This document shows positions 1 through 31,976 of a stretch of 31,976 nt of DNA, piece by piece. A program made the position numbers and the translations under genes. Position 1 is the first letter of the stretch. The number at the start of each line of letters is the position of its first letter. The notes below the pieces were generated by a model. That model searched no databases and was not told where the DNA came from. It saw only the letters and a program-made list of their open reading frames with translations. The stretch is from a virus, in IMG/VR virus record IMGVR_UViG_3300030118_001803, positions 1 to 31,976 of that record. One strand, 5' to 3'.

Positions 1-67
1 GTAGATGAGAAGTACCACTTACTATTACAACCCATATCTTGCTATGAAAGTCGAAGTGCAGACTCAT
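1..67 (-). CDS. Partial leftward gene, N-terminus only (unknown)
   Basis: A leftward reading frame starts with ATG at 67-65 and stays open to the window edge (22 codons seen, beginning MSLHFDFHSK). An AGGAG ribosome site lies 9 bases upstream on the same strand (about 81-77), which is what makes this a probable gene start rather than a chance frame. Only the first 22 residues are visible, so no family or function can be assigned. It lies downstream of, and in the same direction as, the leftward gene at 247-462, so both may belong to an early-type leftward transcription unit that continues outside the window. A chance ORF cannot be excluded at this length. Confidence 0.4.
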   Translation of the reverse strand, partial: MSLHFDFHSKIWVVIVSGTSHL

Positions 68-84
68 ATTGGTAATCTCCTATG

Positions 85-199
85 GTATGTATGTATGTTA
101 AAAAGATAATAGATGCATCTTTGTCGACCCGCTGAGTCTAAGCAATCGTAATTGTGCATTGCCCAAGACACATCTATTATGTATGTGAAAAATGTATGT
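85..199. repeat. Cluster of ATGTATGT direct repeats with an embedded inverted repeat
   Basis: The 8-mer ATGTATGT occurs at 87-94 and 91-98 (overlapping, inside a GTAT tetranucleotide run at 85-98), and again at 179-186 and 192-199; the last two are 13 bases apart. Between them a perfect 10-base inverted repeat is visible: ATAATAGATG at 106-115 and CATCTATTAT at 171-180, with a 55-base spacer that itself has a small GCAAT/ATTGC pair (142-146, 158-162). The stretch lies upstream of the leftward partial gene, so a role as an operator, promoter region or structured leader is possible. That role is inference. Confidence 0.45.
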
Positions 200-215
200 T
201 GTTCTTTTAAGACGC

Positions 216-233
216 ACGCCCCCGAAGGGGCGT
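216..233 (-). terminator. UUCG-tetraloop hairpin downstream of the leftward gene
   Basis: A perfect 7-bp stem (ACGCCCC at 216-222, GGGGCGT at 227-233) closes a four-base loop. Read leftward the loop is TTCG, the very stable UUCG class. It begins 13 bases after the stop of the leftward gene at 247-462, where a transcript end is expected. The following leftward bases are not a clean U-run (GCGTCTTAAAAG), so this may be a weak intrinsic terminator or an RNA 3'-end stabiliser. In the rightward direction the loop is CGAA, followed by TTT. Confidence 0.5.
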
Positions 234-246
234 TTGCCATCCGATT

Positions 247-462
247 CTACTTGGTTAGAAACTCAATAGTTTCTGTAGGAAGATTCTCAATCTCCTTACC
301 AATCTCTGTGCCACCATTGCGTAGAAAGAAGGCTTTCTTTGCTTTAGTGTCATACGCACATAGAAATGTGGTAGGTTGCCAAGCAGTGTGCTCCTCACCA
401 TGCTCATTAGAGATAGTGAAAGCTTGCTTGCCATGGAGTTGAAATCTAATCATGTTGTTCAT
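247..462 (-). CDS. Small leftward protein, 71 residues (unknown)
   Basis: The frame could begin at 528, but the best start is the ATG at 462-460 because GAGG lies 6 bases upstream of it (leftward GAGGATTATTATG). The protein then begins MNNMIRFQLHGKQAF and ends EIENLPTETIEFLTK. It is soluble-looking, with a predicted mix of strands and one C-terminal helix, no membrane segment and no recognisable catalytic motif. It is the only complete leftward gene in the window and is followed by a stable hairpin, which supports a real transcription unit. Early phage proteins that modulate the host are often like this, but no function can be claimed. Confidence 0.6.
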   Translation of the reverse strand: MNNMIRFQLHGKQAFTISNEHGEEHTAWQPTTFLCAYDTKAKKAFFLRNGGTEIGKEIENLPTETIEFLTK

Positions 463-716
463 AATAATCCTCATAGGTTTAAATTTAAAACGAAACATAA
501 CGAAAAAAGATAAAATCAAATCTCGCATTTTAGGGTATGGGGTGTGAATATACTATGCACTGCATTTACGTCCATTTTTTTTGGAAAAATTTTTTTTCGC
601 ACTTTTTTTCTTGGTTCTGACCTTGACTTAGTTTTACCTTTGAGGGTGTGGTGGTGGGAAAAGATGAATAGAAGGCTAGTACTACTAATATATTAATACT
701 GCTAGAACAGGGATAA
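463..716. promoter_or_regulatory. Divergent intergenic region with T-tracts
   Basis: This 254-base spacer separates the leftward gene from the long rightward operon, so promoters for both directions probably lie here. Runs of eight T (575-582), five A (585-589), eight T (590-597) and seven T (603-609) are likely to bend the DNA. TATACT at 549-554 resembles a -10 box and TTGACT at 623-628 resembles a -35 box, but they are not paired with partners at normal spacing, so I do not call a specific promoter. The last 60 bases contain no clear structure. Confidence 0.35.
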
Positions 717-899
717 ATGGCGATAGAACAGGAGATGACTCATAATGAGAAAAAGATTATCAAAGTTCTATTGGAAATTGAAATGGATGGGCTTCCGAAT
801 GAGAAAAAGGATAAAGTTATGGAAGCGTTTTATCAAAATAAAATTTCTTTTAAAAATCTTCAAGCGTGTTTAGATAAAATCGCTACTTGGCATCCCTAA
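717..899 (+). CDS. Small protein, 60 residues (unknown)
   Basis: This is the first rightward gene of the late-type operon. The start at 717 is preceded by AGGG (709-712); the next in-frame ATG touches its own AGGAG with no spacing and is less likely. The protein (MAIEQEMTHNEKK...ATWHP) is charged and predicted to be mostly helical, with two amphipathic helices around residues 8-35 and 38-57. It has no membrane segment and no metal-binding motif. It may be a small regulator or a packaging accessory by position, but I recognise no family. A T-rich stretch (901-921) follows its stop codon without a hairpin. Confidence 0.55.
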   Translation: MAIEQEMTHNEKKIIKVLLEIEMDGLPNEKKDKVMEAFYQNKISFKNLQACLDKIATWHP

Positions 900-919
900 A
901 ATTTTTTTATTTTTTTATT

Positions 920-956
920 TTGAAATATAACATGGGCGTATATACATTCTATTATG
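920..956 (+). promoter_or_regulatory. Possible promoter that would yield a leaderless transcript
   Basis: TTGAAA at 920-925 lies 17 bases before TACATT at 943-948, and T-rich DNA precedes the pair. Transcription would start about seven bases after the second box, close to the ATG at 954 that has no visible ribosome site. The second box is only a 4-of-6 match, so this is a weak call. Confidence 0.2.
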
Positions 957-1160
957 TCTGAATTATTAGAAAGTCTATTCACAAAGTCTTATGATGACCA
1001 AGTAAAGGCGTTAAAAGAGCTTTCTGAGGACAAGAATAATGAAATAGGGTTTATAGAAATAGATGGAAAAGAGTATAGAATCCCATCAAAAGTTATCTAC
1101 CTTATTGATATGTTATATGTTGAAAATGAAAAATTGAAAAGAAAAAAGGATGGATTATAG
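954..1160 (+). CDS. Small charged protein, 68 residues (unknown)
   Basis: A 68-residue protein beginning MSELLESLFTKSYDDQ. It has a short acidic helical N-terminus, a central strand-rich part (GFIEIDGKEYRIPSKV, residues 32-47) and a C-terminal helix rich in Lys and Glu (about 48-68). No ribosome site is visible upstream of the ATG (the preceding bases are TATATACATTCTATT), so translation may be leaderless or start from an unusual leader. It overlaps the next gene by 11 bases in a different frame, which suggests coupled translation with the small-terminase-like protein. The function is unknown. Confidence 0.6.
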   Translation: MSELLESLFTKSYDDQVKALKELSEDKNNEIGFIEIDGKEYRIPSKVIYLIDMLYVENEKLKRKKDGL

Positions 1161-1911
1161 AGAGATTAAAGGCGTTAAGCATTACGTCTATAATACTGTA
1201 GAGGAGTTTCAAAAATATCACAAAGATATTAATCCAAAGTATTGGAAAGATAATCCTCAAGAAGGAGATTGGGTTAAATCTGATGATGGTGGTATTATCC
1301 AAATATTAAAACGTAGCGGTATTAGTCATCCAAACGATAGAAAGAATTTTAAACTAAATAGAGGCTATGTCCGTACTGTAGTTGGTACATTTTTATTAAA
1401 TGATAAATCTAAAATGGATACTAACTTTGATTTACATCCTAATAGATATACTTTTTCAAAAAATGTAAAACAAGCTAACGAAAATTTTAAAAAACGTAAA
1501 AATATAACAAAAAAAGAAAGATTATTTACTACTGAGGTAATAGTAGGTAAGGATGCAGTTACTGCTGTCCAAAATGTCTATAAAGAAAATGATTATAGCA
1601 AAGCGAAAAAGAAAGCAGTGTTATTATTAAAACAGGAAAGAATTATGAATGAAGTAGAAAAAGGGGTTACTGATATAGCGAAAAGTCTAGGTATAGACCA
1701 TGAGTATGTATTAAGAAGCCTAAAACATTTAGCGGATACAGGTGAAGATGATAATGTAGTATTACAATCATTAAAAGAACTAGGAAAGATTATTGGCACA
1801 TCTACCCCTGCAACTAAAAAAGATGTAGGTATAGTTGGTATGTTTCAAGGATTTTCTCCTAAACAGTTACAACAAGCTGAAAGAAAAGAACTAACTGAAG
1901 GAGATAAATAA
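1150..1911 (+). CDS. terS: Probable terminase small subunit
   Basis: A 253-residue protein placed at the head of the packaging module. Residues 1-90 form a separate N-terminal domain with the stretch GDWVKSDDGG (39-48) and YVRTVVGTF (73-81). Residues 128-168 have the usual small-terminase look of helices with a tract of A..A..LL followed by an ERIMNEV helix. A helix-turn-helix-like segment lies at about 172-195 (VTDIAKSLGIDHEYVLRSL), followed by LQSLKELGKIIG (205-216). Small terminases bind the packaging site and stimulate the large subunit. Here the identification is from pattern and position, not from a unique motif. The start has AAAAGG directly before the ATG, so the exact start is uncertain. 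It ends in a TAATG overlap with the next gene. Confidence 0.7.
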   Translation: MDYREIKGVKHYVYNTVEEFQKYHKDINPKYWKDNPQEGDWVKSDDGGIIQILKRSGISHPNDRKNFKLNRGYVRTVVGTFLLNDKSKMDTNFDLHPNRYTFSKNVKQANENFKKRKNITKKERLFTTEVIVGKDAVTAVQNVYKENDYSKAKKKAVLLLKQERIMNEVEKGVTDIAKSLGIDHEYVLRSLKHLADTGEDDNVVLQSLKELGKIIGTSTPATKKDVGIVGMFQGFSPKQLQQAERKELTEGDK

Positions 1912-2951
1912 TGGCTAATAAAGCAGGTGGTGTACAAAAATATAAATTTGAAGACTACGTAAAAGCAACGCAATTAGCAAAAGACTATACTAATAGATAT
2001 GCTGCTGAAATAATGGGTGTGCATCCAAGAACTATAAGAAAATGGAGAGCTATAGTCCAAAAAGAAAATATTGTAGAAGATTTTACTGTAGAAGATACTC
2101 CAACAGGCAATGAGCCTATAGAAGAGCTTATAGAAAATAGAATTAAAAAGTTTGCTCTTAAAAATGCAGCTAAAAATAGCGAAAGATTAATTAATATTAA
2201 AATTAACATGGATGGACCAGTAGGTATCGCTCATTTTGGTGACCCTCATATAGATGACGATGGTACTAATATTGCAGAACTTTTAGCTCATGCCGAACTT
2301 GTACAAAAAACTAAAGGATTGTTTGGTGGCAATATTGGAGATAACCAAAACAATTGGATTGGTAGATTAGCTAGACTCTATGGTGAACAATCTACATCAT
2401 CAAAAGAATCGTGGAGATTAACTGAGCATTTTATAACAAAAGTCAATTGGTTGTACTTAGTAGGTGGAAACCATGATGCTTGGAGTGGTAGTGGCGACCC
2501 ATTAGAGTGGATAGTTAGCCATCAATCAGGATTATATAATAATAATGGTGTACGCATAAATTTAGTTTTTCCAAATGGTAAAGAAGTAAGGATAAATGCT
2601 AGACATACATTTGCAGGACATTCTATGTGGAATACTGCACATGGAATCTCTAAAGCTGTGCAAATGGGTTGGCGTGACCATATACTTACCGCAGGTCATA
2701 CTCATGTAAGTGGATACCAAGTATTAAAAGACCCTGCTACTGGTTTAGTTTCTCATGCATTAAGAATAGCATCTTATAAAGAGATGGATAGATATGCTGA
2801 AGAAAAAGGATTGCCTGACCAAAATATATTTAAATGTCCTGTTACTATTATAGACCCTGCGTATGATGATGATGACTGTAGATTAGTAACTACTATATTT
2901 GAGCCTAATGAAGCTGCTGAATATTTAACTTGGAAGCGTGGTAAGAAATAA
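1911..2951 (+). CDS. HTH plus calcineurin-like metallophosphoesterase
   Basis: A 346-residue protein with two parts. Residues 17-48 form a helix-turn-helix (AAEIMGVHPRTIRKW, 31-45), so it probably binds DNA. Residues 103-330 carry the metallophosphoesterase signatures in order: FGDPH at 109-113, GD at 143-144, GGNHD at 185-189, a histidine-containing strand near 232-237, and GHTH at 262-265. These are the ligands of a two-metal centre that cleaves phosphodiesters or phosphomonoesters; nucleic acid is the likely substrate given the HTH. It starts with GGAG upstream and a one-base overlap with the previous stop, and couples to a tiny ORF by another TAATG. Its place between small and large terminase suggests a role in DNA packaging or DNA end processing. 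That role is inference. Confidence 0.88.
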   Translation: MANKAGGVQKYKFEDYVKATQLAKDYTNRYAAEIMGVHPRTIRKWRAIVQKENIVEDFTVEDTPTGNEPIEELIENRIKKFALKNAAKNSERLINIKINMDGPVGIAHFGDPHIDDDGTNIAELLAHAELVQKTKGLFGGNIGDNQNNWIGRLARLYGEQSTSSKESWRLTEHFITKVNWLYLVGGNHDAWSGSGDPLEWIVSHQSGLYNNNGVRINLVFPNGKEVRINARHTFAGHSMWNTAHGISKAVQMGWRDHILTAGHTHVSGYQVLKDPATGLVSHALRIASYKEMDRYAEEKGLPDQNIFKCPVTIIDPAYDDDDCRLVTTIFEPNEAAEYLTWKRGKK

Positions 2952-3112
2952 TGAAAAATGTAATAGAATATCACGATAGTGGTGATGAAAATGATAGAGT
3001 TCGCATAGCAGAATCATCTGAGATGATTTCTAAAGAAACTATAGAAGCTATCAATGAAAGAAATAAATTACGAGCTGAAATAGAAGAAGAAGAAGATGAG
3101 AATGATGAGTAA
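2951..3112 (+). CDS. Tiny acidic protein, 53 residues
   Basis: A 53-residue frame (starting MKNVIEYHDSGDENDR) joined by a one-base TAATG overlap on both sides, to the phosphoesterase before it and the large terminase after it. The C-terminal half is a predicted helix ending in a run of Glu and Asp (EIEEEEDENDE). Perfect coupling on both flanks is the main evidence for a real gene. The product is strongly acidic, has no membrane segment and fits no family I recognise. It could be a small terminase accessory, a DNA mimic, or mainly a translational linker. Confidence 0.7.
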   Translation: MKNVIEYHDSGDENDRVRIAESSEMISKETIEAINERNKLRAEIEEEEDENDE

Positions 3113-4680
3113 TGGCTAATATTAATAGTCAGGATGTTAATGAAGCCGAAAGAGTATTAGAATTAGCACAAACTGATTTAATCGCATTTGGAAAACTTTT
3201 CCTTCCTGGAGATTTTGGTAAATCAGAATCACCATTATTTCACTATGAGATTGGTGATGCATTATTAGAAACTACTACTAAAGCATTGGCATTAATTTTG
3301 CCACGAGGTAGTGGTAAGACACAATTATTTAAAACTTTTTTAATGCATAAGATATTATTTAAGCCAAAAGATGATTTAATGTTTATGGCTTGGGTATCTG
3401 ACAACCATCGCAAGTCTATTCTTAACTTGCAATACATTAAACAACATTTTTCATCAAATGAAATGATAAAATATTATTTTGGTAGTGTTGTAGGAGATAA
3501 ATGGACAGAAACAGATATTGTAACTAGCACAGGTGCTAAATTAATAAGTCGTTCTAATTTATCTAGTGTAAGAGGTGAAAACTATCTAGGTAAAAGATAC
3601 GATATAGTCGCACTTGATGATACAGAAAGTGAAAGCAATACAGTTACACACGATGCAAGAGAAAAAATTAAAAACATTGTATATAATGGTGTAAAACCTG
3701 CGCTTGATTTACATACAGGTAGATTAATATTTGCAGGAACACCTGTACATTTTGATAGTTTATGTCAAAACATACTAGATGGATATGCAAAAGCTGATAA
3801 TAAAAGTGATTATACTTGGGATGTTATAAGTTATAAGTCTACACAGCCTGAAATGGATGGTGGGGTGCTTTGGAACTCTTATTTTCCTAGAAAAAGACTT
3901 GACTTAATGAAAAAAGAGTATGAAGAAGCAGGTAGAATGAATGGTTACTATCAAGAATATGAACTTGAGGTGCAAAACGAAGACGAAGCAGTATGGGGAA
4001 GACAATATATAAAATATTGGAAAGGGTATTATTTACATGAAGAGGGTATTAACTTTATTGTTATTGATGGGGAAAAAATACCCGTCAATACCTTTATTGG
4101 TTGCGACCCTGCAACTGATATTAATACTAAGACTTCTGATTTTTCAGTTATTATGGCTGTTGCAGTAACTCCTGAAAATGAAGTATATGTGTTAGAGTAT
4201 GAAAGACATCGTTCAATACCTACCCTAGCAGGTCGTGATGGTAATGATAACATAGTAGGTAAAAAGGGAGTCGTTGACTATATTATGGAGATGCATGAAA
4301 AATATCATTGTATATCTTCTACTGTAGAAGATGTAGCTATGAATAGGTCAGTATTTCAATCGCTAAATGAAAGACGTAGAATAGAAAATAAGTTTGATGT
4401 TAGCGTTATTTCTGAAAAACCTGGGGGTAGAGAGAAGAGAAATAAGATATATTCGGGTCTTTCAGGTCGTTTTAGTACAGGAAATATACATTTACGGGAA
4501 AATATGTTTGATTTAGAGCACGAAATTGTTACATTCGGTGCAAGAATGGCTCATGATGATACAATAGAGACATTGTTTTATGCACTTTTACACGCTTTTC
4601 CTCCAAATATGAAGCAGGAAAAGAAAACAAGAGAGTGGTATACACCTAAAAAGAAAGCTAAAAGCTGGATTACATCATAA
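3112..4680 (+). CDS. terL: Terminase large subunit
   Basis: A 522-residue DNA-packaging motor that pumps the genome into the prohead and cuts it. The ATPase half shows a Walker A motif PRGSGKT (64-70), a Walker B DIVALDD with E172 following (164-172), and a coupling motif FAGTP (207-211). The nuclease half has an RNase H-like fold with GCDPATD (D332), a second acidic strand TVEDVA (E406/D407), and HDD at 481-483 as the third metal-binding site. The length is normal for the family. It starts in a TAATG overlap with the tiny acidic ORF and is followed by AAGGAG for the next small gene, so it sits in one polycistronic unit with portal and small terminase. All key residues are present. Confidence 0.95.
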   Translation: MANINSQDVNEAERVLELAQTDLIAFGKLFLPGDFGKSESPLFHYEIGDALLETTTKALALILPRGSGKTQLFKTFLMHKILFKPKDDLMFMAWVSDNHRKSILNLQYIKQHFSSNEMIKYYFGSVVGDKWTETDIVTSTGAKLISRSNLSSVRGENYLGKRYDIVALDDTESESNTVTHDAREKIKNIVYNGVKPALDLHTGRLIFAGTPVHFDSLCQNILDGYAKADNKSDYTWDVISYKSTQPEMDGGVLWNSYFPRKRLDLMKKEYEEAGRMNGYYQEYELEVQNEDEAVWGRQYIKYWKGYYLHEEGINFIVIDGEKIPVNTFIGCDPATDINTKTSDFSVIMAVAVTPENEVYVLEYERHRSIPTLAGRDGNDNIVGKKGVVDYIMEMHEKYHCISSTVEDVAMNRSVFQSLNERRRIENKFDVSVISEKPGGREKRNKIYSGLSGRFSTGNIHLRENMFDLEHEIVTFGARMAHDDTIETLFYALLHAFPPNMKQEKKTREWYTPKKKAKSWITS

Positions 4681-4692
4681 AAGGAGTTAAAA

Positions 4693-4797
4693 ATGCCAAG
4701 AGGAAAAGGAACTTATGGAAGTCAAGTCGGTAGACCTAAAAAAAAGAAAACATCAATGCCTAAACCTAGACCTAAAAGAAAAAAAGGTAAAAAATGA
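4693..4797 (+). CDS. Tiny very basic protein, 34 residues
   Basis: A 34-residue ORF beginning MPRGKGTYGSQVGRPKKKK and ending RPKRKKGKK, preceded by AAGGAG eight bases upstream. About half of the residues are Lys or Arg and there is almost no hydrophobic content, so it is probably disordered and binds nucleic acid or an acidic partner. It lies between large terminase and portal and overlaps the next ORF by ATGA. I recall similar MPRGKGTYG-type peptides in the same position in other marine phages. The function is unknown; it may help packaging or be a minor head protein. Confidence 0.72.
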   Translation: MPRGKGTYGSQVGRPKKKKTSMPKPRPKRKKGKK

Positions 4798-4955
4798 GTT
4801 TAGTCGAAAATATTAACCGAAGAAAAAGATTAGGTATAAGCAGAAGCAAGTCTAAAAGCACTATTAGTGATAAAGCCTATAATGCTATGAAACGTGGTTG
4901 GCAAAATACTAAAAATGCACAAAAACAAGATAAAGCAAAAAGGAAGATGCGATAA
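4794..4955 (+). CDS. Small basic protein, 53 residues
   Basis: A 53-residue basic protein (MSLVENINRRKRLGISRSKS...) whose ATG overlaps the previous stop as ATGA and whose stop TAA is directly followed by the GTG start of the portal. The middle has a Ser/Lys-rich stretch followed by a helical segment with AYNAMKRGW (28-36) and a Lys/Arg-rich tail. The gap-free position in the operon and the coding-type composition support a gene. Together with the 34-residue ORF it forms a basic pair between terminase and portal, a place where small conserved proteins of unknown role are common in tailed phages. Confidence 0.72.
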   Translation: MSLVENINRRKRLGISRSKSKSTISDKAYNAMKRGWQNTKNAQKQDKAKRKMR

Positions 4956-7166
4956 GTGGCTAGAGTAAATAAAGCTGAACGTATTTATCAGATGTTTAAC
5001 ACTGCCGATTGTGAAGAACGCACAAAATGGCAATCTGATAGTCAAAAAGGATATGATTTTTATCTTAATGAACAACTTACTGAGGAAGAACAAGATACAT
5101 TAAGAGAATCAGGGATGCCAACATTCCAAATTAATAGGATTACACCTATTATTGAAACAATGAAGTATTTTGTAACAGCTAATAATCCAAAATGGAAAGC
5201 TGTAGCTGTTGAGGGTAGTGATGCAAATATTGCTCAAGTTCATAGCGACATATCTGAATATTGTTGGTCGTTATCTAATGGAAAATCTGTTTATGGCAAT
5301 GTTATACTTGATACTCTTACAAAAGGATGTGGATATTTCTTTATGGACATCGACCAAGACCTAGATAATGGTAAAGGAGATGTAGTATTTAAAAAAATAG
5401 ACCCTTATGATGTTTATCCTGACCCAATGAGTCGTGATTTTTTAATGAGAGATGCTTCTTTTATTATTGTAAGAAAAGTATTAGCACGACAACAACTTAA
5501 AAACATGTTTCCTGAATATTCTAGAAAAGTTAATAGAGCTACAGAGCAAGGAAGTGAAGATGCGTACTCACAAGCAGATAGAGGAACTTCTGATGCAATT
5601 ATACCTGAAGATGTTATTACAAGTGTAAACCCTGATGGTGATAAAGATGATTTACTATCATATCATGAATGTTATGAAAAAGTAAGAGTTCCTTATGTGA
5701 ATCTTGTTGTAAGGATGTTTCCAACTAAAGAAGATATTGACAATGTAAAAGCTATATCAGACCAAAAATTAGAAGATTTTAAAGCAGAAATAGCTGTGTC
5801 TACTAAAGAACAAATACTTCAGATACAAAAAGCTTTTGAAGCAGGTGAAATTATTGAAGAGAGAGCAAACCTTGAAATACAAAAAGCAGAAACTAATTTA
5901 GAAAAATCTATAAATCAAAAAACTGCTGAAATAAATTATTCACTACAAGAAGAGCTTAATAGGGTTGAAGAAAAAGTAATTAGTAAAGAAGAATACGATA
6001 TTCTAATAGAAGATGAAGACGTTGCATCAACTATTGTTCAAGCAACTGAATATTTTGAAACTAGAATTAAATTAACTTGTACTCTAGGTTCTGATGTTAC
6101 TTTGTATGAATACATTTTACCTATATCTCAATATCCAATAGTTCCTGTTCCTTATTTATATACAGGTACACCATTCCCAATGTCTGCAGTATCTCCAATG
6201 ATAGGTAAGCAACAAGAAATTAATAAAGCTCACCAAGTTATGGTTCATAATGCAAACCTATCTTCTAATCTTAGATGGATGTATGAAGAAGGTTCTGTCC
6301 CTGAGAATGAATGGGAACAATATTCTTCTGCTCCTGGAGCTTTGTTAAAATATAGACAAGGATTTAATCCTCCTACACCTATTTTACCTGCAGCTATTAA
6401 CAATGCTTTTTATACGATTACCCAAGAAGGTAAAGCTGATATGGAATATATAGCAGGTATACCAAGTGCTATGATGGGTTTTACTCAACAACAAGCAGAT
6501 ACTTATAGAGGGTTACTTGCTAACGATGAATTTGGCACAAGAAGAATTAAAGCTTGGATGAATAGTGTTTTAGAGCCTTGTTTAGAACACGTTGGAACTG
6601 TATTTAAAGATTTAGCTCAATCTCACTATCAAATTGATAAAGTATTTAGAATTGTTGAGCCTAACGCAGGTGGTGGCTATTCTGAAAAAGAAACAAGAAT
6701 TAATATCCCTATTTATAATGATTATGGGGAAGAAATAAACAAGTGGTCTGATTATGCTAGTGCTAGATTTGATATACGAATCGTAGCAGGTGCATCAATG
6801 CCTGTTAATAGATGGGCTTTGCTTGAAGAGTATTTTAGATGGTATCAAGCAGGATTAATTGATGATATAGCAATGCTAGCAGAAACAGATGTAAGAGGTA
6901 AAGAGAATATTATAGAAAGAAAGTCTATGTACTCTCAATTACAATCTCAAGTACAACAACTTGAAGAACAATTAAAAGATAGAGAAGGAACGGTTGAAAC
7001 TCTATCAAGACAATTGATTCAGGCGGGTATTCGACATAATATTGATGTTGGCTCTATGGAAAACAAAAAAGACGTTTTAGAAACAGAAGCACAACAAAAA
7101 TATTATAGAAAAATCCTAAATGATGAAATAAAAAACAACTTGCAAGAGAAAAAGCAAGATAAATAA
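4956..7166 (+). CDS. Portal protein (P22-like)
   Basis: A 736-residue portal, close in length to the P22 portal (725). Twelve copies would form the ring through which DNA enters and leaves. Typical portal features are the N-terminal wing (1-240) with KKIDPYDVYPDP (146-157), the stretch GKQQEINKAHQ (417-427), and a helical C-terminal barrel region around 650-736 rich in Gln and Glu. A long, highly charged helical insertion at about 258-350 is predicted to be a coiled coil. The start is GTG at 4956, directly after the TAA of the preceding ORF, with AGGAAG about ten bases upstream. It is followed by scaffold and capsid genes, as expected. Confidence 0.9.
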   Translation: MARVNKAERIYQMFNTADCEERTKWQSDSQKGYDFYLNEQLTEEEQDTLRESGMPTFQINRITPIIETMKYFVTANNPKWKAVAVEGSDANIAQVHSDISEYCWSLSNGKSVYGNVILDTLTKGCGYFFMDIDQDLDNGKGDVVFKKIDPYDVYPDPMSRDFLMRDASFIIVRKVLARQQLKNMFPEYSRKVNRATEQGSEDAYSQADRGTSDAIIPEDVITSVNPDGDKDDLLSYHECYEKVRVPYVNLVVRMFPTKEDIDNVKAISDQKLEDFKAEIAVSTKEQILQIQKAFEAGEIIEERANLEIQKAETNLEKSINQKTAEINYSLQEELNRVEEKVISKEEYDILIEDEDVASTIVQATEYFETRIKLTCTLGSDVTLYEYILPISQYPIVPVPYLYTGTPFPMSAVSPMIGKQQEINKAHQVMVHNANLSSNLRWMYEEGSVPENEWEQYSSAPGALLKYRQGFNPPTPILPAAINNAFYTITQEGKADMEYIAGIPSAMMGFTQQQADTYRGLLANDEFGTRRIKAWMNSVLEPCLEHVGTVFKDLAQSHYQIDKVFRIVEPNAGGGYSEKETRINIPIYNDYGEEINKWSDYASARFDIRIVAGASMPVNRWALLEEYFRWYQAGLIDDIAMLAETDVRGKENIIERKSMYSQLQSQVQQLEEQLKDREGTVETLSRQLIQAGIRHNIDVGSMENKKDVLETEAQQKYYRKILNDEIKNNLQEKKQDK

Positions 7167-7196
7167 ATTACATAACTAAAAAAAGGCTAAATAATA

Positions 7197-8060
7197 ATGG
7201 AAGAAACACAAGTAGGCAACGCAGAAGTTGATAATAATTCTGCCCCCGAAAGTTTTATTTCTGATGACAACAATGATTTTTTTGCTGATTTAGAGCAATC
7301 TGTCAATGGAGGAATTGTTGATGATGCCAATGCAAATGAAACTTCACTTAATTCAGGTGAAACCAATAACATGGAAGAACCAATAGAAACAAATGAAGCT
7401 CAGACAGAGGATGTTGAGACTCTTAAAAAGAGGTATGCAGATTCTAGTTCAGAAGGTAAACGTCTTAACCAACGCTTACAAGAACTTGAACCTTATATGC
7501 CAATACTTGACGAAATGCGTAAAGACCCCAATTTAGTTTCTCATGTGAAAGGCTATTTTGAGGGTGGTGGTCAAGCCCCTGAAAGTATGGTTGATAAAAT
7601 GAAACTTGGAGAAGATTTTATTTTTGACCCTGATGATGCAATAGGAAATCCAAATAGTGATTCTGCAAAAGTACTAAACGCTACTATTGATGGCGTTGTT
7701 CAGAGAAGGCTAAGTAATGAACTTGCTAAACAAAAACAAGAGTTTAATCTTGAAAGAAACATTAGCGATTTTCGTCAAAAGCATAATATGAGCGATTCTG
7801 AATGGAATGAGTTTAAACAATTTGCTGATAATCAAAAGTTATCATTAGATGATATATACTATTTGAAAAACAGAGGTCAAAGAGAAGACAACATAGCTAG
7901 AACTGCTAGTAATAAAGCTTTGAATCAGGTTAGGAATACCCAATCTAAGCCAAAGTCTTTAGCTACTCAAGGTTCTGCAAAGGTCGAACAATCTGAAGAT
8001 GGACAAATTTTTGACGCTATTTTAGGGATTGACAAACAACTAGATAACGCATTTGGTTAA
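7197..8060 (+). CDS. Capsid assembly scaffolding protein
   Basis: A 287-residue acidic protein between portal and major capsid, the standard place for a scaffold. Residues 1-72 are disordered and very rich in Glu, Asp, Asn and Ser. A helical segment with ETLKKRYADSSSEGKRLN (74-91) and LQELEPYMPILDEMRKDP (94-111) is typical of scaffolds of this capsid group. Further helices run to about residue 235, and a short C-terminal helix (DAILGIDKQLDNAFG) may bind the capsid protein. Scaffolds guide shell assembly and are then lost. No protease motif is seen, so a combined protease is unlikely. Confidence 0.8.
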   Translation: MEETQVGNAEVDNNSAPESFISDDNNDFFADLEQSVNGGIVDDANANETSLNSGETNNMEEPIETNEAQTEDVETLKKRYADSSSEGKRLNQRLQELEPYMPILDEMRKDPNLVSHVKGYFEGGGQAPESMVDKMKLGEDFIFDPDDAIGNPNSDSAKVLNATIDGVVQRRLSNELAKQKQEFNLERNISDFRQKHNMSDSEWNEFKQFADNQKLSLDDIYYLKNRGQREDNIARTASNKALNQVRNTQSKPKSLATQGSAKVEQSEDGQIFDAILGIDKQLDNAFG

Positions 8061-8090
8061 TAGCTAGACGTTATTAGCCATCTGCTAACC
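8055..8090 (+). promoter_or_regulatory. Small hairpin in the scaffold-capsid gap
   Basis: In the 55-base gap before the capsid gene two mutually exclusive pairings are visible: TTAGC/GCTAA (8074-8078 with 8084-8088, five-base loop) and the outer GGTTA/TAACC (8055-8059 with 8086-8090). There is no U-run, so it is not a standard terminator. It may be a processing site or may tune capsid expression relative to scaffold. The stem is short and could be chance. Confidence 0.25.
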
Positions 8091-8115
8091 CTAAATAGAA
8101 TAGGAGATAAGTCAA

Positions 8116-9582
8116 ATGGCTGATTTATTCAATCTTGGCGGCTTGGGTGTCGCTGATGACAATAGTAGTCTTTCGACTGGTGACCTTAGACGGAAATATA
8201 ATTTCGGTAGTAGGGTGTCTGAACTTGCAATAGCACAAGACCCTTTCTTCCGTTTAGTTTCAAAACTTTCTAAGAAGCCAACCGATGACCCTCAGTTTAA
8301 ATTTACTGAGAGAAGACCATCTTTCCATAAAAGGTATGCTTACCTTTATGGTACAAATGGCAATAACACAGCGACTGTTACAAAACACGCTGATTTACAC
8401 GCTAACACGACCAAAGTAATTATGGCAGGTGATTATAAATCTGCAGGTAACGAAGGTTCAGTTTATGGAGCAACCGCAATTGAAATTGGTTCTTCTGATA
8501 CAAAGCCTGAGTTTTTTATGCCTGGTCAGTTAGTTAAAATTCCTACTCATGGCACATTAGGTAGTGCTTCTACCGATGGTTATGCTGTATTTAGAGTAGA
8601 CAAAGTTACTGATGCAGGGGTTTCTAATATGAAACAACTTGAAGGTGCATTAATTAAAACACCTAGTAATTTAAAATCTACTTATAAGCATGATGATGAC
8701 AAAGGTAAAGGAAATCAATCTCAAGAATCATTAGCAGCAAAAAGAAGTTTTGTTATTGGTACTGCTCATGAGCAAGGTAGTGGCTATCCTGAAACATGGA
8801 AAGACCAACCTTTTAAAACTGGGTTTGGAAATACTCAGATTTGGAAAACTGCTTGTGCTATGGACAATACTGCAAGAGCAACTGTTCTTAAGTATGATGC
8901 TAGTGAATGGGCAAGAGTATGGAAAGAAAAGTTAATTGAGCATAAGTTTGATATTGAGCAATCATTATTATTTAATGGAACTGCTTCAACAGCTCAAGAC
9001 GCTTGGTATACTGATGGTGTTATTAGCTACATTAGTGGTTTTGGTAACCAATTCAGTATTGCTACATCAACTAAAACACAAGACGATTTTCTTGATGACT
9101 TGAGTGCTTTCTTAGACCCACGATATAACAATGCAAATGCAACTGTATTCTTCTGTAGCACAGCTATTTATAATTGGCTACATAAGTTAAGTGGTTACTT
9201 TGGCAATAACGTAGGTATTGTTGGTGTTGGAAGTCAAACTCCAAACACAAGTGGCAATTCTTATGGTCGTGCTGATATGACTGCAGTTGCTAAGAAAAAA
9301 GCATTTGGTGTTGACGTTACAACAATTGGTACACCTTATGGTGACATGAATGTTGTTAGAAACATCCACCTTGATGGTACTAATATTGGTATACTTGGTG
9401 TTAACATGAGATATTGTGCTTATAGACCTTTAGTAGGTAATGGTCAAAATCGTGATACATCAATCTACGTTGGTGTACAAACTCTTGAAAACAGTGGTGT
9501 TGACCGTAGAGTCGACTTAATCCAAACAGAAGCTGGTATGGAAATTCATATGCCTGAATCCCACGCTATCTGGACAGTGTAA
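8116..9582 (+). CDS. Major capsid protein
   Basis: A 488-residue protein placed after scaffold and preceded by GGAG, with a decoration-type gene and a strong hairpin after it. The N-terminus (LRRKYNFGSRVSELAIAQDP, 24-43) and the following FKFTERR segment match the start pattern of SU10/N4-type HK97-fold capsid proteins, in which the N-arm is followed by a strand with a T-x-F-x-W/E pattern. The second half has a P-domain-like helix with TVFFCSTAIYNWLHKLSGYF and C-terminal strands such as NTSIYVGVQTLENSG-like sequence. I name the HK97 fold by family resemblance only; the exact capsid family needs a profile search. This is the most abundant virion protein by role. Confidence 0.82.
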   Translation: MADLFNLGGLGVADDNSSLSTGDLRRKYNFGSRVSELAIAQDPFFRLVSKLSKKPTDDPQFKFTERRPSFHKRYAYLYGTNGNNTATVTKHADLHANTTKVIMAGDYKSAGNEGSVYGATAIEIGSSDTKPEFFMPGQLVKIPTHGTLGSASTDGYAVFRVDKVTDAGVSNMKQLEGALIKTPSNLKSTYKHDDDKGKGNQSQESLAAKRSFVIGTAHEQGSGYPETWKDQPFKTGFGNTQIWKTACAMDNTARATVLKYDASEWARVWKEKLIEHKFDIEQSLLFNGTASTAQDAWYTDGVISYISGFGNQFSIATSTKTQDDFLDDLSAFLDPRYNNANATVFFCSTAIYNWLHKLSGYFGNNVGIVGVGSQTPNTSGNSYGRADMTAVAKKKAFGVDVTTIGTPYGDMNVVRNIHLDGTNIGILGVNMRYCAYRPLVGNGQNRDTSIYVGVQTLENSGVDRRVDLIQTEAGMEIHMPESHAIWTV

Positions 9583-9593
9583 AGGAGTAGATA

Positions 9594-9992
9594 ATGCCTA
9601 AAAATCCAATGTACGGACAAAATAAGTCAGACGCTATTTCAGGAAGTGCCTTCGTTACTGTTGGTTTAACTGGAATGGGTTCTGCAGGACAAAGATACTG
9701 TGTATGCCCTATAGATGGTGCTAGAGTTTCCTCTATGTCATTTGTGGCTACTACCGCAGTAACTACCGCAGCATCAGCTATTACAGTTAAAGATGGTGCA
9801 GGAGATACAATCGGTACAGGCTCAGTACCTGTCCTTTCTCAATATGCAGGTGCTCTTGTTGCATCAGGACTAGAAAGCGATGCAGATTCTGCTTTAAATG
9901 CAGGTGATGTAATTGAAATCGAGTTTGATGGTGCTTCAGGTGCGGGTGCAGGCGACATGGTTGTACAATTTGTACAAGCAGTTGGCTATTAA
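9594..9992 (+). CDS. Probable capsid decoration or cement protein
   Basis: A 132-residue protein directly downstream of the capsid gene with AAAGGAG before its ATG. It is rich in Gly, Ala, Ser, Thr and Val, lacks Trp, and is predicted to be almost all strand. Segments such as AGDTIGTGSVPVL and NAGDVIEIEFDGASGAGAGD give it a jelly-roll or Ig-like look. Small all-strand proteins next to the capsid gene often bind the outer shell and stabilise it, which is the basis of this call. It shares its transcript end with the capsid gene at the hairpin 10007-10028. A different minor virion role is possible. Confidence 0.55.
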   Translation: MPKNPMYGQNKSDAISGSAFVTVGLTGMGSAGQRYCVCPIDGARVSSMSFVATTAVTTAASAITVKDGAGDTIGTGSVPVLSQYAGALVASGLESDADSALNAGDVIEIEFDGASGAGAGDMVVQFVQAVGY

Positions 9993-10006
9993 AATAATCA
10001 ATAATG

Positions 10007-10028
10007 TGGGGGGATTTATTTCCCCCCA
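10007..10028 (+). terminator. Strong hairpin after the capsid/decoration genes
   Basis: A perfect 8-bp stem TGGGGGGA (10007-10014) and TCCCCCCA (10021-10028) closes the six-base loop TTTATT. The G6/C6 stem stands out in this AT-rich genome. No U-run follows (ATAGATTATAAGG), so it may be a partial terminator or a 3'-end block that protects abundant capsid mRNA, similar in position to the terminator after gene 10 in T7-like phages. It is nearly symmetrical and works the same way on either strand. Confidence 0.7.
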
Positions 10029-10046
10029 TAGATTATAAGGTAATAA

Positions 10047-11648
10047 ATGAAAATTTGGGAAAAAGTAAATAACATTACAGGGAACGATAGCAAGTCTAGG
10101 TATTTAGTTCCTTATATTAATGCAGGTTCAAAGTTTTTACTATCAGCTTTACCTGAAAAGTTTTTATGGACTATTGCTTCTGAAACTGAAATTAATGGTT
10201 GGGATTCTACTGATACTAATAATAATCAATCTTTAGGTCAAGGTTCTGCTATTGCATACGATAAAATTTTAGCTGTTTATAGATATGATGGAGCAACAAC
10301 AACTACTGTTAATGCAGGTCAAGATGATGAAGTAAAATATTACGATGGTAAAAAAAGAATAGCAGTTGAAGCTCCTGATAAAAATATTCATATTTTTGAT
10401 GAAGAAAATAGTTTACTTAATGCAACAAAAATGTTTCCTAAGTATTACAAATTAGGAGGAAAGATTTATATAAAACCTGACCCTGATTATAATGCAACAA
10501 GTTCTGCTAAATCATATACAGAGTTAGGAGCAAGTAGCACTACAAGCGTAGATGCTGAAGCAGGTGATAAAGGAGTTATAGTTTATTCAGCTCCTCCTGT
10601 AATAGATGAGAATACAGAATCTTGGATTCTTACAGAATATGAAAATATTATAATATTTTATGCAGCATCTCTAGACCATTATAGATTAGCTTCAGTTTAT
10701 AGAGATTTATGTAAAGCTCAAATTGATGAAGCAGCTTCTAAAGTATTGACATTTAATTTAGTAAGCTCTCTTCCGTCTTTTAGTTTTACTGAAACATTGC
10801 CAAATGATTTTGCTATTACTACTTCTTTACCTTCTTCTTTTAGTTTGAGTACATCTTTACCTAGTATAGAATCTATATCAAGTATTTTACCTAGTGATTT
10901 TGTATCACCAAATGATATTTCTGAAATAGTTTTAGATTTACCATCTATTAACGATGGGTTAAGTAAAGCTCAAGAATTAATTGATGGAAGTGTAACTACT
11001 AATAACGCACAAGAATTATTAGACGATGAAGATGCTGAAATGGTTGCTTCTCTTGTAAATGTAGCTAATGTAGAAATAAATAGAGCACAAGCAAATATAG
11101 CAAAAGCAAATCAAACTCTTAGTAAATATCAAAATGATGTAAATAATTATCAATCTAAAGTACAAAAAGAGTCAGCTAGAATAAGCTCTCAATTATCTAA
11201 ACTACAATCTGAAGTTGATAAAAAAATTAAAACATTTCAATCTAATTTAGCTAAGTATCAAGCAGAAGTAGCTGAAGAAAGTGCTAAATCAAATGTTGAT
11301 ACATCTAAATATCAAACTGAATTAGGTAAAGAAAAAACAAGAATTGAAACAGGACTAGCAAGGTATCAAGCAGCTTTAGCTAAAGAAGTTCAAAGTGTTT
11401 CTACTGAGTTGCAAATATATTCAGCAGAATTAGCTAAAGAAAGTAAAAATCTTGAAAAAGAAATACAGCAACAAAATATTAATATGCAAGCAGCTAGTGC
11501 CTATACACAAAAAAGTCAACAATCGTTGCAAACTAGCGGTGCTTTTTATCAAAGGTCAGTAAATGAATTAAGTGCTATAACAGGTGCAATAACTGCTCCT
11601 GAACAGCAACAAGCTAGTCAAAGAAAAGAGCAAGGAGCTACTTCATGA
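10047..11648 (+). CDS. Virion protein with connector-like head and 18-residue helical repeats
   Basis: A 533-residue protein in three parts. Residues 1-235 look like a globular head-tail connector or adaptor domain (MKIWEKVNNI..., YLVPYINAGSKFLLSALPEK, then ESWILTEYENIIIFYAASLDHYRL). Residues 242-290 contain a 9-10 residue repeat that starts each unit with LP (positions 242, 251, 261, 271, 281). Residues 351-472 form a long helix with heptad spacing first and then a strict 18-residue period with consensus LxxYQxELxKE at 365, 383, 401, 419, 437 and 455. The C-terminus is Gln-rich. AAGG precedes the start. Such helical repeat proteins with a connector domain occur in marine podoviruses; the function is probably head-tail joining or an internal tail shaft. 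The next gene overlaps by ATGA. Confidence 0.7.
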   Translation: MKIWEKVNNITGNDSKSRYLVPYINAGSKFLLSALPEKFLWTIASETEINGWDSTDTNNNQSLGQGSAIAYDKILAVYRYDGATTTTVNAGQDDEVKYYDGKKRIAVEAPDKNIHIFDEENSLLNATKMFPKYYKLGGKIYIKPDPDYNATSSAKSYTELGASSTTSVDAEAGDKGVIVYSAPPVIDENTESWILTEYENIIIFYAASLDHYRLASVYRDLCKAQIDEAASKVLTFNLVSSLPSFSFTETLPNDFAITTSLPSSFSLSTSLPSIESISSILPSDFVSPNDISEIVLDLPSINDGLSKAQELIDGSVTTNNAQELLDDEDAEMVASLVNVANVEINRAQANIAKANQTLSKYQNDVNNYQSKVQKESARISSQLSKLQSEVDKKIKTFQSNLAKYQAEVAEESAKSNVDTSKYQTELGKEKTRIETGLARYQAALAKEVQSVSTELQIYSAELAKESKNLEKEIQQQNINMQAASAYTQKSQQSLQTSGAFYQRSVNELSAITGAITAPEQQQASQRKEQGATS

Positions 11649-11923
11649 CAATATTAGAATTAATGGAGAGAGCTAATGTAAGAGATACTAATCTTGCTAT
11701 TGCTTTTATAAAAGATGCTATAACTAAAATACAATCTACAACCGACATTTCTACAAAAGTTGAAAAGCAAACATTAATAAAAGGAGTTAATGAATATAGT
11801 GTTCCGTCTGATATGGTTTCTTTATTAAGTGTAAGTATTTTAGATACAAGCGATGATAATAAATATAAAAAAATTAGAAGAATGGTTGATAAACCAAACG
11901 TAACTGAGGATACAAACCCATAA
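11645..11923 (+). CDS. Small head-tail connector candidate, 92 residues
   Basis: A 92-residue protein overlapping the previous gene by ATGA and the next by a TAATG. The N-terminal half is helical (MTILELMERANVRDTNL, then IAFIKDAITKIQSTT) and is followed by strands with LIKGVNEYSVPSDM and LLSVSILDTSDD. This pattern of a helix bundle, a PSDM-type turn and short strands is common in small adaptor or connector proteins that cap the portal. It shows no catalytic or membrane features. Position and coupling support a minor virion protein; the exact role is not shown by the sequence. Confidence 0.6.
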   Translation: MTILELMERANVRDTNLAIAFIKDAITKIQSTTDISTKVEKQTLIKGVNEYSVPSDMVSLLSVSILDTSDDNKYKKIRRMVDKPNVTEDTNP

Positions 11924-12627
11924 TGAGTTGGCAAACAGATAAAACATTTGCATTTTATCACGAAGGCAAAAATATAGAAATATATAGATTAACAACAGGT
12001 ATTGATGGCGTTCTTGATACATTAGATGGATATAAAATGGTCGTTCCTAGTAGTGGAGGAACAACAGGAATACAATATCCTGATGAAGACTTAGTAAATG
12101 GAATAAGAATTGAATATACTGCATTAGCAGAGCCATTTATATCTGAAGCTCTTGAAAATATTAATGTAAGACATTCTTCTAATCACATATCTTTTGCAAA
12201 CAAATACATATATGAAATAGACGATGATGGTAATAATATGGGCAATTTTGGTTCTTTTAGACCTGGAGATAAAATAAAAATACAAGGCTCTAAAAGCAAT
12301 GATGGTGAATATATTTTAGCAGGTAGTGCGTCTAATACAGCTTTAGAAAAAGCTACTAATTTTACAAATGAAGCAAAAGGTGAAATGATTACTATTACGC
12401 AAATTCCTGTTGAAGTAACTTCACCTAGTGAAACAAGTCATATAAATTTAAATAGAATGTTGTCTTTAGCAATTGTTGACTATTTAAGAGCTATGTTTGC
12501 AGAAAGAGATGGCGACATAGAAAGAAAAGAATATTACATGAGAAATTTTTATAAAAAAATATCTGACAATGAAAGTAACAAAAATAAAAGATATAGAGTT
12601 CAATCTACATCTTTTTCTGTTAAGTAA
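11923..12627 (+). CDS. Probable head-tail adaptor or neck protein, 234 residues
   Basis: A 234-residue protein joined to the previous gene by TAATG. The central region (about 95-150) has a small barrel-like part with FRPGDKIKIQGSKSNDGEYI. The C-terminal helix with LSLAIVDYLRAMFAERDGD (181-199) and IERKEYYMRNFYKKISD is a recognisable shape of connector proteins that follow the portal in short- and long-tailed phages, where the helical end packs on the ring. Residues 1-90 are mostly strand. The protein is likely part of the tail neck or adaptor ring. No enzyme motif is present. Confidence 0.6.
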   Translation: MSWQTDKTFAFYHEGKNIEIYRLTTGIDGVLDTLDGYKMVVPSSGGTTGIQYPDEDLVNGIRIEYTALAEPFISEALENINVRHSSNHISFANKYIYEIDDDGNNMGNFGSFRPGDKIKIQGSKSNDGEYILAGSASNTALEKATNFTNEAKGEMITITQIPVEVTSPSETSHINLNRMLSLAIVDYLRAMFAERDGDIERKEYYMRNFYKKISDNESNKNKRYRVQSTSFSVK

Positions 12628-12636
12628 GGAAATATT

Positions 12637-13128
12637 ATGGCAAGAATAGATTATTCAATTGGTTTATCTGCGATTCAAAGTACAACTTTTGAAGGCAATA
12701 CTATAGAAGCTATAGAATCAGATATTGGCAGAGGTTTTAGTGGAGCTAAATCAGATTCTACTTGGGGAGGAACTGTCAATTGGAGTTCTAATAACGCAGG
12801 ACATAAACAAAGTAGAAGTAGTAGTAATACTATAGCAACAGTTGCAGGCACAGATGGCTTATGGATTAAACATACAGGTTTTAAATATGATAGTGGATTA
12901 ACTACTACAGCTGAAACAACTACAAAAGTTACGATTTCAAGAAGCATTACACATACTGAATTTAATGCTGGAAGTGGTTCTGGTGCTAGTGGTACTACAA
13001 ATATAGCAATAGCTAAATTAGAATCAGGTCAAGCAATATTTTTACCAACGCCTGGAGAAGCAACTTGGGTATTAACTGATGACGCAGGTGGTCAAGCAGT
13101 TGCTGTTGAATACGCAGAATTAAGATAA
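12637..13128 (+). CDS. Small virion protein, 163 residues (all-strand)
   Basis: A 163-residue protein with AAGGA before the ATG. It is rich in Ser, Thr, Gly and Ala and predicted to be mostly strand, beginning MARIDYSIGLSAIQSTTFEG and ending GQAVAVEYAELR. The composition and position among small structural genes suggest a minor tail or head-surface protein. The GSGSGASGTTN stretch (about residues 113-123) is a flexible linker. I recognise no named family; the assignment to the virion rests on genome position. Confidence 0.5.
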   Translation: MARIDYSIGLSAIQSTTFEGNTIEAIESDIGRGFSGAKSDSTWGGTVNWSSNNAGHKQSRSSSNTIATVAGTDGLWIKHTGFKYDSGLTTTAETTTKVTISRSITHTEFNAGSGSGASGTTNIAIAKLESGQAIFLPTPGEATWVLTDDAGGQAVAVEYAELR

Positions 13129-13138
13129 GGAGTAAATT

Positions 13139-13375
13139 ATGAGTAAAGGTTTACAAGACTACTCAGTACAAGAAGGTGTTGCACCTTATGTAAAAGCGGT
13201 TGTAGCTACAGGAAATGACCAAGATGCTACAAGAGCAGTACATATGAAAGGTACATCAGCGAATGTTACATTAACTGTAAATGATGCAGATATAGTGTTT
13301 CATCTTTTAAAAGGACATACATATCCAATTTGTGCTACAAAGTCAAGTTCAACTGACGTAATAATGTTGTATTAG
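13139..13375 (+). CDS. Small virion protein, 78 residues
   Basis: A 78-residue protein with an AAGGAG ribosome site. It is strand-rich (SANVTLTVNDADIVFHLLKGHTY) and ends with STDVIMLY. Such short all-strand proteins next to fibre genes can be capping or baseplate-like subunits of the tail, or surface plugs. No family is recognised and no motif indicates enzymatic function. It is bracketed by two other small structural-type genes transcribed in the same direction with gaps of ten and eight bases. Confidence 0.5.
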   Translation: MSKGLQDYSVQEGVAPYVKAVVATGNDQDATRAVHMKGTSANVTLTVNDADIVFHLLKGHTYPICATKSSSTDVIMLY

Positions 13376-13383
13376 GAAATTAA

Positions 13384-13875
13384 ATGCCTGAAACAGCAAA
13401 GACATATGCCAATATAGAAATCTTAAAAGGAAGTGACTTTGAGATGGAAATTGAACTTGATGAAGTTACTACAAATAAAAGTTACATAATGATAGTAAGA
13501 AAAGATTTTACAGGAAATACTGATTTTGGAGGCAGCAATTCAGCTGCTATAAATGCTCTTAATACTAACATACCTGTTCTTCCTTATAGAGCAGAATTTT
13601 ATGAATCTGCTAAAGATGGAACAGTAGGAAGCAATGACACTTTATATTCAGCTCAGTATTTACAAGGAAGAATAACTGCTACGGCTAAAGTATTAAAAAT
13701 AAATTTATATGCGTCTTGGACAGAAACTTTAGATAACGATTTTGATGGATATTGGGAAATGGTTGAAAGAGATACATCTACTTCTCCTGAGTCTTATAGT
13801 AGAATAGCACAAGGCGAATTTTATGTTAACAACTCTGCAAGTAGATTTGCGAGTGCATCAATAAGAGATGATTAA
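13384..13875 (+). CDS. Virion protein, 163 residues (tail-associated candidate)
   Basis: A 163-residue protein with AGGAA before the start. The N-terminus IEILKGSDFEMEIELDEV (11-28) followed by a strand pair and a later Trp/Phe-rich part (DFDGYWEMVERDT) is the pattern of small strand proteins that form an N-terminal attachment domain in baseplate-type proteins. It ends in a TAATG overlap with the next gene. A role as an adaptor between tail and fibres is plausible but inferred. No cysteines and no membrane segment are seen. Confidence 0.45.
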   Translation: MPETAKTYANIEILKGSDFEMEIELDEVTTNKSYIMIVRKDFTGNTDFGGSNSAAINALNTNIPVLPYRAEFYESAKDGTVGSNDTLYSAQYLQGRITATAKVLKINLYASWTETLDNDFDGYWEMVERDTSTSPESYSRIAQGEFYVNNSASRFASASIRDD

Positions 13876-14195
13876 TGGCAACAGTAAAAGTAACTTCAAA
13901 AGCAACAACTAAATCAATTGGAACTCAAACTGCTCCTAAAGCAACAGATTCTTTTAGTTTAGATACAAAAAAAATTACTCATAATTCATCTGCTGTAACT
14001 GCTAAAAATTTATCAGATGCATTAGATGAAGTGGCAACACAACAAGCAAAACAGGCATCAGCACCAAGTAATCCCGTAGAAGGGAATATGTGGTATGATA
14101 CCGATGATGATGTAATGTACATCAGAGATGAAGATTCATGGAACGAAATCCATGTTTCTGGTCGTACTGCTCTAGACGGTGGTACATTCACTTAA
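13875..14195 (+). CDS. Small fibre-type protein, 106 residues
   Basis: A 106-residue protein coupled by TAATG to the previous gene. The first 40 residues are Thr/Lys/Ser-rich and probably extended. The segment NLSDALDEVATQQ (about 46-58) is helical. The end carries the pattern PSNPVEGNMWYDTDDDVMYI (65-84), a short strand motif with a Gly-x-x-W-Y-D-T core that recurs in phage tail fibres and spikes. This may be an isolated anchor or connector for the fibres that follow. No catalytic motif is present. Confidence 0.55.
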   Translation: MATVKVTSKATTKSIGTQTAPKATDSFSLDTKKITHNSSAVTAKNLSDALDEVATQQAKQASAPSNPVEGNMWYDTDDDVMYIRDEDSWNEIHVSGRTALDGGTFT

Positions 14196-14211
14196 ACAAT
14201 AGGAGAATACT

Positions 14212-15141
14212 ATGGCTAATACCATACAAATAAAGAGAGCCGCTAATAACGGTTCTTCAACTACGCCAGGTTCTCTAGCGTCTGGAGAGCTGGCATTAGA
14301 CCAATACGGTAAGAAACTTTACATTGGAAGACATAATAATTCTAGTGTAGAAGTTTACCACCTACCAACATTAGTAGACCTCACCGCAGGTGATGGGATA
14401 GCTGCTACGGTAGGTTCAGGCGCATCAAACAATGCAGTAAGCATAGAAGTAGACCAAACTGATTCAGCTATTTTCGCAACATCTTCTGCAAAAGGAATCG
14501 CAGCTTTTTCAACTGATAATTTTTCAGTTACAGATGGAGTCGTCACAGTAAAGAATGATGGAGTTGCTCTTGGAACTGAAACAACAGGTTCATATGTTAC
14601 AAGTCTTGTAGCAGGAACAGGTGTTACTTTAGCAAATAATTCAGGAGAAGGAGCTACTCCAACTATATCAGTAGGACAAGCAATTGCAACTTCTGATAGT
14701 CCACAATTTGCAGGGGTAACGGCAGGTAATGTAACTGTAGGCGTTTCTAATGATAATACAATTCATACATCAAGTGGCGACTTAACTCTTAATGCATCAG
14801 GTGGGGATGTTATTATCGCAGGAAATTTACAGGTTGATGGTACAACTACGACTGTTAATAGCACATCAATAACAGTTGATGACCCAATTTTTACTGTAGG
14901 TGGAGATTCTGCTCCTAGTTCAGATGATAATAAAGATAGAGGTATGATATTTAGGTATCATAATGGCTCAGCAGCTAAGATGGGATTTTTTGGTTGGGAT
15001 GATTCAGCAAGTAAATTTACATTTATAGCTGATGCAAGTAATTCTAGTGAAGTAATTAGTGGTTCTGCAGGTAATGTAGCATTTGGTGGGATTACAGGAA
15101 CTTCGTTAGATGGTTGTACAGTTGATGGTGGAACATATTAA
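14212..15141 (+). CDS. Tail fibre, 309 residues
   Basis: A 309-residue fibre protein with ATAGGAG before the start. Residues 1-45 form an anchor module (MANTIQIKRAANNGSS..., with SGELALDQYGKKLYIG at 24-39) shared with the 69-residue gene at 15154. The rest is a low-complexity Ser/Thr/Gly/Asn-rich strand region with repeated VTVG/VSVG-type segments, DSPQFAGVTAGNVTVG, and LQVDGTTTTVNSTSITVDDP, as in trimeric phage fibres. The C-terminus (GNVAFGGITGTSLDGCTVDG) is glycine-rich. It probably attaches to the tail by its N-terminus. It has no self-cleaving C-terminal chaperone. Confidence 0.78.
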   Translation: MANTIQIKRAANNGSSTTPGSLASGELALDQYGKKLYIGRHNNSSVEVYHLPTLVDLTAGDGIAATVGSGASNNAVSIEVDQTDSAIFATSSAKGIAAFSTDNFSVTDGVVTVKNDGVALGTETTGSYVTSLVAGTGVTLANNSGEGATPTISVGQAIATSDSPQFAGVTAGNVTVGVSNDNTIHTSSGDLTLNASGGDVIIAGNLQVDGTTTTVNSTSITVDDPIFTVGGDSAPSSDDNKDRGMIFRYHNGSAAKMGFFGWDDSASKFTFIADASNSSEVISGSAGNVAFGGITGTSLDGCTVDGGTY

Positions 15142-15153
15142 TAGGAGGAAATA

Positions 15154-15363
15154 ATGGCAAACACTATAACACTTAAAAAACGAAATAGCACAAGTAGTCC
15201 TGCTCCAAGCACAAGTGATTTAACTGATGGAGAATTAGCTATTAATTATCATTCAAGTGTAAGAAAAATCTACTTTAAAGATTCAGGTAATACTGTTCGT
15301 GAAGTAGTTGATTCTCAAGGAGTTGATGAACAAGCGACTGCTCTTGCAATAGCGTTAGGATAG
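15154..15363 (+). CDS. Stand-alone fibre anchor module, 69 residues
   Basis: A 69-residue protein beginning MANTITLKKRNSTSSPAPS with a strong GGAGG ribosome site. It matches the N-terminal module of the 309-residue fibre just upstream: MANTI, a basic pair, Ser/Pro-rich link, then a GELA(I/L) turn and a KIY strand (here DGELAINYHSSVRKIYF). After that it has only a short Val/Asp/Ala-rich tail. It therefore looks like a fibre N-terminal anchor without its shaft, either a duplicated remnant or an adaptor that occupies the same site. The function is inferred from that similarity. Confidence 0.65.
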   Translation: MANTITLKKRNSTSSPAPSTSDLTDGELAINYHSSVRKIYFKDSGNTVREVVDSQGVDEQATALAIALG

Positions 15364-15367
15364 TATT

Positions 15368-15709
15368 ATGGCAAATACGTTTAAATTAAAAACTAAAGCA
15401 AACTTAACAACATCTTTAGCAACAGTATACACAGTTCCTTCTTCTACTAGCGTAGTAGTTTTGAGTATATCTCTTTCTAATACTACAGCTAATAGTGTTA
15501 CTGCTGATATACAAATTGTTTCAGACACATCTGATACAGAAACAAATGCTAATGTATATTTAGGTAAAAACTTACCTATTCCTTCAGGTGGTACTTTAGA
15601 AATTATGCAAGGAAATAAATTAGTACTTCAAACTACTGATGTAATAAAAGCTAAAGCAAGTGCAGGTTCTTCAGTTGATATATTAGTATCTATTATGGAG
15701 ATGACTTAG
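15368..15709 (+). CDS. Small fibre-associated strand protein, 113 residues
   Basis: A 113-residue protein starting MANTFKLKTKANL, again the MANT-type start used by the two genes before it. The rest is a regular run of strands (SVVVLSISLSN, NVYLGKNLPIPSGGTLEIM, KAKASAGSSVDILVSIMEM) typical of a small jelly-roll subunit. It ends in a TAGTG overlap where the next fibre gene starts with GTG. It may be a tail cap or fibre linker; no family is assigned. There is only a weak ribosome site (GGATAG), so it may depend on coupling. Confidence 0.55.
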   Translation: MANTFKLKTKANLTTSLATVYTVPSSTSVVVLSISLSNTTANSVTADIQIVSDTSDTETNANVYLGKNLPIPSGGTLEIMQGNKLVLQTTDVIKAKASAGSSVDILVSIMEMT

Positions 15710-17433
15710 TGGCATATTTTGGTAATCAACCTGCTGATGTAGCGTTAAAAGTTGGTTCAGGGGTAATTACTGCAACAGAAATACAAGACGCAAGTATAAT
15801 TACTGCTGATATAGCAAATGATGCTATAACTGCAAATAAGATAGATGAAGATGGAACGGGATTCCAAATGGGAACTCTTGGCGTAGGTGCAAGTCCTAGT
15901 TTTAAATTTGATGTACAAGATAATTCTACAACTTGGGCATCTAGAGTTTTAAATGCTAATGCAGGTGGTCAAGCTTTATTAGTTAGAACTGATGCTACTA
16001 ACGATGCGACTGCTTTAGGAGTATATGCAAACGGAGCGTATAGATTACTTGTTACTGAAACAGCATCTACTTTTTCAAATAAAGTAACTATAGCAAGTAC
16101 AGGTTTAAATGCAGCTCCAAGTTTAGCAATAGATAATTCTTCAAGTAGTTCATATATACATTCTATTGAAGCTCTTGGAGCAAATATGACTGCAGGTCAA
16201 ACCAATATTATAAATCTTGGGAAAATTGGCGATGCAAAAAATAGTGGAGTAATAGGCTACAAGTGGAATGGAGCAGGTTCTACTGATAATCTTTTAACAT
16301 TTGAACATTGGGGAACTGGTCCATTAATGGTATTAGATGGAGCAGGCAAGCTTGGTGTAGGAACTTCATCTATAAGTGCATCATGTAATGCAGAATTTAG
16401 AAATACTTCAGGATATACATTTAGACTTTCTAAAGATGTTCAAGATGCAAATAGTGGTGACAATTTTGGAAGTATTCAATTTTCTAATAACAATGATGCA
16501 ACAGGTGCTATTATACAAGGAAAAGCTGCAGGTAATTGGGCTACTAATAACTATCCAACAGATATAATATTTTATACAGCACAAACTTCAGATGTATACG
16601 AAAGATTTAGAATAAAAAATGATGGTAATTCTGTTTTTGCAGGGGGTGTTCATATTCAAGCTAATGAACCAACATTAAATTTTAAAGATTTAAATCATTC
16701 AACAAATAGTTATTCAATGATTAATTGTAATAGTTCGTCTGCTAGTATGGAAATACAAGCTGATGTAAGTAATAATTATGATAATACTGCAATTTCATTT
16801 CATTTAGATGCTGAAGAAGTATTAAAAATGCAAAGAGCAAATAGTACTAGTGATACAGAATCAACATTTGGTACAACAAGTGACAATAATAATCTTAGAA
16901 TACATGGTAATTTAAGAATGAACGCTGCTAACTCTTCAAGTTTTCAAAATGCAGCTGGAAATGAAACTGTAAGTCTTTGGAATGGTGGAGGTAGTCAGGA
17001 AACTGTTTTAATGTGTAGTGGTGGAATTGAATTAAGAGGAACGACAAACGCACAAACAGATAGTAAAGGAAGAGGACAAATAAATGCTAATGGTAGCCTA
17101 GCTTTAAATGCTAGTACAACTTGGAAAACTGTTAGAACTTTATATGGTGATTATCAATCAGGAATATTAATATTTCATGTAGAAGATACAGGTAATGGTG
17201 CTAATACTAGATGCCAAATATATGCTTACAATGCAGATTATTATGAAAGAGGAGTTAACTCTATTGACAATGTAACAGGTGGCGTTGCTCCAGGAGGTAT
17301 CGAAGTGCAGATTGTAAGAGATGATGGTTCTACTACAAGTGACGGAGGAGGGCCTTATCATGTACAAGCTAGACCTGCTAATGGTAGTTCAGCTTTAACA
17401 GTTAGACTTTTAATTTTATCAGCAGGTGACTAA
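15709..17433 (+). CDS. Tail fibre, 574 residues
   Basis: A long fibre started by GTG in a one-base overlap with the previous TAG. Residues 1-50 form the attachment part (MAYFGNQPADVALKVGSG, with repeated DIANDAITANKI). The middle is a strand-rich shaft with repeated Ser/Asn/Thr-rich units. The C-terminal about 120 residues form a globular head (LIFHVEDTGNGANTRCQIYA, ending LTVRLLILSAGD). That head resembles in outline the C-terminus of the 546-residue fibre at 19733. It lacks the S74 chaperone domain of the next fibre. It probably makes a trimer and binds a host receptor. Confidence 0.8.
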   Translation: MAYFGNQPADVALKVGSGVITATEIQDASIITADIANDAITANKIDEDGTGFQMGTLGVGASPSFKFDVQDNSTTWASRVLNANAGGQALLVRTDATNDATALGVYANGAYRLLVTETASTFSNKVTIASTGLNAAPSLAIDNSSSSSYIHSIEALGANMTAGQTNIINLGKIGDAKNSGVIGYKWNGAGSTDNLLTFEHWGTGPLMVLDGAGKLGVGTSSISASCNAEFRNTSGYTFRLSKDVQDANSGDNFGSIQFSNNNDATGAIIQGKAAGNWATNNYPTDIIFYTAQTSDVYERFRIKNDGNSVFAGGVHIQANEPTLNFKDLNHSTNSYSMINCNSSSASMEIQADVSNNYDNTAISFHLDAEEVLKMQRANSTSDTESTFGTTSDNNNLRIHGNLRMNAANSSSFQNAAGNETVSLWNGGGSQETVLMCSGGIELRGTTNAQTDSKGRGQINANGSLALNASTTWKTVRTLYGDYQSGILIFHVEDTGNGANTRCQIYAYNADYYERGVNSIDNVTGGVAPGGIEVQIVRDDGSTTSDGGGPYHVQARPANGSSALTVRLLILSAGD

Positions 17434-19733
17434 TGCCATATATAGGACATAATCCAACAAATGCAGGTAGTTTTATTTTTCTTGATGATGTTGCGTCAGG
17501 ATTTAATAACTCTGAAACTGATTTTACATTACAAGTTGGTGGAGTATCAGTAACTCCTAATACACAAAATTTATTAATAGCACTAGATGGTGTTATTCAA
17601 CAAGCTCCTGATGCGTACACAGTTTCAGGTTCTACTATATCTTTTACTGCAGCTGTACCAAGTGGTACTGATTTTTATGGTATTCTTATGGGTCAATCTG
17701 CTAGTATTGGTTTAGGTACAATAGGTGCAGATGAATTAAAAATATCAGGCAATGGTACAAATAATCAACTTATTAAAACTGATGGCGATGGTACATTTAG
17801 TTATATAAATCAAAACTCAGTTACTGCTTCTACTGCAGCTACATTAGCTACAGCAAGAACTATAAATGGAGTTTCTTTTGATGGTAGTGGTAATATAACA
17901 GTTACTGCTGATGCAAATACTTTATCTAATACAACTTTAAAAAGTACAGTAGTTAGCAGTTCACTTACATCAGTAGGAACTCTTAGCTCATTAACTACTT
18001 CAGGAAATGTTGGAATAGGTATGTCGCCTGATATGCCTTTAAATGTAAAAGTTGCAACAAATGAAGTTTTAAGAGTAAGAAGTGATAGTGGAGTTCAATT
18101 AACTGCTAGAAATGAAGCTAATTCTTCTGATGTTGCGATGTTATTAAGAGCAAGCTCTTTTACTTTTCAACAAGGCAATGTTACTATCTCAAATGACCTT
18201 GGAATAGGCGCAGCTCCTAGACAATATTATTCACTTGATGTATATCAATCAGATAACTCTGCTATATTTGGGTTGCGAAGCAATGCTAATGCTTGTACAA
18301 TATATACTCAAACAGGTAATGATGTAACTGGTCAAATGGAATTTTCTACATCACAAGGATGGATAACAACTAGAACAGCTAGTCCTTTAAAATTAGGTAT
18401 AAATAACGTCCCAAAAGTAACTATTGGAGCTGATGGTCATACTACTTTTGCAGGCAGAATTACACTATCAAATGATGGAAGCGATAATGGATTATTTATG
18501 GGTGGAGGGTGGCAAATATTTGACAATGCTAGTGAAGCTCATGGGACTACAGGAGATTTAATATTTTATCATGGTGCCTCAAGAATACGTATGGCTGACG
18601 ATGGTGGTTTTAAAATTAAACAAGGTACAGCAGGTTCAATAGCTAAAGGTTTTAGTATTGAAAATGCTGGAGATACAAATTTAGCAGCAGCAATATTTGA
18701 AGAAAATACTAACCCTACAACTGGAGAGTTAAGACTTTATTCAGGTGGTTCTGAAAAAGTTTATTTAAGAGCAAGTAGTAATAGCAGTCATGCATTTTGG
18801 TTTAAAGGTGGGCAAATGCAAGATATAACTGCTAACAATACAGGTATACAATATAGGGCTAATTGGGATACAGGGTTTTTAAATAGAATAGATAATAACT
18901 TTGATGGAGCAAGTGCTGCTTCATCTTATATGAGATTTAAAGTTGCTAGTGGCGCAGGTAGTCAAAATACAGCATTAACTTTAAAAGGCGATGGAACTAT
19001 AGCAGTTTCTGCAGATACATCAGCATATGCTGCAGTAATTCAAAATAATCAAGGAGATGGTGCAGTATTAGATTTATATGCATCAACATCAGATGACCAT
19101 GCTTTTGACCCAATATTTAAAGTTAGAACTGATGCACAAGATTTATTTATGATTGATAATAAAGGAAATTGGTATTCAGGAGATAACTTTACATCTAATC
19201 CATGGGATTCATCAAGTGGAGAAGGAGGTCTTTATTTTCAAACAGGTTATAATAATAGTGGTCAAACTTTTGCTATTGCAAATAACCAAGATAGAGGTTA
19301 TGCAGTTATATATTGTAATGCAATTAATGCAGATGCATCAGATGGACGACATATTCAATGGATGAATGATGGGACACCTGCAGGTCATATACATTTTGCT
19401 TCTTCAAATAGCGTTGCCTACAATACAACACAATCAGATAAAACTTTAAAAAAGAATTTTGCTGATTGGACAGAAAATATATTAGATAGCTTTGATAAAA
19501 TAAATCCACAATTATTTCATTTTAAAATTCAAAAAGATAGTGAGGAAAAAGTTAAAGGTTTTATTGCTCAAGAAATGGTTGACAAATTTCCTGAAGCATA
19601 TCCAATGGGAGCATATGGAGAAGGAGATGATAAAGAAACAAAATATCATTTTAATCCATCAGGTATGGTTGTTTATTTAATGAAAGCAGTAAAAGAGCTT
19701 TCTGATAAAATTAAAGTTTTAGAGGCTAAATAA
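17433..19733 (+). CDS. Tail fibre with S74 self-cleaving chaperone
   Basis: A 766-residue fibre beginning MPYIGHNPTNAGSFIFLDDV, overlapping the previous gene by one base (TAATG). Residues 1-90 have a strand-rich attachment domain with LLIALDGVIQQAPDAY. A long Ser/Thr/Asn-rich shaft follows with a SSLTSVGTL segment shared with the next fibre. The C-terminal 99 residues form a peptidase S74 intramolecular chaperone: SDKTLKKN at 668-675 contains the Ser668 and Lys673 pair of this family, followed by the conserved HF.IQ, VKGFIAQE and VVYLMKAVKEL helix pattern. The chaperone helps the trimer fold and then cuts itself off before Ser668. The residues needed for self-cleavage are present. Confidence 0.92.
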   Translation: MPYIGHNPTNAGSFIFLDDVASGFNNSETDFTLQVGGVSVTPNTQNLLIALDGVIQQAPDAYTVSGSTISFTAAVPSGTDFYGILMGQSASIGLGTIGADELKISGNGTNNQLIKTDGDGTFSYINQNSVTASTAATLATARTINGVSFDGSGNITVTADANTLSNTTLKSTVVSSSLTSVGTLSSLTTSGNVGIGMSPDMPLNVKVATNEVLRVRSDSGVQLTARNEANSSDVAMLLRASSFTFQQGNVTISNDLGIGAAPRQYYSLDVYQSDNSAIFGLRSNANACTIYTQTGNDVTGQMEFSTSQGWITTRTASPLKLGINNVPKVTIGADGHTTFAGRITLSNDGSDNGLFMGGGWQIFDNASEAHGTTGDLIFYHGASRIRMADDGGFKIKQGTAGSIAKGFSIENAGDTNLAAAIFEENTNPTTGELRLYSGGSEKVYLRASSNSSHAFWFKGGQMQDITANNTGIQYRANWDTGFLNRIDNNFDGASAASSYMRFKVASGAGSQNTALTLKGDGTIAVSADTSAYAAVIQNNQGDGAVLDLYASTSDDHAFDPIFKVRTDAQDLFMIDNKGNWYSGDNFTSNPWDSSSGEGGLYFQTGYNNSGQTFAIANNQDRGYAVIYCNAINADASDGRHIQWMNDGTPAGHIHFASSNSVAYNTTQSDKTLKKNFADWTENILDSFDKINPQLFHFKIQKDSEEKVKGFIAQEMVDKFPEAYPMGAYGEGDDKETKYHFNPSGMVVYLMKAVKELSDKIKVLEAK

Positions 19734-21373
19734 TGGCGTTAACTAAAATAAAATTAGATTCATTTGTATCAGGTAATTTACCTGATGCTAATATACCTAA
19801 TGATATTACTATTGATACTGCTTCAGCAGTTCCTGCTAGTGGTTTAACGGGAAATACTTTAGCAAGTGGAGTAACTGCAAGTTCGCTTACTTCAGTTGGT
19901 ACTCTTGCAGGGTTAGCTATATCAGACAATACTACAATTTCAGGAGATAACAAGTCTTTAGACGTTAGAAGTGCAGATTATTCTAATGTTTATATAGGTT
20001 CAGCAGGCTCTAGTGGAGCAGGTTTAGATAGAGGATTAATTGTTTTAAGAGAAAATGGCAGTAATAAAACTTTATTATATGGAGATGGTTCTGCTGAATT
20101 TGCAGGAAATATACAAACTACTGCTATAGGTATTGGTAAATCAGCACAAAGTGGTTATGAATTTGATATGGAAGCTGCTAGTGGTAATGCTAATATGAGA
20201 TTAAAAGCTACAGGCACAAATCAAGGTATTAGAGTAGTATATGACCATCATTCAGGAGATACAGCAAAAATTGATTTTCACAATAGTGGTAACTCTAGCA
20301 CACAAATTGTATCAAACGAGATAACCAATGGTTTAATATTTAAAGTAGGTGGCACAGGTAGTTCTAGTAAAATAGATGCTTTAAAAATAGACAGTTCAGG
20401 GTACACGCACATAACAGAAAGGCTTGTACACTCTGGAGATACAGATACATTTATAAGATTTACAGATGATGCTATAAATTTTTCTGCTGGGAATACGACT
20501 CCTTTAGTTCTTGCACCAACATCTGGAACAGGAATGACAGTTGGTGGAAATGCTACTTTTTATGGAAATCAATTATTTTATCCTAGTGCAGGATGGAATA
20601 CAGCTAATATAGCTTTTGGTAGTGCTAATTCAGGATTTAGTTCTAATAATACAGGTGCTAGAATAACAGTTCCTTTACATGCTACAGGTGGTGCAGCACA
20701 TGGTTCATTTAAATTTTATACTAACTCAGGAGATAGTGAAAAATATTCTTTACTTTTATCTGAAGCAGGGCACGTTGAATGTCAACAAAAACTTTATGTA
20801 GTTGCTAATTATTCAGGTCAATTTGGTACAGAATTGTATAATCAAACTGCTACAGGGCATGGATTAAAAGTTAGAGGTGGTAATTCATCATCACAATATG
20901 CTCTTTATGTAACTAATTATGACCAAACTGTTGCTTTACTTTCTGTAATGGGCGATGGGTCAGCTACTTTAAAAAGTAATTTTACTGCTCAAGGTGGCGT
21001 TGTAGATGGTGACTCAGGGTTAAAAACTCAACAAGCAGAATTTAAAAGATTGTCTAGTCAAAGTTTTAGTAATGGAAACTTGCATGATTTAACGCAAGTA
21101 CACCAAAGACCATTTATAGTTAAAGTAGAAGACTCAGCAGGAGGTTTATCTACAATGGGATTTCCTATCGGAGGTTCAGGTATTGCTTACAATTGGTCTA
21201 TGTTTGATTCTGATAGTAACACATGGTTTAGCAATCAAGCAACTATAACATCAACAGGAACAAGTGGTAATACATATCATTTTACTTTTAACACAGGTAG
21301 TGGAGTAATGAGAATACAAAGAACAAGCGGTAGTTTAAGTTTTACTGTTAGAGTTTATCAAATAGCTGAATAA
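19733..21373 (+). CDS. Tail fibre, 546 residues
   Basis: A 546-residue fibre overlapping the S74 fibre by one base (TAATG). The N-terminus (MALTKIKLDSFVSGNLPD) is a common short attachment module of marine phage fibres. The shaft is Ser/Asn/Gly-rich with ASSLTSVGTLAGL in the first 70 residues, also present upstream. The C-terminal about 120 residues form a strand-rich head (FIVKVEDSAGGLSTMGF... to FTVRVYQIAE) with a similar VED...G and FTVR ending to the 574-residue fibre. No S74 domain is seen. It is probably a second receptor-binding or accessory fibre. Confidence 0.78.
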   Translation: MALTKIKLDSFVSGNLPDANIPNDITIDTASAVPASGLTGNTLASGVTASSLTSVGTLAGLAISDNTTISGDNKSLDVRSADYSNVYIGSAGSSGAGLDRGLIVLRENGSNKTLLYGDGSAEFAGNIQTTAIGIGKSAQSGYEFDMEAASGNANMRLKATGTNQGIRVVYDHHSGDTAKIDFHNSGNSSTQIVSNEITNGLIFKVGGTGSSSKIDALKIDSSGYTHITERLVHSGDTDTFIRFTDDAINFSAGNTTPLVLAPTSGTGMTVGGNATFYGNQLFYPSAGWNTANIAFGSANSGFSSNNTGARITVPLHATGGAAHGSFKFYTNSGDSEKYSLLLSEAGHVECQQKLYVVANYSGQFGTELYNQTATGHGLKVRGGNSSSQYALYVTNYDQTVALLSVMGDGSATLKSNFTAQGGVVDGDSGLKTQQAEFKRLSSQSFSNGNLHDLTQVHQRPFIVKVEDSAGGLSTMGFPIGGSGIAYNWSMFDSDSNTWFSNQATITSTGTSGNTYHFTFNTGSGVMRIQRTSGSLSFTVRVYQIAE

Positions 21374-21381
21374 GGATTTAT

Positions 21382-21711
21382 ATGTCAGTATCATATGAAG
21401 AAGATTTAAAAGATATACAAGTAGTTAAAAAAGGCAATTTAGAAGATGTAATTGTAAGTGTTAAATGGGTATTAACTGCTACACATAGCGATGGTAGAGT
21501 TCAAATTAGCGACCAAGTTGTTTTTTTAGACGAGCCTGACGAAAAAACATTTTCAGAGTATTCATCTTTAGCTAAAGAAGAAGTTAGAGAATGGATTAAA
21601 AAATATATTACTGATGATATGATTAAAAATAGAAAAGAAGGCGTAGAAGCAATTTTTGAAGAAAATTTAATATTTGAACAACCAAAATCTAAGGAAGCAC
21701 CATGGAATTAA
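21382..21711 (+). CDS. Fibre-adjacent protein, 109 residues (unknown)
   Basis: A 109-residue protein between the fibres and the lysis genes, starting MSVSYEEDLKDIQVVKKG with an AAGGATTT-type weak site. Residues 20-50 are strand (VIVSVKWVLTATHSDGRVQI) and residues 60-80 are helical with YSSLAKEEVREWIKKYI. The layout (V-x-x-V-x-W strands, then an F..Y..L....V..W helix) is like small proteins found next to fibre genes in marine phages (similar in outline to the DUF7936 type), but I am not sure of the family. Its last codons overlap the start of a Cys-rich mini-gene, which takes its ribosome site from this gene's 3' end. Confidence 0.6.
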   Translation: MSVSYEEDLKDIQVVKKGNLEDVIVSVKWVLTATHSDGRVQISDQVVFLDEPDEKTFSEYSSLAKEEVREWIKKYITDDMIKNRKEGVEAIFEENLIFEQPKSKEAPWN

Positions 21712-21752
21712 AATGTGATTGCGACTGTTGTATGTGTGAATGTTGTGGATAA
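21702..21752 (+). CDS. Cys-rich peptide, 16 residues (MELKCDCDCCMCECCG)
   Basis: A 17-codon frame from ATG (21702) to TAA (21750-21752) encodes a peptide with seven Cys in sixteen residues arranged as C-x-C-x-CC-x-C-x-CC. An AAGGA ribosome site (21691-21695) lies six bases before the ATG. The Cys pattern is like a metallothionein or zinc/copper-binding peptide, with Asp/Glu and Lys between the Cys residues; no family is known to me. The ORF overlaps the last 10 bases of the preceding gene and ends on the start region of the next membrane protein (TAA lies within GTGGATAA). It is too short for standard gene calls and is nested in the longer membrane-protein frame, so it would normally be missed. 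Confidence 0.62.
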   Translation: MELKCDCDCCMCECCG

Positions 21753-22026
21753 AAAATATTACTTTAAACCTAATAAGTATTTTTATCGTGCTTGGGCTTA
21801 TATGCTGTTTGCTTGTATATTCCTGTGGGCTTGTGACAATTTTTATATTGGAAAAAGTTCTGAAGAAATAGAAAAAGATTTATATGAAAGTATGTGGGAA
21901 GTTGATAGTATCTTAAAAAGAATACAATATCAGCTTGATACAATTAATATAAACAATGAAAATATTATCATTCTAAAAGAAATAGAATGGAATAATAAAA
22001 ACGAAGAAAACATAAAAAATAACTGA
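21745..22026 (+). CDS. One-helix membrane protein or lipoprotein, 93 residues
   Basis: The frame is open from GTG at 21715, but a GTG at 21745 gives MDKKYYFKPNKY and overlaps the stop of the Cys-rich peptide, fitting translational coupling; the longer start would only add the Cys-peptide sequence in another frame. Residues 16-30 are hydrophobic (AWAYMLFACIFLWAC) with a lipobox-like LWAC followed by Asp, so either a membrane anchor or a lipoprotein signal is possible. Residues 37-80 are a charged helix (EEIEKDLYESMWEVD...LKEIEW). This shape is like small lysis accessory (spanin-type) proteins. It is placed among lysis genes. No spanin sequence motif is shown, so the role is inferred. Confidence 0.55.
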   Translation: MDKKYYFKPNKYFYRAWAYMLFACIFLWACDNFYIGKSSEEIEKDLYESMWEVDSILKRIQYQLDTININNENIIILKEIEWNNKNEENIKNN

Positions 22027-22039
22027 GAAGGAGTTAGAT

Positions 22040-22231
22040 ATGTCTGAGAAGAAAGGCGTAAAAGTAAGTGAAATTGATGCTAAAATAAAACAGCATGAAG
22101 AAAACTTAAAAAAAGTAACTGATGAATTACAACAAATAACACAAATGCAGCAAGAAAGAACTACACAAAAAATAGCTCTTGAAGGTGCAATAGCAGGATT
22201 AAAAGAACTTGCAAGTGAACCTGCCAAGTAG
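22040..22231 (+). CDS. Small coiled-coil protein, 63 residues
   Basis: A 63-residue, soluble, almost all-helical protein (MSEKKGVKVSEIDAKIKQHEE...) with an AAGGAG ribosome site. Hydrophobic positions about every three to four residues (I12, I16, L23, V26, L30, I33) form a coiled coil through residue 55, followed by a short GAIAGLKEL segment. It has no membrane segment. Between the one-helix membrane protein and the holin candidate, it could be a soluble lysis regulator or spanin partner. That is inference from position; I know no family. Confidence 0.6.
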   Translation: MSEKKGVKVSEIDAKIKQHEENLKKVTDELQQITQMQQERTTQKIALEGAIAGLKELASEPAK

Positions 22232-22232
22232 C

Positions 22233-22251
22233 TATAAGTACTATACTTATA
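22233..22251 (+). promoter_or_regulatory. AT-rich hairpin with an overlapping TATAAT
   Basis: TATAAGT (22233-22239) and ACTTATA (22245-22251) form a 7-bp stem with a five-base loop right after the stop of the coiled-coil gene. TATAAT at 22248-22253 overlaps its right arm and could be a -10 box for a lysis-gene promoter, but no -35 box is seen at normal spacing. It may instead be an RNA structure in the 72-base leader of the TTG-started gene. Confidence 0.28.
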
Positions 22252-22303
22252 ATGTAGGAACTGCTTTTAATGTTGTTGTAAAACTAATAAAGGAAAAATA
22301 ACA

Positions 22304-22447
22304 TTGGATAGTTTAAAAACTGTAGGTAATGGAGTTTTAGGAGTAGGCGTTTGGTGGGTAAATTTACCTATGGTGCTTCAAACTTTAGTTTCCGCAGCAA
22401 CATTAATATATATAATAATAAAGATAAAAAATGAATTATCTAATTAG
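22304..22447 (+). CDS. Holin candidate, 47 residues, TTG start
   Basis: A 47-residue membrane protein from a TTG start with AGGA nine bases upstream (22291-22294), so it is missed by ATG-only searches. It begins MDSLKTVGNGVLGVGVWWVN and has a hydrophobic stretch across residues 9-40 (through LQTLVSAATLIYIIIKI) with a short Lys/Glu/Asn tail. The Gly-rich start, WW pair and Lys-flanked helix are typical of small phage holins that make pores in the inner membrane. It lies in the lysis cassette upstream of the endolysin. The stop lies inside a 27-residue overlapping ORF. I place confidence in a membrane protein and less in holin function. Confidence 0.65.
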   Translation: MDSLKTVGNGVLGVGVWWVNLPMVLQTLVSAATLIYIIIKIKNELSN

Positions 22448-22514
22448 TCATACTACGCTCTTTGCTTACCTCTTCACAAATCGCCTCCTCCTCGAATACA
22501 GTCAGGGAGCGTAG
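22431..22514 (+). CDS. Possible leader ORF, 27 residues, rare-codon rich
   Basis: A 27-codon frame from ATG 22431 to TAG 22512-22514 overlaps the end of the holin candidate and ends three bases before the next ATG. It begins MNYLISHTTLF and contains five CTC codons and one CGC, including CGC-CTC-CTC-CTC in a row (22482-22493), in a genome that mainly uses TTA and AGA. There is no clear ribosome site. Its end falls in the right arm of a 13-bp hairpin. It may be a leader that opens the hairpin for the next gene, or only chance. I list it as weak. Confidence 0.3.
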   Translation: MNYLISHTTLFAYLFTNRLLLEYSQGA

Positions 22515-22515
22515 T
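22452..22515 (+). promoter_or_regulatory. 13-bp hairpin masking the ribosome site of the next gene
   Basis: ACTACGCTCTTTG (22452-22464) can pair with CAGGGAGCGTAGT (22503-22515) in a 13-bp stem with two G-U pairs. The right arm contains the AGGGAG ribosome site (22504-22509) of the gene starting at 22517, so in the closed form translation should be blocked. The 38-base loop contains CCTCCTCCTC (22484-22493), which can also pair with the ribosome site. This is consistent with translational control of a lysis-type membrane protein. The pairing is seen in the sequence; the control is inference. Confidence 0.6.
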
Positions 22516-22516
22516 T

Positions 22517-22777
22517 ATGGCTGATTTTAATTTAGCAGAATGGGGAATAGTAGGTGTTGTAGTTTTTCTATTTGCAGGTCAAATAATGTTTCTACAAAAA
22601 ACATTAATGAGCAAATTAGGAGAAATAGAAAATATTTGTATAAAGCTTATAGATAGGTGGAATAGGTCTGATGAAGGAAGAGATAGAAGACACGAAGATA
22701 TTATTAAAGAAATAAATGATATTAGTGATGACCTTAACTATCTAAAAGGTAGAATAAATGGTGGTAAAAACAATTAA
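22517..22777 (+). CDS. One-helix membrane protein, 86 residues (holin/antiholin type)
   Basis: An 86-residue protein beginning MADFNLAEWGIVGVVVFLFA. Residues 9-27 are a membrane segment, followed by a charged, helical C-terminal part (SEEGRD-type repeat of Arg/Asp/Glu, with EDIIKEINDISDDLNYLKGR) that is probably a cytoplasmic coiled coil. The layout is that of small phage membrane proteins which act with a holin, such as XhlA-type proteins. Its ribosome site AGGGAG lies in a strong hairpin (22452-22515), so it may be made late or only when the upstream region is translated. No family is certain. Confidence 0.6.
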   Translation: MADFNLAEWGIVGVVVFLFAGQIMFLQKTLMSKLGEIENICIKLIDRWNRSDEGRDRRHEDIIKEINDISDDLNYLKGRINGGKNN

Positions 22778-22794
22778 TAAAATAGGAGTATGAT

Positions 22795-23046
22795 ATGGAC
22801 TTTTTGATGGGTTATCTCAGTTGGACAAATTTCTTTTATCTAATTGGGATTTTATTAGCAGGTGGTCTAACTCTAGTTAGTACTCGTTATAGAAGTATAA
22901 TGAAAGAACTGCAAGATGTAGTTAAAACATTAGAAGATGCTAACAGAGATAAAAAGATTACTAAAGCTGAAAAAGAAAAAATCATGAAAGAAGTTTTAGA
23001 TGTCGTAAAGGCGATTATAAATCTAAAATGGCAAATTTTTAAATGA
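22795..23046 (+). CDS. Holin-like membrane protein with EF-hand-like loop, 83 residues
   Basis: An 83-residue protein with GGAG before the start. Residues 10-30 form the membrane helix (WTNFFYLIGILLAGGLTLVS). It is followed by a helix (RYRSIMKELQDVVKTLE), then residues 48-59 DANRDKKITKAE, which match the 12-residue EF-hand calcium loop: D48, N50, D52, T56 and E59 stand at positions 1, 3, 5, 9 and 12. Only the usual Gly at position 6 is replaced by Lys. A second helix follows (EKIMKEVLDVVKAI). It overlaps the endolysin gene by ATGA, typical of holin-endolysin pairs. Calcium binding is inferred. Confidence 0.68.
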   Translation: MDFLMGYLSWTNFFYLIGILLAGGLTLVSTRYRSIMKELQDVVKTLEDANRDKKITKAEKEKIMKEVLDVVKAIINLKWQIFK

Positions 23047-23525
23047 ACCATAAACAAATAAGAGCTTTAATTAAAGATACTCTTGAAAAAATGGGTATGT
23101 GGAGCCCTGAATCTGAAGAGTTAGTATTCCTTACAGGTATGGTAGAATCAGGATATGATTATATATATCAAATCGGTTCAGGAATTGCTCGTTCTTTTTG
23201 GCAAGTAGAAAGTGCTACTGCAAAAGATTGTATCGAAAATTATCTTTCTTATAGAGAAAAAAAGCTAAATAGAGTATGTGATATTATGCATATTGAACCT
23301 GATAGATTATTAGACTTAACAGATGAAGGATTAAAGCATTTGTTATGGGGTAATATGTTTGCAGGTATAATATTTTGTAGAATCAAGTATTGGCGTGTAC
23401 CTAAAAAAATACCTATGGATTTAGAAGGCATGGCAGATTATTGGAAAAAATATTATAATACAGAAGGAGGAGCAGGTACTATTGCACATTTTCTTGAAAA
23501 AGCTGAAAAACGTAAAGATTTATAA
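23043..23525 (+). CDS. Endolysin, lytic-transglycosylase-like
   Basis: A 160-residue enzyme overlapping the holin-like gene by four bases (ATGA). The motif ESGY at 35-38 carries a candidate catalytic Glu35, followed after 13 residues by SFWQVESATAKD (51-62), where the W-Q-V-E tract matches the second conserved part of lysozyme/transglycosylase folds. The rest is helical with several Trp and Tyr residues. It would cut peptidoglycan glycan chains at the end of infection, reached through the holin-made pores. It has no signal peptide. Family is called by motif order; a profile search would settle it. Its stop is followed two bases later by the next start, without its own ribosome site. Confidence 0.75.
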   Translation: MNHKQIRALIKDTLEKMGMWSPESEELVFLTGMVESGYDYIYQIGSGIARSFWQVESATAKDCIENYLSYREKKLNRVCDIMHIEPDRLLDLTDEGLKHLLWGNMFAGIIFCRIKYWRVPKKIPMDLEGMADYWKKYYNTEGGAGTIAHFLEKAEKRKDL

Positions 23526-23527
23526 AA

Positions 23528-26395
23528 ATGGCAGGAAAGCAACATTTAGCTATAAGTAGTTTTCACAATGGGTTAAATACTAAAACAGATTCTAGGGATA
23601 TAGCTCAAGATGAATTAGCTCAAGCTAATAATATATCTGTTGATACTGTAGGGCAAATAACTATGTCAGGAGGTTCTGTTGACATTACTACTAACAGTGC
23701 ACCTAGTGCAAGTACTATAACTGATGGCTATTCTTTATTTAGATTTAGTAGTGATTATGCAGCTAATGGAACAACACAAACTGATACAGATTATATAATA
23801 TTATGGGTTGATAATTTAGGTAAATTTTATTGGTTACCTGGGAATACTACATGGGCTACAATTGCTAGTGTATTAGATTTATCTTCTGATTGGGGAACTG
23901 ATGAAACAGCTAAACCTGTTTACTATTATGTAGATGGAGCATTAAGAATATCTGATGCAAATTTTGCTAATACAAATAATCCACCTCAATGGATAGGTGC
24001 AATAAATAGAAGTCTTTTTCCTGACGCTTCTAGTCCTGTTTCGATTACAGGTTGGAAAAGAGAAAAACAAGAGCTTCTAGCCCCTACTGTGGGCTCTATA
24101 TCGCAAAGTACGTCTACTAACGCACCATCAACAGGTATACATTGGACAGTTAGAAACTTAGTACCTGATGACCAACTATATAATTTTTCAGATGTATCAG
24201 AATCTCCTGGGGCAGGAACTTCTAGTGGCAATCCTGATAATAACAATTTATATACCCATACTTTTCAATTAACATATGCAGAGGGAAATACTCCTGGAGA
24301 TGATAATATAAATAGAGAGCATTGGCAAACATCTTTTAGAGGAACAGATGGATATAATTCTAGTAATTATCATTCTTTTGGTATTGCTTTTAAAAAAGAA
24401 GACGATGATGCTAGTGCTGATTTAAAATGGACAACTTATGGTTCTACTTTTAATCAAGGTAGTCGTAAAAGTTTTGGAAGTGGTCAATCTATTTATATAG
24501 CAGTTAGAATGACAGGTAAAGAAAATCAACAATATTGGTTAGGAACACATACAAGAAATTTATCAAATCAATCTACAGTGTCTTTTAATATAGCAGATGC
24601 TTATATAAAAATTATAGATAATCAAAATACAAATAATTACATGAAATGGCGTATTGACCATACAAAATTTACAGATGTTAGCACACCTGCAGGTCAATGG
24701 CATATTTTAGAGTTTCCTTATGATGATGCCTATGAAACAGCAATATCAAGTACTTTTTATCCTGGAATGTTTGAATTAGATATGTCAACGACTTGGGTTA
24801 GAGATGGAGATGTTTATAGTAATGGCGTTACAGCAGTTGATGACCCTTCGCCTTATTCTAAATGGAAAGACCTTCCTGGATGGGAATTAATACAATTGTC
24901 TGATATGAGAGTTGGAGATAGTGATTTAATAGGTGTAACTACAAGAGGAAAACAAAAGTTTTTATTTAGTTATACTTATGATGAAACTGAAGCTGAAAGT
25001 TTATTATATGATTTTGGAGGTGGAGCAAATCAAGAAATTATCCTTGATGATTCTACAAATGCATACCAAATAGGAATACAAGCTAGGGTTAATACATCTG
25101 TTGGAAATAATCGTGTTACAGGTGCAAATCTATATATAGAAGATGATGGTGTGCCTTATAGAATAGCACAATTAAAATATTTAAAAGGTTTAAAAGGTGC
25201 GTGGGAATCTGAATATCCTAAAACAGGTAGATTTTCAAACGATACAGATAAGGTATCTAATACAATTAAAACTGATGGGTTGCCACTTTTGGAATCTTAT
25301 GAAGCAATTAACGGATTTAAGCCTAGTGTAGATAGTATTATAGCTAGTTATCAAACAGCTACAGTTTTAAACAGAAGAACTTATGTTGCTAACGTATATC
25401 AAAACAGCAAAAAGTTTGGCGATAGAATGATTAAAAGTAAAGTTGGTGGTTTTGATGTAATACCTTCTGAAGGAAGAAGTATTGATGTTGTTAATAATGA
25501 TGGCGATGTTATTGTAAAATTAGAATCTTATGCTGATAGAATATTGCAATATAAGAAAAATGTAATGTATTTAATAAACGCTACAAGAGATGCTGAGTTT
25601 TTAGAAGATACTTTTGTTGGAAAAGGGATAGCACATCCATCTGCTAGTTGCTCTACCGATATAGGGATAGCATGGGTTAATGAAAATGGTTGTTATTTAT
25701 ATGACGGAGAGAGAGTTTCTAATTTAATAGATGGTAAAATATTAGAATCTGAATGGCAAACATTTGTTTCAGCTACTTCAGATATTGGATATTTACCTTT
25801 AAACAAAAAAATAATAGTTAGTGGTGGAACTAATGGTGTAGATACATTTGAATTTTCTTTTTATACTAAATCTTGGACAAAAGGAACAAGTAAATTATCT
25901 AACAATAAAACTAATTTTATATTAGATGTTGATGATAATATAAAATATTTTACAAATTCAGGAGGTTCTTATAAATTAAGAAAATGGGATGATACCTCTT
26001 TAGCTGCTACGTCTGTAAGATTTGTAACAAAAGATTTTACATTTGGCAATCCTGCGTCTAGAAAAAAATGTTTTAAATTTTATGTGACTTATAAATGTAC
26101 TGGTAATTCTAAATTAAGAGTACATTTTGGTACTAATGGAGAAGATTTAATAGGAAGTACTGGAACTGAGATTTCAAATTCTTCTGTATTTTCAGGCACA
26201 TCAACTACTGCGTATAATAATTTTAATGGTTTATTAGATACTAGTGGTGATTGGAAACAAGCAGAATTAATTCCTCCTTCTTCTGTAAACAATATACGCT
26301 CTGTACAATTAGTTTTTTCATCAAGTGGTAGTGTGCCTGCTGATTTTTCTATCAATGATATAACAATTGTCTATAGAGAAAAACCTATGAAATAA
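23528..26395 (+). CDS. Large tail protein, 955 residues (gp10/nozzle-like candidate)
   Basis: A 955-residue protein that starts MAGKQHLAISSFHNGLNTKT, where the NGLNT.....I..DE...A.N segment (14-36) is the usual start of tail-nozzle or DNA-stabilisation proteins of short-tailed phages. The middle (about 65-460) has an added strand-rich part; the segments NRRTYVANVYQNSK, YADRILQYKKNVMYLINATRD and GIAWVNENGCYLYDGERVS repeat like blades of a propeller. The C-terminal about 130 residues form a strand domain. P22 gp10 and T7 gp12 have comparable roles in closing the tail. There is no obvious ribosome site; it may be translated by reinitiation after the endolysin. The exact family is uncertain. Confidence 0.55.
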   Translation: MAGKQHLAISSFHNGLNTKTDSRDIAQDELAQANNISVDTVGQITMSGGSVDITTNSAPSASTITDGYSLFRFSSDYAANGTTQTDTDYIILWVDNLGKFYWLPGNTTWATIASVLDLSSDWGTDETAKPVYYYVDGALRISDANFANTNNPPQWIGAINRSLFPDASSPVSITGWKREKQELLAPTVGSISQSTSTNAPSTGIHWTVRNLVPDDQLYNFSDVSESPGAGTSSGNPDNNNLYTHTFQLTYAEGNTPGDDNINREHWQTSFRGTDGYNSSNYHSFGIAFKKEDDDASADLKWTTYGSTFNQGSRKSFGSGQSIYIAVRMTGKENQQYWLGTHTRNLSNQSTVSFNIADAYIKIIDNQNTNNYMKWRIDHTKFTDVSTPAGQWHILEFPYDDAYETAISSTFYPGMFELDMSTTWVRDGDVYSNGVTAVDDPSPYSKWKDLPGWELIQLSDMRVGDSDLIGVTTRGKQKFLFSYTYDETEAESLLYDFGGGANQEIILDDSTNAYQIGIQARVNTSVGNNRVTGANLYIEDDGVPYRIAQLKYLKGLKGAWESEYPKTGRFSNDTDKVSNTIKTDGLPLLESYEAINGFKPSVDSIIASYQTATVLNRRTYVANVYQNSKKFGDRMIKSKVGGFDVIPSEGRSIDVVNNDGDVIVKLESYADRILQYKKNVMYLINATRDAEFLEDTFVGKGIAHPSASCSTDIGIAWVNENGCYLYDGERVSNLIDGKILESEWQTFVSATSDIGYLPLNKKIIVSGGTNGVDTFEFSFYTKSWTKGTSKLSNNKTNFILDVDDNIKYFTNSGGSYKLRKWDDTSLAATSVRFVTKDFTFGNPASRKKCFKFYVTYKCTGNSKLRVHFGTNGEDLIGSTGTEISNSSVFSGTSTTAYNNFNGLLDTSGDWKQAELIPPSSVNNIRSVQLVFSSSGSVPADFSINDITIVYREKPMK

Positions 26396-29085
26396 TGCCT
26401 ACTTCTAAAGACACAAGAAGAGCAAGGCATCAACAAGCTGAAAATCCTACACTAGATAGAGGTAATCCATCAACATCAGAAGGTAGGGTTGGAACACAAC
26501 AATTTAGAAAAATACCTGGCAAAGGATTAGTACATCTTGTTAGAGATGAAACAGGTTGGAAAGAGATGGGTACATCTCAAGCTAATACTAATCAAGGAGA
26601 TAAAGTTGCAAGTTCTGTATCAATAGCTTCAGGAGTAAGTGCTACATCTACTTCTTCAGGTGGAGGTTTTACTGTAAGTGTATTATCTCATAATGATTTA
26701 GCTAATTTAACCGCTGATGACCATTCACAATATGTACATAATACAATTGCAAGAACTATTAGTGCAAATCACTCCTTTACAGGTCAGCCTTCTTTTTCAA
26801 ATATTGATATTAATGGTGGAGACATTGCATCAGGCACTACTATAAATAAATCTCCTGTTGTAAACTTTAATAGTGGAGATGTGCATGGCTCTTTAACATT
26901 AACTAATCTAGGAAATGGAACAGGTTCATTAACTATACAACCTGACTCAGTTGCATTAGGCACAGATACAACAGGTAATTATATGTCTAATGTCACAGGT
27001 AATAGTCAAGTATCTGTTAGTCATAGTCAAGGAGAAGGTAGTACTGCAGCTTTAAGTATTGCAAATGATTCTATTGGCGATACACAACTTGAATACAATA
27101 CAGGTCAACATTTAACTACAAGCTCATCACCAACTTTTAATGATTTAACTACCAATGGAGATATTTTAGTTAAAGGTGATGATATATCTTCACATCCTTT
27201 TGCTTCAGGTTTTACAGGAAGTGGATGGAAAATAGATAATACAGGTCATTTATCAGTAGGTAGTGCTACTGTTAGAGGTACTCTTTCAGTATTTGAATTA
27301 TTAATACAACAAATTAGAGCAACTAATGGAGCTATATTTGTTTCTTCTTCAGCAAAAGTAGAAAGTTCAAGTGGTTTAAGTGCTAGTGATGATGACGGAA
27401 CAATAACTTTTGAAGACCCAAGTAATAATAATATTTGTCCATTTGCAGCTAATGATTTAATAATGATGCAAAGAATAAATCCTGGAGCTTTGGTTGCTAG
27501 TAATGCGGCAGGTGGTGCAACTAATGTTATAAAAAAATTAATATACAAAGTAGCTAGTGTAAATGGAAAAACTATTACTGTTGAAAATGGTGGATTTAAT
27601 AATACTAGCTCTCCATCAGCAGGAGATGATTTTGTTAGAATTGGTAATACTAGTAATTCAGCAAGACAAGGTATTATATATTTAACATCTGATGATAGCA
27701 ACTCTCCATTTATAGATATAAAAGCTGATATAGATTCTTATTCTGATTGGACAAGCTCTTTGCCTAAAGTAAGATTAGGTAAGCTAGATGGTATTACAGA
27801 TACAAATGCAGGATTAAATGGTAGTCAAAGTAATTTATTTGGCTTGTATTCTGATAGCGTTCATTTAAAAGGTCATTTTTACGCTACTAGTGGTACTATT
27901 ACTAACAGCGTAACAATAGGAGGAACTGCAGCTAGTACTATAGAAAGTAAAGCAAATGCATCTCAAAACGCTAGTGATGTAAACAACGCAGACAAAACAA
28001 ATGGCTCAGTAGGTGGATGGACTATTGATGGAAGTGCTATTTATAGTGGAAGTAAAACTACAAGTGGATTTTCTTCTAATGGTCATATTACATTTTTAAG
28101 CACAGGAGAAATACATACTCCTACTTTTTATGTAGAATCTGACGGAACTTCTGCTTTTAAAGGAACTGTTAATATTGGTGGTACAGATTTAACTGCAAGC
28201 AATACATTAAATACTAATACTAATTGGGCTGATGTAGCTAATACTGCTAATGCTCCTGCTAATAATGCTACTGCAAATAGGTCTGATGCTGCTACTGATT
28301 CTGCAGTTAATACTGCATCTAAGACAGCAGGAAGTGTTGGTGGTTGGTCTATAAGTGGTTCTGCAATTACAGGTTCTAATATTGTTATGAGTAGTAGTGG
28401 TAATATAGCTGTTTCTAATGGTTATAGTCTTAATAATAATGGTTCAGCTTCTTTTGCTAATGGCAATATTACTTTTGAACAAAATGGCGACATAACATCA
28501 AATACATATTTAATAGAAAGAAGTAGATTATTTGGAGATGGCACTGATTCTTATAATGGCTCTTCTTATGTAAGCACAGTTGTATATACAAATACAAGAG
28601 ATAGTGCTTATGGTGAATCTAGTTATGCTATAAATATGCCACCTGCTACCTCTACAGAAACATCTAATGGCTATGGTCAAAGAATAATGTTTAGAGATGG
28701 TAGTAATTGGAAAATGGTAAACGATGGTTATTTTAAAGATTTTACAGTAAAAAGTGGAGTTACGTTGTATACACAAGGGTATAGATTGTTTTGCAATGGA
28801 ACTTTAACTATAGAAAGTGGTGCTGTTATAGAAAATAGTGGTAGCAGTGCAGTAAATTCTAGAATTGGAGCTGCAGGTGGTTTAGGAGCTAATTTACATG
28901 CAGGTGCTTCAGGCAAAAATGGAGGACTCGGAGGGAATGGTACTCAAGGTAGTGCAAATGCAGGTGGATTTGGTGGAGGTGGTGGAGGTTCAGGTGGTAT
29001 TATTTTAATATCAGCAAGATATATATCAAATAGTGGGACTATTAGAGCAAAAGGTGGTAATGGTTCTAATGGTGAAAGTACATAG
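26395..29085 (+). CDS. Long tail fibre with glycine-rich tip
   Basis: An 896-residue fibre overlapping the previous gene by one base (TAATG). Residues 1-60 are basic and polar, with RKIPGKGLVHLVRDETGWKE (38-57), probably the tail-binding part. HNDLANLTADDHSQY at 99-113 is a signature common in trimeric fibres. The shaft has repeated Ser/Gly/Thr/Asn units; GSVGGWSI- and GSVGGWTI-type units recur in its second half. The last 74 residues (823-896) become strongly glycine-rich, including GGFGGGGGGSGG, and form a separate tip. No S74 domain is present. The gene is followed by a second glycine-rich gene, suggesting a two-part receptor-binding tip. Confidence 0.82.
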   Translation: MPTSKDTRRARHQQAENPTLDRGNPSTSEGRVGTQQFRKIPGKGLVHLVRDETGWKEMGTSQANTNQGDKVASSVSIASGVSATSTSSGGGFTVSVLSHNDLANLTADDHSQYVHNTIARTISANHSFTGQPSFSNIDINGGDIASGTTINKSPVVNFNSGDVHGSLTLTNLGNGTGSLTIQPDSVALGTDTTGNYMSNVTGNSQVSVSHSQGEGSTAALSIANDSIGDTQLEYNTGQHLTTSSSPTFNDLTTNGDILVKGDDISSHPFASGFTGSGWKIDNTGHLSVGSATVRGTLSVFELLIQQIRATNGAIFVSSSAKVESSSGLSASDDDGTITFEDPSNNNICPFAANDLIMMQRINPGALVASNAAGGATNVIKKLIYKVASVNGKTITVENGGFNNTSSPSAGDDFVRIGNTSNSARQGIIYLTSDDSNSPFIDIKADIDSYSDWTSSLPKVRLGKLDGITDTNAGLNGSQSNLFGLYSDSVHLKGHFYATSGTITNSVTIGGTAASTIESKANASQNASDVNNADKTNGSVGGWTIDGSAIYSGSKTTSGFSSNGHITFLSTGEIHTPTFYVESDGTSAFKGTVNIGGTDLTASNTLNTNTNWADVANTANAPANNATANRSDAATDSAVNTASKTAGSVGGWSISGSAITGSNIVMSSSGNIAVSNGYSLNNNGSASFANGNITFEQNGDITSNTYLIERSRLFGDGTDSYNGSSYVSTVVYTNTRDSAYGESSYAINMPPATSTETSNGYGQRIMFRDGSNWKMVNDGYFKDFTVKSGVTLYTQGYRLFCNGTLTIESGAVIENSGSSAVNSRIGAAGGLGANLHAGASGKNGGLGGNGTQGSANAGGFGGGGGGSGGIILISARYISNSGTIRAKGGNGSNGEST

Positions 29086-29094
29086 GAGTTAATT

Positions 29095-29610
29095 ATGGCT
29101 GCAGGTAATCCTGGAGGTGCAGGTGGAGCAGGTAGTGTTACTAAATCTATAACTAGGTTAGAAGTAATAGACCCTCATTTAATCTTAATGATGAGAGATG
29201 TTATGGAAGGAACTAACAATGCTACAAGATTAAAAGTTTGTTCAAGTGCTGCAGGAGGTGGAGGTGGCGGTGGTGGCGACCATAATAGTACTGTTGCTGA
29301 CCCTGGACAAGATGGAACTCCTGGAGGTACTGAAACTAATACTATATTAGCAGTTCCTTCTTCTGCAGGAGGAGATGGTGGAAATGGAGTAGCAGGTTCA
29401 GGTAGTTTTAATAGTCCAGGTGGTGGTGGAGGAGGTGGTGCAGGAGGAAATGGTGGTGCTATTGTTGTTATAACTACTTCTAGCAGTATAGGAACTACAG
29501 ATGTTTCAGGTGGTAATAAAGGAACAGGTGGAACAAGTGATGGTGGTAGTTCAGATGGTTCAAATGGAAATGACGGAAATGATGGTAAAGTAATACATAT
29601 TCGTATTTAA
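29095..29610 (+). CDS. Polyglycine adhesin-like protein, 171 residues
   Basis: A 171-residue protein started by AGGAG six bases before its ATG. Residues 15-50 are an ordinary folded part (SITRLEVIDPHLILMMRDVM). Then glycine tracts appear at 54-61 (eight Gly) and 109-121, with further G-G-x units and Asp/Asn/Ser between them, ending KVIHIRI. The pattern resembles the polyglycine-II sandwich tips of T2/S16-type adhesins (gp38), which sit downstream of a long fibre gene just as here. This is similarity by composition and order only. It probably binds the distal end of the fibre and the host surface. The glycine DNA tracts (GGN repeats) may be prone to change. Confidence 0.62.
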   Translation: MAAGNPGGAGGAGSVTKSITRLEVIDPHLILMMRDVMEGTNNATRLKVCSSAAGGGGGGGGDHNSTVADPGQDGTPGGTETNTILAVPSSAGGDGGNGVAGSGSFNSPGGGGGGGAGGNGGAIVVITTSSSIGTTDVSGGNKGTGGTSDGGSSDGSNGNDGNDGKVIHIRI

Positions 29611-29666
29611 TTGAAAAGATATGTATAGTTTAGTAAATTACAACCAAATATCAAAGGTGAAATAAA

Positions 29667-30398
29667 ATGAGTTTAGCAAGTGCTCAAAGAAATTTAGCCC
29701 AAGCAAATAGAAAAGCTTTAAAAATTCAAAGCGAAGCTAAGATGGGTCAGAGCTTATTAGAAACTGCATCTCAAGGACTTCAAATGGGAATGGCAATTGG
29801 TGATTCAGTTTTTGATTTAACTGAAAAAAAACAAGCTTGGAAAGATTATAGCGCAGGAAGAGAATATATGGGGCTAGATAAAGCAGATGCTCCAACCTTA
29901 AAACAAAAAATATTTAAAAAACCTGAAGATGTTTATTCTGATAGAATAACAGTTGGAGATAAAGAATATACAGCAAAAGAAATTCAAAGTGTTGGAACTC
30001 TTGCTTCTAGCAAAAATAAAGCATTATATGAAAAAATGATGGATGGTAATCTTGCTTCTTCTCTTGGTAGAGAGCGTATAATTACTCCTGAAACACTACC
30101 ACCTCCTTTGCCTGACCCTCCAAGCAAAAGCCCTAGAGATTACATTAGTAAAATGACTGATGATGCTATTCAACAATCTATTAATGAAGGTTTTGGTGTT
30201 GGAACTGATAATAGGCTTACTAGTACAAGTGAAGCAAAAGCAAATTTTTATAAATACATGCCTAAAGGAGCAAGTATAGAATTAGGTGAAGAGTATTTTC
30301 AATCTTTAATAGATGAAAGACAGTTTAGAAGAGATAATCCATTAAAAAATTCTGATGTTCAAGCAGTTAAAAGCTCAAACAAAGAATTAGGGTTTTAA
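29667..30398 (+). CDS. Internal-virion-type protein, 243 residues
   Basis: A 243-residue protein with AAAGGTG before the start. The N-terminal half (MSLASAQRNLAQANRKALKI...) is Ala/Gln/Lys-rich and helical. A Pro-rich hinge (ETLPPPLPDPPSKSP, 141-155) leads to a mixed C-terminal part. The length, helical and Gln-rich start, lack of cysteine and place just before other helical proteins agree with ejection or internal proteins of short-tailed phages, which enter the cell with the DNA. No enzyme motif is seen. It is called by position and composition, not family match. Confidence 0.5.
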   Translation: MSLASAQRNLAQANRKALKIQSEAKMGQSLLETASQGLQMGMAIGDSVFDLTEKKQAWKDYSAGREYMGLDKADAPTLKQKIFKKPEDVYSDRITVGDKEYTAKEIQSVGTLASSKNKALYEKMMDGNLASSLGRERIITPETLPPPLPDPPSKSPRDYISKMTDDAIQQSINEGFGVGTDNRLTSTSEAKANFYKYMPKGASIELGEEYFQSLIDERQFRRDNPLKNSDVQAVKSSNKELGF

Positions 30399-30402
30399 TT
30401 AA

Positions 30403-30969
30403 TTGGATAAACAATCTGCAAAAAAACAATTTGATGAAATGACAGAAGAATTAGGAATAGAGCATACTTTTTCATTTGACACAGCTTGGTCGTTTGCAGA
30501 GTATGTAGAAACTCAAGGAAATTTAAGCAAACCAATACATTTTAAACCATCAGAAATTTCAAAAAAAGGATTTCAAGATGGAATAATTGAAGTTGAAAAA
30601 CATTTAAAAGCTAATAAAAAAACTTTTAGCGAATTAGAAAAAAATCATTTCAATCCTATTAAACATAAATTTTGTAATGGATTGTACATAAGAGAAATAT
30701 TTAATCCTGCAGGACAATTGTTAGTTACTAAAATACATAAAAAAGATAATGCATATTTTTTAATGAAAGGTGTTATGACTATTGTAAGCGAAGAAGGTGA
30801 GACTACTATTAAAGCACCTTACTATGGAGTAACTAAAGCAGGAACTAAAAGAATTATATATATACATGAAGATTGTATATTTATAACTGTGCATCCAACT
30901 AATGCAAAAAATGTAGAAGATGCAGAAAAAGAATTAATAGCTAAAAATTTTAAAGATATAGAGGTTTAA
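30403..30969 (+). CDS. Cupin-like beta-barrel virion protein, 188 residues
   Basis: A 188-residue protein from a TTG start (MDKQSAKKQFDEMTEELG...); no strong ribosome site is seen, only AGGG about 12 bases upstream. Residues 1-85 are helical and charged. Residues 92-170 have a cupin-type barrel pattern: NGLYIREIFNPAGQLLVTKI (92-111), then AYFLMKGVMTIVSEEGETTI, a GVTKAGTKRIIYIHEDC turn, and TVHP. The same barrel with IREIF.PAG.LL..KIH occurs in many phage proteins of unknown role. Metal ligands of true cupin enzymes (HxH) are not complete (only His112 and His164 are seen), so a structural role is more likely than catalysis. Confidence 0.62.
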   Translation: MDKQSAKKQFDEMTEELGIEHTFSFDTAWSFAEYVETQGNLSKPIHFKPSEISKKGFQDGIIEVEKHLKANKKTFSELEKNHFNPIKHKFCNGLYIREIFNPAGQLLVTKIHKKDNAYFLMKGVMTIVSEEGETTIKAPYYGVTKAGTKRIIYIHEDCIFITVHPTNAKNVEDAEKELIAKNFKDIEV

Positions 30970-30970
30970 T

Positions 30971-31540
30971 ATGTCATTTATAGCACTAGGAACAGCAATA
31001 GCAGGAGTTGCAGGAGCTTCAGCAACAACAGCAGCAGCAATAGGAGCAGGAGCGGGAGTATTAGCTAAAGGATATGCAGGCTACAAAGCATCACAAGTAG
31101 ATACAGGTGCTATGGTAGGAGCAGCTAAAGACGTATCACTAGCAGAAAAAGCACAATTAGGGCAAGAAAATAAACTTGCTATGGAAAAAATTAATTTAAA
31201 TTTAGAGCAACAAACAGATGCTTTACAAAGAAAAGGTAGTGCTTCTATGTATGAGGTATATGCTCAAGAACAAAATTTGGGTATGTCAGGATTTGCAAAT
31301 AATGAACAAGCTGAAATGAATATAGACAGAGCTAAAGCTTCAATACAAAGTGATTACGCAACAAATGTTGATTCTATAATGAAACAAGCTGAGTTAAACA
31401 GACAAGGAATATCTTTAGGTAACGAAAAAGCAAAAGCTGATATTGAACAAAGACTTCAAACTAATATTACACAAGCAAGTAGTGTTGCTGATACTTTTTG
31501 GGAAGGCTTTACAGGGCAATCTAATTACAAAATAGGGTAA
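30971..31540 (+). CDS. Ejection-type protein, 189 residues
   Basis: A 189-residue protein whose first 35 residues (MSFIALGTAIAGVAGASATT...) are Ala/Gly-rich and could insert in a membrane. The rest is a Gln/Ala/Glu/Lys-rich helix region with many coiled-coil positions (LEQQTDALQRKGSASMYEVY). This combination is typical of internal virion proteins that form a conduit through the host membrane in short-tailed phages. It is followed four bases later by the partial helical gene, suggesting a set of ejection proteins. AGAGG precedes the start. No catalytic motif is seen. Confidence 0.58.
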   Translation: MSFIALGTAIAGVAGASATTAAAIGAGAGVLAKGYAGYKASQVDTGAMVGAAKDVSLAEKAQLGQENKLAMEKINLNLEQQTDALQRKGSASMYEVYAQEQNLGMSGFANNEQAEMNIDRAKASIQSDYATNVDSIMKQAELNRQGISLGNEKAKADIEQRLQTNITQASSVADTFWEGFTGQSNYKIG

Positions 31541-31544
31541 AATT

Positions 31545-31976
31545 ATGGCTACAAATTGGGCACAAGTTTTTAGACAAAACGAATATGAAGACGCTAGGCG
31601 TGAAAGAAACGCTCTAGAATTAATGGAATTAGGCTTTAAGCAAGAAGAAAGACAAAGACAGCGAGAAAGACAAGAAGAGTCTGATGCTAGGCAAAGAGAA
31701 AAGTTTGAAGATTATGAAACAGCCCAAAAAGTTTTAAATATAGAATCACAATTTAAACCTCTTATTACTACTCTTGCTGACCCTTCTAATGTTAGTCGTG
31801 AAGATTTAAAAGGAATTAGAGAATCATTAGATTTGCTTTCTAGTGATTCTATGCTTTACAAAGAAGGTTCTATGGAAAAAAATTCAATAGATACACAAAT
31901 AATTGGTGTTACTAATTTACTTGAAAATACAGAAACTTTTTTAGATGCCAATGAAAAGTTTGATTGGTCACGTCTC
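31545..31976 (+). CDS. Partial helical ejection-type protein (right edge)
   Basis: A frame from ATG 31545 stays open to the window end (144 codons). It begins MATNWAQVFRQNEYEDARRE and continues with a very charged helical part rich in Arg, Gln and Glu (EERQRQRERQEESDARQREK), then a helical, less charged portion (VLNIESQFKPLITTL). The frame is complete in the middle and not interrupted. It follows the ejection-type protein by four bases. The composition is like large internal virion proteins of short-tailed phages, which often are long. The C-terminal part lies outside the window, so no enzyme domain can be judged. Confidence 0.6.
   Translation, partial: MATNWAQVFRQNEYEDARRERNALELMELGFKQEERQRQRERQEESDARQREKFEDYETAQKVLNIESQFKPLITTLADPSNVSREDLKGIRESLDLLSSDSMLYKEGSMEKNSIDTQIIGVTNLLENTETFLDANEKFDWSRL

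Follow-up and report, generated by a model that had tools for sequence, protein, structure and literature searches.

A predicted polycysteine micro-gene is an accessory cassette directly before small membrane-protein genes in uncultured phages

The 31,976 nt stretch of viral DNA analyzed here (IMG/VR record IMGVR_UViG_3300030118_001803, hereafter the window) contains at positions 21702–21752 of the plus strand an open reading frame of only 16 residues, MELKCDCDCCMCECCG, which raises the question whether so small a frame is a gene and, if so, what its product might do. An earlier note on this DNA had pointed out seven cysteines among the 16 residues, a ribosome site of its own and a stop codon touching the start region of the next gene. 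All three features were confirmed. Translation of 21702–21752 yields the pattern C-x-C-x-CC-x-C-x-CC, and the motif AAGGA is located at 21691–21695 (plus strand), 6 nt 5' of the ATG, with a pairing energy of -6.0 kcal/mol to a generic anti-Shine-Dalgarno (SD) sequence. The TAA (21750–21752) overlaps by 8 nt with GTG 21745, at which the next gene probably starts.

The ATG of the mini-ORF lies inside the 3' end of a 109-aa gene (21382–21711, plus strand; TAA at 21709–21711) that belongs to DUF7936 (Pfam PF25590, E = 4.6e-7, 30.9 bits against a cut-off of 27) and weakly matches PHROG 7802 (E = 0.0098). It is followed by a GTG-started, 93-aa lipoprotein-like gene (21745–22026, plus strand), the start of which was assigned by homology: its relatives (L004–L010) start at the position that corresponds to GTG 21745 (MDKKYYF.. 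beside MNEEIKKF..), from which the overlap of 8 nt results. GTG 21715, the start that according to the earlier note would hide the mini-ORF, is merely the longest mechanical start; it finds no support among the homologues and is probably wrong. The product of the next gene comprises a single hydrophobic segment with a Cys at its end (..WACDNFYIGKS..) that is invariant in 13 aligned relatives, which by eye suggests a lipoprotein. The same module continues with a small, soluble-looking gene of 63 aa (22040–22231, plus strand) without a strong PHROG or Pfam family match. A TTG-started, small membrane-type ORF of 47 aa (22304–22447, plus strand) matched neither PHROG nor Pfam; it falls below the length cut-off of the first ORF list and resembles by eye positions 3867–4007 of L310 (reverse-strand numbering). 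Further upstream, a 546-aa gene (19733–21373) that comes after a tail-fibre-like gene matched nothing in PHROGs, in Pfam or among annotated phages. DUF7936-type genes were recognized by profile match in the window (21382–21711) and in L175 (4746–5087), and by eye in L037 (1663–2091) and L149 (4750–5088). Since their place varies among phages, either ahead of the lipoprotein-like gene or behind the module, gene order is fluid.

Could such a frame arise by chance? Across the 32 other window genes listed, Cys accounts for 41 of 9,746 codons. The window holds one ATG-started ORF of at most 20 aa with at least 5 Cys and at least 35% Cys, while 0.010–0.017 are expected on both strands of simulated windows (Markov order 3 and 2). 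ORFs with at least 6 Cys (at least 40%) or at least 7 Cys (at least 43%) did not occur in 300 simulations per Markov order (600 in total).

Relatives of the lipoprotein-like gene allowed a comparison of the same junction. The sister record L001 shares about 1 kb at 97% identity and encodes the same peptide base for base; it is too close to be informative on conservation. Seven further, diverged loci of the next gene were found (42–53% identity in the best segment), six of which are readable at the junction, while L009 ends there. L007 possesses a free mini-ORF, MKDCNCSCSCCNE, at the same junction although its upstream gene is a different one (900 aa), and it is the sole informative diverged counterpart of the window's copy at this position. 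The five other loci retain just an ending with 2–3 Cys: the upstream ORF terminates in ..CNCE in L004, L005, L006 and L008 and in ..CKDCC in L010. In L004 this ORF encodes a tail fibre that carries an S74 chaperone domain (PF13884), and the others are similar by eye. Cys codons are found directly before the next start in 8/8 readable loci of this subclass (the window, L001, L004–L008 and L010). The difference between L007 and L008 at the junction resembles an in-frame deletion. Among the readable upstream ORFs of the best 80 of 136 lipoprotein-like loci, none ended in C-x-C or CC; two (L345 and L382) end in ..SCVLYCG and many like ..VEALENA.

The earlier note had proposed to look for Cys-rich short ORFs at the same spot in related phages, and such ORFs were found in numbers. 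Two pattern scans of viral contigs yielded mostly background. In the first, covering at least 119 stretches, 24 of the 128 matches listed were in frame; in the second, covering at least 120 stretches, 28 of the 118 matches listed were in frame and 15 of these were family members, three loci already known being left out of this count. The exact signature CCCCGCKK followed by a stop gave 0 matches in genome_contigs. Two loci reached by pattern scan, L139 and L037, carry the mini-ORF after the lipoprotein-like gene and one more gene, followed by a small membrane-type gene (MTKPxGQDSSLNISLP..). A homology scan with the protein of the latter, of which the best 80 of 203 loci were examined, revealed a mini-ORF overlapping the start in 19/80, comprising 19/40 loci of the GQDSSLN type and 0/40 of the more diverged ones. 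For the lipoprotein-like family (best 80 of 136 loci) the mini-ORF was present in the available flank in 28/80, including L037. Some contigs occur in both 80-locus sets, and many of the flanks are truncated.

After pooling and removal of identical sequences, 35 sites contained an ATG-started ORF of at most 20 aa with at least 5 Cys and at least 35% Cys, and all of these (35/35) were on the coding strand. The Markov simulations and this strand bias (35 forward, 0 reverse before pruning) led us to reject a chance origin. Looser thresholds gave 25 forward and 11 reverse ORFs (at least 5 Cys, at most 25 aa, no cut on the Cys fraction; some in reversed loci) or 28 forward and 6 reverse (at least 4 Cys, at least 30%, at most 40 aa). 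Pruning left 30 distinct sites with 23 peptides of 12–17 aa, 5–8 Cys and 36–62% Cys, for example MKNDCCCCCCGCKK and MSDCCCCCGCKK; the window and its sister L001 count as two of the 30, and L282 was included via the pattern alone.

The five sites removed (MVLYIMCDCD..; L180, L181, L193, L409 and L416) had been considered as moved family copies, a reading we rejected because their Cys frame arises when a hydrophobic gene is read out of frame. This gene, MTWFYTLC(V)(I/T)AIA.., yields CDCDCDCCCG-like strings out of frame and is a natural false positive in Cys-motif scans; it occurs in L180, L181, L193 (about 4279–4443), L179, L395, L403, L404, L408, L409, L415 and L416. Val/Ile/Ala-rich DNA can thus mimic the Cys pattern. 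The match MKSCDCCPP in G009 was likewise rejected, its TAA being out of frame. Beyond the 30 sites, L082 harbors on its reverse strand (810–854, reverse-strand numbering) the free-standing ORF MCTCENCNCDCCCK with its own ribosome site in an unrelated neighbourhood. It stops 19 nt ahead of the next ATG with no overlap, and its neighbour has no relative in annotated phages; judged by its sequence, it may be a genuine uncoupled relative. L101 (1556–1624) encodes MNYCDCDCCKSKGSCCLKEREG, which with 22 aa exceeds the family length limit; it has an SD, overlaps its neighbours and is found in a different gene context. In L310, the gene that follows the mini-ORF is itself followed on the reverse strand (2309–2680, reverse-strand numbering) by a 123-aa protein that by eye has a signal-like start and a thioredoxin-like look (..FPSVVLFRNGKK..).

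Several aspects of the 30 sites point to selection on the Cys frame. The stop of the mini-ORF overlaps the next start at 30/30 sites, by 4 nt (20 sites), 8 nt (9) or 11 nt (1), an arrangement that would favour coupled translation. The SD before the mini-ORFs is usually good (median -5.9 kcal/mol), with L375 and L385 as exceptions. In 23 nearest-neighbour comparisons among the 30 sites, 61 of 97 differences fell on third positions of the Cys frame; these comparisons were counted partly in both directions, so that the 97 differences are not independent. Synonymous differences amounted to 49/97 in the Cys frame vs 16/97 and 30/97 in the other two frames; Cys is preserved in the relatives while its codons change. 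Pairs of Cys codons can differ at the third position only, and the count of 47/47 for them is therefore no evidence. Besides Cys and the first Met, the residues are K, D, G, N, S, E or T in 151/154 cases and hydrophobic in 3/154, compared with 41% hydrophobic residues in the module's proteins and 32/95 in 14 Cys-rich ORFs that the same thresholds selected from 217 other loci, a control set that includes MCTCENCNCDCCCK of L082 and so maybe a true relative. Since the 30 sites share ancestry, this residue bias does not represent 30 independent events. The end residues K, D, N and G may reflect what the stop/start overlap and the SD require of the DNA, and purine triplets inside the Cys run may, by eye, act for the next gene as a weak ribosome site, a possible reason for some of the Gly and Glu codons.

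The genes downstream differ as well. Their N-termini vary (GQDSSLN.., SEDAQIH.., SEEKILGSKF..), and the mini-ORF can be followed, apart from the lipoprotein-like gene of the window, by small membrane-protein genes of at least three kinds; the start in L385, MANSINSNSEIH.., is perhaps related to the SEDAQIH.. type. Thus, the mini-ORF persists while its neighbours change.

Closely related phages differ in its presence. L170 and L151 share 93% and 95% identity over the 60 nt on the two sides of the junction and differ by exactly 35 nt, which extend from the ATG of the mini-ORF up to, but not including, the next ATG; L149 compares with L170 in the same way. The empty junction of L151 and L149 is also present in L162. 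The record of L151 (35,124 bp) carries a 123-nt direct terminal repeat and is therefore probably complete; across it no ATG-started ORF of the family type was found, only one TTG-started ORF with 4 Cys. The record of L177 (34,441 bp, 99-nt repeat) comprises one family member, at this junction, besides a Cys-rich ORF with a GTG start on the opposite strand that resembles chance. Five further records with empty junctions, possibly partial (G001, G002, G004, G007 and G008), contain no ATG-started family ORF. The earlier note had held that homologous phages which keep the neighbouring genes without the ORF would refute the mini-gene. This is the case in part, as such phages do exist, namely those with empty junctions, including the apparently complete L151, and the five loci with 2–3 Cys. 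However, the ORF is lost precisely, and Cys is retained with changed codons in other relatives; consequently, we regard the gene as accessory, not as spurious. The idea of a deliberate mini-gene is thus supported outside the window by 30 sites, 23 peptides, mostly third-position drift and exact presence/absence, and the frame 21702–21752 is almost certainly a real, selected gene.

With regard to the genomic setting, T7-like phages show the gene order fibre-holin-spanin-terminase in their late/lysis clusters. The module of L178 lies immediately before a large terminase gene (PHROG 38, E = 9.7e-79), and one of its members weakly matches an Rz-like spanin (PHROG 739, E = 2.6e-4), with PHROG 1009 of unknown function matching slightly better (E = 2.2e-4). 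Since this order recalls that of T7-like phages, we call the module late and probably involved in lysis. In contrast, the terminase-like gene of the window (3112–4680, weak Pfam matches) is located far upstream of the micro-ORF. Other module members gave no named PHROG or Pfam match, the module's proteins no match in annotated phages and its membrane protein no relative in genome_contigs. Portal and terminase had no relatives or distant ones in annotated phages, with 22.8–25.6% identity for the terminases among the matches listed.

What might the gene do? On an even balance of confidence, our preferred reading is that the frame encodes a thiol-rich micropeptide which is translated in coupling with a late membrane-protein gene, rather than a leader that senses cysteine. 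The peptide would be made late in infection alongside the membrane protein whose start the micro-ORF overlaps, and would act in trans as a small soluble thiol ligand with metallothionein-like chemistry, either in metal binding or in redox reactions. In the case of a leader, scarce charged Cys-tRNA would cause pausing on the Cys run and thereby alter re-initiation at the overlapping start; synthesis of the membrane protein would then track cysteine supply. We consider this possible, though somewhat unlikely. It fits the invariant stop/start overlap, the lack of SD pairing ahead of GTG 21745 (+0.4 kcal/mol), the Cys codons that end the upstream ORFs of L004, L005, L006, L008 and L010 at the same junction, and the published precedent of mycobacterial polycysteine attenuators, as far as PMC9094748 and PMC13236596 present it. 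However, no conserved RNA or attenuator structure was detected: folding was no better than in shuffled sequences in seven stretches (z -0.6 to +1.3; two of them overlap in the window and one is an empty junction), and 15 aligned sites gave no consensus pair. Neither is the rarer Cys codon TGC preferred, with 46/197 in the mini-ORFs vs 67/203 in the module's genes. The SD of the next gene resembles that of 19 of 61 unoccupied loci (medians -3.7 and -2.9 kcal/mol, p = 0.96), and a pure leader does not need hydrophilic residues between its Cys. Residue make-up and absent RNA structure lean toward a peptide product.

If only a short overlapping ORF mattered, as in a plain translational coupler, the Cys would be an accident of TGT-rich DNA. 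The overlap at all 30 sites would suit this improbable reading as well, and the hydrophobic frame of a related module gene indeed gives CDCDCDCCCG out of frame. Yet Cys is retained across 23 different peptides with hydrophilic spacers, relatives without the mini-ORF carry no substitute ORF at the junction, and the 600 simulations lacked ORFs with at least 6 Cys (at least 40%). Highly improbable in our view is that the Cys run forms the C-terminal tail of the upstream protein, attached through a frameshift in the window and fused directly in the five loci with a CNCE or CKDCC ending of the upstream ORF. Mini-ORFs start at an ATG of their own and usually have a good SD, with the two exceptions named; the upstream genes differ among loci, and a slippery heptamer before the DUF7936 stop was not found by eye. 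Returning to the micropeptide, a wider picture, more tentative still than the leader, would be a family of metal- or redox-binding cassettes (12–17 aa, 36–62% Cys), wired by stop/start overlap into late, probably lysis, membrane genes, through which infection would end at a time set in part by the thiol, metal or cysteine status of the host.

With 12–17 codons, this selected gene family sits under the usual annotation cut-offs, and its exact presence or absence in closely related phage pairs is a clean natural experiment on so small a gene. Should it bind metal, the peptide would be remarkably small for a natural metal-binding gene product; if cysteine sensing proved true, late membrane proteins of phages would be tied to the sulfur supply of the host.

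A literature search, the coverage of which lay mostly outside subscription papers, showed, among the papers listed, none that deals with polycysteine micro-genes of phages or of their lysis modules. Polycysteine short ORFs are described in mycobacteria, where they are leaderless and were proposed to respond to cysteine supply (Canestrari et al., 2020, Mol Microbiol, as cited in PMC9094748 and PMC13236596); the genes after them have roles in cysteine metabolism (as cited in PMC13236596). Going by these citing articles, both systems comprise a short, Cys-codon-rich ORF directly 5' of another gene. In contrast to the mycobacterial ORFs as presented there, the phage ORF is by its sequence not leaderless, with AAGGA 6 nt before an ATG that lies within the preceding gene, and it is followed by small membrane-type genes with no matches to cysteine-metabolism families. 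At the phage sites, no RNA structure was detected. With a leaderless start and cysteine-metabolism targets both missing, we do not class the phage micro-genes with the mycobacterial attenuators. Metallothioneins are built from C-x-C and CC motifs with Lys, Asp, Gly, Ser and Asn as spacers and hardly any hydrophobic residue, over a length of tens of residues. While the predicted phage peptides are far shorter (12–17 aa), they share with metallothioneins the C-x-C and CC motifs, a Cys content of 36–62% and a near lack of hydrophobic residues (3/154 of the others).
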